Positions 1 to 51,692 of a stretch of DNA of 51,692 bases are shown here, one piece after another. Within the stretch, counting starts at the first letter, position 1, and every line of letters starts with the position of its first letter. The translations under genes were made by a program, and so were the position numbers. The notes under the pieces were generated by a model. The model was not told the origin of the DNA. It saw nothing but the letters and a program-made list of their open reading frames with translations, and ran no database searches. The DNA comes from a bacterium (lineage in GTDB: Bacteria > CLD3 > SB21). Location of the stretch: positions 1-51,692 of the forward strand of contig JABWCP010000023.1 in the NCBI GenBank assembly GCA_013360215.1. The letters run 5' to 3'.

Positions 1-768
1 CTCATTTGTGAAAGTACCTACGGCAACAAAGTTCACGATCCGGTGAAAGAAATACACGGCGAATTTGTACAAGTGATCCAGGATGCCGTTGCGCGTAAAG
101 GAAAGATTATCATTCCGGCCTTTAGTGTGGAGCGTACACAAGAGATCGTTTATCATCTCAATTTGCTGTATGAAAACAAAATTGTCCCTGAGATACCCGT
201 ATTTGTGGACAGTCCGCTTGCGGTGAATGTTACGGAGGTATTTCGCAAATACCCTGATTATTACGATAAAGATGCGCGTAATCTCCTGCAAAGCGGGGAT
301 AATCCCTTTTCGTTTGAAGGATTGCGCTATATTCGTGAAGTAAAAGATTCGATGAAGCTCAACGACATAAACGATCCGTGCATTATCATTTCGGCATCCG
401 GTATGTGCGAAGCCGGGCGTATTTTACATCATCTGAAAAATAATATTGAGAATTCCAATAACACCGTGCTCATCGTAGGTTTTATGGCAGAGCATACGCT
501 GGGCCGTAAATTGGTAGACAAGGCTGAGACGGTAAAAATATTTGGCGATATGTTTTCCGTAAAAGCGCGTGTTCATAAAATCAATTCGTTCAGTGGTCAT
601 GCGGATCGTACCGATTTGCTTAATTTTACCGAATTGGTCGGCAAACAAGCTTCCGTTTTTTTGGTACACGGCGAGGAAGCGCAAAGCGTGCCATTTGCGG
701 AATCATTAAAAAGTAACGGATTTCGCCATGTTGAGATTCCAGAACGGCTTCAAAAAATAACATTATAA
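1..768 (+). CDS. beta-CASP metallo-beta-lactamase-fold RNA nuclease, 3' part
   Basis: Open from base 1, so the gene starts left of the window and only its last 255 residues are seen. The visible part begins with the ESTYGN motif of beta-CASP enzymes. It continues with the beta-CASP insert (VDSPLAVNVTEVF, then SASGMCEAGRILHHL) and ends with FSGHADR and the late motif VHGE. This order fits the RNA-specificity type of MBL proteins (relatives of CPSF-73, about 450 to 470 residues), which cut or trim RNA in the cytoplasm using two zinc ions. The HxHxDH metal motif would lie in the missing N-terminal half. A GTG at base 43 is in frame but is not a real start, because coding sequence with the family motif precedes it. 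Confidence 0.88.
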   Translation, partial: LICESTYGNKVHDPVKEIHGEFVQVIQDAVARKGKIIIPAFSVERTQEIVYHLNLLYENKIVPEIPVFVDSPLAVNVTEVFRKYPDYYDKDARNLLQSGDNPFSFEGLRYIREVKDSMKLNDINDPCIIISASGMCEAGRILHHLKNNIENSNNTVLIVGFMAEHTLGRKLVDKAETVKIFGDMFSVKARVHKINSFSGHADRTDLLNFTELVGKQASVFLVHGEEAQSVPFAESLKSNGFRHVEIPERLQKITL

Positions 769-805
769 ATAAATTATACTATAACCAGCTATTGTAAGGA
801 TGAGC

Positions 806-1603
806 ATGAAACAGCATAATTTTTTAATCATGGGTGTGGTCTTTTTTGGATTAGCGTGTAGCCCGAAAGTCGAAAATAATAAAAAAACAACAGTCTCGCG
901 AAATGAGTACACCATGGCCGCATTAAACTGGATGCAGATATCCGGTGAATACCGTGCCTTGTGTTATCAGGCTTTTAATGTTGCACGTATGACGCTCGAT
1001 GTCGAGTTATCCAAAAAGCCAGCCAAAAAACCGGCGGTGGTTGTGGATATTGATGAGACAGTTTTAGATAACAGCCCATATCAGGCCCGCCAAATTGCCA
1101 ACGGCGAACAATATCCGGTAGGATGGCAGTCGTGGACGGATGAAGCAAAGGCCATAGCTGTCCCGGGCGCCAAGGAGTTTTTAAATTATGCCGTTTCCAA
1201 GGGTGCAGATGTTTTTTATATCACCAACCGTCGCCCGTCCGAAGCACCGGGTACTTTGAATAATTTGCGTTCGCTTGGTTTTCCGCAAGCGGACACGTTG
1301 CATATTATGTTTCGCGAAGCGGAGTCCAATAAAGAAGCGCGCCGTCGTAAAGTCAGTGAAACACATTCTATTCTTGTAGTATGTGGCGATAACCTGAATG
1401 ATTTATCCGATGCCTATGATGGCCGTCTGAATCCCGAACGTAACCAGCGTGTTGATCAGATGAAGAATGAATGGGGGCGTCGATTTATAGTTCTGCCTAA
1501 TCCGTTATACGGTGATTGGGACGGTGCCATGTTTAATTATAATTTTAACCTATCCGATGCCGCAAAAGACAGCGCGCGCAAAGCTGTGCTAAGAATGAAC
1601 TAG
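806..1603 (+). CDS. HAD-superfamily acid phosphatase, lipoprotein e(P4) family
   Basis: Predicted exported 5'-nucleotidase/acid phosphatase that removes phosphate from nucleotides outside the inner membrane, as e(P4)/class C acid phosphatases do. A hydrophobic N-terminus ends in GLAC, a loose lipobox, so it is probably lipid-anchored. HAD motif I is DIDET near residue 81, motif II is ITNRR, and a late CGDNLNDL supplies the acidic motif. Length (265 residues) matches the family. ATG 806 is preferred over ATG 800: TAAGG at 795-799 directly abuts 800 but sits six bases before 806. No partner gene is evident on either side. Confidence 0.85.
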   Translation: MKQHNFLIMGVVFFGLACSPKVENNKKTTVSRNEYTMAALNWMQISGEYRALCYQAFNVARMTLDVELSKKPAKKPAVVVDIDETVLDNSPYQARQIANGEQYPVGWQSWTDEAKAIAVPGAKEFLNYAVSKGADVFYITNRRPSEAPGTLNNLRSLGFPQADTLHIMFREAESNKEARRRKVSETHSILVVCGDNLNDLSDAYDGRLNPERNQRVDQMKNEWGRRFIVLPNPLYGDWDGAMFNYNFNLSDAAKDSARKAVLRMN

Positions 1604-1691
1604 ATGCATCATGCAATTTTGAACCACGCATCAAATCGAAGCGGTATGTTGTTGTATGTTTTACGCTGTACTGTTGATAGCGATTGATTAG

Positions 1692-2681
1692 ATGAAGTCT
1701 AAAATCGTGCTCATCGTGTTCAGTGTTATTTTGTCTTTGCTTGTATGTGAAGTGATCGTACACTATGCATTCCCCGTCAACGAGGCGATGAATAAAATTT
1801 ATATTGCCGACAGCGTGTATGCGACACGTACCGCGCCCTATCTTGATTTTACCTATTCCGATCTTGATGGAAGATCATTGACAATCGCAACCAATGGATA
1901 TGGTCATCGTTGGGGGGAATACGATACGGCATCATGGCGGGATACCTCCGTAAAAAAGATATTATTGCTGGGAGATTCGTATACGTTTGGCGTGGCGGTC
2001 AATCAGCATGCGACGTTTGCATATCTCGTGGACTCTATATTGAATGCCGACAAGCACATCAAATCTCAGTATTCCATAATCAATGCGGGTGTCGGCGGCT
2101 GGTGTACCAAACAGGAGTTGTTATATGGAATCCGCCATCTGAACGTTTTTAACCCGGATATCGTCGTAATCACTTTTTGTCCAAACGATCCGATCGGTGA
2201 TATGGTATTTGAAAACGGATTTAAACATAATACTACAACCGTGGCTCCTGATTTTTGGGGTAAAGAATTTTTATGACGCTATTTGCATTTGTATTTTATT
2301 GGCGCCTCGTACCTGCGGCGAATAAAAACAACGGGAAGTTTTGTGGCAGCTTTGAACGGTGAGGCGGATTTTAAACCGTTTGAAGTTTTGGATTCGGCAT
2401 GGGTAAAAACCGTGGCGCAGTATAAGGACTTTTATGAAATTTTTAAGACATACAACCCGAAGGGAAGATTATTAATACAGACTTCGCATCCTTGGGATGA
2501 AGATTTGCAAAAGCGTTTTAGCGAATTGTCCAAAGAACTGAATGTGGAGTTTGTTGATTTATATGACCAGACGGTAATCATTCCGGAATATGAGCGACGA
2601 TTTCCGCATGACGGTCACTGGTCGGAACGCATTCATCGTATGAGTGCCGAAGCATTATCCGCCAGAATTATAATACAATGA
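1692..2681 (+). pseudogene. SGNH/GDSL-type hydrolase interrupted by an in-frame TGA
   Basis: Two open stretches, 1692-2276 and 2283-2681, lie in the same frame and are separated only by TGA at 2274-2276. The first half has an N-terminal membrane/signal segment (IVLIVFSVILSLLVCEVIV), the nucleophile block GDSYTFG, and the block III-like FCPNDPIGD. The second half has the Asp-His block (HDGHWSERIH). The catalytic Ser is therefore separated from the Asp and His, and a full triad needs both parts. Sequence around the stop reads through smoothly (KEFL-stop-RYLHLYF). The most economical reading is a nonsense mutation or a sequencing error in one gene of about 329 codons. Substrate unknown; the family includes membrane-anchored esterases and polysaccharide O-acetyl modifiers. 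Confidence 0.72.
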
Positions 2682-2727
2682 TGGATGGTTGTCCAGGCAA
2701 CGTATTTACTGTATATTAAAATTCTTA

Positions 2728-2756
2728 TTGACAATCAGTATATTTTCGGCTACTAT
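2728..2756 (+). promoter_or_regulatory. sigma70-type promoter of the thrS operon
   Basis: TTGACA at 2728-2733, a 17-base spacer and TACTAT at 2751-2756. This is a near-consensus housekeeping promoter. Predicted transcription start is about base 2763, giving a leader of roughly 125 bases before thrS. Confidence 0.75.
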
Positions 2757-2762
2757 GGGCGC

Positions 2763-2888
2763 ACTTTAATGCTGTCTTTAGTACAGCAATACAAAACGTT
2801 CTGACCTAAAAACCAGAACTACCGGATAACCCGATCGGCATCACTCAGCGGACGGGTTGAAAATAATCCCGGTTCACGATGTTAGAAT
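2763..2888 (+). promoter_or_regulatory. structured 5' leader of thrS
   Basis: The leader can fold into several helices visible by eye. GCTGT (2771-2775) pairs with ACAGC (2783-2787). GTTCTG (2798-2803) pairs with CAGAAC (2814-2819). A nested element has ACCGG (2821-2825) with CCGGT (2869-2873) outside AACCCG (2828-2833) with CGGGTT (2853-2858). No good Shine-Dalgarno site precedes the thrS ATG. In E. coli, ThrRS represses its own mRNA by binding tRNA-like leader hairpins, so a similar autoregulatory role is plausible. That role is inference. Confidence 0.45.
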
Positions 2889-4823
2889 ATGGCACAAATT
2901 AATATCACGTTTCCAGACAACAGTGTTCGTTCCTTTGAATCCGGCATTACCCCGATGGCTGTCGCGACATCTATTTCGCGCGGCTTAGCGGAAAAATGTG
3001 TCGTTGCCGAAGTGAACGGTAAACAGGTGGATTTGTCCACTCCGATCACGGGCGATGCTTCGCTCAAACTTTTTACCTCGGATACCGCCGAAGGCATGCA
3101 GGTTTTCTGGCATTCGTCGGCGCACGTCATGGCTCAAGCCGTCAAGCGACTATGGCCGGAGGCCAAATTTGAAGACGGCCCACCGACCGAAGCGGGTTTT
3201 TTCTATGATATTTTGATTCCGGAAAAAATCAGTGAGGCCGATTTTGCCCGCATCGAAGCGGAGATGGAAAAAATCGCCAAAGAAAAACTTACCTATACAC
3301 GTGCAGAACTGACACGAAGCGAAGCGATGGAGTTTTTCAAAAAGATCGGTCAGGATTTTAAACTGGATATCATCGAGCGTATTCCGGAAGGCGCTCCGAT
3401 CAGCTCCTACACGCAAGGTGAATTTACAGATCTCTGCCGTGGTCCGCATATCCCGCATACGGGGATGATCAAGTCCTTTAAGATCATGTCGGTAGCCGGT
3501 GCCTTTTATAAAGGCGATGAAAATAATATTCAACTTCAGCGGTTACGTGCTATTAGCTTTCCGTCCAAGAAACAGCTTGATGAATATCTTACGATGCTTG
3601 AGGAGGCCAAAAAACGCGATCACCGCAAACTGGGCCGCGAACTTGAACTTTTTATGATTACGCCGATGATCGGCGGAGGGTTGCCGGTTTGGCTCCCCAA
3701 TGGCACTTTGCTGCGCAGGACGTTGGAAAATTTTCTTAAAGACGAATTACTTCGACGCGGTTATCAGGAAGTGGTAACACCGCATATCGGAAATCTTAAT
3801 TTGTATCGTACGTCCGGGCATTATCCCTATTATGCGGATTCTCAGTTTTCACCGATCAAAGTGGAAGACGAAGAATATATTCTAAAGCCGATGAATTGTC
3901 CGCATCATCATCAGATCTATGCTTCCAAGCCGAGAAGTTATCGTGATCTTCCGTTGCGATTGGCCGAATTTGGCACAGTATATCGTTATGAGCAGTCCGG
4001 TGAATTAAGCGGGCTTTCGCGCGTGCGCGGATTTACGCAAGATGATGCGCATATTTATTGCACGCACGACCAGCTTAAAAATGAATTGATCAACGCGATT
4101 GATTTAACGCAACTGGTCTTTAAAACATTTGGCATGCCCGTCAAAACGCGTCTGTCTTTCCGCGACCCCAAGACTCCGGATAAATATGCGGGATCCCCTG
4201 AAATGTGGGATCAAGCCGAACGCGAAATACATGAAGTAGCCGACGCCATGAAATTGGATTATTTTGTCGGTATCGGCGATGCGGCATTCTATGGGCCTAA
4301 ATTTGATTTTATCGTGCGGGATGCTCTCGGGCGCCAATGGCAACTTGGCACCGTGCAAGTGGATTATGTGATGCCCGAGCGGTTTGGACTTGAGTTTATC
4401 GGTGGAGACGGGCAAAAACACCGCCCTGTAATTATACACCGTGCACCGTTTGGTTCGATGGAGCGATTTATTTCAATTCTGATCGAACATTTTGCCGGTA
4501 ATTTTCCCGTATGGATCGCACCGGTTCAGGTTGCTGTGCTACCCATCTCCGACGCGCATACGTCGTATGCGGAACAGGTCAAAGCCGCTTTGGAAAAAGA
4601 AAAAATCCGTTGCCAACTGGATACGCGTAATGAGAAAATCGGTTATAAAATCCGCGAAGCGGAGATGAAAAAAATACCATACATTCTTGTCGTCGGTGAA
4701 AAAGAAATGCAAACACAAACCGTTGCGGTGCGCCGTCATGGCAAAGGCGATCAGGGTGCTGCCGGATTGGCGGAATTTATAGCGCAGGTCAAACAACAGA
4801 TCGAAGACAAAATACTCGACTAA
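2889..4823 (+). CDS. thrS: threonyl-tRNA synthetase
   Basis: Class II synthetase that charges tRNA-Thr in the cytoplasm. At 644 residues it has the full bacterial layout. A TGS domain covers about residues 1-60. The editing domain carries HSSAH near residue 74 and the DLCRGPHIP signature, and removes Ser mischarged on tRNA-Thr. The catalytic core has MNCPHHH near 335, VYRYEQSGELSGLSRVRGF (motif 2) and APFGSMERFI (motif 3). A C-terminal anticodon-binding domain starts around PVWIAPVQVAVLP. First gene of the thrS-infC-rpmI-rplT cluster; infC follows after 28 bases. Confidence 0.98.
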   Translation: MAQINITFPDNSVRSFESGITPMAVATSISRGLAEKCVVAEVNGKQVDLSTPITGDASLKLFTSDTAEGMQVFWHSSAHVMAQAVKRLWPEAKFEDGPPTEAGFFYDILIPEKISEADFARIEAEMEKIAKEKLTYTRAELTRSEAMEFFKKIGQDFKLDIIERIPEGAPISSYTQGEFTDLCRGPHIPHTGMIKSFKIMSVAGAFYKGDENNIQLQRLRAISFPSKKQLDEYLTMLEEAKKRDHRKLGRELELFMITPMIGGGLPVWLPNGTLLRRTLENFLKDELLRRGYQEVVTPHIGNLNLYRTSGHYPYYADSQFSPIKVEDEEYILKPMNCPHHHQIYASKPRSYRDLPLRLAEFGTVYRYEQSGELSGLSRVRGFTQDDAHIYCTHDQLKNELINAIDLTQLVFKTFGMPVKTRLSFRDPKTPDKYAGSPEMWDQAEREIHEVADAMKLDYFVGIGDAAFYGPKFDFIVRDALGRQWQLGTVQVDYVMPERFGLEFIGGDGQKHRPVIIHRAPFGSMERFISILIEHFAGNFPVWIAPVQVAVLPISDAHTSYAEQVKAALEKEKIRCQLDTRNEKIGYKIREAEMKKIPYILVVGEKEMQTQTVAVRRHGKGDQGAAGLAEFIAQVKQQIEDKILD

Positions 4824-4851
4824 TTACGTTTACTAAGTAAGGAGACCAGCC

Positions 4852-5370
4852 ATCGGTAAGGAAGACAAAATTCGTATCAACGAGCAGATTCGCACACCCA
4901 AAGTGCGACTGATCGGACCCAAGGGTGAACAGATCGGTATCGTGGACATCAAAGAAGCGCTGCGCCGTTCTCAGGAAGAAGGCCAGGATCTTTTGGAAAT
5001 CGTTCCTACAGCTGATCCGCCGGTTTGTAAAATTTTGGATTTTGGAAAATATCGCTATGAAATCCAAAAGCGTGAAAAAGAAGCGCGTAAAAAACAAACC
5101 CATACGGGCGAAGTCAAAGAATTGCGTTTCCGACCTGTCACGGACGATCACGACTACCAATTTAAGGTGAAACACGCTGTCAATTTTCTTAAAGACGGAT
5201 ATAAGGTCAAAATGGTCGTTGTTTATAAAGGCCGTGAAATTGCCAACAAAGAAGCCGGTATTCAATTGGCCGAGCGTATGGTGACGGATCTGGAATCCGT
5301 GGGCAAACTGGACGGTGAAATGAAATTCGAAGGTCGTAACATGGTTATGATCTTTATCAAAAATCGCTAA
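4852..5370 (+). CDS. infC: translation initiation factor IF-3, ATC start
   Basis: IF-3 binds the 30S subunit, keeps it apart from 50S and checks the start codon. The protein (172 residues) begins GKEDKIRINEQI after the initiator, the usual IF-3 N-terminus, and keeps the linker and C-terminal domain (YKVKMVVVYKGREI). The start must be ATC at 4852-4854. AAGGAG at 4839-4844 lies seven bases upstream, the frame is closed upstream by TAA at 4834, and no ATG, GTG or TTG occurs in frame until GTG 4903, which would delete the conserved N-terminus. Rare start codons on infC are known in many bacteria and let IF-3 limit its own synthesis. Confidence 0.95.
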   Translation: MGKEDKIRINEQIRTPKVRLIGPKGEQIGIVDIKEALRRSQEEGQDLLEIVPTADPPVCKILDFGKYRYEIQKREKEARKKQTHTGEVKELRFRPVTDDHDYQFKVKHAVNFLKDGYKVKMVVVYKGREIANKEAGIQLAERMVTDLESVGKLDGEMKFEGRNMVMIFIKNR

Positions 5371-5403
5371 TACAAAATAAATTAAACTAATAAGGAGCAT
5401 CCC

Positions 5404-5601
5404 ATGCCAAAAACTAAAACCAATAGCGGCGCAAAGAAGCGCTTTCATGTGACCGGCTCAGGCCGTATTCTCCGTAAGAAAGCAACGCATCGCCACAATA
5501 TGAGCGCCAAATCCAATACCCGTAAATCCAATCAGGTCGGCAAAACGGAAGTGGCGGACTCGGATAACCATCGCATAAGCCATCTGCTTGGCTTGAAGTA
5601 A
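5404..5601 (+). CDS. rpmI: 50S ribosomal protein bL35
   Basis: Small basic protein (65 residues) of the large ribosomal subunit, beginning MPKTKTNSGAKKRF and containing the family core RRK/RHNMSAK-like segment KKATHRHNMSAKS. AAGGAG lies nine bases before the ATG. It sits between infC and rplT as in most bacteria, where the three are cotranscribed and bL20 often represses translation of bL35. No such pseudoknot was resolved by eye here. Confidence 0.97.
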   Translation: MPKTKTNSGAKKRFHVTGSGRILRKKATHRHNMSAKSNTRKSNQVGKTEVADSDNHRISHLLGLK

Positions 5602-5643
5602 TTGCAGGCGTAAACAAAGAAAAAAATTTAAAAGGAGAATACC

Positions 5644-5997
5644 ATGCCACGTTCCACAAATAACCCGGCCAGTAAGGCCCGCCGGAAAAAGATTTTTAAG
5701 CAGGCTAAAGGTGCCTGGGGCAAGCGTAAAAATGTACTGCGCAGTGCGATCGAAACCGTCGAAAAAGGAATGACCTATGCGACGCGCGATCGTAAAGCCA
5801 ACAAACGTAATTTCCGCAGCCTGTGGATTATTCGTATCAATGCGGCTGTCCGTGAACACGGCATGACGTATTCCAAATTCGTTGCCGCGCTGAAGAAAGC
5901 CAATGTTGACGTGAATCGTAAAATGCTGGCCGAATTGGCCATGAACGATGCAACGGCATTCAATAAACTTATTGAAGTGGCTAAAGCAGCGAACTAA
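5644..5997 (+). CDS. rplT: 50S ribosomal protein bL20
   Basis: Basic 117-residue protein of the large subunit, needed early in 50S assembly through its N-terminal extension. The typical start PRSTNNPASKARRKKIFK, the central FRSLWIIRINAAVREHGMTY and the C-terminal VDVNRKMLAELA are all present. AAAAGGAG precedes the ATG. It is the last gene before the terminator at 6025-6057, so it closes the thrS-led operon. In other bacteria bL20 is the translational repressor of this operon. Confidence 0.98.
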   Translation: MPRSTNNPASKARRKKIFKQAKGAWGKRKNVLRSAIETVEKGMTYATRDRKANKRNFRSLWIIRINAAVREHGMTYSKFVAALKKANVDVNRKMLAELAMNDATAFNKLIEVAKAAN

Positions 5998-6024
5998 CTT
6001 CGCATAACAGACGAATGTGTAAAA

Positions 6025-6057
6025 GACATGCCACGCTATGCGGCATGTCTTTTTTTT
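6025..6057 (+). terminator. intrinsic terminator after rplT
   Basis: GACATGCC (6025-6032) pairs perfectly with GGCATGTC (6042-6049), with nine bases between, followed by a run of eight T. It separates the thrS-infC-rpmI-rplT unit from pheS. Confidence 0.9.
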
Positions 6058-6138
6058 GCTTCACAGGACGGCAAAAATCTTGCGAATACGTGTTTTTTTT
6101 GATACCATGTAAATGATGAATTTTTGAAGAAGGAAGTC

Positions 6139-7146
6139 ATGGATTTCGAACAGATAAAATCGCAGTTTCAAAGTGATACCGACGGGCAAACATTGGATAA
6201 AGCCGCACTTGAACAACTGCAAATAAAATATCTTGGAAAAAAAGGTATTCTGACGCTGGCTACCGAAGCGCTCAAAGCGCTGCCGAAAGAGCAAAAGCCC
6301 CAATTCGGTAAAATGCTCAACGAAGTCAAACAAAGTGTTGAGGCGCGGTTGGCCGAAATCAAAGCGGCCGTGCAAGCGGCGGAAGTTGATCCGAAGGATG
6401 ATTTTGATGCCACATTACCGGGGCGTCACGGATGGGTAGGGCACAATCATCCTTTGACGATCGTTCTCAATGATATCAAGCAGATTTTTTACGAGATGGG
6501 ATTTACCATCGAAGACGGCCCGGAAGTCGAATTGGATTACTACAATTTTGAAACGGTAAATATTCCCAAAGACCATCCCGCACGCGATATGCAGGATACT
6601 TTTTTTATCAACGAAAATGTGGTTTTGCGTACGCACACGACACCCGTTCAGGCGCGCACCATGCAGCGTATGAAACCGCCGATCCGAATGATCTGTCCCG
6701 GCCGCGTTTACCGAAAAGACACACCCGACGCCACGCACCTTCCTTTTTTTAATCAAATCGAAGGGCTGGTAGTGGACGAACATGTCACGTTTGCTGACTT
6801 GAAAGGAACGCTTGCCGCGTTTGTTCATCGTTTGTTTGGCAATGATATCGGCGTTCGCTTTCGACCGTCGTTTTTTTCGTTCGTTGAGCCGGGAGCCGAA
6901 GTGGATATCAATTGTATATTTTGCCGCGGTAAAGGCTGCCGTACTTGTAAAAATTCCGGATGGATGGAAATTCTTGGGGCTGGTATGGTACATCCGCAAT
7001 TATTTGATTACGCCGGTTATGAAAAAAATAAATATACCGGCTATGCTTTCGGTATGGGCTTGGACCGTATCGTCATGCCGTTGTACGGAATCAATGATTT
7101 AAGGCTTTTGATAGAAAATGACGTGCGTTTTCTCGAACAATTCTAA
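6139..7146 (+). CDS. pheS: phenylalanyl-tRNA synthetase alpha subunit
   Basis: Catalytic alpha subunit of the alpha2-beta2 class II enzyme that charges tRNA-Phe. At 335 residues it has the N-terminal coiled coil (about 1-85), then the catalytic domain with HTTPVQARTMQ, RVYRKDTPDATH and FFSFVEPGAEVDI. It ends with the motif 3 region FGMGLDRIVMPLYGI. ATG 6139 with AAGAAGGA just upstream is preferred over TTG 6124. The beta subunit gene pheT is not next to it and is not in the window. The genes behind it are unrelated to translation. Confidence 0.97.
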   Translation: MDFEQIKSQFQSDTDGQTLDKAALEQLQIKYLGKKGILTLATEALKALPKEQKPQFGKMLNEVKQSVEARLAEIKAAVQAAEVDPKDDFDATLPGRHGWVGHNHPLTIVLNDIKQIFYEMGFTIEDGPEVELDYYNFETVNIPKDHPARDMQDTFFINENVVLRTHTTPVQARTMQRMKPPIRMICPGRVYRKDTPDATHLPFFNQIEGLVVDEHVTFADLKGTLAAFVHRLFGNDIGVRFRPSFFSFVEPGAEVDINCIFCRGKGCRTCKNSGWMEILGAGMVHPQLFDYAGYEKNKYTGYAFGMGLDRIVMPLYGINDLRLLIENDVRFLEQF

Positions 7147-7157
7147 TAAGGATTTTT

Positions 7158-7358
7158 ATGTTTGGTTTAATACGATTGTTATTGGTCGGTGCCGTTGCGT
7201 ATGCGGCTTTTCGTATCATTCGTAAATTATGGATTGTCACCGATCCTAAGAATAATCCGATGCGTAATTCCTCGCCGAGTGATAAAAATAAAGAAGTGCG
7301 AACGACCGTTTTCAATTCTGAAGATGTACAAGACGCCAAATTCAAAGACATTAAGTAA
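7158..7358 (+). CDS. small single-pass membrane protein, unknown
   Basis: A 66-residue protein with one hydrophobic segment at the N-terminus (LIRLLLVGAVAYAAFRII) followed by a charged, polar tail rich in Lys, Asp and Ser. TAAGG overlapping the end of pheS serves as ribosome site and the ATG is 11 bases after the pheS stop, so it is probably cotranscribed with pheS. The layout (short anchor plus cytoplasmic tail) resembles small membrane proteins such as the DUF4834 type, but no family is certain. Confidence 0.65.
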   Translation: MFGLIRLLLVGAVAYAAFRIIRKLWIVTDPKNNPMRNSSPSDKNKEVRTTVFNSEDVQDAKFKDIK

Positions 7359-7400
7359 GATTAATTTCTAACTCTATAATAGTTTAATAAAGGAAAACAT

Positions 7401-7859
7401 ATGAAGTATTTTCTCAGTATAGTACTGGCTATGGCTTGGTTAGGTTGTTCCAAACCCGCACCGGCACCGCAAATGGATTCTTTTGGTAAAGGTGTGACCA
7501 TGTCGGAAGTAACGCCGATCGCCCAAGCGGTGGCACAAGTTGGCAGCTACAAAGATAAGGAAATACTGATCGAATCCGAGATCAAATCGGTTTGCCAGAA
7601 AAAAGGCTGCTGGATGGAGATCGCAACGGAAAACCAACCGATGCGCATCACATTTGAAAACTATGGTTTTTTTGTTCCTAAAGATGCCGCCGGTCGTAAA
7701 GTAAAAGTACAGGGCAAAATCGAAGAGAAAGAAATTCCGCAAGACGAGGCACGCCATTATCTGGAAGATGCGGGTAAACCCAAAGAAGAAATTGAAAAAA
7801 TCGTCGGCCCTCAAAAAGTGGTAACGATGGTAGCCTCCGGCGTTGCGATTGTAAAATAA
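7401..7859 (+). CDS. DUF4920-type lipoprotein
   Basis: A 152-residue exported protein. The signal sequence ends in AWLGCSK, a good lipobox, so the mature protein is lipid-anchored. The body has the KSVCQKKGCWMEI element typical of DUF4920, followed by a small OB-like beta domain (MRITFENYGFFVPKDAAGR, VKVQGKIEEKEI). The paired cysteines hint at redox or metal contact, but the function of the family is not known. A ribosome site (AAAGGAAAA) precedes the ATG. It lies 42 bases after the small membrane protein and 16 before ridA. Confidence 0.78.
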   Translation: MKYFLSIVLAMAWLGCSKPAPAPQMDSFGKGVTMSEVTPIAQAVAQVGSYKDKEILIESEIKSVCQKKGCWMEIATENQPMRITFENYGFFVPKDAAGRKVKVQGKIEEKEIPQDEARHYLEDAGKPKEEIEKIVGPQKVVTMVASGVAIVK

Positions 7860-7875
7860 TTATTAACGAGGGAAT

Positions 7876-8262
7876 ATGCCCAAAGAATTTGTAAGAACAG
7901 AGCTGGCGCCGGCTCCGATCGGGCCGTACAATCAGGCAGTCATCGCCTCCGGCAAAATGATATTCACCTCCGGACAGATTGCGCTTGATCCCAAAACCGG
8001 ACAGCTATTAACCGGCGATGTACGCCAGCAAACACGCCTGGTGCTTGAAAATCTTCGCGCGATACTTCGCGCCGGAGGAAGTGATCTGAATAAAATCATC
8101 AAAACATCGGTATTTCTCAAAGATATGAATGATTTTGCGGCAATGAATGAAACATATGCAGAATATATGTCGGAAGCCGCACCGGCACGATCCACCGTAG
8201 AAGTCGCACGCCTGCCCAAAGATGTGCTGGTGGAAATTGATTGTATAGCGCTCGTCGAATAA
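7876..8262 (+). CDS. ridA: RidA family reactive intermediate deaminase
   Basis: RidA hydrolyses reactive enamine/imine compounds (for example 2-aminoacrylate from PLP enzymes) to ketoacids and ammonia, acting as a cytoplasmic trimer. The 128-residue length is typical. Family signatures are APIGPYNQAV at the N-terminus, FTSGQIALDP, and the C-terminal ARSTVEVARLPKDVLVEID, which holds the conserved catalytic Arg. GAGGGAAT precedes the ATG. It follows the DUF4920 gene closely and is probably part of the pheS-led run. Confidence 0.92.
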   Translation: MPKEFVRTELAPAPIGPYNQAVIASGKMIFTSGQIALDPKTGQLLTGDVRQQTRLVLENLRAILRAGGSDLNKIIKTSVFLKDMNDFAAMNETYAEYMSEAAPARSTVEVARLPKDVLVEIDCIALVE

Positions 8263-8308
8263 GCACGTTTTAAATAGTTCGTTTTCACTAAACAAACGGT
8301 GACGGTGT

Positions 8309-9241
8309 ATGAGTAGGACAACCGGCAAGTGGTTTTGCGTCATCAATCCGGCGGCTAACCGCGGCAACGGTACGCGATGCGTACCGGAAGTGCGGCGCTT
8401 TCTGTCGGAACGAAATATCCCGCATGAAATATTGGTGACAACTCAATCCAGTGAAGCGATGCCGTATGTGGTAGAGCGCGCAGCGGATCACGATGTGATC
8501 ATTGCCGCGGGCGGCGATGGTACGGTACACGAAGTTGTGAACGGATTGATGCAGGCTTATGCGCAGTCGGGTGGTCAACCTCCCAAAGCCGCACTGGGCG
8601 TACTTCCGATCGGATCCGGTAATGATTTTGCGAAAATGCTTCATATGCCTAAAGAACTTCGGCCGGCGTTGGAAGCGATCGCAACGGGTTCGCGTCGTTT
8701 GATCGATATTGGTCGTATCAGTGTGGACGGCGATCATGCGCGGTATTTCGACAATAATGTAGGTATCGGCTTCGATGCATATGTCAATTATGAAAGCATT
8801 CAGATCAAATCGCTGCGCGGCGTTTTGATTTATCTTGCGGCCGTATTCAAATCGCTTTTTAAATACCAGCATCCGATGGCGGAAATACGAATCAATGGCG
8901 AAACGATAAACAACAAAATTCTAATGATGACGACGGGCAACGGTTCATGCTCCGGCGGCGGATTTTATATCACACCCCATGCCAAAATTGACGACGGATG
9001 GTTGGATGTATGTATTGTGGATTCCCGCAGCAAATTAAAAATGCTGTTGGATCTGCCCACAGTCATGCAAGGCAAACATGATGGGGCGCCGGGCGTTCGT
9101 ATGTACCGTACCAAAAATGTTCGCATTGCGTCGTCTGAGTTACTGCCGATCCATGCCGATGGGGAAGTCGTATCTATGGACGCCCACACCGTCGAATTAG
9201 AAGTAATGCCGACGGCTATTCACGCAATATTTGCGCACTGA
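8309..9241 (+). CDS. diacylglycerol kinase-type lipid kinase (YegS/DgkB-like)
   Basis: Soluble lipid kinase that phosphorylates a membrane lipid with ATP, probably diacylglycerol or a related lipid, feeding phosphatidate back into phospholipid synthesis. The 310 residues show the DAGK catalytic N-domain with FCVINPAANRGNG, the nucleotide motif AAGGDGTVHEVVNG and LPIGSGNDFAK. The C-terminal beta domain holds GNGSCSGGGF and HADGEVV. It starts with ATG without a strong ribosome site and ends two bases before the histidine kinase, suggesting translational coupling. Confidence 0.9.
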   Translation: MSRTTGKWFCVINPAANRGNGTRCVPEVRRFLSERNIPHEILVTTQSSEAMPYVVERAADHDVIIAAGGDGTVHEVVNGLMQAYAQSGGQPPKAALGVLPIGSGNDFAKMLHMPKELRPALEAIATGSRRLIDIGRISVDGDHARYFDNNVGIGFDAYVNYESIQIKSLRGVLIYLAAVFKSLFKYQHPMAEIRINGETINNKILMMTTGNGSCSGGGFYITPHAKIDDGWLDVCIVDSRSKLKMLLDLPTVMQGKHDGAPGVRMYRTKNVRIASSELLPIHADGEVVSMDAHTVELEVMPTAIHAIFAH

Positions 9242-9243
9242 TT

Positions 9244-10878
9244 ATGACACACATTCCGCACAGCGGCGATATTACCATCATCGAATACGATCTGACGCCT
9301 AAAGCGGCTTCACGTAAAAAGCCTGCGCAAACCGGTGATGTATCCATCGAAGGATTGATCACCGAAAACGTGATGGCGGAAGACGTACGCAGCGAAACTG
9401 AATTTAAAAAGAAAAAAAAGACGCGAAAAAAAAGTTCGGCTAAAAATGCAGATGATACTAATGCCGGCATCGAACTTGAAAAAATTGTTTATTCCAGCGA
9501 ACACCTGACGACGATCGTCGATCACTTGACTGACCTCGCAACGGAGATCGAACATCAACGTTTACCGGATACACGCTCACCGGAGGTAACAACCCGTTGC
9601 TTTCAACTGCGTTCATGCCCGGACCATGATTGCGTAGCCTATCAGGCTTCGCATGCCCGCTGCTGGTATATCGCGGGTGAAATGTGCGGTTGCCGCACTC
9701 ATCTGGGATTGCCGTCATGCTTCGAATGCCAGGTTTTTCAGGCGGCCGCAACCGAACCGCTGGCAAGGATGCGTGAAACTTATCTGTATGTGCTCGGCAT
9801 GTTACGTCGCCGCAATGAAAAATTACGCACCATGCAGCGCGAGTCGGACTTGCTCAAAGAACGCATCAATCAGGTTCGGCGTATTCAAAGCAGTGAACAA
9901 CTGTCGGAATTGGATGAGGTGTTTTTTGAACAAAGGCTGGTTGATGAGTTGGTTAAATTCTCGCGGCGCACGGACGAGTTTGAAACGGAACGGGATAAAA
10001 AACTATTTGAACAGCATAAAATACTCACGGAACAATTAGGCAGCGCCTATCTGCAATTGCAATCTGTGACGTCCGAGTTGGAGCGATCCAATAAACAATT
10101 GGAAGATAAAGTAACGGAGCGTACGGACGATCTCCGTAAGAGCAACATGGCTTTGCGCGAAGCCGTCAAACATTCGCAGGAAGCCGATCGTTTGAAATCG
10201 GAATTTATTGCTAATGTGAGCCACGAATTGCGTACACCTCTTAATTCGATTATCGGTTTTTCCAAGTTAATCATGGCCGGTGTTGACGGGCCGATAACGG
10301 AACGCCAGGGTACCGATTTGAATGCTATTTATAACAGCGGTAAACATTTACTGGAGATTATCAATAGCATCCTTGAGCTTTCCAAAATCGAGGCCGGTCG
10401 TACGGATCTGGATATCAAGTCGTTTACGCTGGAACCTATGGTGGATGAAATTATTGCCGCTACGCAATCACTGCTGGTCGGGCGTCCGCTGAAACTTGAG
10501 AAAAATATTGAATCGTCGTTGCCGGAAATCGAAGCCGATATGACGAAGATACGTCAGGTGATCTATAATCTGGTTTCTAATGCGGTTAAATTTACTGAAG
10601 AGGGGGCCATACTGATCAGCGCGGCTCGCGATGGCGACTGGATCATTGTACGCATCACAGATACCGGCATCGGCATTGATAAAGAACATATCCAATCTAT
10701 TTTCGAGCGATTTCGTCAGGTAGACGGTTCAACCACGCGCAAAGCGGGCGGAACGGGTTTGGGGCTGAATATTGCTAAAAAATTTATCGAATTGCATCGC
10801 GGTCAGATGCATGTCGAAAGTCGCCCGGGCGAAGGCAGTACGTTTTCGTTTAAAATACCGATAAAACACACAATCTGA
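9244..10878 (+). CDS. soluble sensor histidine kinase with N-terminal cysteine-rich domain
   Basis: Cytoplasmic two-component kinase of 544 residues with no membrane segment. Order: a low-complexity Lys-rich stretch (about 55-70); a domain with eight cysteines (C119, C125, C130, C140, C148, C150, C159, C162) including CVAYQASHARCWYIAGEMCGC and CFEC in two blocks; a long coiled coil (about 180-315); the phosphoacceptor box SHELRTPLNSIIGF with His327; and an ATPase domain with NLVSNAVKFTEEG, DTGIGI and GGTGLGL. The C-Y-CW-C-CxxC spacing resembles the Cys-rich module seen in many kinases and chemoreceptors of anaerobes and delta-proteobacteria, probably binding metal or Fe-S and sensing redox; that role is inference. 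The response regulator follows after three bases. Confidence 0.9.
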   Translation: MTHIPHSGDITIIEYDLTPKAASRKKPAQTGDVSIEGLITENVMAEDVRSETEFKKKKKTRKKSSAKNADDTNAGIELEKIVYSSEHLTTIVDHLTDLATEIEHQRLPDTRSPEVTTRCFQLRSCPDHDCVAYQASHARCWYIAGEMCGCRTHLGLPSCFECQVFQAAATEPLARMRETYLYVLGMLRRRNEKLRTMQRESDLLKERINQVRRIQSSEQLSELDEVFFEQRLVDELVKFSRRTDEFETERDKKLFEQHKILTEQLGSAYLQLQSVTSELERSNKQLEDKVTERTDDLRKSNMALREAVKHSQEADRLKSEFIANVSHELRTPLNSIIGFSKLIMAGVDGPITERQGTDLNAIYNSGKHLLEIINSILELSKIEAGRTDLDIKSFTLEPMVDEIIAATQSLLVGRPLKLEKNIESSLPEIEADMTKIRQVIYNLVSNAVKFTEEGAILISAARDGDWIIVRITDTGIGIDKEHIQSIFERFRQVDGSTTRKAGGTGLGLNIAKKFIELHRGQMHVESRPGEGSTFSFKIPIKHTI

Positions 10879-10881
10879 CAT

Positions 10882-11265
10882 ATGAGCGGTAAACCCAAAA
10901 GCATTTTATACATCGAAGACAACGAACTCAATCGTTTACTGGTGCGCAGGTTACTCGAACATGCAGGGTTTGAAGTTTTCGAAGCCGGTGATGGGGCCAA
11001 AGGTGTCAAAGCAGCGGAGGAATTGAAACCCGATCTGATTTTGATGGATATTAATTTGCCGATCATGGACGGATTTGAAGCCACACGCCAAATTAAATCT
11101 AATCCTGAATTAAAACATATTCCTATCATAGCTATTACGTCCAACGCCATGCAAGGCGATCGTGAACGCACATTGGCTGCAGGTTGTGACGCGTACATTC
11201 GTAAACCGATCGATCCGGACGCTTTTCCCGGGCAAATTGCGCATTTTATCGAAGTTTTTTCCTGA
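10882..11265 (+). CDS. single-domain response regulator (CheY-like)
   Basis: A 127-residue stand-alone receiver with no output domain. It has the acidic pocket (IEDN, residues 12-13), phosphoacceptor Asp56 in ILMDINLP, the switch Thr in AITSNA and the invariant Lys in IRKP. It follows the histidine kinase by three bases, so the two are probably partners. The kinase lacks its own receiver, and this protein could act as DivK/CheY-like carrier or as phosphate sink. The unit is closed by the terminator at 11274-11294. Confidence 0.93.
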   Translation: MSGKPKSILYIEDNELNRLLVRRLLEHAGFEVFEAGDGAKGVKAAEELKPDLILMDINLPIMDGFEATRQIKSNPELKHIPIIAITSNAMQGDRERTLAAGCDAYIRKPIDPDAFPGQIAHFIEVFS

Positions 11266-11273
11266 TTGCTCTT

Positions 11274-11294
11274 GCGCACGTGCGCCTTTTTTTT
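11274..11294 (+). terminator. intrinsic terminator after the response regulator
   Basis: The perfect palindrome GCGCACGTGCGC (11274-11285) is followed by a C and eight T. It ends the kinase/regulator unit and lies immediately before the next lipoprotein gene. Confidence 0.75.
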
Positions 11295-11307
11295 ATATTT
11301 AAAAAAT

Positions 11308-13416
11308 ATGCCAAAAACATTTTATACCTACACGTTGATGTGGGTGAGCCTTGTGTCGGGGTTTACCTTTTTCTCTGCATGCGAAAAACCCGTTGAGCCT
11401 CAATTTACTTCCGCGTTACGATTTCCTCTGAGCAAAGACATCTACGATATTTTTGATTTGAAAAAAGATATCGAAAATGGAAAAGATTCGCTGGCCGTGG
11501 ATATTATCAGCGATTCAGTAGTGATTCGTATTTTTGACAGAGAAACCATACATGCCGGAGACGAATTGAATGTGGATCCTACATCGGATTCGGCTGACGC
11601 GGCGATCAATAATGATCTCAAGGTTCGCGATTCCGTTGATATCAATTTGCGCTTGGGCGATTTGGCACCGGGTTTTTGGTCAGGTCTGCATGGTACGAAT
11701 GCAGTTATTCCGGCTTTCAATATGCCGGGCAGTTACACTCCTACATCGCGCAATACAACGCAGTTTACTCAGTTTAAATCAGCGACGCTTTATAGCGGAA
11801 ACGTAGCTTTACGATTTACCAATAATACAAGTTGCGCAATGGACTCGCTGAACGTGGTAATATTTAATTCGACATCGCGTACACGTATCGACAGTTTTGT
11901 CATCAAAAATATTCCGGCTACTTTAGGCAGCGTATCCCAAAAAAGTATCACGTATCCTGCGCCTTCATCCAAAGTTGTACGGGATTCGGTGACGATTCGT
12001 ATAGCCGGTTATTCCAGTGGTTCGGGAAGCTCTGAACTGGTTGATTCGACCGCTGCGTTAGCCATTCACATTGTTTCTGATATCACGGCCTCATCGGTTA
12101 CCGGTAAATTTCCGTCGCAAACTATCAGTAATACGGATTCTATTGTTTCCGATAGCCAGTCGGATATAGATTCGGCATACATAGAAAGAGGCAGCATTCG
12201 ACTCAATATTCGTCCACTGGGGTTGTCCGTCAATGCGTCCGTTACTTTTACAATGTATGATTTTGTAGATAACAACGGTGTACCGTTAACGAGAAGTTTT
12301 AATATCATTGCTGGGCAAAACAGTACGCAGATACTTGACCTGAAAAATTATCGGCTTATTCCTAATTGGTCCGTTAGTAGCAGTCGTTTCGTGGATTATA
12401 GATACACGATTGTTACCGTTGCTTCTACTAATAATAATACAGTTATCTCCAACGGGAACGGTGTACGTGTCGTTGCCGTGGTTGATTCATTACATTTTTC
12501 TCGCATGCGCGGCACCTTGTCTAATGAAGATTTTACTATTTCCAATCGCAGTCAGGATGTCAATATTCGTGATTTAGACAGCATTCAGTTACGTTCTGCT
12601 TTTTTTGAAATCATCACTTCGCATCGTATTCCTTTCCCGGTCGCTATGTCAATGACGTTGACCGGCAAACGCGGAACGCGTTCGGCTTCGACGGTGATCA
12701 ATGGCAGTCTTAATAAATACACATCGGGAACTGATCCGCAACGTGATACCTTGCGTACACCGTTAGCCGAATATGATGAAGTGGCTGCGCTTCTTAATCT
12801 TGTTCCGGATTCGATTTATGTCAGCGGTGGCGCGATAGTCGGCGACAATGTGGCCAACGGAATTATTACCAAACAAGACTCCATAGACGTGCGAATCAAT
12901 CTGAGGGCTCCGCTTGTTTTTAAACTGCCCAACGACTCCACCAAAAACCGCATACGTCCGACGCCGCATGTGTTTGATGTCGGCGAAGGTACCCGAAAAA
13001 GAATTTATTCCAATTTGGAATCCGTTCGTATCACCGGCACAATTAAAAATCATTTCCCCGTTCCGGTGTCGGTTCAATTTATTATTGATAGCACCGCCGA
13101 TGCAGCACGTTTTTATGATTCGACCAATGCTTATAAGTTGGTATATCCTTCTTCGCCTTTGATTATCGGTGCCGGTCAGGTTAATCCGTCAACCGGATTG
13201 GTTACTGCACCGACAACCACGACGCTTGATTACGCCCTCAATAAAACAGAATTTCAACGATTATTCGCGCCGGAGATAACAAAACGTTTCCGGGGTATCA
13301 AAGCCAAACTCATGCAAACGCCCGGGACAGATTTTGTAAAAGTCAGTTCGGCCGATTATGTGGATTTGGATACGGAGATCGAAATTGAAGTTCAAATCGA
13401 TGAAAATTTACAATGA
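11308..13416 (+). CDS. large lipoprotein of unknown function, beta-rich
   Basis: About 702 residues. The signal peptide ends at FFSACEKP, a lipobox-like site, so a lipid anchor is likely. The rest is rich in Ser, Thr, Asp and Val with many alternating hydrophobic stretches, as in tandem beta-sandwich surface proteins. The recurrent pattern of short strands followed by DS/SD turns (for example VDSTAALAIHIVSD, DSDIDSAY-like segments) suggests several similar domains, though no clean repeat could be measured by eye. ATG 11308 is preferred over TTG 11266 because the signal peptide starts there. The stop overlaps the ATG of the following barrel gene (ATGA), so the two are translationally coupled and probably work together at the outer membrane. 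No named family recognised. Confidence 0.7.
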   Translation: MPKTFYTYTLMWVSLVSGFTFFSACEKPVEPQFTSALRFPLSKDIYDIFDLKKDIENGKDSLAVDIISDSVVIRIFDRETIHAGDELNVDPTSDSADAAINNDLKVRDSVDINLRLGDLAPGFWSGLHGTNAVIPAFNMPGSYTPTSRNTTQFTQFKSATLYSGNVALRFTNNTSCAMDSLNVVIFNSTSRTRIDSFVIKNIPATLGSVSQKSITYPAPSSKVVRDSVTIRIAGYSSGSGSSELVDSTAALAIHIVSDITASSVTGKFPSQTISNTDSIVSDSQSDIDSAYIERGSIRLNIRPLGLSVNASVTFTMYDFVDNNGVPLTRSFNIIAGQNSTQILDLKNYRLIPNWSVSSSRFVDYRYTIVTVASTNNNTVISNGNGVRVVAVVDSLHFSRMRGTLSNEDFTISNRSQDVNIRDLDSIQLRSAFFEIITSHRIPFPVAMSMTLTGKRGTRSASTVINGSLNKYTSGTDPQRDTLRTPLAEYDEVAALLNLVPDSIYVSGGAIVGDNVANGIITKQDSIDVRINLRAPLVFKLPNDSTKNRIRPTPHVFDVGEGTRKRIYSNLESVRITGTIKNHFPVPVSVQFIIDSTADAARFYDSTNAYKLVYPSSPLIIGAGQVNPSTGLVTAPTTTTLDYALNKTEFQRLFAPEITKRFRGIKAKLMQTPGTDFVKVSSADYVDLDTEIEIEVQIDENLQ

Positions 13417-14657
13417 GAAAAATATTAATTTTAGTATATAGCTTTGTTTTCACTGCGTATGTTTATACGCAGGAAGAGGCGGATGCACGTGCGATAGGGA
13501 TGGCGTTCGCTCAGACAGCCGTTTCCGAAAATACGGATGCTTACCGATGGAATCCGGCAAACCTTGGTTTGAATTACAAACTCAAACCGAAATTAACGAT
13601 AGCGTACACCGGGTTTGGCTTTAACCATCGAAATAATATTTTTTCACGCACTGATTATAATAAATACAACGGGCGCGTTCTTTCGGAAGCCGACAAAGCG
13701 GATATTCGTGATCTTTTGAAAGGTAAGAAAGCGTTTGATTTTAACGGTTCCGGCGTCGCACGAGCACTCAGTGTGCAGTATAAAAATTATGCCGTCAATT
13801 TTGAAGCGGGTGGCAACGGAAATATGCAATTGCCGCGTGAAATTTTAGATGTAGTTTTTGCTAAAGATGCCTATGAAGTCGGTTCCGAAAACCTTAGCGC
13901 GCGTGGCAAGGGCGGCGGCATGGCCGCGTTGCGTACTTCGCTTTCGGCGGGTTTTCCGCTAACCGGTTTATTTGATAAACACATTCGCGAAATAGCCGTC
14001 GGCGCCACGCTTACGTATATGCGCGGAGTAAAACAAGTCACAATAAAAGATTTTCGTGCCTTTATAGCAGAGTCGGATAGTTTTATTACCGGAGCAAGAT
14101 TTCACACGCGCCAGTCTTCCGGCGGTAATGGTTTTTCCGTTAGTTTTGGAGTCAGCGCTCAGATCAACAAAGAATGGTTTGCAGGCATTAGCGTGATAGA
14201 CGTATATAGCAACATGCAGTGGGAAACACTGAATGAAAAACGTGTGGCCCAGTTTGATGTGCGCAGCGAGGATATTTTTAATGCCAAGAAAAAATCCGTA
14301 GATACGACGATTTACGGAGGACAATATTCTACCCGTTTGCCGGGAATACTTCGTGCCGGAGTCGGCTACCAACTGGATAAAGAATGGCTTTTAGCCGGCG
14401 ATATTGAGGTGATACTACATAATGCGCCTGGAAATGTGACGTCTCGTATTGCAGTCGGAGCTGAAAACCACCGCTGGCGCAAGGTTATTCTTCGCAGTGG
14501 CCTCAGTGTCGGTGGTGTCAACCAAGGTTTAGATATGGCACTCGGTGCCGGTTTTTTGATGGGAAAAACAATTCTTGATGTGGGCACGAATAATCTCGAA
14601 GGTATGATTTCTCAACGCAGCTTCTCTTTTGCATTGCAAATAAAGACCGTATTTTAA
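13413..14657 (+). CDS. outer-membrane beta-barrel protein, DUF5723/UPF0164-like
   Basis: A 414-residue protein with a signal peptide (ILILVYSFVFTAYVYTQ) and then the pattern of FCB-group barrels. These start with an 'AIGMAFAQTAVSENTDAYRWNPANLG' type entry (read here at residues 28-53) that marks one-per-genome-family proteins involved in type IX-like or surface systems. The body alternates amphipathic strands and glycine turns and ends in a strand with terminal Phe (FSFALQIKTVF), the classic BamA signal. It overlaps the stop of the upstream lipoprotein by four bases. Likely partner: that lipoprotein. Exact role unknown. Confidence 0.72.
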   Translation: MRKILILVYSFVFTAYVYTQEEADARAIGMAFAQTAVSENTDAYRWNPANLGLNYKLKPKLTIAYTGFGFNHRNNIFSRTDYNKYNGRVLSEADKADIRDLLKGKKAFDFNGSGVARALSVQYKNYAVNFEAGGNGNMQLPREILDVVFAKDAYEVGSENLSARGKGGGMAALRTSLSAGFPLTGLFDKHIREIAVGATLTYMRGVKQVTIKDFRAFIAESDSFITGARFHTRQSSGGNGFSVSFGVSAQINKEWFAGISVIDVYSNMQWETLNEKRVAQFDVRSEDIFNAKKKSVDTTIYGGQYSTRLPGILRAGVGYQLDKEWLLAGDIEVILHNAPGNVTSRIAVGAENHRWRKVILRSGLSVGGVNQGLDMALGAGFLMGKTILDVGTNNLEGMISQRSFSFALQIKTVF

Positions 14658-14678
14658 AATCGCAAAATTCTTACGGAG

Positions 14679-15203
14679 TCATTCTTTTGGCCTAAAAGCT
14701 TTCACGGCATTGGCATGACATTCCAACTTTGGTCCCCCGATTAATTCAACACAATAAGGTACAGCGGGAAATACGGCATCTAAACATTCACGAATGGATT
14801 TGGGTTTTCCGGGAAGGTTGACGATCAACGTCTTACCGCGAATGCCGGCCGTTTGGCGTGAAAGAATGGCCGTTGGGACATACTGCAGCGATACAGCACG
14901 CATCAATTCGCCAAATCCCGGCATCATCTTATCGCACACAGCCTCCGTAGCTTCCGGCGTGACATCGCGCGGGGCAGGCCCTGTTCCGCCGGTCGTTACG
15001 ATCAAGCAACATGCCTCACGATCCGCCATATCAGCCAATTCTTTTTCGATACTTGCTCTGTCGTCCGGTATAACTTTATAAACCGGCATCCAATCGGATC
15101 GCAGATACAGGCGCAATGCTTCCATAATCGCTTTACCGGAAAGATCTTCATACACACCGGCGCTGGCACGATCGGAAGCAGTGAGAATACCTATTTTGAT
15201 CAT
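14679..15203 (-). CDS. mog: MogA/MoaB-type molybdenum cofactor protein
   Basis: Cytoplasmic enzyme that adenylates molybdopterin before molybdate insertion. The 174 residues contain TASDRASAGVYEDLSG, the nucleotide-binding TTGGTGPAPRDVTPEAT and the late NLPGKPKSIRECL, all signatures of MogA rather than the larger MoeA. ATG 15203 is chosen because GGGAGAT lies just upstream; a TTG 12 bases earlier would overlap that site. The stop faces the barrel gene's stop across about 20 bases. No other cofactor genes are in the window. Confidence 0.92.
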   Translation of the reverse strand: MIKIGILTASDRASAGVYEDLSGKAIMEALRLYLRSDWMPVYKVIPDDRASIEKELADMADREACCLIVTTGGTGPAPRDVTPEATEAVCDKMMPGFGELMRAVSLQYVPTAILSRQTAGIRGKTLIVNLPGKPKSIRECLDAVFPAVPYCVELIGGPKLECHANAVKAFRPKE

Positions 15204-15213
15204 ATTATCTCCC

Positions 15214-15250
15214 AAAAAAATCCCGTCAGGAAGGTAATCATGACGGGATT
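15214..15250 (-). terminator. intrinsic terminator between the P-loop gene and mogA
   Basis: Read on the minus strand, AATCCCGTCA pairs with TGACGGGATT (15241-15250 with 15219-15228; 12-base loop) and is followed by seven T (15214-15220 as A). It ends transcription from the 15275-16603 gene. The mogA ribosome site begins directly after it, so mogA is reached only by read-through or from a promoter overlapping this region. Confidence 0.8.
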
Positions 15251-15274
15251 GGAAGGGTAGAAAAAAATGAAACG

Positions 15275-16603
15275 TTATAATTTCATACGTTTCACGAATT
15301 TCTGTAACAATGTATCGAGATTGGGCGTGCCGATTTCTTGCAGGTCGTATCGCACACGCACGGAAGGCTTTTTTATGGTAATAATGCGATGTAGATCAAT
15401 CGGCGTGCCGATGATCACTGTATCGCACGGGGTACGGTTGATCGTCGCTTCAAGGTCTTTGACTTGTTTGCTACCGTAGCCCATCGCGGGCAACAGGACG
15501 CCGATGTCGGGATATTTTTTGTAGGTTTCGGTGATACTCCCGGATGTGTAAGGACGCGGATCCACGATCATTCGTGCGCCGTATTTTTGTGCGGCCACCG
15601 TCCCGGCGCCAAATTTCATCTCACCATGCGTGAGCGTAGGGCCGTCTTCAACGACCAGCACGCGCTTTCCGATGATCTTCTCAGGATGTTCGACAAATAT
15701 CGGCGAAGCGGCATCCACGATCACGGCTTTGGCATTGACTTGATGAATATGGTCACGCAGCAGATTGGTGGATTTCATATCAGCCGAATCTTCTTTATTG
15801 ATGATTACAACATCGGCCATACGGAGATTGGCTTCGCTGGGATAATACAACAATTCATGCCCTGCGCGCAGCGGATCGGCTACCACGATATGCAGATCGG
15901 GTTTATAAAACGGCATGTCGTTATTACCGCCATCCCACAAAATCACATCCGCTTCTTTTTCGGCCTGACGTAAAATCGCTTCATAATCCACGCCGGCGTA
16001 AATGATTGTACCCGTTACGATGTGCGGTTCATATTCCTCAATTTCTTCGATCGTACACTTATGTTTTTTGAGATCCGCAAGCTGCGCAAAGCGTTGTACA
16101 CGTTGTTTGGCCAAATCACCATAAGGCATAGGGTGGCGAATGGCCGCTACCTTAAGTCCGAGCGATTTGAGAATCGAAGAAACACGCCGCGTGGTTTGAC
16201 TTTTTCCAGAACCTGTACGAACAGCGCAAATGGAAATCACCGGACGCTTACTGCGAATCATCGTGGGATCAGCGCCGAGGATTTTGAAATGCGCGCCCGC
16301 CGCATTGGCAATCGAGCTGCACGACATCAGATAATTGTAAGAGACATCACTGTAGGAAAAAACGACTTCGTCAATCCGGTATTTGCGTATCAATGCATCC
16401 AAATCTTTTTGCGGAAAAATCGGAATACCTTTCGGATAGAGTTTTCCCGCCAATGCCGACGGATATTTGCGTCCGTCAATATTGGGTATTTGATTCGCCG
16501 TAAAAGCAATGACTTCGTATGCTTTGTTATCGCGATAGATTACATTAAAATTATGAAAATCACGGCCGGCTGCGCCCATGATTAAAGTTCGAATACGTGC
16601 CAT
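15275..16603 (-). CDS. P-loop protein of the cyclic 2,3-diphosphoglycerate synthetase family (COG2403)
   Basis: A 442-residue cytoplasmic protein. An N-terminal Rossmann-like half (IRTLIMGAAGRDFHNFN) is followed by a nucleotide-binding half with the P-loop CAVRTGSGKSQTTR near residue 130 and LWDGGNNDMPFYKPDLHIVV, which looks like a Walker B region. Homologues in some methanogens make cyclic 2,3-diphosphoglycerate; many bacterial members are annotated only as predicted GTPases, so substrate is uncertain here. GGAGG seven bases before the ATG supports the start. A perfect palindrome lies upstream (16625-16636). mogA follows on the same strand beyond a terminator. Confidence 0.82.
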   Translation of the reverse strand: MARIRTLIMGAAGRDFHNFNVIYRDNKAYEVIAFTANQIPNIDGRKYPSALAGKLYPKGIPIFPQKDLDALIRKYRIDEVVFSYSDVSYNYLMSCSSIANAAGAHFKILGADPTMIRSKRPVISICAVRTGSGKSQTTRRVSSILKSLGLKVAAIRHPMPYGDLAKQRVQRFAQLADLKKHKCTIEEIEEYEPHIVTGTIIYAGVDYEAILRQAEKEADVILWDGGNNDMPFYKPDLHIVVADPLRAGHELLYYPSEANLRMADVVIINKEDSADMKSTNLLRDHIHQVNAKAVIVDAASPIFVEHPEKIIGKRVLVVEDGPTLTHGEMKFGAGTVAAQKYGARMIVDPRPYTSGSITETYKKYPDIGVLLPAMGYGSKQVKDLEATINRTPCDTVIIGTPIDLHRIITIKKPSVRVRYDLQEIGTPNLDTLLQKFVKRMKL

Positions 16604-16624
16604 AAAAGAACCTCCGAGTTTACA

Positions 16625-16636
16625 ACGTTATAACGT
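16625..16636. promoter_or_regulatory. perfect 12-bp palindrome upstream of the P-loop gene
   Basis: ACGTTATAACGT reads the same on both strands and lies 21 bases before the start of the minus-strand gene, in the divergent region shared with the gene at 16758. Position and symmetry fit a dimeric repressor site; no regulator is known. Confidence 0.3.
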
Positions 16637-16704
16637 ACAATAGGAAAATGCACACGGGTATGATCTCAGTCATGCAGAGATATGAGTAAACAATCCCTAA
16701 ATGC

Positions 16705-16733
16705 TTGATTCATTATATTTGGCAGTCTATCTT
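16705..16733 (+). promoter_or_regulatory. sigma70-type promoter of the membrane protein gene at 16758
   Basis: TTGATT (16705-16710), 17-base spacer, TATCTT (16728-16733), with the gene start 25 bases downstream and AGGA before it. Confidence 0.55.
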
Positions 16734-16757
16734 AAATAAATATGCTTAGGATATCGA

Positions 16758-17327
16758 ATGAAGAAATTTATCAAAGAAAATTGGGGGCGCTTTGTTTTTG
16801 AATTAATTACGATCATTGCGGGTGTTCTCATTGCATTAGCCGTAAATGAGGTAAGGCAAAATTATGCCCAACAAGAATTGGCCGAAACAGCGTTGAAAAG
16901 TATCGTCGCAGAAATCGAATCGAATAAAAAGTTTATCGAACAGCGATTGCCCTATCATCGTCGCATGGTGCATATATTGGATTCATTAGCATTAAAAAAT
17001 GCCGATCGCCCGTTTCGCGATGTAGAGCGTTTGTCGGAGTGGCGCGGTATACAACCACCGATACTCAGCGATGCCGCATGGCAAACAGCGATTCAGTCCG
17101 GCGCTTTGGCTAAATCCGATTTTGAGAAGGTGACGCAAATTGCAAAATTATACTCGTTTCAGAATGCGTATATCCGCTGGGGCGATAATTATATAGCCGC
17201 AGTTATCGGGGGTGATCTCGCGTCCGTGGAACAGTATAAAAATCTTTTTTATGAAATGGGGACTACCGGCGGGGAACTTGTACTTTTTTATGCGTCAATT
17301 TTAAATGCTATACAAACAAATAAATGA
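16758..17327 (+). CDS. single-pass membrane protein of unknown function
   Basis: A 189-residue protein with a basic N-terminus and one membrane segment (FELITIIAGVLIALAVNEV, about residues 14-32), then a mostly helical soluble domain. The anchor followed by ALKSIVAEIESNKKFIEQRL recalls the DUF6090-type proteins of Bacteroidota, which have the same anchor-plus-helical-domain layout; this is a resemblance of pattern, not a firm family call. It is alone on the plus strand and its stop lies three bases from the convergent glyoxalase stop. Confidence 0.65.
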   Translation: MKKFIKENWGRFVFELITIIAGVLIALAVNEVRQNYAQQELAETALKSIVAEIESNKKFIEQRLPYHRRMVHILDSLALKNADRPFRDVERLSEWRGIQPPILSDAAWQTAIQSGALAKSDFEKVTQIAKLYSFQNAYIRWGDNYIAAVIGGDLASVEQYKNLFYEMGTTGGELVLFYASILNAIQTNK

Positions 17328-17330
17328 TCG

Positions 17331-17693
17331 TTATTTCAATGTAAAAAAACGCAGGCAATTTTGGTCGGTGTCTTTTACATACATTTCACGCGTACCCCAT
17401 GTCTGATCCGTCGGTTGTAAATCGAGGGACACGTTTTTTTGTAAAAACTCATCGTACAAACGATCTACGTTTTCGACTAAGATATTCACCACACCGCCGA
17501 ACTTCCCGTCTCCCGAAAAAGACGACAGATGCAAGACTACGTTATCACGCCAAACGACCATGTAACAGGGGTTTTCCATATCCTCTCGTGCACGGGTAGA
17601 AGTGTACATTTCAAAGCCAAGCACGCCGCAATAAAACGCTTCCGCCTGTCGTACGTCGCTTACATGCAGCAGAGGTATAGCCTGTTTCAGCAT
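17331..17693 (-). CDS. glyoxalase/bleomycin-resistance fold protein
   Basis: A 120-residue VOC-fold protein made of two beta-alpha-beta3 units: AIPLLHVSDVRQAEAFYCGVL at the start (FY...LGF signature), and GGVVNILVENVDRLYDEF plus FTLK in the second half with QTWGTREMYVKDTDQN before it. Members bind a metal and detoxify or sequester small molecules; the substrate is not predictable. It is the last gene of a four-gene minus-strand operon, two bases after the ArsC/Spx-like gene. Confidence 0.85.
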   Translation of the reverse strand: MLKQAIPLLHVSDVRQAEAFYCGVLGFEMYTSTRAREDMENPCYMVVWRDNVVLHLSSFSGDGKFGGVVNILVENVDRLYDEFLQKNVSLDLQPTDQTWGTREMYVKDTDQNCLRFFTLK

Positions 17694-17695
17694 AT

Positions 17696-18052
17696 TTATT
17701 TTTCTTTCAATGCATGCTTCAAACCGTCAACGGCTATCTTTGTATTACCTACAAATATCTGATCGTTTATAACGGCAACCGGGCGTTTGAGAAACGTGTA
17801 TTCTTTGAGAATCAGATCGCGCATTTCTTTTTCCGTCAGTTCTTTTTCATGCAAATTCCATGCTCTGAATTTCATGGAACGTTTGCTGAATAATGCTTCG
17901 TAGGAACCGGCCAGTTTTTTCATAGCATCCAATTGATCCGGCGTGATGGTTTCTTCTTTTATATTTTGTAGTACTACATCTTTACCGGGTTTGACCGTTT
18001 TGAGAATTTTTTGGCAAGTGCTGCACGATGCCAAATAAAAAATACGTTTCAT
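17696..18052 (-). CDS. ArsC/Spx-family thioredoxin-fold protein
   Basis: A 118-residue protein with a CSTC redox pair at residues 10-13 near the N-terminus, LKRPVAVINDQIFVGN (Arg at the position used by ArsC to hold the oxyanion) and the usual ArsC/Spx length. It may be an arsenate-reductase-like or YffB-type reductase; nothing around it is an arsenic gene, so a general thiol role is equally possible. It lies 15 bases after the DUF6265 gene and two before the glyoxalase gene. Confidence 0.82.
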   Translation of the reverse strand: MKRIFYLASCSTCQKILKTVKPGKDVVLQNIKEETITPDQLDAMKKLAGSYEALFSKRSMKFRAWNLHEKELTEKEMRDLILKEYTFLKRPVAVINDQIFVGNTKIAVDGLKHALKEK

Positions 18053-18067
18053 GGTGTGGTTGTTATT

Positions 18068-18526
18068 TTAGTTTTTGGTAATGCGTGCGTAGTAATAGTC
18101 TATTTGTCTCCAAGCGCCGCGGGAAGGGCCTTCGATATAGGCATGCAGCGAATCGGCCGATGTATGATGATAAGTGATGCGTTGCGGAAAGTCATTGGTG
18201 AAATTTTCAAAAACAGCTTTGTTGTCAGTTAACTGTACGAGCATAAAAGCCGTTAATGCCTGACCTTTGGGTTTGACATGATAACATAAAGTATCGTTGA
18301 CGATTTCGAGGCGTACATCTTCGTACGTTATCGTATCGTTGTTTTTCAGCGTAACATTGTGTGCCGTAAAAAGCTGGGGTGCGGCGTGTGACCAGTTTTC
18401 GATAAATGTCATCGATCCTTTGGTGTATTGCCACGCGCCGAGCAGCCAATGCAATGCTTCGTATTCTGAACGGTGGTCACGTATGGGAACGAAAAGTAGT
18501 AAAACCAACATGATTAACTTGTACAT
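18068..18526 (-). CDS. exported DUF6265-type protein
   Basis: A 152-residue protein. The first 15 residues are hydrophobic (MYKLIMLVLLLFVP) and probably act as a signal peptide. The body has LHWLLGAWQY at the start, then a lipocalin-like run of strands (FIENWSHAAPQLFTAHNV) ending in DYYYARITKN. This is the DUF6265 pattern; the family's function is unknown. Its ribosome site AAGGAGA overlaps the stop codon of the aldo/keto reductase gene, so the two are translationally linked. Confidence 0.75.
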   Translation of the reverse strand: MYKLIMLVLLLFVPIRDHRSEYEALHWLLGAWQYTKGSMTFIENWSHAAPQLFTAHNVTLKNNDTITYEDVRLEIVNDTLCYHVKPKGQALTAFMLVQLTDNKAVFENFTNDFPQRITYHHTSADSLHAYIEGPSRGAWRQIDYYYARITKN

Positions 18527-18535
18527 ATTTTCTCC

Positions 18536-19363
18536 TTAGGGGGTGTTTGTCGGGTCCCAAGCCACGCGCAAATTGCAGTTGAATGCATCCAGTCGTGCCA
18601 TGTCTTGATCGGTAATATTAAAATCAAATACGGATGCATTTTCAGTAATGCGCGCCGGTTGTGCTGATTTAGGCAATACAACGATACCGTGTTGTAGCGC
18701 CCACCGAATCAATATTTGCGCGGGTGAGCGTTGATATACCGCGGCGATTTTAGACAGTTCCGGATCATTGATTTTTTGACCTTTGGTCAATGGACTATAC
18801 GCTTCGAGTACGATACCGTTCGTTTTACAAAAGTTAAGCAGTTCATTTTGATAAAGCCAGGGATGAAATTCTACCTGATTGACCATCGGTTTGATGCGGG
18901 CGGATTGCAGCAGTTCATCTAAATGACGCTGCGTATAGTTGCTTACGCCGATGGCGCGGCACAGACCTTCTTCGTATAATTTTTCCAAAGCCTTCCAGCT
19001 TTCACCGCGTTTGCCGCTCACCGGATAGTGAATGAGATATAAATCAACATAGGTCAGATCGAGCAAAGATAGGCTTTCATGGAACGCACGAAGAGAACGA
19101 TCGTACCCGTGATCATCATTCCACAGTTTTGTCGTGATAAAAACATTCTTTCGATCAAGCCCTGATTGTTTCAAAGCAACGCCGACGTCTTTTTCGTTTT
19201 TGTAAAAATGAGCCGTATCAATATGCCGGTAACCGCTACGCAAAGCAAAATCTACGGCCTTTCGTGTTTCATCACCCGGGCCGGTTCGCCAAACCCCTAA
19301 GCCGAAACAGGGTATGTTTACATCGTTGTACAGTCGTTGGGTAGAATGGATATTCAGTGACAT
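18536..19363 (-). CDS. aldo/keto reductase
   Basis: NADPH-dependent (beta/alpha)8 reductase of carbonyl compounds. The 275 residues contain the catalytic set: Asp and Tyr in DTAHFYKNEKDVG, Lys in TTKLW, His in YLIHYP. The substrate-loop and cofactor region is IVLPKSAQPARITENASVF. ATG 19363 is preferred over TTG 19372 because the protein then starts at the usual MSLNIHS. First gene of the operon with DUF6265, ArsC-like and glyoxalase genes, a set that suggests detoxification of reactive carbonyls; that link is inference. Confidence 0.9.
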   Translation of the reverse strand: MSLNIHSTQRLYNDVNIPCFGLGVWRTGPGDETRKAVDFALRSGYRHIDTAHFYKNEKDVGVALKQSGLDRKNVFITTKLWNDDHGYDRSLRAFHESLSLLDLTYVDLYLIHYPVSGKRGESWKALEKLYEEGLCRAIGVSNYTQRHLDELLQSARIKPMVNQVEFHPWLYQNELLNFCKTNGIVLEAYSPLTKGQKINDPELSKIAAVYQRSPAQILIRWALQHGIVVLPKSAQPARITENASVFDFNITDQDMARLDAFNCNLRVAWDPTNTP

Positions 19364-19511
19364 ATTGTTCAAAGGTTTACAAAATGAGTGTGTAATGTAT
19401 CAATCTAATGCCGGCCATGGTGCATTCCAATACCAAAATTTACTTTGCCTTTGGCGGTGAAAGATAATAATTTCCGGCGTCTTTTGGGAACATCACAATA
19501 TGAGGTTTTTT

Positions 19512-21296
19512 ATGAGGTTACGTTACTGTTTGATCGCTTTTACGATGATTTCGGCCGCAGCTTGGGCGCAACACAAAACTATGCCCGAGACACTTTTTGA
19601 AGGCCGCTATGTCATGGTGTTGCTCAATAATAGGGATTCCGCGCAATTCATCAAAGCGCAGGAAATGGTAAATGATAATGACGGTCATATCATACACGCG
19701 TTTTTGCCAACCATTATCCAAGGCTATCTGACACGACGCGGTGAAGAAGTGCTTTGCCAAAGCGGATTGGTACGCGAAATCGTGGACTCGGTATTCACCG
19801 GCGATATGACGCGTATGTCGGAACGCGATCGGATGATCGTGCGCGTTTGGAATCAACAATTCAAACCGCTATTGGCGACACGAGGGCAGGAAGAGGACGG
19901 TGACAATGATCGCACGCCACGCGAGGTGCCCGGAAAATATCAGACCAGTGAATACATGATGGGATCCGTGGCCGTCGGTGTTGTTTTTGTAGAAAGCGAC
20001 GGATCGCTGGAAAAAAGTACGGAAAACTGGGATGATTATTCCAAAGAAGATATGATATTTCAAATCCGTAAAGGGCTAGACTGGTGGGCTCAACAAGGCG
20101 GCTACCGTGCGAGTCTGACATGGAATTATGAATTTAAAGACGTGACGACGAAATACGAACCGATTACTCACGCATATAACGATGACGAAAATTGGGTGAA
20201 TGACGCGGCGGCCAAATTGGGTTACGGTGCCGGTGACGGGCGTATGCTCTGTTATGAATATGCCAATGATTTGCGCCATCGTTACAAGACGGATTGGGCG
20301 TTTATCGTATTTGCCGTAGCGGCCGATAATGATGATGACGGTAATTGGAAAAACAGCGAAGCCGTCGCCTGGGCTAATCTGGGCGGGCCTTTGTTGGTGA
20401 TCAACAACCGTTGCGACGGATGGGGACCGGAACGCGCATGGGAAGTGATGGCACATGAAACCGGGCATATTTTTAATGCGTTGGACGAATACCCCGGCGG
20501 ATCACGCGGCAATTCGCGTACCGGTTTGCTCAATGTTATTAACGGTAACGCTGCCGACGGCGGCATCATCAATGAAGAATGTATAATGAAAGCGCATGGG
20601 GATCGCGCGTGCGATTTTACGCGTGGCCAGATCGGATGGATTGATGAAAACAGAGACGGTGTTTTTGTCAGCGATTATCTCAATATCTCGTCACGGTTTA
20701 ATAAAAAAATGATGCTCGCGGAAGCCAAAAAAATCACGCCTTCCGATCTGAAAATTGATTTCGAAGATCCGCGCGTTCGTATGGAGATGGAGCGCAACAA
20801 AAAATTTTATAGCGATGATTTTAAAACCAATACGCGTGGGTGGAACGAAGACGGTGCGTCGTATATCCGAAACGGGGAGTACTCCATCACTAATACCACC
20901 AATTGGTTACAAGACGAATACAGTGACGTCGAAGTACGTGTCCGCGTGCGGTGGGAGAGCGGTTCCGTCTCGGATGCATTTGGCATGGATATGTACAGTC
21001 GCACGACCAATCAATTTTATACCTGCGTGATCAATCAACGCGGGGAAGTCATGGCTATGCAGATCAAAGCCGGCGAAGGATATTATCCCGAATGGAAAAA
21101 AGTAGCCTCGCTTCAGAAAACCGGTATCAACGAACTCGCTATGCGATGCGAAAAAAACACGATAACGATGTACGTCAATGGCGCGCAGGTTGCCAGCTAC
21201 ACGGATGACGGTGTGGATCAGCGCGGCGTCGGTTTGCGGGCAGACGAAGGCGTTCGTGCGGCATTTGACGATCTGGAAATCAAAAAAATAAAATAG
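19512..21296 (+). CDS. secreted zinc metallopeptidase-like protein with C-terminal beta-sandwich
   Basis: About 594 residues. Signal peptide ends at AWA/Q near residue 20. The middle has VMAHETGHIFNALDEYPGG near residue 314: HExxH with a following DE, the gluzincin/metzincin-type zinc signature. From about residue 435 a LamG/DUF1080-like domain begins (FYSDDFKTNTRGW) and runs to the end (VGLRADEGVRAAFDDLEI). It probably cleaves protein or peptide outside the cell and binds its target or a glycan through the C-terminal domain. ATG 19512 is chosen over 19500 because GAGG at 19502-19505 gives a six-base spacing to it. No sorting signal is obvious. Confidence 0.75.
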   Translation: MRLRYCLIAFTMISAAAWAQHKTMPETLFEGRYVMVLLNNRDSAQFIKAQEMVNDNDGHIIHAFLPTIIQGYLTRRGEEVLCQSGLVREIVDSVFTGDMTRMSERDRMIVRVWNQQFKPLLATRGQEEDGDNDRTPREVPGKYQTSEYMMGSVAVGVVFVESDGSLEKSTENWDDYSKEDMIFQIRKGLDWWAQQGGYRASLTWNYEFKDVTTKYEPITHAYNDDENWVNDAAAKLGYGAGDGRMLCYEYANDLRHRYKTDWAFIVFAVAADNDDDGNWKNSEAVAWANLGGPLLVINNRCDGWGPERAWEVMAHETGHIFNALDEYPGGSRGNSRTGLLNVINGNAADGGIINEECIMKAHGDRACDFTRGQIGWIDENRDGVFVSDYLNISSRFNKKMMLAEAKKITPSDLKIDFEDPRVRMEMERNKKFYSDDFKTNTRGWNEDGASYIRNGEYSITNTTNWLQDEYSDVEVRVRVRWESGSVSDAFGMDMYSRTTNQFYTCVINQRGEVMAMQIKAGEGYYPEWKKVASLQKTGINELAMRCEKNTITMYVNGAQVASYTDDGVDQRGVGLRADEGVRAAFDDLEIKKIK

Positions 21297-21322
21297 TCTC
21301 ATACGATACGAGGAGATAGAGT

Positions 21323-23026
21323 ATGTCTGATATTCAACGCGATGTGCAGGAAATGGATGTAGTATTTGTCGGCGCCGGTCCTTCTAATTTGGCCTCGGCG
21401 TATCATCTCTCCCGTCTCATCAAAGAACATAACGAAGCCGTTGCTGCCGGAAAAAAACAGGGACAGAAACTGGAAATCATGGCGGCTATTGTCGAAAAAG
21501 GAAAAAACGTCGGCGATCATATGTTATCCGGTGCGATCCTTGATCCGTCGGCGATACGTGAACTGATGCCGGATTTTAAGGAAAAAGGATTTCCGATCGA
21601 ATCCGAAGTCAGCGGTGAATCGGTTTATTTATTATCAGAATCCGGAAAAATTAAATTTCCGATCATTCCTCCGACGCTACAAAATCACGGAACATACATT
21701 GTTTCGCTTAATAAAATTGCCGATTGGCTCAAAACGCAGATCGAAAGCGAGTTTGGCGATAGCGTATTTATTCTTACCGAACAAACCGGTCGTGAAATGT
21801 TGTACGACGGTGACAAAGTGATCGGTGTACGGCTGGGCGATAAAAACGTGGATCATCACGGCAAACCGAAATCCAATTTTGAACCCGGCGCAGATATTCA
21901 TGCCAAAGTAACAGTGCTCGGTGAAGGGCCGCGCGGAAGTTTGACTAAACAACTCGTACCGCGCCTCAAACTCAATGAAGATCGCAATCCGCAAGTGTAT
22001 GGTACCGGAGTGAAAGAAATTTGGGAATTGCCGGCCGGTCGTCTCAAGAAAGGCATGGTTATTCATACAGCGGGGTGGCCGCTTCCAAGTAATCATTACG
22101 GTGGAAGTTGGCTCTATATGATGAGCGACACGACATGTTCGATAGGATTCGTTTCGGCATTGGATTACAGCAATCCATCGTTTGATCCGCACGGCGCGTT
22201 TACCAAATTTAAAACCCATCCTTACATTGCCGGATTGCTCGAAGGCGGTAAAATGGTTTCCTACGGAGCTAAAACGGTTTCTGAAGGTGGCTATTGGTCC
22301 ATGCCCAAACTGTATGCCGACGGCGTAGTATTGGTCGGCGAATCCGGCGGGTTTCTGAATATTTCCAGACTTAAGGGCATTCACCTCTCGATGAAATCGG
22401 GCATGCTGGCGGCGGAGGCAATCTTTGAAGCGTTGCTCAAAAATGATTTTTCATCCCAATCGCTCAAGCGTTATGATGATCTTTTCCGCGCAAGCTGGGC
22501 TTACAAAGAAATGTGGGATGCTCGCAACTGGCGACAAAATTTCACCGGCAGTTTTTACAGCGGCATGATGAAAGCCGGATTGCAGATATATCTGACAGGC
22601 GGGGGAACAAAATCCCGCGTCCCGCTGCATGAGGATTACAAGCACATGAAAAAAATATCGGAAGCCGGTGCAGCTATCGAAAAAGTCAAAGCCGATGAAA
22701 AACTGACGTTTGAAAAACTTACAGACGTTTATTACTCCGGCACTAAGCATGAAGAACATCAGCCATGCCATTTGGTGATCACACCGGACGATCTGGCGAA
22801 TATTTGTAATACCCGATGCAAAGAAGAATATGGCAATCCATGCCAGCACTTCTGTCCTGCGCAGGTATACAATATGATCACACCCGAAGCGGGTAAACCG
22901 ACACAATTGCGTATTGATTTTTCTAATTGCGTACATTGCAAGACTTGCGATATCGCCGATCCTTATCAGGTTATCAATTGGGTTACGCCCGAGGGCGGGG
23001 GCGGGCCTGTTTATAAGAATATGTAA
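21323..23026 (+). CDS. electron-transfer flavoprotein:quinone oxidoreductase
   Basis: Membrane-associated enzyme that passes electrons from acyl-CoA dehydrogenases, through ETF, into the quinone pool. The 567 residues show an FAD-binding start (VFVGAGPSNLASAYH), the GDHMLSGAILDP segment, and the quinone-binding middle with GGSWLYMM. The [4Fe-4S] C-terminus has CNTRCKEEYGNPCQHFCPA and FSNCVHCKTCD near residue 540. Start supported by GAGGAGATAGAG. An acyl-CoA dehydrogenase is coded at 32826-33983; ETF itself is not in the window. Confidence 0.95.
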   Translation: MSDIQRDVQEMDVVFVGAGPSNLASAYHLSRLIKEHNEAVAAGKKQGQKLEIMAAIVEKGKNVGDHMLSGAILDPSAIRELMPDFKEKGFPIESEVSGESVYLLSESGKIKFPIIPPTLQNHGTYIVSLNKIADWLKTQIESEFGDSVFILTEQTGREMLYDGDKVIGVRLGDKNVDHHGKPKSNFEPGADIHAKVTVLGEGPRGSLTKQLVPRLKLNEDRNPQVYGTGVKEIWELPAGRLKKGMVIHTAGWPLPSNHYGGSWLYMMSDTTCSIGFVSALDYSNPSFDPHGAFTKFKTHPYIAGLLEGGKMVSYGAKTVSEGGYWSMPKLYADGVVLVGESGGFLNISRLKGIHLSMKSGMLAAEAIFEALLKNDFSSQSLKRYDDLFRASWAYKEMWDARNWRQNFTGSFYSGMMKAGLQIYLTGGGTKSRVPLHEDYKHMKKISEAGAAIEKVKADEKLTFEKLTDVYYSGTKHEEHQPCHLVITPDDLANICNTRCKEEYGNPCQHFCPAQVYNMITPEAGKPTQLRIDFSNCVHCKTCDIADPYQVINWVTPEGGGGPVYKNM

Positions 23027-23044
23027 ACAAAAAATGGGGGTTTT

Positions 23045-24421
23045 ATGAAAAAGGGAAAAAGAGTAAAGAGAAGAGATATTAGTAGTATGAAGTTAGGTTG
23101 GTTTATCCTGTTAATTACGGTTTGTATGTCGAACGTCAATTCGCAGGAAGCACAGGCGTATTTTGATGATGGTGGTAAGATGGCGGTTATTGACGCGTCG
23201 ACCAATACCAGGCTCAATTTATTCCCGTCGTATGAAGGCTTTATCGAGGCACGTCTATTTGAAACGGAAGACGGCGAATACATGCTTGAAATTTTGTATC
23301 AAGCCAACCATAAAATACTGCGTCAGCGTATTCCTCAAAATGGGGATCAGGTGCGTGCGCTCCGCGAACGTATTGCCTCAGGTAAAACTCAACAACAAGC
23401 GTCGGTTATCAATCAGGAAGGGCGCGTGCGTTTGTTATCGGTCGCTGCCGGAGCTTCATTGGGTTATTATGCCATAGCTGTACCGATCATCGCGAAAGTT
23501 GAAGGACGCGCCGCCGTAGGATTGTATTTACTAACCGGGGGCCTTGGTTTTTATGTTCCGTACCAGATTACTAAAAACATGTCTATCACTCATGGTGCGG
23601 CAGATGGTTATACCTATGGTTTGTTTCATGGTGCAGGTTACGGGGCAGCAATAAATTTTTTAGCTTCCGGAGGCGATATTACAGGTCGTCAATTTTTATT
23701 TTCGACCAGTGTCGGCAGTATAGCCGGAAGCATATTGGGGTATCAATATGCTAAACGTAATAATCTTTCTTCCGGCGATGTCGCCGTGTACAATATCGGC
23801 GGATTATATGGAACAGGGATGGGGCTCGGTGCCGCGGCGCTCACAGAAACAAAAAAATCTCGTATTTACGCGGCCTCCGGTTTAGTAGGAAATATGGCAG
23901 GACTGGTTATTGGCCATTCGTTTTTGAATGCGCAACACTATACGTCCGGCGATATGGATATGGTTATGAATTCAGGTGCTTTAGGTGCCTATCTTTTACC
24001 GTCCGTTCTTCTGCCGACTAAATTAAAAGATAATCGCATCTACATCGCTGCAACGATGACCGGTGGAACACTTGGTTTGATGATGGGCAATAATCTGATC
24101 CGTGGCAAGGATTTTACGGCTTCTCAGTCGCGCGTAATTGCACTGGGCGGCGCAGCGGGTTTACTGACAGGTGCCGGCATAGCCTATCTTGTTGCTCCGG
24201 AGGACAAACCGCGTTGGTACGTCGCATCCAGTGCCGTCGGTGGTTTGATCGGGTTCTCATGGATGTATGCCTCAAATAAAGATAAAGTAGAACACGAATC
24301 CGGAAATAAAACATCGTTAAAAATTCGATTTATGCCTGAAAATTATCTGATGGCAAAGTTGGCGCGGCACGAAAGAAATTCACCGGGTTTACCAATAATA
24401 ACAGCGAAATTAATTTTTTAA
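23045..24421 (+). CDS. exported/membrane protein with glycine-rich tandem repeats
   Basis: About 458 residues. A basic N-terminus and a hydrophobic segment (LGWFILLITVCMSNV) look like a signal peptide; ATG 23087 (MKLGWF) is an alternative start. From about residue 130 the protein is built of repeated hydrophobic units of roughly 45 residues, each with a polar lead-in (SSGD, TSGD, TASQ) and then glycine-zipper helices such as GALGAYLLP and GGAAGLLTGAGIAYL. The units look like a bundle of short membrane helices or a small barrel. Function and family unknown. It follows ETF-QO by 18 bases and may be cotranscribed. Confidence 0.6.
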   Translation: MKKGKRVKRRDISSMKLGWFILLITVCMSNVNSQEAQAYFDDGGKMAVIDASTNTRLNLFPSYEGFIEARLFETEDGEYMLEILYQANHKILRQRIPQNGDQVRALRERIASGKTQQQASVINQEGRVRLLSVAAGASLGYYAIAVPIIAKVEGRAAVGLYLLTGGLGFYVPYQITKNMSITHGAADGYTYGLFHGAGYGAAINFLASGGDITGRQFLFSTSVGSIAGSILGYQYAKRNNLSSGDVAVYNIGGLYGTGMGLGAAALTETKKSRIYAASGLVGNMAGLVIGHSFLNAQHYTSGDMDMVMNSGALGAYLLPSVLLPTKLKDNRIYIAATMTGGTLGLMMGNNLIRGKDFTASQSRVIALGGAAGLLTGAGIAYLVAPEDKPRWYVASSAVGGLIGFSWMYASNKDKVEHESGNKTSLKIRFMPENYLMAKLARHERNSPGLPIITAKLIF

Positions 24422-24445
24422 ATTAACTATCTACTTCAGGAATGT

Positions 24446-24856
24446 ATGTTTAGCTTTTTCCAACGCCACTCTCATATTGCCGTTTTATTTCTTCGCATCG
24501 GGACAGGCTTCGTTTTTATCTATCACGGATACAATAAAATATTTGCACCGGGCGGGATCGAACGATTCACAGGATATCTTTCCGGTTTAGGGTTTCCATT
24601 ACCGTCCATGTTAGCCTATATGTCGGGTGGAGTTGAGTTTTTCGGAGGATGTATGCTCGCGCTGGGATTGCTTACACGCCAGGCGAGCCTGTTGTTGATC
24701 GTCAATATGCTGGTAGCCGTTTTTATCGCACATCGCCATGATACCTATTCGCAAAAAGAACATGCGATACAAATGCTGGTTCTTTCGATCGGTACGCTCT
24801 ACAGCGGCAGCGGCGCATTCTCGTTAGAGAATCTGGTTAAAAAACACGGAGACTAA
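24446..24856 (+). CDS. DoxX family membrane protein
   Basis: A 136-residue protein with four hydrophobic helices: LFLRIGTGFVFIYHGYNKIF (the DoxX signature), MLAYMSGGVEFFGGCMLALG, LLIVNMLVAVFIA and a terminal segment. DoxX proteins are small inner-membrane proteins linked to respiration or sulfur redox; the precise role is not known. AGGAA precedes the ATG. It heads a close-packed run with the next three genes (spacings 2, 11 and 3 bases). Confidence 0.9.
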   Translation: MFSFFQRHSHIAVLFLRIGTGFVFIYHGYNKIFAPGGIERFTGYLSGLGFPLPSMLAYMSGGVEFFGGCMLALGLLTRQASLLLIVNMLVAVFIAHRHDTYSQKEHAIQMLVLSIGTLYSGSGAFSLENLVKKHGD

Positions 24857-24858
24857 AC

Positions 24859-25041
24859 ATGACGTACAGTGAAATGAAAAAGATGTGCGAAGATATTGAT
24901 TATTACGCCGGTCACAAATTAAAACCTGATGACGCGTACGAATTCAAAAAATTGTATAACCGAATCAAAGATGACGAAGATCTGGATAGTTTGTCGCAGG
25001 AAAAATTGAGAAAAATTCATGATATATATCTTAAAAAATAA
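24859..25041 (+). CDS. small soluble protein, unknown
   Basis: A 60-residue, highly charged protein predicted to be helical ([19 protein letters not shown]). It starts two bases after the DoxX stop and its ribosome site (GGAGAC) lies within the doxX end, so it is very probably a real gene of the run. No family recognised. Confidence 0.6.
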
Positions 25042-25052
25042 GGAAGAGTGCT

Positions 25053-25367
25053 ATGCTGGTTGTAACCACCAATAACATCGAAGGCAAATCCATCAAGACA
25101 TATTACGGCGTCGTCGGAGGGGAAGCTATCCTCGGCGCTAATATTTTCCGTGATTTTTTTGCGGGTATACGCGACATCGTCGGCGGCCGTTCGGCATCGT
25201 ATGAAGAGGAATTGCGCAAAGCCAAAGGTATTGCAATACAAGAAATGGAAGCGCAAGCCGCGGCGTTGGGAGCCAATGCCGTGATCGGAGTAGATCTGGA
25301 TTATGAGACTATCGGTCAAAGTATGCTGATGGTCACAGCGGCGGGTACGGCCGTTTACATCGAATAA
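25053..25367 (+). CDS. YbjQ/UPF0145 family protein
   Basis: A 104-residue protein with the family pattern: [19 protein letters not shown] at the start, [19 protein letters not shown] in the middle and [13 protein letters not shown] near the end. Members form pentameric rings and were proposed to bind metal; the true role is unknown. It starts 11 bases after the small gene, with AGGAAGAG before the ATG, and ends three bases before riboflavin synthase. Confidence 0.9.
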
Positions 25368-25370
25368 TTT

Positions 25371-26009
25371 ATGTTCACAGGACTTATTGAAGAAACGGGT
25401 ATAGTGGCCTCCGTCATTCCGGTGGGTCAAGGGCGACGTTTTACGATTCGCGCATCTAAAGTCATGGATGGATTATCTATAGATGACAGTGTCGCTGTCA
25501 ATGGATGTTGTCTCACGGTGATCGCGCGAACGAGCGATTCGTTTGATGTGGAGGCGGTAGAGCAGACGTTATCCAAAACCACACTTGGCGAATTTCAAAT
25601 CGGCATGGTGGTTAATCTGGAACGTGCGATGCAACTCAACGATCGTTTGGGCGGCCATTTGGTACTGGGACACGTGGACGGTGTAGGTTCTATCGTGACC
25701 ATCGAAGAGCGTTCTTTGAGTCACTGGGTAACGATAGCCATACCGCCCGAATTGGAAAAGTATGTTATTGCGGTAGGTTCGATCACACTGGATGGCATCA
25801 GCCTTACGGTGGCGGATTTGAAGGAGAATCGCGTATCTGTGGCGATCATACCGCATACTTGGAAAGTAACCAATTTCGCCAAACGATCTCCCGGTGACCG
25901 AATCAATGTGGAAGTGGATCTGATCGGAAAATACGTGGAGAAATTAATGACACGAAAACCGGAAGAACAGAAAATCACAGCCGAATGGCTCCTGGATCAG
26001 GGAAAATAG
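25371..26009 (+). CDS. ribE: riboflavin synthase alpha chain
   Basis: Last step of riboflavin synthesis: dismutation of two 6,7-dimethyl-8-ribityllumazine molecules. The 212 residues carry two lumazine-binding repeats. The first starts MFTGLIEETG and holds SVAVNGCCLTV; the second holds LGHVDGVG and TLDGISLTV. This matches the trimeric enzyme. Called ribE or ribC depending on organism. The ribBA-like gene follows after two bases, so they form an operon; ribD and ribH are not in the window. Confidence 0.95.
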   Translation: MFTGLIEETGIVASVIPVGQGRRFTIRASKVMDGLSIDDSVAVNGCCLTVIARTSDSFDVEAVEQTLSKTTLGEFQIGMVVNLERAMQLNDRLGGHLVLGHVDGVGSIVTIEERSLSHWVTIAIPPELEKYVIAVGSITLDGISLTVADLKENRVSVAIIPHTWKVTNFAKRSPGDRINVEVDLIGKYVEKLMTRKPEEQKITAEWLLDQGK

Positions 26010-26011
26010 AT

Positions 26012-27136
26012 ATGCACTTTAACACCATCGAAGAAGCCGTAGAAGATTACAAAAAAGGTAAGATCGTCATCGTAGTAGATGATGAAGACCGCGAAAATGA
26101 AGGCGATTTTATCATGGCCGCTGAAAAAGTCACTCCGGATGCGGTTAACTTTATGGCTAAACACGGCCGTGGTTTGATATGTTTGTCCATCACACGTCAA
26201 CGTGCCTCAGAACTCGAACTCAATATCATGGTAGATCGCAACACCTCATTGCACACGACTCCGTTTACCGTGAGCATTGATGCCAAAGAAGGCACGACAA
26301 CCGGGATATCGGCTGCAGATCGCGCAAAAACTATTTCCGTAGTGATAGATCCGGTGACGCGACCGGAAGACCTTGCACGTCCCGGCCATGTTTTTCCTTT
26401 GGTGGCACGTGACGGCGGCGTATTGGAACGCTCCGGTCATACCGAGGCGACCGTAGATCTTGCACGCCTGGCGGGTCTTTATCCGGCAGGAATATTATGC
26501 GAAATCATGGATGATGACGGTTCGATGGCGCGTGTACCGAGGCTGATGGAGATGGCTAAAACTTTTGATCTCAAAATAATTACCATCAAAGATCTGATCG
26601 AATACCGTCGCCGGATGGAACGCTTCATTCGCCCCGTAGTCAAAGATGTCGAATTACCGAGCCGTTATGGGAATTTCTCCGTTACGGTGTATGAAAACAT
26701 ACTCAACGGCGATCAGCACATTGCAATAACCAAAGGTTTGATCAAAGGTGAGGATGCGATTCTCGTTCGTGTACAGGTTGAGAATACGATGGGTGACGTG
26801 TTTGGTTCATTGACCGGAAATAATTCATCGCATGTATCCGACAGCTTACGTATGATCGAATCAGCCGGAAGGGGCGTCGTGCTGTATCTGCGTGAAAATG
26901 ACCAGCGTTCGCTTGGTCTGTTTCCATCCGAAGATGTATCTTCGTTGGACAGCCACCATTCGCGTGACACAGATAAAGATTGGCGTACCTTGGGTGTCGG
27001 ATCTCAAATATTGGTTGATCTGGGAGTACGTCGCCTTAAACTTTTGACCAACAACCGAAAAAAATATGTAGGACTTGAAGGTTATGGGTTGGAAATCGTA
27101 GAGCAGATTCCGATCGTGTCGCAAGCCAAAGTTTAA
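26012..27136 (+). CDS. ribB: RibBA-type protein: DHBP synthase with a degenerate GTP cyclohydrolase II domain
   Basis: 374 residues. The N-terminal half (about 1-205) is an intact 3,4-dihydroxy-2-butanone-4-phosphate synthase: [33 protein letters not shown] and CEIMDDDG. It makes the four-carbon unit of riboflavin from ribulose 5-phosphate. The C-terminal half has the GTP cyclohydrolase II fold ([24 protein letters not shown]) but lacks the three zinc cysteines. Where active enzymes have HSEC and CDC, this one has QVEN and GNN, and the RQEGRGIGL motif is [10 protein letters not shown]. That half is therefore very probably inactive and may be structural or regulatory. ATG 26012 is used; ATG 25985 lies inside ribE. 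Confidence 0.9.
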
Positions 27137-27313
27137 ATGAAACTTTCTCTATCGTAATCCGTTCTTGATAATAATAAATTGAGTTGAATAATGTGGACTG
27201 CATCACGGCTTGCTATCGGCATTATTAAGAATTGTGTTGCTTTGGATAATCCTGTATTAAGGTCTATGTGTTGTACTCGATCTAGTGAAAATATGGGCAT
27301 ATAGGAATTTAGT
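27137..27313. other. intergenic stretch before the WD40 gene
   Basis: 177 bases, AT-rich. No convincing promoter, terminator or repeat was recognised; transcription of the WD40 gene could begin here or continue from ribBA. Confidence 0.4.
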
Positions 27314-28384
27314 ATGAATCTAAAATTCTTTTCTAAATCAAAAAAAATGCGCCATTTTAATCTCTTACTATTGCTCTTATTGAGCGCTATGGGACAGTTA
27401 TTCTGTGTTCAGGAAAATGTCGAGAATAATTTTTTTATTTTACATAAAATACTTAATGCCCATACATCGGATGTATGGGCACTTCGTTTTAATCCGGATG
27501 GGACATGGTTGGCCAGCGCTAGTGTTGATAGCACGGTAAGAATATCTTCAGTAACCGACGGTACGAATTTAGTACTATTAAAACATCCTCAAGGTGTAAC
27601 TTCGCTTGATGTTAGCGCGGATGGGAAGTATATAGCAACAGCCAGCTATGATCAAAAAATCAGGTTATGGGATATTTCGACAGCAGCTTTGCATAGAGTA
27701 TTCTCTGGTCATTTAGGCACGGTATGGGCTGTGGCTTTTAGTCCGGATGGAAAATATATGGTCAGTTGCGGAGAAGATCGTACAATCCAACTTTGGAACA
27801 TGACAGATAGTACTCCTGTTAAAACTTTTAGTGGACATCAACGCAATATTTGGTCAGTCAAATTTACTCCGGACGGGACTAAGCTTATTAGCGGTAGTTT
27901 TGACAATACTATCAAGATATGGTATGTTGCGACAGGTGCGGAAATACTGACTTTAGAAGGGCATAAAGAAGCAATCGTTGATTTGGCGATCAGCTCTGAT
28001 GGGAGATTGCTTGCCAGCGGCAGTGATGATGCAACGATCAAACTTTGGAGTTTGCTAGACGGAAGCCTCATTCGAACTTTATACGGTGGCGGCGAGCATG
28101 TTCAAGCGTTATGCTTCAGTTCTGACAACAAACTGCTCCTGAGCGGCGGTCGCGATAAAACATGGTTCGGTGAATTTATGCAGAATATTTTTGGTGATTC
28201 AGAATATCACAAAGGCACAAGTATGCGATTGTGGGACGTTTCTACAGGTATGGTCTTACAGGATTTTTCAGATCATGCTAATGATGTGAACGATGTCACA
28301 TTCTCACACGACGGCCAATGGGTAGCCAGCGCCAGCAGCGACAAAACAGTGCGTTTGTATAAACGTAAATCGTGGGATAAATAA
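27314..28384 (+). CDS. exported WD40-repeat protein (seven-bladed propeller)
   Basis: 356 residues with a hydrophobic leader (HFNLLLLLLLSAMGQLFC) and seven WD40 units, each with the pattern of a starting His, a DG turn and a final W/Y-containing strand. Examples are HLGTVWAVAFSPDGKYM, HQRNIWSVKFTPDGTKL and HKEAIVDLAISSDGRLL. Blade 6 carries an insert of about 20 residues (WFGEFMQNIFGDSEYHKG). Seven units close a propeller, so the protein is a complete interaction scaffold, probably outside the inner membrane. Base composition looks more AT-rich than its neighbours. No partner is apparent. Confidence 0.82.
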   Translation: MNLKFFSKSKKMRHFNLLLLLLLSAMGQLFCVQENVENNFFILHKILNAHTSDVWALRFNPDGTWLASASVDSTVRISSVTDGTNLVLLKHPQGVTSLDVSADGKYIATASYDQKIRLWDISTAALHRVFSGHLGTVWAVAFSPDGKYMVSCGEDRTIQLWNMTDSTPVKTFSGHQRNIWSVKFTPDGTKLISGSFDNTIKIWYVATGAEILTLEGHKEAIVDLAISSDGRLLASGSDDATIKLWSLLDGSLIRTLYGGGEHVQALCFSSDNKLLLSGGRDKTWFGEFMQNIFGDSEYHKGTSMRLWDVSTGMVLQDFSDHANDVNDVTFSHDGQWVASASSDKTVRLYKRKSWDK

Positions 28385-28482
28385 ATAATTTTGATAAGAA
28401 GCCGATTGTGATTAACTAAATCGCTATACTATAGAAAGCTCGACTGGGCGAGTGCAATGACCATAGGAAGCGTTGAGATGCT

Positions 28483-29130
28483 TTACCGTTTCTTCTCAAT
28501 GGCCATCATTTTATCAATACGTCCCTGGTGCCTTCCGCCGGTAAAATCCGTTTTGAGGAAAACTTTAACAATATGTTCAGCGACGGTTTCGCCGATCATT
28601 TTAGAACCGAGCGTTAAGACGTTGGCGTTATTATGTTCACGGCTGTTGACGGCTGTCGTGATATCGTAACACATCGCTGCCCGTACGCCGGATACTTTAT
28701 TGGCTACCATACATGAACCGATACCGGCACCGTCAATCATAATACCGCGAAAACACTCACCGGTTGCGACTTGTTTTGCCACGGCTTCTGCAAAATCCGG
28801 ATAATCTACCGATTCCGTCGAATGAGTTCCGACATCGACGATGGTGAACTGCATTTCAGTAAGTACTTTTTTAAGAAATTCTTTTAACGGAAATCCACCG
28901 TGATCCGCGCCCAAGGCTACTTTGCGCTCTGCGCCTTGTTTGAGCGGTACATGGGGAGCTGTAGATGGGACAACAGTTTGCGGCTTAACGATTTGAAATG
29001 TCGCACCTAACTGTTTGGCTTTATCACGTGCTAAGGCCGTAATCAAAGCGTCAGGGGAGATCATAATCGTTTTCTGACCGCTTTTGACGGCTTCGATGAC
29101 TGTACGTTCAGTTATTAATTTTCGTTTCAT
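28483..29130 (-). CDS. RpiB/LacAB-type sugar-phosphate isomerase with N-terminal extension
   Basis: 215 residues; ordinary RpiB has about 150. The C-terminal part (from about 68) is RpiB-like: VALGADHGGFPLKEFL, SREHNNANVLTLGS and GGRHQGRID. The catalytic Cys of E. coli RpiB (ICGTG) is replaced here by Asp (IDGAG). The N-terminal 65 residues (KRKLITERTVIEAVKSG, then ITALARDKAKQLG) form a separate small domain that I associate with RpiB variants of bacterial microcompartment loci. No shell protein is in the window. It probably isomerises an aldo/keto sugar phosphate, but the altered residue makes ribose 5-phosphate uncertain. It lies eight bases after nadC, on the same strand. Confidence 0.82.
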   Translation of the reverse strand: MKRKLITERTVIEAVKSGQKTIMISPDALITALARDKAKQLGATFQIVKPQTVVPSTAPHVPLKQGAERKVALGADHGGFPLKEFLKKVLTEMQFTIVDVGTHSTESVDYPDFAEAVAKQVATGECFRGIMIDGAGIGSCMVANKVSGVRAAMCYDITTAVNSREHNNANVLTLGSKMIGETVAEHIVKVFLKTDFTGGRHQGRIDKMMAIEKKR

Positions 29131-29138
29131 CGTAATGA

Positions 29139-29993
29139 TTATTCTACTAAAAGTGAAAGATCAAGTGCCGGCGCCGAGTGTGTCAGAGCACCTATGGAAA
29201 TAAAATCCACGCCGGTTTCGGCGATGGCTTGTACCGTATCAAGGGAAACATTACCGGACGCTTCGGTTTCACATCTTTTATTGATTATTGCAGCCGCTTC
29301 ACGCATGGTTTCGATTGTCATATTGTCGAGCATGATGCGCTGAACCTGATAACGCAATGCTTCGCGCACTTCATCCAAATTTTTGGTTTCAACCTCAATG
29401 GACAAATGTAAGTTATTTTGGCGGTTGTATTCAATGGCTTTTTCTATGGCTGCACCGATGCCCCCGGCGGCAGTGATATGATTATCTTTGATCAAAAACA
29501 TATCGTACAAACCGATGCGATGATTGGAACCCCCGCCGCATCGTACGGCGTATTTTTCGAGTTCCCGCCAAAGCGGTGTAGTTTTACGCGTATCTAAAAT
29601 TTGCGCCGATGTGTGTTTTATTTTTTCCGTAAAATGCCGTGTCAATGTGGCGATACCGCTCATTCGCTGGATAAAATTAAGCGCCGTGCGCTCCGCAATA
29701 AGAATAGACCGCATGCTGCCGGTAAAATGCAGGCAGATTTGACCTTTTTCAAGCGTATCACCGTCTTTGGCAGACCATTCCAGTTTGATTTGAGGATTGA
29801 TTTGGCGAAAGACTTCATTGAAAACAAGTTGCCCGGCTAATACGCCTTCCGACTTGGCACGTACATAACCGCGTCCGATTTGTTCGGCCGGCACGGTAGA
29901 GAGTGTCGTTACATCACCAAAACCGAGATCTTCTTCGATAGCGTGTTTGATTTGCGTACGTAAAACAGGGTGTATCGTAAGATGTTGATTCAT
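29139..29993 (-). CDS. nadC: nicotinate-nucleotide pyrophosphorylase (carboxylating)
   Basis: Quinolinate phosphoribosyltransferase of de novo NAD synthesis: quinolinate plus PRPP gives nicotinate mononucleotide. The 284 residues show the family series EEDLGFGDVTT, ERTALNFIQRMSGIAT, DTRKTTPLWRELEKYAVRCGG (split over the active site), GGSNHRIGLYDM and LIKDNHI. The ATG overlaps the stop of ybeY by four bases (ATGA), so these genes are translationally coupled. nadA and nadB are not in the window. Confidence 0.96.
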   Translation of the reverse strand: MNQHLTIHPVLRTQIKHAIEEDLGFGDVTTLSTVPAEQIGRGYVRAKSEGVLAGQLVFNEVFRQINPQIKLEWSAKDGDTLEKGQICLHFTGSMRSILIAERTALNFIQRMSGIATLTRHFTEKIKHTSAQILDTRKTTPLWRELEKYAVRCGGGSNHRIGLYDMFLIKDNHITAAGGIGAAIEKAIEYNRQNNLHLSIEVETKNLDEVREALRYQVQRIMLDNMTIETMREAAAIINKRCETEASGNVSLDTVQAIAETGVDFISIGALTHSAPALDLSLLVE

Positions 29994-30415
29994 TGTTTTT
30001 CCAGTAAAGTAAGATAGTGATCGCCGCGCCGGATCATACGGGAACGCTGTTGGTCGGTATCGTCATGATAGCCCAAGAGATGCAGGACGCAGTGCGCGCA
30101 AAGTCGTAAAACTTCATTGGTATAAGTGACGCCGTACTCCTTAGCTTGCATCACGGCCTGGTCTAAACTGATATAACATTCACCTTCCAGCGGGGCGTGA
30201 CGGTTTGCACTAAGATCAAAAGTAATCGTATCGGTGGGGTAATCGTGCTTCAAAAATTTTTTATTGTAACGCCGCATCGTAACGTTATCTAAAAAAACAA
30301 AGTGAAAATGTTCCAAATTTCTTTGCGATTCTTTTCGCAGGATCATTTTCGTCAAAGCGATAATACGTTGTTTTGGGACGCGCCGATGCTTGTGGGTATT
30401 GGTTATCGTGATCAT
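29990..30415 (-). CDS. ybeY: endoribonuclease YbeY
   Basis: Single-strand RNase with one zinc ion, involved in 16S rRNA 3'-end maturation and ribosome quality control. 141 residues with the metal-binding HCVLHLLGYHDD motif (H-x3-H-x5-H) near the C-terminus. It overlaps pgpH upstream and nadC downstream by four bases each. The pgpH-ybeY order is common in bacteria, often with phoH, which is not seen here. Confidence 0.95.
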   Translation of the reverse strand: MITITNTHKHRRVPKQRIIALTKMILRKESQRNLEHFHFVFLDNVTMRRYNKKFLKHDYPTDTITFDLSANRHAPLEGECYISLDQAVMQAKEYGVTYTNEVLRLCAHCVLHLLGYHDDTDQQRSRMIRRGDHYLTLLEKQ

Positions 30416-32820
30416 GACATCGCGCCTACGGTAATATTCTTTCCGTCAATCGGCAACGGATCGGCTTTAGGATACTCGACGCGCACGTGGTAGATGCCCA
30501 ATATGATCGGGATAAAAGCTTCAGTAATGCGTTTGAGATCACCGATGGTCAGTTCGCATTCGTCAAGTTCACCGGATTTGAGACGGCGTTCGATGATTTC
30601 GTTGACCACATTACGAATCTTTTCCGCATTGGGTTCTTTGATCGCATGGGTAGCGGCTTCGACGCCGTCGGCTAACATGATAATGCCGGATTCTTTGGTT
30701 TTGGGGCGCGGGCCCGGATAACGAAATGACGCTTCGGATATCACGGCATCCGGTTTTTTGTTTTCCATCGCGCGATGATAAAAAAAAGTCATGAGCAGAT
30801 TACCGTGATGTTCCGGGATATAACTTCGGATGATTTTTGGCAAACGGTATTTTTCGGCTAACTCCAGGCCGGAATGAATATGCGAGAGCAGTATTTTTGC
30901 GCTCATGTGCGGATCCAGCCGATCGTGTTTATTCACACCGCCGATCTGGTTTTCTATGAAATATTCGGGCATCTCGATTTTACCGATGTCATGATACAGG
31001 GCGCCGACTCGTGCCAGCAGCGAATTTGCGCCGGTTGCTTCCGCGCCGGCATGGGACAGATTTGCAACGATTACGCTGTGATGATAAGTGCCCGGTGCTT
31101 TCAGCGCAAGTTGTTGTTGCAACGGGTGATTGGAATCAGAAAGTTCGAGTAAAGTAAATGTCGTGCTCACATCAAAAACCTGTTCAAAAAGTACAAGGCA
31201 TCCGAATGCGACCAACATGGACGACATGCCGCTGACGATGGCATAAGGTAACTGATGCAAAAAGATTTCTGTAAATTCGGTATACTTCACAAAACTTGTC
31301 GTCGCAATGATAAAAATATACGCGCCCGATACCCAGAGAACAGAACTGAAAATGTGACTGCGCCGGCTGAAATTAACTACGGTAATGCACGCAACCGAAC
31401 CGACAAATAACAATACAATGGTCGTCGTGTATTCATTGCCTTGCATCGCTCCGATCAAAAAACTGATCGAGATCGTCCCGATCAGTCCGATACGTACGTC
31501 AAAAAGCGTTGTCAGCAGGACGGAACTAAATACGATGGGAATCACAAAGGCCGGAAATTTGAGCACGTGAATGAACACGTAATAGAAAGTAATCTCCAGC
31601 AGAATCAAGGACACGAGCAGTGATAATTTTCGAATACTCGAAAAAATATCGGGTCTGTATATGTAAATATAACCCAGCAAAAAAAACATCAGTGAAAAAA
31701 CTAAAAACGATCGCCCGATAAACGGCAATAGCCATTTAACACCCCCTTCCGCCTCGCGGCGCTGCGCCCACGTGGCTTCCAGTGATTGCAACTGCTGGTG
31801 CGTTTTGGAGGAGATGGTTTCGTTTTTATTAACGATAATGTCGCCGCTTAAAACGAAGCCGTAGGTTTGTGGGACATTAGCCGAAGCTTCACGTTTACGC
31901 GCTTCCGTCTCTTCGCGATTCGCCAAAATATTGGGAATGATGAAACGGGAGAGCACTTCATAACTCAGATTGATCAGCTTGGTATCCGAATAATAGGTTT
32001 TCAGCAAGTCTTGCGTGTGGTAGCGCGCTTCATCCACATCGTTGACGTTTTTGATAAATTCCGTGCTTTCCTTAAGACCTTCGCGTACGTTGATCGGGGA
32101 GATCGGGCTTTTGAAATTATTTTTATCTTCGTCAATAATGCCCAGCGCAAAAAGATCGGTGAGTATGCGCATCCAGTCGCGAGACAGTTCCAGAAATTGC
32201 GACCGGGTTAGCGAGCGGCCTATGGTAGCACGTTTGAGCAAACGAAGGGTGTCGGAACGCATTTGCCCGTAATTATTATCAATCGTTGCATTTTCTTTGT
32301 TGACCAAAAAAGCCCAACGTTCCTCCATAACACTAAAACCGAATTTTCGGATAATCGCGCTTTTGACGGAATCAAATGCGGGAGGGATATAGTTTTGTGT
32401 CTGGCCGTCGTTATCTTTGTATTCAAAAGGTTTCGGCGCATTACGCAAAAGGTCCAAGTAGTTTATGAATTCATCAAGGTTGGCTAATTGGGATTTAGCG
32501 AGTGCCGAATTGCGATCAAATACCGGTGCGACTAAACTTTGAGCATCACGGCGTTCCGTCGTCAGTTGATCCGGCGTTTTGTATACGGGAAACGTAAATG
32601 GTGCGCGAACTTCATCGGGTGAAATCGAGCCGATTTTGTATTCGGAGTAACGGGTAAAATCACTGTCCGGAAACATCAACACAGGGCCGATGATCAGAGC
32701 AAGGATAATACCGATTTTAGCTATAAGATGTTTTTTACCGAAAACCACGCGCATAAAGAGAGCGGGGGATTTGATCAGAATAGCGCGCGCAATGCGATTT
32801 CGGTTGAGTAAATCGGGCAT
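30412..32820 (-). CDS. 7TM-HD family phosphohydrolase (PgpH-like)
   Basis: 802 residues. A first membrane segment (about 34-50) is followed by a large extracytoplasmic 7TMR-HDED domain, then seven membrane helices (about 340-545) and a cytoplasmic HD domain. The HD domain has HHSVIVANLSHAGAEA near 580, ALYHDIGKI near 612 and LADGVEAATHA. Relatives such as Listeria PgpH hydrolyse the second messenger c-di-AMP; this assignment is by family and no c-di-AMP synthase is in the window. Its stop overlaps ybeY by four bases. An acyl-CoA dehydrogenase gene ends just upstream. Confidence 0.9.
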   Translation of the reverse strand: MPDLLNRNRIARAILIKSPALFMRVVFGKKHLIAKIGIILALIIGPVLMFPDSDFTRYSEYKIGSISPDEVRAPFTFPVYKTPDQLTTERRDAQSLVAPVFDRNSALAKSQLANLDEFINYLDLLRNAPKPFEYKDNDGQTQNYIPPAFDSVKSAIIRKFGFSVMEERWAFLVNKENATIDNNYGQMRSDTLRLLKRATIGRSLTRSQFLELSRDWMRILTDLFALGIIDEDKNNFKSPISPINVREGLKESTEFIKNVNDVDEARYHTQDLLKTYYSDTKLINLSYEVLSRFIIPNILANREETEARKREASANVPQTYGFVLSGDIIVNKNETISSKTHQQLQSLEATWAQRREAEGGVKWLLPFIGRSFLVFSLMFFLLGYIYIYRPDIFSSIRKLSLLVSLILLEITFYYVFIHVLKFPAFVIPIVFSSVLLTTLFDVRIGLIGTISISFLIGAMQGNEYTTTIVLLFVGSVACITVVNFSRRSHIFSSVLWVSGAYIFIIATTSFVKYTEFTEIFLHQLPYAIVSGMSSMLVAFGCLVLFEQVFDVSTTFTLLELSDSNHPLQQQLALKAPGTYHHSVIVANLSHAGAEATGANSLLARVGALYHDIGKIEMPEYFIENQIGGVNKHDRLDPHMSAKILLSHIHSGLELAEKYRLPKIIRSYIPEHHGNLLMTFFYHRAMENKKPDAVISEASFRYPGPRPKTKESGIIMLADGVEAATHAIKEPNAEKIRNVVNEIIERRLKSGELDECELTIGDLKRITEAFIPIILGIYHVRVEYPKADPLPIDGKNITVGAMS

Positions 32821-32825
32821 GAGAT

Positions 32826-33983
32826 TTAAGCTATCGTTTTTAATATTTCACGCGCAATGATGAGGCGTTGTATTTCAGAAGTACCTTCGCCGATTTCGCC
32901 GATTTTAGCATCACGGAAAAAACGTTCCGAATTATAGCGGTCGGTGCATCCGACGGCGCCGAGAATCTGAATGGCTTTGATGCAATTTTGCATGGCCAAT
33001 TCCGTCGCATGCAGTTTGGACATAGCCGCTTCTTTGGTAAAAGGCTGGCCGGCATCTTTGAGGCGAGCGGCATGAAGCATCAAATGCCAGCTGCACTGGA
33101 TACCCAGCGCCATGTCTGCCAACATAAATTGTATGCCCTGATTATCCGAAATCGGACGTTCAAACTGCATACGTGTTTTAGAATATTGCAACGCTTCTTC
33201 ATACGCGCCGATCGCGATACCCAGTGAAAGCGCGGCGACGCCTACGCGACCGCCGTCAAGAACTTTGAGAAAACCTTTGAACCCTTCGCCGGGTTTGCCG
33301 AGCAGATTTTCTTTGGGCACGATCATATTTTCAAAGTGCAACATACGCGTGTCCGATGCGCGCCAACCCATTTTGTCTTCTTTTTTCCCGATGATAAAAC
33401 CGGGAAACGTTTTTTCAACAATAAACGAACTGATCCCGCTTTTACCTTTGGTTTTATCCGTAACGGCGGTGATAACAAAAGTGTCCGCGTAACCTGCCGA
33501 AGTGATAAAAATTTTAGAGCCGTTGATCACATAATGATCGCCTTTATTTTCGGCAAACGTGCGCGTACCGCCCGCATCGCTGCCCGCGCCGGGTTCCGTT
33601 AATCCGAAAGAACCGAGCTTTTCACCGCGTGCCAGCGGCGCAAGATATTTCAGCTTTTGTTCGTGCGTACCCATAAGCCAAATCGGGCCGCAACCGATGC
33701 CGGTGTGCGCGCCGAGCGTGATACCGTGCGAAGCGCATACTTTTGAAAGTTCGATCACAGCCAGGCAGTAGCCGACCGTGGACATGCCCAGTCCGCCGTA
33801 TTCTTTAGGAAATGGAATGCCCATCCATCCGTGTTCGCCCATTTTGCGAACATTGTCGGCGGGAAAGATGGATTTTTCATCATATTCTTTGGCTACCGGT
33901 TCGATATATTGTTTGGTAAACGCACGCACTTCATCGCGAAGACGGATTTCTTCCGGCGAAAATTCAAACGGGAAAAACGACAT
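32826..33983 (-). CDS. acyl-CoA dehydrogenase
   Basis: FAD enzyme that makes the alpha-beta double bond in acyl-CoA and passes electrons to ETF. The 385 residues show the usual three-domain order: helical N-domain, FGLTEPGAGSDAGGTRTFAE (FAD/substrate loop), FIVEKTFPGFIIGKKEDKMGWRASDT in two blocks, RVGVAALSLGIAIGAYEEAL and the final GEGTSEIQRLIIAR, in which Glu of GEGTSE is the usual catalytic base. AAGGAT precedes the start. With ETF-QO at 21323-23026 it indicates fatty-acid or amino-acid oxidation tied to respiration. Confidence 0.95.
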   Translation of the reverse strand: MSFFPFEFSPEEIRLRDEVRAFTKQYIEPVAKEYDEKSIFPADNVRKMGEHGWMGIPFPKEYGGLGMSTVGYCLAVIELSKVCASHGITLGAHTGIGCGPIWLMGTHEQKLKYLAPLARGEKLGSFGLTEPGAGSDAGGTRTFAENKGDHYVINGSKIFITSAGYADTFVITAVTDKTKGKSGISSFIVEKTFPGFIIGKKEDKMGWRASDTRMLHFENMIVPKENLLGKPGEGFKGFLKVLDGGRVGVAALSLGIAIGAYEEALQYSKTRMQFERPISDNQGIQFMLADMALGIQCSWHLMLHAARLKDAGQPFTKEAAMSKLHATELAMQNCIKAIQILGAVGCTDRYNSERFFRDAKIGEIGEGTSEIQRLIIAREILKTIA

Positions 33984-34080
33984 ATTCCGAAGATCCTTTC
34001 AGAGAGAAAATTTGACGCCGTGAATATAGATACGGTGGTCGGTATAATCAAGAAGTTAGCGGGTTAGTGTTCATCTAAAT

Positions 34081-34114
34081 ACAAAAGCCGTTCCATGCGT
34101 TGAACGGCTTTTGT
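34081..34114 (-). terminator. terminator downstream of trxA
   Basis: A perfect 13-bp inverted repeat: ACAAAAGCCGTTC (34081-34093) and GAACGGCTTTTGT (34102-34114) with an eight-base loop. On the minus strand the final TTTTGT follows the GC part, so it can stop transcripts leaving trxA before the acyl-CoA dehydrogenase gene. The symmetry would allow use in both directions. A smaller hairpin, GCCCC-GTA-GGGGC, lies at 34161-34173. Confidence 0.75.
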
Positions 34115-34183
34115 AGTTTATGAATGTTTCGTTACTTCCGCATGCGCGGTGTAGCGGTATGCCCCGTAGGGGCGAAAGTTCTT

Positions 34184-34513
34184 TTATTTGGCCATTACGC
34201 CGTTGAGTTTTTCAACGAGTTTGGCCTTGGGAACGGCCCCGACTACTTTATCGGCAAGTTGACCATTTTTGAAAAACAGTAACGTCGGAATACTCATAAT
34301 GCCAAACTTGGAAGCTACGGCGGGATTGGCATCCACGTCAATTTTACAGATTTTAGCTTTGCCGTCGTATTCTTTGGCTAATTCTTCAACCATAGGCGCG
34401 ATCATACGGCACGGGCCGCACCACGTTGCCCAAAAATCTACCAATACAGGTTTATCGGATTTGATAACTTCATTTTCAAAGCTCGCATCACTCAATACTA
34501 CAGGATGACTCAT
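34184..34513 (-). CDS. trxA: thioredoxin
   Basis: General protein disulfide reductase of the cytoplasm. 109 residues with the WCGPC active site (in VDFWATWCGPCRMIAP), the buried Asp in KPVLVDFW, and the cis-Pro loop GIMSIPTLLFFKNG. No thioredoxin reductase is in the window. It stands alone with its own terminator, downstream of lspA on the same strand with a gap of about 60 bases. Confidence 0.97.
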   Translation of the reverse strand: MSHPVVLSDASFENEVIKSDKPVLVDFWATWCGPCRMIAPMVEELAKEYDGKAKICKIDVDANPAVASKFGIMSIPTLLFFKNGQLADKVVGAVPKAKLVEKLNGVMAK

Positions 34514-34573
34514 AATTTAACTCCTCATTTCGCTATATTTTCAGTTCGTGCAAATCGTGTAACGTAGTAAGTT

Positions 34574-35110
34574 TCAGTTTATTCCACCCGTGGCGGGTGT
34601 ATCGGTTCCGCTTGTTTCATTAACCGTGTTCGATGCCGGTTTATGCGTAAGCACAAAGATCGTCATAATGATCATACCGAGAACGACGGCGGAATCGGCA
34701 ACATTGAATACCGGCCAGCGTTGCATACCCAGCATGTCCGGAATATCCACATCCATGAAGTCCACTACGCGTCCAAACATCACACGGTCAATCAGATTGC
34801 CCACCGCACCGCCAAGAATCAGCGAGAGGGAAAAGCGGTAAGGCCATTTTTCGTGACGCATAGAATGGATGTATGCGATCAGTGCGCCGGATGCGACGAT
34901 CGAAACGATCGAAAAAAACCAACGACCCCAAAACGGATGATCTTCAAAAAAACGAATACCGAATGCCATACCGGGATTTTCAAGATAGGTCAGTTGTATT
35001 GTCGTATCCCAGAGAGGAATACTGTCGTGCAGTATCATCGTTTCTTTCACGATATACTTAGTGATCTGATCCAGTATGACGATGATGATCGCTACCCAAT
35101 AGTTTTTCAA
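34574..35110 (-). CDS. lspA: lipoprotein signal peptidase (signal peptidase II)
   Basis: Inner-membrane aspartyl protease that removes signal peptides from prolipoproteins. Four membrane segments and both catalytic Asp regions are present: GNLIDRVMFGRVVDFMDV and FNVADSAVVLGM, with NPGMAFGI before them. The reading frame is open further upstream (to 35179) but that would overlap the TraR/DksA gene. TTG 35110, giving LKNYWVAIIIVILDQITKY as start, yields the usual size (178 residues). The start is therefore inferred. Substrates in this window include the lipoproteins at 806, 7401 and 11308. Confidence 0.9.
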   Translation of the reverse strand: MKNYWVAIIIVILDQITKYIVKETMILHDSIPLWDTTIQLTYLENPGMAFGIRFFEDHPFWGRWFFSIVSIVASGALIAYIHSMRHEKWPYRFSLSLILGGAVGNLIDRVMFGRVVDFMDVDIPDMLGMQRWPVFNVADSAVVLGMIIMTIFVLTHKPASNTVNETSGTDTPATGGIN

Positions 35111-35124
35111 AATCGTTTTCTTTC

Positions 35125-35523
35125 TTAGGCTTCGGACTGATGTTCTTTTTGTTTTACTTCTTCCAATTTCTTTTTGCACGCGACGTGATACTTGGCGACA
35201 AGTACCATTTCGAGGCGCTCTTTTTCGATATCTTTATTGCATATCATACATACGCCGTAAGTGCCGGCTTTGACGCGTTCCATCGCATCGGCTAAGTCGG
35301 ACAAATATTTATTTTCACGTGCAGCAAGCATGAATTGTTTTTCGCGATCATGCGTATCGCTGCCTTGATCGGCCATGTGGAACGAATAACCCGAGTGATC
35401 GCCGGCTGCTTCGCGCGACGTTTCTTCGAGCAATGTCTCCTTGATATAACCCATATCCTTCAGGACTTTATTGATCTCTTCCTGAAGCAGCTTTTTGAAG
35501 TATTCAAGGTCCTTCTTCTTCAT
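35125..35523 (-). CDS. TraR/DksA-type zinc-finger protein
   Basis: 132 residues with an N-terminal coiled coil (MKKKDLEYFKKLLQEEINKVL), a middle segment DQGSDTHDREKQFMLAARE and a C-terminal finger with CMIC and HVAC, so the second metal pair is His/Cys rather than Cys/Cys. DksA proteins enter the RNA polymerase secondary channel and adjust rRNA and stress promoters with ppGpp. The gene sits between ileS and lspA, an arrangement common in this part of the bacterial tree. Confidence 0.88.
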   Translation of the reverse strand: MKKKDLEYFKKLLQEEINKVLKDMGYIKETLLEETSREAAGDHSGYSFHMADQGSDTHDREKQFMLAARENKYLSDLADAMERVKAGTYGVCMICNKDIEKERLEMVLVAKYHVACKKKLEEVKQKEHQSEA

Positions 35524-35563
35524 GATAACCCCTCTCGTTTATGTGAACTACCTTTTTTTCGAT

Positions 35564-38500
35564 TTATCCGCGCACACGGCGCAAGCCGATCTTAAGCGTC
35601 GTATCATGGAGCTCCGCATCCCGCACGATTTCACCCTCCGGTGATTGAACGGAAATTTCGGTAGCCAATGTTTCATTCATAATATAATTTTTTTGATTCT
35701 GAATTGCTTTCAAAATCGTCGGTTCGGCCTGCAGCGTGATAATGATGCGGTCGGTTACTTCAAAATCCGCGTCTTTGCGCAGGTTTTGTAAGCGATTGAT
35801 AAATTCACGCGCTATGCCTTCATCCACGAGTTCTGCCGTGAGATGGGTATCCAGGGCTACCGTCAGATCGGCATCCGATTGGACGGCCAAACCTTCTTTT
35901 TCTTCATGCAGGATTTCGACATCGACTTTGGTGATCGCCACTTCATGGCCGGCAACATTCAGATCATAATGATCTTTTTCGATCAGGAGCGAAATTTCTT
36001 TTTCCGAAAAATCTTTGATCGCTTGTGCCGCCATATTGACATTCTTACCGAATTTCGGGCCAAGTGCTTTAAAATTGGGTTTAGCTTTACGGTTGACCAA
36101 ACTGCCGGTATCAGTTACAAATTCAATAGCCTTGACGTTGAGTTCATTTTTGATGATGTCACTGAAATCATTGATATGGCCGCGCACCGATTCTTTTTCA
36201 GTGACCACGATGATCTTGGCCAAAGGCTGACGCACTTTCAATTCTTTGAGTTCACGCAATGCGCGTCCGAGTTGAACGACGCGACGCGGAGAGCTCATCT
36301 TGGTTTCTAAAGCCAAATCCATTTTGGCCTTTTCCGCCTCGGGAAAATAGGCCAAATGAACGCTGGTTTTGTCATCTTCGTTTTGCATCAGGTGGCGATA
36401 CATCTTTTCTGCAAGGAAAGGACAAAAGGGTGCGATAAGACGGCTCAAGGTTTCAAGTATTTCAAAAAGAGTTTGATACGCCGCTGTTTTATCGCTTCCT
36501 TTTTCGCCTTTCCAGAAGCGGCGGCGCGACAGACGGATATACCAGTTGGATAAATCCTGATCAACAAATTCCTGAATCAATTTACCGGCTTTGCAGGTGT
36601 CAAATTGGTTCAAATGTTCCGTCACTTCGCGGACGGTGCTATGCAGACGCGATAAAATCCAACGATCAAGTTCCGTACGATCGCTCAACGCGATGGATGC
36701 GGCTTTCGGATCGAAGCCGTCAATATTGGCATAGAGCGTGAAAAATTTATACGTCTCAAGCAGCGGACGGAAAAATTTCTTTTTCATTTCCGTCAAGCCT
36801 TCGAGGTCAAATCGTTTGGGGAGCCAGATCGGCGTATTGACCAAAAGATACCAGCGTAAAATATCGGCACCGTACTGATCCAGCATTTCAAAAGGATTGA
36901 CGACATTGCCGAGCGACTTACTCATTTTGCGTCCTTGGCCGTCGAGCACGAGTTCGTTGACTACGACATTTTTATACGGCGCTTTGCCGAATAAAAACGT
37001 AGAAATGGACATCAGCGAATAAAACCAACCACGGGTCTGATCCACGCCTTCGCAGATAAAATCGGCGGGATATTGGCGTTCAAAAATTTCTTTATTCTCA
37101 AACGGATAATGCCACTGTGCATAAGGCATTGCACCCGAGTCAAACCATACGTCAATGACTTCGGGGGTGCGGGTAAATGTTTTCCCGTCCTTCTCGATCA
37201 CGACGTGATCTACATAAGGCTTATGCAAATCAAGATCGGCCGGTACGGGCGAACCGTCTTTCATTCGGCCTTTTTGCAGTTCTTCACGGCTGCCGACGCA
37301 AATCATTTCGCCGGACTCTTCGTGTACCCATATCGGAAGCGGGGTTCCCCAATAACGATCGCGGGATAACGACCAATCAATATTATTGCGCAACCAATTG
37401 CCGAAGCGGCCTTCCTTGATTTCCGGGGGAAACCATTGCACCGTTTCGTTATTGGCCACCATATTGTCTTTATAGGTCGTCGTGCGAATATACCACGCAT
37501 CGCGGGCGTAGTAGATCAACGGTGTACGATGACGCCAGCAGTGCGGATAACTGTGTTTGAATTTTTCAGAGCGGAAAAGCATGCCCCGCCGTTTGAGGTT
37601 AGTGATGATTTCCGGGTCGGCATCTTTGACAAACATGCCTTTGAATTCTTTGACGGCTTCTTCGAATTTTCCTGCAGCATCCACCGGGCGCAGAAAAGGC
37701 AATCCGTTGGCTTTACATACTTGGTAGTCGTCTTCGCCGAAAGCCGGCGCCGTATGCACAATGCCGGAACCATCATCGGTCGTAACAAAATCGCCCGCGA
37801 TCACAAAAAACGCTTTTTTGTCAACCGGGATATCATCAAATAAACGTTCGTATTCCCAGCCAAGGATGTGTGCGCCTTTGAAACGTTCGATAATTTCATA
37901 ATCTTCTTTTAGTACATCTTTGACGCGGGCTTCAGCCAAAATGAGAAACTGATCTTTATATTTGGCTTTGACGTAATCAATATCTTTGCCGACAGCAAGT
38001 GCTACATTGGAAATAAGCGTCCAGGGTGTCGTAGTCCATACCAGAAAATAGGTGTTTTCATGGCCGTGTACTTTCATTTTTACATACACGGAGGGATCGC
38101 TTACATCCTGATAACCCTGAGCCACTTCGTGGGATGAAAGCGGTGTACCGCATTTGGGACAATAGGGAACAACTTTGAAGCCTTTGTACACTAAACCTTT
38201 TTCAAAATACTGCTTGAGAATCCACCACACGGATTCGACGTAATTATTATCACAGGTGATATACGGATCTTTGAGATCCACCCAATAGCCCATGCGGTCG
38301 GTCAGCTGATCCCACAATTCCTTATACGTCCAGACGCTTTCAAAACATTTTTTATTGAAGGCCTCCATGCCGAACGCTTCGATATCTTTTTTGCCGGATA
38401 ATTTGAGCGATTTTTCAACCTCGATTTCGACGGGAAGCCCGTGCGTATCCCAGCCGCCTTTGCGCTCGACGCGGTAGCCTTGCATCGTCTTGTAGCGGCA

Positions 38501-38704
38501 GACAAAATCTTTCATTGAACGTGCCAGCACGTGATGAATGCCGGGGCGGCCATTGGCCGTCGGAGGTCCTTCGAAAAACACAAATGGTTTTTTCGGATCA
38601 CGTTCTTCGACACTGCGCTCAAAAATGCGGTTCTTCTTCCAGAAGTCCAACACTTCGGCGGATAATTTGGCTAATTCGTCTTGCGATTCGATTTCTTTGA
38701 ACAT
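35564..38704 (-). CDS. ileS: isoleucyl-tRNA synthetase, type 2 (long form)
   Basis: Class I synthetase charging tRNA-Ile. About 1046 residues from ATG 38704 (MFKEIES). The frame is open to 38770, but the added 22 residues do not look like the family. Motifs: GRPGIHH (HIGH-like) near 56, WDTHGLPVEIEVEK, the CP1 editing domain after VYVKMKV, KMSKSLGN near 595, and the tRNA-binding C-terminus. The C-terminus lacks the CxxC zinc finger of the E. coli type; this matches the eukaryote-like type 2 enzymes, which are typically less sensitive to mupirocin. Followed by traR/dksA and lspA. Confidence 0.95.
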   Translation of the reverse strand: MFKEIESQDELAKLSAEVLDFWKKNRIFERSVEERDPKKPFVFFEGPPTANGRPGIHHVLARSMKDFVCRYKTMQGYRVERKGGWDTHGLPVEIEVEKSLKLSGKKDIEAFGMEAFNKKCFESVWTYKELWDQLTDRMGYWVDLKDPYITCDNNYVESVWWILKQYFEKGLVYKGFKVVPYCPKCGTPLSSHEVAQGYQDVSDPSVYVKMKVHGHENTYFLVWTTTPWTLISNVALAVGKDIDYVKAKYKDQFLILAEARVKDVLKEDYEIIERFKGAHILGWEYERLFDDIPVDKKAFFVIAGDFVTTDDGSGIVHTAPAFGEDDYQVCKANGLPFLRPVDAAGKFEEAVKEFKGMFVKDADPEIITNLKRRGMLFRSEKFKHSYPHCWRHRTPLIYYARDAWYIRTTTYKDNMVANNETVQWFPPEIKEGRFGNWLRNNIDWSLSRDRYWGTPLPIWVHEESGEMICVGSREELQKGRMKDGSPVPADLDLHKPYVDHVVIEKDGKTFTRTPEVIDVWFDSGAMPYAQWHYPFENKEIFERQYPADFICEGVDQTRGWFYSLMSISTFLFGKAPYKNVVVNELVLDGQGRKMSKSLGNVVNPFEMLDQYGADILRWYLLVNTPIWLPKRFDLEGLTEMKKKFFRPLLETYKFFTLYANIDGFDPKAASIALSDRTELDRWILSRLHSTVREVTEHLNQFDTCKAGKLIQEFVDQDLSNWYIRLSRRRFWKGEKGSDKTAAYQTLFEILETLSRLIAPFCPFLAEKMYRHLMQNEDDKTSVHLAYFPEAEKAKMDLALETKMSSPRRVVQLGRALRELKELKVRQPLAKIIVVTEKESVRGHINDFSDIIKNELNVKAIEFVTDTGSLVNRKAKPNFKALGPKFGKNVNMAAQAIKDFSEKEISLLIEKDHYDLNVAGHEVAITKVDVEILHEEKEGLAVQSDADLTVALDTHLTAELVDEGIAREFINRLQNLRKDADFEVTDRIIITLQAEPTILKAIQNQKNYIMNETLATEISVQSPEGEIVRDAELHDTTLKIGLRRVRG

Positions 38705-38840
38705 ACTGAGTACCGTATTTGCACGCGAAGCGTAGGTATAAGTCAATTTTTTAAATAAATTGAGGGGCATATATATAAAAAGGCGGGGAGAAAATCAAAC
38801 AAATAAAGGGCGTTCTAACATCGTTTGGGACAGATGCAAT

Positions 38841-39524
38841 TTATACCGTGCTATCATTCCACTGGATGATTTTGGCCAAGGGTTTTCGCTCGAGATCCGG
38901 TACGGTGGCATCTTCCGCGGGATAGCCGACAGGAAAAAGAATGAACGGCTTCTCGTTTTCAGGGCGATTGAGGAGTTTAGATAAAAAATTCATAGGACTG
39001 GGTGTGTGCGTCAGTGTGACGAGGCCCATCGTATGAATTGCCGCTATAAAAAGTCCGCAGGCGATACCTACGCTTTCGTGTACATAATAATGCGTTTCTT
39101 TACGGCCATCAGGACGTAGGCCGTAGTTTTGGCGAAAACAGACGACGATGTACGGCGCTATTTCGAGAAATGGTTTATGCCAATCGGTGCCAAGCGGAGC
39201 CAGCGCTTGGAGCCATTCTTCGGTCATGCGCCCGCCTTCGTAGGAAATTCGTTCTTCGTTCTCAGCGGCTTCGCGGATTTGCTTTTTCAGATCCGGTCTA
39301 TCTATAACGACCCATGTCCACGGTTGTTTGTGTGCGCCCGACGGGGCGGTATTTGCTGTGCGAATAGCATATTCGATACAAGCGCGAGGCACAGCTTGAT
39401 TTGAAAAAAAACGGACGCTTCGACGTCTATTCATGTGTTCACAAAACCGCCGGGCTTCCTCGATCATTTGTGATTCGGATTGGCGCTCAAAAGGTAATGG
39501 GATGTGTTTGAATGGTTCCGACAT
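38841..39524 (-). CDS. nitroreductase family flavoprotein
   Basis: 227 residues; FMN-binding fold with RRSVRFFSNQAVPR near the start, the TANTAPSGAHKQPWTWVVID core and a late segment SKLLNRPENEKPFILFPVGYP. Members reduce nitro compounds, quinones or flavins with NAD(P)H; some (BluB-like, IYD-like) have special substrates, and this one has the IYD-like GAHKQPWT and N-terminal arm, so dehalogenation-type chemistry cannot be excluded. It lies three bases from glnD on the same strand. Confidence 0.88.
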   Translation of the reverse strand: MSEPFKHIPLPFERQSESQMIEEARRFCEHMNRRRSVRFFSNQAVPRACIEYAIRTANTAPSGAHKQPWTWVVIDRPDLKKQIREAAENEERISYEGGRMTEEWLQALAPLGTDWHKPFLEIAPYIVVCFRQNYGLRPDGRKETHYYVHESVGIACGLFIAAIHTMGLVTLTHTPSPMNFLSKLLNRPENEKPFILFPVGYPAEDATVPDLERKPLAKIIQWNDSTV

Positions 39525-39527
39525 ACA

Positions 39528-42098
39528 TCATCTCAGTAGGTTTAGTATTTTGCTTCGTATTTCTTCCTGCCGATAAACCGAAACGATTTTTTTCCCGTCG
39601 CGCTCGGTGACATAGAAACAATCGGCCACCCCGTCAAGACGTGTACCGATTTTAGCCGAGTGAATATTCAAACCGAGATCGGAAAGTGCGTGGGTGATGG
39701 TATACAGCAAACCGATACGATCTGCGGCAAAAATATCAATGATCGTAAAACGACGGTTATCCTCAAAATAAATTTCTGTAGGTTGTTCAGCGATAAATTT
39801 TTTTCGCTTCCAGCGATCGCGATGCCGATGCAGGTGGGCGGTGAGTTCTTCCGGTTTTTCCAATACTTCGGTTAAAATCGAACGAATTTTATTTTTTTGA
39901 ATATCGGTCGTTGGTTTTTGGGACCATTGATCAAAGATGCGAAACTGATCCACGATAATACCGTCTTCGCGGGTATGGATCTGTGCATCTATGATACTGA
40001 CATCGCATACGCTCAGAGCACCGCATAGTGTCGCAAGGCGGTAGGGCGCGTCGGTGGTGACGACGATGACTTCGGTATATCTTTCGCGATCCGTAAACGA
40101 AACCGAAAGTTTGCCGTCGTACACGATGCCGGCGTAGTCCAGTTCCTTCCAAGTCGAAAAGTCTGAACTTTCACCCGCATGGGCTTTGAGTGCATCGTCC
40201 GTTCGGAAAAATAGTTCTTGTAGCAAAAGACTTTTCCATTCGGTCCATACGTTTTTATTGGCCGCGGACATGTCTGCATACGTCAGCAGATAGAGCATTC
40301 GCAGGCGACGCCGGTCGCCGATGAGTGTTACAAAATTTTGAATGGTCTCCGAATCTTTGAGGTTGCGGCGAAATGCCGTTTGCTCCATATGCAGGTGATT
40401 TAAAATCAAAAACTGTATGGTTTCGACACCATCAGTATACTGCAATCGTCGAAAAATATCACCGGCCAGCGTCACGCCGATTTCGCTATGATCTCCGCCG
40501 CGGGATTTGCCGATATCATGCAAAAACACCGCCCAGTACAGCTGGTACCGCTCATCCAGTGTGAGCTCTTCATAAATCTGGCGCAGATGTTTTATATCAA
40601 TGTCTCGAGTCACCTCATCAAAAAATAAGCGTTCCAAAGATTCCACGGCCACGATCAGATGTTCGTCCGTGGTGTATTTATGATAGATGTTATAATTGTA
40701 ATGCGCGACGATATAACCGAATTCCGGCACCATTTTTTCTAAAAGCGTCAATTCATGCATGGTGCGCAACGTGGATGCGATTTGCCCTTCGCAGCGCCAG
40801 ATTTCCAAAAAATCGCGGATGACTTCGCGATGCGTGATCAGCGCTTCATCCAGCATATAATGATGCTCACGTAAGGTAGCTTGCAGTGTATCGGAAAGCG
40901 TGGCGTTGTACTTTTGTGCAAGGGTAAATATTCGGATCAACCAACGCGGTTCCTTGCGGATGTGTTCACCGAAATCCCCGTTAAATTCTAACGTACGGGC
41001 GCCGCCGTGCTGCCAGAGATAAAACCCATTTTCCAACGGAAGTCGTGCATTGTCAGAAGAGGGTTGGGCAAACTTCACATGCAGCTTGTGAATGGCCGTA
41101 ATGCACGTATGACTGATATGACGTGCCTCGCTGTAATACCGGCGCATAAAAACTTCTACACCTTTGGCCTCAGGGGTATCTTGATATCCGAAATATGTCG
41201 CCAATTGCAATTGTACACTGTAGGATAGGCGGTCGTTTCTTCGTTTGGCGAACATATGCAATGCATTACGTACAGCCATCAAAAAATCGGCGGCTTTTTC
41301 CGTCCGATCAATTTCATCCGACGATAAAATATGTTGATCGCCCAAAGTACGCAAAGCCACGATGGTGTGCGATGTACTCGTTTTGGTCTCTCGTGAAATC
41401 CGGAAAGCCGTCTGGATTACCCAATACAATGTATGCAGATCGCGCAGAGCACCTTTTCCTTCTTTGATATCCGGTTCCAATACACGCTCTGAATTGCCAT
41501 GATGCCTGTGACGTGCCCGCATGTGTTGAATGCGGGACTGAATGTACGCTTGCGGATCTTGGGTGTGAATACGGTTTTGTACGGCCTGACGAAACTTACT
41601 GGCCGTGACAGTATCGCCCGCAATATAGCGCGCATCGAGCAGACTGGTGCGAATCTCCGCATCTTGCAAGGCCAGCGATACACAATCTTCGATTGAGCGT
41701 ACACTGTGTCCTAACTCCAATCCCATATCCCATAACTGCGCGATGAACGGTTGTATTGATGTCCGAATCGCATCCGGAACAGCGGTCGTACCGTACACCA
41801 GATTAATATCAATGTCTGAAAAAAGATTCATTTCCCGTCGGCCGTATCCGCCCAGAGCAAAAATGCATACGGCTTCGTTTTCAAAAAGACGATGCCGAGC
41901 GAATACTTCTGTAATAATGCTATCGTAGAGTTCGATGAGAGCTTGCGACGCATTAAAACCCGATTCCGGAGAAGCGGCTTGCGATACGACCGATAGTTTA
42001 ATATCAACGATTTGTTTTTTTATCCATGCGGGAGGAGCAGAAGACGAGCGAATCGCTGTGCGAAGTTCTTGCAGCGATGAATGAAAATCAGCGATCAT
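39528..42098 (-). CDS. glnD: [protein-PII] uridylyltransferase/UMP-removing enzyme
   Basis: Sensor of glutamine that adds or removes UMP on PII. 856 residues in GlnD order: nucleotidyltransferase domain with ALGGYGRREMNLFSDIDINL near 85-105, a helical linker, an HD domain with VFLHDIGKSRGGDHSEIG near 529, and two C-terminal ACT domains starting near 684 (EVIVVTTDAPYRLATLCG) and 793 (IDIFAADRIGLLYTI). Length is close to E. coli GlnD (890). No PII or glutamine synthetase gene is in the window. Its start overlaps dedA by 11 bases. Confidence 0.93.
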   Translation of the reverse strand: MIADFHSSLQELRTAIRSSSAPPAWIKKQIVDIKLSVVSQAASPESGFNASQALIELYDSIITEVFARHRLFENEAVCIFALGGYGRREMNLFSDIDINLVYGTTAVPDAIRTSIQPFIAQLWDMGLELGHSVRSIEDCVSLALQDAEIRTSLLDARYIAGDTVTASKFRQAVQNRIHTQDPQAYIQSRIQHMRARHRHHGNSERVLEPDIKEGKGALRDLHTLYWVIQTAFRISRETKTSTSHTIVALRTLGDQHILSSDEIDRTEKAADFLMAVRNALHMFAKRRNDRLSYSVQLQLATYFGYQDTPEAKGVEVFMRRYYSEARHISHTCITAIHKLHVKFAQPSSDNARLPLENGFYLWQHGGARTLEFNGDFGEHIRKEPRWLIRIFTLAQKYNATLSDTLQATLREHHYMLDEALITHREVIRDFLEIWRCEGQIASTLRTMHELTLLEKMVPEFGYIVAHYNYNIYHKYTTDEHLIVAVESLERLFFDEVTRDIDIKHLRQIYEELTLDERYQLYWAVFLHDIGKSRGGDHSEIGVTLAGDIFRRLQYTDGVETIQFLILNHLHMEQTAFRRNLKDSETIQNFVTLIGDRRRLRMLYLLTYADMSAANKNVWTEWKSLLLQELFFRTDDALKAHAGESSDFSTWKELDYAGIVYDGKLSVSFTDRERYTEVIVVTTDAPYRLATLCGALSVCDVSIIDAQIHTREDGIIVDQFRIFDQWSQKPTTDIQKNKIRSILTEVLEKPEELTAHLHRHRDRWKRKKFIAEQPTEIYFEDNRRFTIIDIFAADRIGLLYTITHALSDLGLNIHSAKIGTRLDGVADCFYVTERDGKKIVSVYRQEEIRSKILNLLR

Positions 42099-42705
42099 GA
42101 TCGGAATTACGTTTGATGAACCACCGGATCAAGAGGATAAGTGCGATGAGACCTAATATGCTAAAAACCACACGATTGTATTGTGCCATCAGATTTTCAA
42201 AAGCTTTCCAGTTGTCACCGAGTACATATCCTGCATAAATCAAAACACCATCCCACATGCACGCGCTCAGAAACGCAAGGGGAATGATCTTACGTTTCTG
42301 AAGATGTGTCATACCCGCAAAAAGTGAAATGACGGAGCGTAAACCGCTCAAAAAACGATTAAAAAGAATTACACGGTATCCGTGGCGGGTAAACCATGCC
42401 TCGGCTTTTTCAAACGCCGTCGCAGGAAAATACTTAAAATTACGAGACAGGAAAAAATCCTTACCGAAAAAGCGACCGATCTGATACATCGTCATGAAGC
42501 CGATTAAATTACCGGCTGTTGCCGTCAGAAAAGTAGGAAGGTAAGACAGGCGTCCTACACCGACCATGCTGGCCGCTAACACCGTCACCATGTCGCCCGG
42601 AATCGGAGGAATACAGTTTTCCAAAAAGCCGCTCAGAAAAATAACCAGGTAAATCAAACCGGTATCAAGCGACTGTATCCATTCAAAAAACTGACTGAGT
42701 TCCAT
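42088..42705 (-). CDS. DedA family membrane protein
   Basis: 205 residues with several membrane helices and the DedA core: SGFLENCIPPIPGDMVTVLAA split over the re-entrant loop, and the GxxxR region FNRFLSGLRSVISLFAG. DedA/VTT proteins move phospholipids such as undecaprenyl phosphate or phosphatidylethanolamine between leaflets and support membrane-potential and envelope homeostasis. The stop overlaps glnD by 11 bases; yicC lies five bases upstream. Confidence 0.92.
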   Translation of the reverse strand: MELSQFFEWIQSLDTGLIYLVIFLSGFLENCIPPIPGDMVTVLAASMVGVGRLSYLPTFLTATAGNLIGFMTMYQIGRFFGKDFFLSRNFKYFPATAFEKAEAWFTRHGYRVILFNRFLSGLRSVISLFAGMTHLQKRKIIPLAFLSACMWDGVLIYAGYVLGDNWKAFENLMAQYNRVVFSILGLIALILLIRWFIKRNSDHDR

Positions 42706-42710
42706 ATATG

Positions 42711-43592
42711 TTATTCAACGTTCTGTATTTGTTCGCGGATTTTTTCAAGCTCTTCTTTGATGGATACGACGGTGTGTATCACCTCGGACTGGGAAGATTT
42801 GGATCCGATGGTGTTGGTTTCGCGTCCCATCTCTTGCACGATAAAATTGAGTTTGCGACCGACCTGTGTTTCTTTGCCCTCGACAAGAGAACGAAACATC
42901 TTATTATGACTGCGAAATCGAACCAATTCTTCCGTGATATCCACTTTATCGGCAAGTATGGCCAGTTCCATGTCAAGTCGCTGAGGATCAAAATCGGTGC
43001 GTTCTAATAGAAGTTTTACGCGCTCGCGTAACTTTTCAAGTTCTTCGGTGACTGCTGTTTTGGATAATTCGGTGATTTTGTCCAAACGGGTTTCGATCGT
43101 TTCGAGCCGATGAATGAAGTCATTTGCCAGTTCTGTGCCTTCGCTGCGGCGCATGCGGTTCATTTCATCCAGCGCTTCGTCAATACAAGTTAAAATATTT
43201 TTCCAAAGCGCCTCTTGGGCCTCGGCATCGTTATTGGAAACAAAAATATCATTGTACTGCAGAAGATGTTCCAAACGTACATCCTGCGCTATGCCGGCCT
43301 TTTCCGCCGCTTCGCGTAAGGCGGAAGCATATTGCTGAAACACGCTGTGATCAATTTTAAACGAAGCCAGATTGACATCCGGAGACTGAATGGTTAATGA
43401 CACCGTGATTTTGCCGCGATCAAGTTTGCGTTTCAGAAATTCACGCACCTCGTTTTCTTTAAGAACAAAACTGCGCGGTGATTTCCACGAAAGATCTAAA
43501 AAACGATTGTTGACGGAACGCATTTCGACGGAAATGCTGGTTGAACCGAAGATGCGCTCCGATTTTCCGAAGCCGGTCATGCTGTAAATCAT
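42711..43592 (-). CDS. YicC family endoribonuclease
   Basis: 293 residues with the family start MIYSMTGFGKSE, the following VEMRSVNNRFLDL and a C-terminal part with DITEELVRFRSH and NFIVQEMGRETNTIGSKS. YicC proteins are endoribonucleases that act on structured RNAs, including the sRNA RyhB in E. coli. ATG 43592 is chosen because the conserved MIYSMTGFG begins there and the codon overlaps the galE stop by four bases (ATGA); the open frame further upstream lies inside galE. Translationally coupled to galE. Confidence 0.93.
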   Translation of the reverse strand: MIYSMTGFGKSERIFGSTSISVEMRSVNNRFLDLSWKSPRSFVLKENEVREFLKRKLDRGKITVSLTIQSPDVNLASFKIDHSVFQQYASALREAAEKAGIAQDVRLEHLLQYNDIFVSNNDAEAQEALWKNILTCIDEALDEMNRMRRSEGTELANDFIHRLETIETRLDKITELSKTAVTEELEKLRERVKLLLERTDFDPQRLDMELAILADKVDITEELVRFRSHNKMFRSLVEGKETQVGRKLNFIVQEMGRETNTIGSKSSQSEVIHTVVSIKEELEKIREQIQNVE

Positions 43593-44578
43593 ACGAGACG
43601 TTTGCTCCCAAAGCGGGACTGATGCCAGTTCCACGCTGTTTGTATTATAGTATGTATATCGTTGTATTGCGGTTGCCATCCGAGTATGGCTTTAGCCTTT
43701 TCAGCACTTCCGACAAGCACGGCCGGATCTCCGGGCCTGCGTTCGCCGTAGTGAACGGGTATACTTTTGCCCGTTACTTTTTCACTTGCGGCAATAATCT
43801 CTTTGACTGAAAAACCCTTACCGTTGCCGAGGTTAAAAAAATCACTGCGGTTCTCACGAACCAAAAAGTCTAACGCTCTAATATGGGCGTCGGCAAGATC
43901 GGTAACGTGAATATAATCGCGAACGCATGTACCGTCGGGTGTTTCATAATCGGCACCGTAGACAGTGATGTGCGATCGGCGACCCATCGCAGCATCCAAT
44001 ACGAGCGGAATGAGATGCGTTTCCGGATTGTGATCCTCACCGATACCGCCATCCGGATCGGCACCGGACGCATTAAAATATCGAAGGCATACTGACTTCA
44101 AACCATGCGCCCGATCAAAGTCTGACAAAATTTGCTCCACCATTTTTTTGGTTTGCCCGTAGGGATTGATCGGCACCTGAGGGTGTTCTTCCGTCAAAGG
44201 CGTTTTTTGCGGTATACCGTACGTCGCACAGGTGGATGAAAAAACTAATTTTTTAACATTATGCCGCACCATCGCTTCTAAAAGATGGAGCGTTGAACCG
44301 ACATTGTTTTGATAATATTTGCCGGGATTTTCGACCGATTCGCCGACGTAAGCATACGCTGCAAAATGAAGCACGGCCTGCGGTTTGTGTTGTTCAAAAG
44401 TCTTTTCGAGCATCGCCATATCCGATAGATCGGCCTGAATCAACGGACAGCCCTGCGCAAAATCCGCATGCCCGAAAATCAGATTATCCAAAATTACGAC
44501 GTCATGCCCGGCGCGAAGTAACAGGCGGACGGCATGCGAACCGATATATCCGGCGCCGCCGGTAATGAGGATTTTCAT
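43589..44578 (-). CDS. galE: UDP-glucose 4-epimerase
   Basis: NAD-dependent short-chain-type enzyme interconverting UDP-glucose and UDP-galactose, needed for galactose use and surface glycans. 329 residues: NAD site ITGGAGYIGSHAVRLLL, the YVGESVENPGKYYQNNVGST element, the catalytic STCATYG and NPYGQTKKMVEQ (Tyr-x3-Lys), and the late GNGKGFSVKEIIAASE. The stop overlaps yicC. The yajQ gene lies nine bases upstream on the same strand. Confidence 0.95.
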   Translation of the reverse strand: MKILITGGAGYIGSHAVRLLLRAGHDVVILDNLIFGHADFAQGCPLIQADLSDMAMLEKTFEQHKPQAVLHFAAYAYVGESVENPGKYYQNNVGSTLHLLEAMVRHNVKKLVFSSTCATYGIPQKTPLTEEHPQVPINPYGQTKKMVEQILSDFDRAHGLKSVCLRYFNASGADPDGGIGEDHNPETHLIPLVLDAAMGRRSHITVYGADYETPDGTCVRDYIHVTDLADAHIRALDFLVRENRSDFFNLGNGKGFSVKEIIAASEKVTGKSIPVHYGERRPGDPAVLVGSAEKAKAILGWQPQYNDIHTIIQTAWNWHQSRFGSKRLV

Positions 44579-44587
44579 GATGTGCGC

Positions 44588-45079
44588 TTATCTGTAGTTT
44601 TCAAATTGCATGGCAAAATCAAAATTTTTCTCCTTGAGCGTTTTGATGATCGCCTGCAGATCGTCAATGTCTTTGGCCTGTACGCGCACTTGATCGCCTT
44701 GAATTGAGGCTTGCACTTTCATCTTGAGATCTTTGATCATCGCGACGATTTTTTTGGCCTGATCCTGTTCGATACCGTTTTGTAATTTGATATGCTGACG
44801 TACCGTGCTGCCGGACGCTTCTTCGACTTTTCCATATTTCAAGGCTTTGATCGGCACGGCGCGTTTGATCATTTTATTTTGTAAGATATCAATGACCGCT
44901 TTGAGTTTAAAATCATCATCGGAATGAATAACGATTTCGTCTTTCCCGAGTTCGATCGTACTTTTGCTGTCTTTAAAATCATAGCGCGTCTGAATTTCTT
45001 TAACGGCCTGATTGACAGCATTAGTAAGCTCTTGCATATTGATTTTGGAAACGATATCAAACGAATGCATGTCCGCCAT
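44588..45079 (-). CDS. YajQ family nucleotide-binding protein
   Basis: 163 residues: [28 protein letters not shown] and the long C-terminal helix-strand set with [20 protein letters not shown]. YajQ proteins bind cyclic di-GMP in some species and can act with transcription factors or tRNA. ATG 45079 is used: AAGGAGAGA (45084-45092) lies four bases before it. The open frame to 45157 runs into the upstream Rieske gene and has no site. Confidence 0.92.
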
Positions 45080-45144
45080 AAAATCTCTCCTTTTATTCGC
45101 GGGGCAATTTAACATAATACGGCATAAAAACAATATCCAAGCGG

Positions 45145-45453
45145 TTATGCCACGCACACATAGATGTCGCCGTTTGTTATTTCGATGGTGTGCGCAGTGA
45201 GGTACACATCCGGTTTACCGAGGCACGCACCGTTGCGGATGTCGTATTGCCAGCCGTGCCACTTGCAGGTTAGCGTGTACTCTTTTAGCTCGCCCTGCGA
45301 AATCAATGATGCGCGCATGTGTTTGCATAAACCATCGTAGGCGTGCAGTTGACCGTCAATACGATAGATCATGATTTCTTTGGCTAATACCTTGATGGAA
45401 CGGCCCTGTCCTTCGGCGATTTCGGATTCTTTGCAGACTTTAAATTTTCGCAT
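45145..45453 (-). CDS. Rieske [2Fe-2S] ferredoxin
   Basis: 102 residues carrying the Rieske cluster motifs: CKHMRAS (C-x-H) and CKWHGWQYD (C-x2-H). The short length, without a membrane anchor, fits a soluble Rieske-type ferredoxin such as those supplying oxygenases or nitrite reductase small subunits. It has no oxygenase neighbour. It lies 27 bases after the methyltransferase gene on the same strand. Confidence 0.9.
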
Positions 45454-45480
45454 AAATGTATGATGCGGCGAGGGTATCGG

Positions 45481-46650
45481 TTAAATAATTTGAATGACCA
45501 AACATTTGAGATATTGCGTTTCGCGCATACTCATAAGTATCGGATGGTCTTTGGGCTGCGTGCGCTCTTCCAAGAGCAACGCCTGCCGACCGGCTGCCGT
45601 GATTCCTTGAAATACCGTATTCCGAAACGTATCGGGATCGATCGCTTGCGAACAACTGCAAGTAAATAAATAACCGCCGGAGGGAATCGCCTTGGCCGCA
45701 CGACGATTGATTTCACGGTATCCTTTGATGGCTTCTTTGACTTGCGATTTAGATTTGGCAAATGCGGGCGGGTCAAGGATGATGACATCAAACGATTCCC
45801 TGCGATCGTTGATTGCTTTGAGCTCATCAAAAACGTCAACGCATTTAAATTGGCATTGTGTAGTTTGATTGATTTCCGCATGGGTACGGCATTGGGCGAT
45901 GGCCGCTTCGGAAATATCGAGTCCGATAACTTCCGTCGCACCGCCGAGCGCGGCATGCACGGCCCATCCGCCAAGATGCGTAAAGCAGTCGAGTACTCTT
46001 TTTCCGGATGTGAAACGCCTTACATAAGCATGATTTTCTTTTTGGTCCAAAAAAAATCCGGTCTTTTGGCCATGCAGCAGATCGAGGCGAAACAGCAAAT
46101 TTTGAATCGTCACTTCGATCATAGACGGGCAATCACCATACGCTACACGCACTTCTTCAGACAAATGTTCAAGTTTTCGCACGGCGGAGTCATTGCGCAG
46201 AATAATCGCTTTGGGCGAAAATTCACTGCGAATGATATCTACGATCATGTCTTGATGGATATCCATGCCTGCGGTGAGAATTTGCATAACCCAATAATCG
46301 CCGTACCGATCTATAGTTAGTCCCGGCAGGTCATCGGATTCGCCGAAAACGACCCGGTAACAGGATTGGTCCGCGTAAAAAACCTGTCGCCGCTCGTAAG
46401 CATTCCGGATGCGTTCGAGAAAAAAATGACGATTGATTTCAACCGGTTTAAAGCTCAGGATGCGCACGGCAATAAGCGAATAGGGATTAATATATCCCAC
46501 ACCGACAGGATAACCGTTGGCATCCGTTATTTTGACGGACTCGCCGGGCTCATACGATTTGAGCGAGTCATGGATTTCGTTGCTGAATATCCACCGATGA
46601 CCGTTGCGAATGCGGTGATCGTGTTTGGGCTTGAGTTGTATAGTTTTCAT
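45481..46650 (-). CDS. RlmI-like 23S rRNA (cytosine-C5) methyltransferase
   Basis: 389 residues (E. coli RlmI has 396): N-terminal PUA domain (KTIQLKPKHDHRIRNG), an EEHEDD-like middle, then a SAM-dependent methyltransferase domain with VLDCFTHLGGWAVHAA, VIGLDIS, DPPAFAKS and FTCSCSQ. RlmI methylates C1962 of 23S rRNA. ATG 46650 gives this start; the longer open frame to 46746 has no site and reads into the divergent promoter region. It is divergent from rpsT. Confidence 0.93.
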   Translation of the reverse strand: MKTIQLKPKHDHRIRNGHRWIFSNEIHDSLKSYEPGESVKITDANGYPVGVGYINPYSLIAVRILSFKPVEINRHFFLERIRNAYERRQVFYADQSCYRVVFGESDDLPGLTIDRYGDYWVMQILTAGMDIHQDMIVDIIRSEFSPKAIILRNDSAVRKLEHLSEEVRVAYGDCPSMIEVTIQNLLFRLDLLHGQKTGFFLDQKENHAYVRRFTSGKRVLDCFTHLGGWAVHAALGGATEVIGLDISEAAIAQCRTHAEINQTTQCQFKCVDVFDELKAINDRRESFDVIILDPPAFAKSKSQVKEAIKGYREINRRAAKAIPSGGYLFTCSCSQAIDPDTFRNTVFQGITAAGRQALLLEERTQPKDHPILMSMRETQYLKCLVIQII

Positions 46651-46938
46651 GGCGGACGAAAATATATGATTTGCATGTGATAAGCAAACGTAAGAAACTT
46701 TGCCGTGATTTAAGATCGTATGGATAAATGAGATACACCTGTTCATGCGTATGTAAGAGTGGTTTTTACGGCGTACTAAAAATACATGTGAATTATTTTC
46801 ATGCTCAAGCGCTGTATTTTGTGATCCGACGAAAGATTTAACAATGCGATTGTGGAGGTGTTACTTACGATAAAACTAACGTTGAATCGTAACGGTTTTT
46901 TTAAAGATAAACCGAGGTTAATTTTTTGAATTTTCTGA
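46651..46938. other. divergent intergenic region rlmI / rpsT
   Basis: About 290 bases without a plausible gene. On the minus strand a weak -10 candidate (TATATT) lies directly before the methyltransferase start. The right end holds the rpsT promoter, annotated separately. No repeat or strong hairpin was recognised. Confidence 0.5.
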
Positions 46939-46967
46939 TTGACAATCCTTATTGAGTTGTATATCTT
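46939..46967 (+). promoter_or_regulatory. sigma70-type promoter of rpsT
   Basis: TTGACA (46939-46944), 17-base spacer, TATCTT (46962-46967). It shares the sequence ATTGACAATC with the thrS promoter. Start is expected about base 46974, a leader of about 42 bases. Confidence 0.75.
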
Positions 46968-47015
46968 CGCCCAGTTTTAGAATAATATTACACCTAACGT
47001 TATAGGAGTTTTGCA

Positions 47016-47270
47016 ATGCCCAATCATAAGTCCGCGGTCGAGCGTGTTCGCCGAAACAAAAAGCAGCAGGACAAAAACAAAAATCATAAACGCCAGATGA
47101 AAGAGGCGGTCAAAGCGGTCACCACGGCTAAAGACAAAAAAACGGCCCAGGATCAATTGAAACAAACCGTCAGCGTACTGGACAAACTTGTGGTCAAAGG
47201 TATCATCCACAAGAACCAAGCGGCCAATCAAAAATCGAAATTAGCTAAAAAAGTGCAAGCTTTGGCTTAA
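47016..47270 (+). CDS. rpsT: 30S ribosomal protein bS20
   Basis: 84-residue basic helical protein of the small subunit. Starts MPNHKSAVERVRRNKK and ends KSKLAKKVQALA, with the three-helix pattern of bS20. TAGGAG precedes the ATG by nine bases and a terminator follows at 47297-47326, so it is a one-gene transcript with its own promoter. In E. coli bS20 represses its own translation. Confidence 0.97.
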   Translation: MPNHKSAVERVRRNKKQQDKNKNHKRQMKEAVKAVTTAKDKKTAQDQLKQTVSVLDKLVVKGIIHKNQAANQKSKLAKKVQALA

Positions 47271-47296
47271 TTTTTTATTTTATTGTAATAAAAAAG

Positions 47297-47326
47297 GCCC
47301 GGTGCATTCGCATCGGGCTTTTTTTT
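47297..47326 (+). terminator. terminator between rpsT and murE
   Basis: GCCCGGTGC (47297-47305) pairs with GCATCGGGC (47310-47318) through eight Watson-Crick pairs and one G-U wobble, with an ATTC loop. Eight T follow on the plus strand, and six A precede it, so it can also stop minus-strand transcripts leaving murE (stop at 47325). Confidence 0.85.
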
Positions 47327-48830
47327 ATTCTTCTACCTTTAATTCGATTTTTTGAGCCTCTTCCATAAAGACCTGCCGATCATAAAACGGAATTTTTTCA
47401 TCCCCCACATATTGATAGCGCTCATGACCGCGACCTGCGATCACTACAAAATCGCCTTCTTGTGCAATCTGAAGGCTTCGGCGAATAGCTTCACGCCGAT
47501 CTATGATGATTTCGTGCCGCGTTCCGGATAACTCACGCGTGATATCCTGGATGATGGCTTCCGGTGATTCGTGATGAATATCATCCGTCGTAATGATTGT
47601 GTGTTCGGAAGCGGTTGTAGCTATTTTTCCCATCATCGGTCGTTTTGAAGGATCGCGGCTGCCGGGGCAACCGAATACCGTAATAAGGCGACGACCCTGA
47701 GGTTTTATTCGGTTCACCTCTTGTAAAAGTTTTTCCAATCCGTCCGGCGTGTGGGCAAAATCAATGATAACATTAAATGTACCGGCTTTGTACCAATTAA
47801 AACGTCCGTCCACCGTCGGCAGCGTGGGAAATTTTTCAGCACCGACGGCCATGTCTAGGCCGAGCCCTTCAAGAACACCGTAAGCGGCCAATGCGTTATA
47901 CGCGTTAAATTCTCCGATCATGCGTGTCTCTATAGCGGCGGATTTTCCGTCTTGAACAAAGACGATAGTCTGAAGGCGTGAATCGGGATTAAATTTTATT
48001 TTTTCCAATCTTAACGTGGCACTATTTTTTTTGCCATATTCTACGATGCGGTGACCGGAGGGGACCGATTTGCGCATACCTCCGCTAAAATCATCATCTC
48101 CGTTGATCACGGCAAAACCGATCGGTTTGAGCATGCTAAAGAGTAAAGCCTTGGTCGAAAAATAATCGTCCATCGAAGCGTGCAGTTCACGATGTTCGTG
48201 CGTCAGATTGGTAAATACCGCCGCATCAAAACGAAGGCCCCATACACGTTTAAGTTTGAGTGCGTGCGAAGAAACTTCCATGACAACATGCGTTGCACCT
48301 TTATCCATACCTTCGCGCAGATATTTGTGGAGCATTGGAGCGGGCGGTGTTGTAAAATCCGTCGGTATGATTCGGCCGCACACTTCAAACCCCGTCGTAC
48401 CCAGAAACACGGTTTTGTGGCCCAATGCCTTAAGAGTTTCATTGATAAATTTGGCTGTTGTCGTTTTTCCGTTGGTGCCTGTAATACCGATAAAAGCCAT
48501 AGGCGCATTGGTCGTGCCGTAAAAAGAAGCGGAGGACTCCGCCATAAACTGAGTCAGGTTTTCTACCTGTACGTAAGTCACGCGGGTTTTGGGAGGGAAT
48601 TGTACTTTAGCGTATAATTCGTCCGATACGATGACGGACGCGCCTTTTTGTATGGCGTGCGCTATGAATTTGTTACCGTCTTTTTGCGTACCACGGATGG
48701 CGTAAAAAATGTTATCCTTTTGTGCAAAACGTGAATCGGTACAAAGTCCGGTAACGGTGAGGCTCGTGCTGCCATAAACATTGCGTACTAAAGCGTTATT
48801 ATTAAGAATCTCACGTAATGTTTTTTTCAT
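47325..48830 (-). CDS. murE: UDP-N-acetylmuramoyl-dipeptide third-residue ligase (MurE)
   Basis: Cytoplasmic Mur ligase adding the third amino acid to UDP-MurNAc-L-Ala-D-Glu. 501 residues: N-domain with GLCTDSRFAQKDNIFYAI, P-loop GITGTNGKTTTAKF near 118, the carbamylated-Lys region DYFSTKALLF and the C-domain VFGCPGSRDPSKRPMMG. The specificity motif, DNPR in diaminopimelate-adding enzymes, is DDIH here (TTDDIHHESPEA near 419), so the amino acid added is uncertain. Other cell-wall cluster genes are not adjacent; an MCP-like gene overlaps its start by 20 bases. Confidence 0.92.
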   Translation of the reverse strand: MKKTLREILNNNALVRNVYGSTSLTVTGLCTDSRFAQKDNIFYAIRGTQKDGNKFIAHAIQKGASVIVSDELYAKVQFPPKTRVTYVQVENLTQFMAESSASFYGTTNAPMAFIGITGTNGKTTTAKFINETLKALGHKTVFLGTTGFEVCGRIIPTDFTTPPAPMLHKYLREGMDKGATHVVMEVSSHALKLKRVWGLRFDAAVFTNLTHEHRELHASMDDYFSTKALLFSMLKPIGFAVINGDDDFSGGMRKSVPSGHRIVEYGKKNSATLRLEKIKFNPDSRLQTIVFVQDGKSAAIETRMIGEFNAYNALAAYGVLEGLGLDMAVGAEKFPTLPTVDGRFNWYKAGTFNVIIDFAHTPDGLEKLLQEVNRIKPQGRRLITVFGCPGSRDPSKRPMMGKIATTASEHTIITTDDIHHESPEAIIQDITRELSGTRHEIIIDRREAIRRSLQIAQEGDFVVIAGRGHERYQYVGDEKIPFYDRQVFMEEAQKIELKVEE

Positions 48831-50637
48831 GATCCGGTTTTTCAGAATGTTGTTGTTTGACGAAGTATTTTACAACCGCTTCCATATTGTTGGAGAATTT
48901 CTTGAGAGCATCTACGGTTTCCGCGTAACGTTCGCTGGATGCGGCTAATGCGCGCATATCAGCGGAAATATCGTTAAATGAAAAGGATATCTGCCGATTG
49001 GCCAAACGCTGTTGATTGATCGATATATATATTTGTTTGGCCGCATCGGAGGAACGTTGCGCCCATTCTAAAATTTCTTTGAGGTTCGTCAGTGTTTGTT
49101 GGGCCATATCGGCGCTGCTGACCGTATGTTCGGAAGTTTCTTGCGCGACGGTGACTAAGCGCGTTGTGGCCTCCTGTACCTGATCAATCATACGTTGAAT
49201 GTTTTTAACGGAACTCGTAACACGATCCGAAAGCGACCGTACTTCATTGGCAACGACTTTGAATCGTTTGCCGTGTTCGCCGGCGGAACTGGCCTCAATC
49301 GTGGCGTTAAGTGCGATGAGATTGGTCTCGTCGGCTACCGAGTTAATGAAACGCAAAATTTGCTCGATTTCCTGAATACTTTCGCTGAGTTGAATAACTT
49401 CGGAGAGACTGAGTTGATTTTTGGATTCGACATCCTTGATCATGCGTACGGTTTCTTCCATGCGAAGAACGCCTTTTTTAGCCGATCGTTCTGTATCTTC
49501 GGCTTGACCGACGACGGCGCTTGCATGATCGGCGATTTGATTGGATGAGCGAACCATTTCCTCCAATGTCGAGGAGGTTTCTGACAGCGAAGAAGATTGG
49601 CGTACCAACGATTGATTTTGATCGGAAGAGATCGCGGCAATTTTATTAGTCGTCGTATACATATCTACACCGTTACGTTGCAGATAATTAATACGGTCCC
49701 GGATTTTATGCACGGCGGAGTCTAACTGGATTAGTAGAAAGCCCATACCGTGAGGTGTGCGGTATTTTTTGGAGCCCGAAAAATCGCCAACTTCAAGTTT
49801 ATGAATCTCTTTCGATAAATCACGGAGTACACCGTCCAATGAAACCGATAAAATGATGACGATACCAAAAGTGCAGGCGGTCATCATACCCACCGCAATG
49901 AGAAGTGAGTGCTGAAGTTGAAAGGTTTGTTGTGAAAGGAAATCATGCATTGCCGCTGTTGTCGGGAAATGGTCTATAGTAAATGAACGGAGGTAATCAT
50001 TGTATGCGTCGATTATAAACCACACGCTGATGCCAACACTGATTACTGAAACTGAAGCGACGGTCACGTACAATCGACTCATACGGTGCGACGCCGTGTC
50101 GGCAATCTGAAGATTTTTGCGGTGTTCACGGATAAAAAGGATCAAGGCTGCGGCCCAGCGTTCGGTAAGGATGTAGTTGAATAGCGCCGCGTACATCGTA
50201 CCGATACCCATTCCGGAGAGCATGGCAGTTGACTGCGGAAAAATAAGAGTGAAAGGAATGATGGCGACTAAAATGAATACGACCAATTCGGCCCATGTAT
50301 TGCGACCGGGAAAGCGTAAAAGTTCGTGTACGGCACCCTGCGCGTCGTCGAAACTCACACTCTGTCCGCCTAAGAAGCGATGCACAGCGTGGCGGGCGTG
50401 CCGAATGAGTCGTCGTTGTATGAGCGCCAGCAACATGATCCAAACAAGAAAAGAAATCGTAAGGGCAACAATCAATGTTTCCCGCGAAATCGCGCGCTCT
50501 GAAAAAGGAATCATAGCGGCGTAGGCCCACGCAAAAATCGGTACGAGGATATAGCCGATTTTAGTGGATATGTAGGAATCCGCAAAATAACGGACTGTCA
50601 GCGTTTCTAAACGTTTTTTAAAAGAGGAGAAAATCAT
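48811..50637 (-). CDS. methyl-accepting chemotaxis-like protein with six membrane segments
   Basis: About 608 residues from ATG 50637 (MIFSSFKKRLETL); the open frame to 50700 has no convincing site. Six hydrophobic segments are visible in the first half (for example AWAYAAMIPF, LIVALTISFLVWIMLLALI, ELVVFILVAIIPFTLIF, VTVASVSVISVGISVWFI, SLLIAVGMMTACTFGIVIIL) and no large periplasmic ligand domain. A HAMP-like linker (LRDLSKEIHKLEVGDF) leads to the signalling domain with the hairpin ADETNLIALNATIEASSAGE. It senses or relays a signal to CheA/CheW, which are not in the window. It overlaps murE by 20 bases. Confidence 0.85.
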   Translation of the reverse strand: MIFSSFKKRLETLTVRYFADSYISTKIGYILVPIFAWAYAAMIPFSERAISRETLIVALTISFLVWIMLLALIQRRLIRHARHAVHRFLGGQSVSFDDAQGAVHELLRFPGRNTWAELVVFILVAIIPFTLIFPQSTAMLSGMGIGTMYAALFNYILTERWAAALILFIREHRKNLQIADTASHRMSRLYVTVASVSVISVGISVWFIIDAYNDYLRSFTIDHFPTTAAMHDFLSQQTFQLQHSLLIAVGMMTACTFGIVIILSVSLDGVLRDLSKEIHKLEVGDFSGSKKYRTPHGMGFLLIQLDSAVHKIRDRINYLQRNGVDMYTTTNKIAAISSDQNQSLVRQSSSLSETSSTLEEMVRSSNQIADHASAVVGQAEDTERSAKKGVLRMEETVRMIKDVESKNQLSLSEVIQLSESIQEIEQILRFINSVADETNLIALNATIEASSAGEHGKRFKVVANEVRSLSDRVTSSVKNIQRMIDQVQEATTRLVTVAQETSEHTVSSADMAQQTLTNLKEILEWAQRSSDAAKQIYISINQQRLANRQISFSFNDISADMRALAASSERYAETVDALKKFSNNMEAVVKYFVKQQHSEKPDHEKNIT

Positions 50638-50721
50638 ATTGATGAATATTGACCCGATTATTGTACCGATTGTAATACTTTTTGATGTGGCTTTCAACAA
50701 GAAAGGAGAACGGAGGAGTGT

Positions 50722-50754
50722 AAAAAAAAAGGCTGTTCCAAAGTTGGAACAGCC
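50722..50754 (-). terminator. intrinsic terminator after the RRM gene
   Basis: GGCTGTTCCA (50731-50740) and TGGAACAGCC (50745-50754) form a perfect 10-bp stem with a four-base loop. On the minus strand it is followed by nine T, ending transcripts of the RRM gene. Confidence 0.92.
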
Positions 50755-50782
50755 TGTATCTTTAATCGAGATATTTGCTCAA

Positions 50783-51085
50783 TTATTGATCTTTACGAAA
50801 ACCGCCGCGATCACGGCCGCCGAAGGGCTTTTTTTCCATCGGTTTGGCTTCGTTGACGATCAGAGGACGTTCCATAAAGGAATAGTTATGGAACATTTCT
50901 TTGGCTTTTTCAGCTTCTTCAGCCGTTGCCATTTCGACAAAACCAAAGCCTTTGGACTTCCCCGACAACTTGTCTACAATGATTTTGGCTGAGGTGACCG
51001 AACCAGCTTGCGAAAAGAGCTGGGTAAGACCATCGTCATCAGCGCGGTAGGACAGGTTGCCCACGTACAGTTTGTTTGAGTTCAT
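50783..51085 (-). CDS. RNA-binding protein with a single RRM domain
   Basis: 100 residues. RNP2 LYVGNLSY and RNP1 KGFGFVEM are both present in one RRM (about residues 4-80), followed by a short tail rich in Gly, Arg and Lys (FGGRDRGGFRKDQ). Such small RRM proteins bind RNA and are often cold-induced in cyanobacteria and other bacteria. ATG 51085 has AAGGAGA upstream. Terminators flank it on both sides (50722-50754 and a hairpin at 51125-51160), so it is a one-gene transcript. Confidence 0.92.
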   Translation of the reverse strand: MNSNKLYVGNLSYRADDDGLTQLFSQAGSVTSAKIIVDKLSGKSKGFGFVEMATAEEAEKAKEMFHNYSFMERPLIVNEAKPMEKKPFGGRDRGGFRKDQ

Positions 51086-51124
51086 GCGAACATCTCCTTC
51101 AGAAAAAAAAATCATGGGTTAAAT

Positions 51125-51160
51125 ACAAAAAACCTCAAAGCGCCCATTCACTTTGAGGTT
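51125..51160 (-). terminator. hairpin with T-run upstream of the RRM gene
   Basis: AACCTCAAAG (51131-51140) and CTTTGAGGTT (51151-51160) pair perfectly over ten bases with a ten-base loop. On the minus strand six T follow (51125-51130 as A). It would stop leftward transcription from the right-hand region, or act as an attenuator in the RRM leader. A -10-like TATAAA lies at 51168-51173 on the same strand, just before it. Confidence 0.55.
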
Positions 51161-51423
51161 GTAAAACTTTATACACACGAAATGGCTTTAAGACGGGAAT
51201 AAGTCACAAAGACAAGACCGGAAAAAGAATACTTGCTCAATCGAGCATCGAAACTTTTAAAACAATTAACAAATAACAAAAAGCATTCACACTGCTTACA
51301 ATTCAAATATGACTAATGCATAAAACGAAGTCAAGAAAATAATTAAGTAATTTTTCAAACGGCACAGAAGGGAAATCGGGGCTAGTTTTAGACCGTTTGA
51401 TGCGGCATGGAGTAAAAACAAAT
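51161..51423. other. non-coding stretch left of the repeat array
   Basis: About 260 AT-rich bases with no plausible reading frame, ribosome site or repeat visible. It separates the RRM gene's upstream hairpin from the promoter at 51424. Confidence 0.5.
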
Positions 51424-51452
51424 TTGACATTCGAGAGGGAATCAGCTATATT
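51424..51452 (+). promoter_or_regulatory. strong sigma70-type promoter facing the repeat array
   Basis: TTGACA (51424-51429), exactly 17 bases, TATATT (51447-51452): the closest match to consensus in the window. Start is expected about base 51459, roughly 29 bases before the first repeat unit. No ribosome site or reading frame follows, so the product is probably a non-coding RNA. Confidence 0.7.
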
Positions 51453-51487
51453 TTTTGCGACCAAAAAAGATTATATGTACAGCTATT

Positions 51488-51577
51488 GCGAGTGCAATTT
51501 AGTGGTAGAATGTTCGTCACGCAAAATGCGTGACTGGACGTCGCGAGTAAGATTACAAAGATAACTGATACCTAGTC
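51488..51577 (+). repeat. tRNA-like tandem repeat, unit 1
   Basis: A 90-base element. It begins with GCGAGTG like a tRNA acceptor strand, then CA, a D-arm (ATTT, loop AGTGGTA, GAAT), then GTTC. Where an anticodon arm should be, there is an 8-bp perfect hairpin GTCACGCA-AAA-TGCGTGAC (51516-51534), then ACGTCGCGAGT as at the start of a T-arm, but no closing T-stem, acceptor 3' strand or CCA. The last 62 bases (51516-51577) are identical in unit 2. A 26-base spacer (51578-51603) follows. Confidence 0.75.
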
Positions 51578-51603
51578 TGAGAAGTAATAAGACAGTATTT
51601 AAT

Positions 51604-51692
51604 GCGAGAGTAATTCAGTGGTAGAATGCCGTCACGCAAAATGCGTGACTGGACGTCGCGAGTAAGATTACAAAGATAACTGATACCTAGTC
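51604..51692 (+). repeat. tRNA-like tandem repeat, unit 2 (window ends at its edge)
   Basis: Second unit at a period of 115-116 bases: GCGAGAG, TA, D-arm ATTC/AGTGGTA/GAAT, GCC, then the 62 bases identical to unit 1. The 5' part differs at a few bases; in the D-stem the C-G pair of unit 2 is a U-G pair in unit 1, so pairing is kept. The match stops only because the window stops, so the array may continue. Functional tRNA is unlikely for lack of a 3' half. Confidence 0.75.

Follow-up and report, generated by a model that had tools for sequence, protein, structure and literature searches.

Hairpin-scarred partial copies of a tRNA-Gly gene in tandem beside the intact gene, and comparable scars at other bacterial tRNA genes

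Integrative elements at tRNA genes regenerate an intact tRNA and leave a partial copy on the other side. Downstream of Escherichia coli tyrT (rtT RNA), tandem repeats beside the tRNA gene each contain a piece of the tRNA 3' end, and we know of no replacement of a tRNA arm by a hairpin among them. REP and REPIN repeats are short, GC-rich, dispersed and often paired palindromes that are mobilised by RAYT, and the mitochondrial double-hairpin elements and Rickettsia palindromic elements are short mobile hairpins, single or double, that insert into genes. In T-even phages, the GIY-YIG homing endonuclease SegB cuts within tRNA genes and causes tandem amplification of tRNA segments; its preferred motif is RAWTSGAAC, of which the opposite strand reads as a T loop (PMC13096335).

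The scars described here share features with each of these systems. Like the tyrT repeats, the Gly array consists of tandem repeats beside a tRNA gene, but here arms are swapped for hairpins, and no Rfam covariance-model match to rtT RNA was found in the window. Unlike the footprints of integrative elements, the scar units are 50-120 bp long, occur several in tandem, carry a hairpin at the junction and are not accompanied by a recombinase gene. The hairpins resemble REP/REPIN repeats in being short, GC-rich, dispersed and often paired, but they replace or interrupt the arms of partial tRNA copies. They differ from the mitochondrial and Rickettsia elements in that they occupy arm positions in redundant tRNA copies and are accompanied by a partial duplication of the tRNA. 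The likeness to SegB (PMC13096335) is in a free-standing GIY-YIG gene beside tRNAs, a T-loop-like motif and tandem tRNA-containing repeats; by contrast, the genes found here are chromosomal, encode proteins of about 80 aa and are associated with hairpin-scarred partial tRNA copies. In the literature we found no description of the replacement of tRNA arms by hairpins, and the statement of a preliminary description of this DNA that no named family has such a layout holds as far as could be checked.

The window, that is the whole stretch of 51,692 nt that was analysed, is the complete contig C23 of a draft genome (G000) that totals 3.72 Mb and consists of 56 contigs. The array occupies its last 269 bases, in which a near-consensus promoter is followed by two units with a period of 116 bp, and it continues on contig C28:

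51424..51452, + strand: sigma70-like promoter TTGACA-17-TATATT, which its position and sequence mark as the ancestral promoter of tRNA-Gly; the same pair occurs in relatives G003, G005 and G006
51488..51515, + strand: unit 1, decayed copy of tRNA-Gly nt 1-27; 22/27 positions match the intact tRNA
51516..51534, + strand: unit 1, palindromic hairpin GTCACGCAAAATGCGTGAC replacing the anticodon arm (tRNA nt 28-39)
51535..51545, + strand: unit 1, TGGACGTCGCG, corresponding to tRNA-Gly nt 40-50 (3' anticodon stem, variable loop, start of T stem)
51546..51603, + strand: unit 1, spacer/leader reaching unit 2; the C28 unit has the same sequence with one additional A preceding the tRNA
51604..51630, + strand: unit 2, copy of tRNA-Gly nt 1-27; 27/27 positions match the intact tRNA
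51631..51649, + strand: unit 2, hairpin GTCACGCAAAATGCGTGAC as in unit 1
51650..51660, + strand: unit 2, TGGACGTCGCG, tRNA-Gly nt 40-50
51661..51692, + strand: unit 2, spacer, cut by the contig end and carried on into C28 (96-base exact overlap)
C28, 8-123: array unit; C28, 124-196: intact tRNA-Gly(CCC)

The preliminary description had reported two glycine-type tRNA-like units 115-116 bp apart and a near-consensus sigma70 promoter pointing into them. All of this was borne out: the units start at 51488 and 51604, they copy tRNA-Gly(CCC), and TTGACA-N17-TATATT scores 11/12 against the consensus. A hairpin does replace the anticodon arm, as described there, with 8 pairs and a 3-nt loop rather than the 10-bp class proposed. 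The units are not devoid of a 3' half, since about 11 nt of it (TGGACGTCGCG, nt 40-50) are present; what they lack is the 3' acceptor strand and the T arm. Beyond the 5' part of 27/28 nt, units 1 and 2 are identical at 62 of 62 comparable bases, and the GTCACGC...GCGTGAC hairpin with its 3' neighbour occurs twice in the window and not once in shuffles.

The right edge of C23 and the start of C28 share exactly 96 identical overlapping bases, and C28 carries the array on until it runs into an intact tRNA-Gly(CCC). A complete tRNA just beyond the window edge had been named in the preliminary description as a refuting observation, and it is what the next contig holds. Its position there, C28:124-196, is the reason why ARAGORN and Rfam gave no match in the window, within which no functional tRNA gene (RF00005; a complete cloverleaf with acceptor and T arms) was found. 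In the C28 unit all 27 of the 27 tRNA positions are as in the intact gene, compared with 22 in the distal unit 1. The array thus comprises at least two scarred units and the intact tRNA, and probably more units, because the assembly should not have broken at just one copy.

In three relatives (G003, G005 and G006) the TTGACA/TATATT promoter directly precedes a single tRNA-Gly(CCC) and the array is absent; in G002 and G004 there is likewise one tRNA-Gly(CCC) within the stretch examined. The array was therefore inserted between promoter and gene, and it lies between the old tRNA promoter and one intact tRNA gene. A search of the C28 sequence preceding the intact gene gave no further promoter-like site. 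Transcription of the tRNA-Gly therefore probably still starts at the 51424 promoter and runs through the array, from which the tRNA would be freed by normal 5' processing.

Similar scars stand beside intact copies of many tRNA genes. A scan of the G000 tRNA loci (47 matches) for nearby direct copies of their own sequence identified partial copies beside the intact gene at the Gly locus and at five others, in four of which an arm is clearly swapped for a REP-like hairpin. At Val-tac, the D arm (nt 11-26) is replaced by TCACGCCGTTGGCGTGA; at Ala-cgc, both the D and anticodon arms are replaced in several units, one of them shortened; at Arg-cct, the T arm (nt 51-65) is replaced by TCACGCCAACGGCGTGA in 50-bp tandem units that likewise break the assembly (C45/C27); and at Val-cac, the T arm is replaced. 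The fifth, Lys-ctt, is a degenerate remnant. Inverted tRNA 10-mers served as a chance control and gave single 10-11-mers at five loci. Single direct 10-11-mers at Arg-tct and Arg-ccg, which look like chance matches given their length, were left out of the count, as were those at Val-cac in G003 and Leu-tag in G002. More distant tRNA fragments in G000 were not convincing (19 tRNAs queried), with the exception of a tRNA-Val copy on C26. This copy, at C26:34983-35051, covers the 3' part of tRNA-Val(tac), is altered at its own 5' end and lies 1.6 kb downstream of the intact gene; gene and copy enclose small ORFs and look like a small islet integrated at a tRNA.

In other genera of the family, all represented by draft assemblies, two relatives were scanned in the same way and further loci were then searched for individually. 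Arms replaced by hairpins that differ from those of G000 were found in G002 and G004 (Lys, Ser), G006 (Ala) and G005 (Leu, Pro). Lys-ctt is scarred in both G002 and G004, and the G004 copy is full length: both its D arm and its T arm have been replaced, and its acceptor stem and anticodon arm remain intact. Ser-gct of G002 has scars on both sides, and scars were also found at Tyr-gta (G001, G003, G005) and Phe-gaa (G003, G005, G006). Partial copies upstream of the gene retain the tRNA 5' end, and those downstream retain the 3' end and often the terminator. Scars common to several species decay between species, as expected for remnants.

A second form of scar is an insertion of a hairpin pair into the T loop, after GGTT or GTTC, which was found at six tRNA genes in the family with 0 or 1 tRNA base lost. 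At Ser-gga, Tyr, Leu-caa and Pro-cgg, the T-loop GTTC is followed by an inserted pair of hairpins of about 30 nt and no base is lost; the insertions at Ser-gct (G004) and Phe (G003) differ by one base. A covariance model built from six scars of this kind matched in 18 of the 386 genomes searched. Among the matches outside the family, three lie directly 3' of a tRNA, in distant genomes that do not belong to its class, and each is a 3' copy of that tRNA interrupted exactly in the T loop: Arg-acg in G205 (tandem units), Pro-ggg in G062 and Ser-gct in G137. The inserted hairpin pairs are of 30-53 nt and stand at the same T-loop point. The remaining outside matches that were examined are mostly dispersed-repeat hairpins with no tRNA nearby. 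In viral contigs, the hairpin-pair patterns gave a single match, without a tRNA.

The hairpin motif of the Gly array was found at 13 sites in G000; a reversed control gave 0, and no family relative has more than one. It is thus a REP-like dispersed palindrome in the broad sense, and the other hairpin families are dispersed too. In viral contigs it had three matches, in phage-like DNA with no tRNA context. A dispersed element of about 95 bp on C7 of G000, GCGGAGGCCGAYAGCCCG...ACCCGWCACGCC..GCGTGACGGGGCACGCC, ends in the same hairpin core. The scars had been found through tRNA similarity, and their hairpins were noticed afterwards. The frequency of GC-rich hairpins (stem of at least 6) is 0.33 per kb over 302 kb of background, compared with at least 14 in 888 nt of scars, a rough figure because the limits of the scars were drawn by eye before computing and related scars are not independent.

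Four relatives have small GIY-YIG genes in the interval that separates the intact tRNA from its scar: at Ser-gct in G001 and G002, at Ser-gga in G002, at Pro-tgg in G005 and, in two tandem units, at Ala-cgc in G006. A truncated GIY-YIG gene is present at Ser-gct of G004. The tRNA-linked proteins are chromosomal and small (about 80 aa); one of four proteins showed a weak match to a phage homing-endonuclease family, and one that was compared with phage records had no match at 1e-5. The strict SegB motif fits one of the eight T loops tested, and its relaxed form coincides with the general tRNA T-loop consensus and is uninformative. In G000, no GIY-YIG gene lies beside the Gly array or any scarred tRNA, and four small GIY-YIG genes are located elsewhere.

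The explanation of the Gly units that we favour, and regard as reasonably probable in its entirety, is that they are tandem partial copies of tRNA-Gly(CCC) scarred by a REP-like hairpin in the course of a palindrome invasion that was probably started by SegB-like cutting. A break would arise in an arm of the tRNA gene, a hairpin at the DNA level, and in the case of the T loop at a site resembling those cut by SegB-type GIY-YIG nucleases. Repair would regenerate one intact tRNA and cap the other end with a palindromic repeat. Given that the cap would remove the target, only the intact copy could be struck again, and units would accumulate on its side; identical units may also multiply through unequal crossing-over. 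Arrays without a GIY-YIG gene would be ORF-less derivatives of those enclosing one. Breakage of tRNA genes by a nuclease is plausible by analogy with the phage system. Against it stand the lack of an adjacent GIY-YIG gene at the G000 loci, the outcomes of the phage and motif comparisons given above, and the occurrence of scars at D and anticodon arms as well; we know of no nuclease site in these arms. The Gly array itself is an anticodon-arm replacement, and the exact T-loop insertions occur at other tRNA genes. No intermediate of hairpin acquisition was seen.

If the units were functional, expressed from the 51424 promoter as structured small RNAs or as tRNA decoys that might counter tRNA-cleaving enzymes, this would account for the near-consensus promoter, for the identical hairpins and for a recent amplification of identical units. 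Such a function appears improbable to us because the promoter belongs to the tRNA, the units lack acceptor strand and T arm, and the array is missing at the equivalent locus in three relatives. The preliminary description had taken a C-G to U-G change in the D stem as a sign that the RNA fold matters. The change is real (TTC/GAA compared with TTT/GAA), but nothing can be proved from a lone C-to-T wobble change, 5 of the 27 tRNA positions are lost in the distal unit, and equivalent scars differ in their arms and hairpins and decay between species. Of the three origins considered there, the remnant of a duplicated tRNA comes close to the evidence, and small RNAs and decoys do not find support; the best reading is that the scarred units are by-products and not functional RNAs, and we found no evidence for functional small RNAs. 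An assembly artefact is extremely improbable: although the array lies at two contig ends and its unit count is given only as at least 2, the tRNA part of unit 1 differs from that of unit 2, and contig-internal loci (Ala-cgc, Val-tac and Val-cac) and other assemblies show the same anatomy.

Polymerase template switching or slippage alone, in which tRNA arms and REP hairpins fold on single-stranded DNA, replication jumps and flanks are duplicated, would need no dedicated nuclease or element. It agrees with the exchange of D, anticodon and T arms alike for hairpins, with tandem units of hairpin plus flank and with the G000 loci that have no nuclease gene. We nevertheless consider it rather unlikely: one exact T-loop insertion point is shared by several tRNA genes in the family and recurs in three genomes that fall outside its class, four relatives have GIY-YIG genes enclosed by tRNA and scar, and the donor hairpins are unrelated in sequence to the arms they replace. 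An origin in which a RAYT/Y1 transposase moves REP hairpins and the tRNA copies are incidental fits with the dispersal of the hairpins and with the only Y1_Tnp (RAYT-like) gene found in G000 (C5:154047-154391). This gene is flanked by palindromes other than the scar hairpins, AAACCCGTAGGGTTT and ATTCCCTAACGGGAAT, so that no scar hairpin family was found flanking a RAYT/Y1 gene in G000, and RAYT action would leave the partial tRNA copies beside an intact gene unexplained; such an origin is very improbable. None of the genes identified in this analysis accounts for the movement of the hairpins.

The scar pattern points to a little-described attack on tRNA genes by palindromic DNA and probably a GIY-YIG nuclease. 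We tentatively extend palindrome invasion to a general process, in which widespread palindromic mobile DNA would specifically capture broken tRNA-gene arms: SegB-like GIY-YIG enzymes would cut, the exchange of an arm for a REP hairpin (or a T-loop hairpin pair) would cap the break, one intact tRNA would always be regenerated, and units would accrete as a record of attacks. The favoured reading accounts for odd repeats of tRNA-like sequence as mutational scars. It connects REP-like palindromes with tRNA genes, and probably with chromosomal GIY-YIG nucleases of bacteria, and offers the T loop as a concrete target for studying the spread of short palindromes. It also carries a warning that tRNA-like arrays at contig ends may conceal an intact tRNA and a broken assembly.

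Other palindromes were observed in G000 at GIY-YIG genes and at contig ends. Two stand-alone small GIY-YIG genes (C4:37417 and C4:6139) have REP-like hairpins on both sides, of the CACCCGCG..CGCGGGTG and GTTCCC..GGGAAC types. The end of C10 and the start of C8, which overlap by 36 bases, contain a palindrome array with a 177-bp period, composed of the GTTCCCGC..GCGGGAAC and CACCCGCG..CGCGGGTG types.
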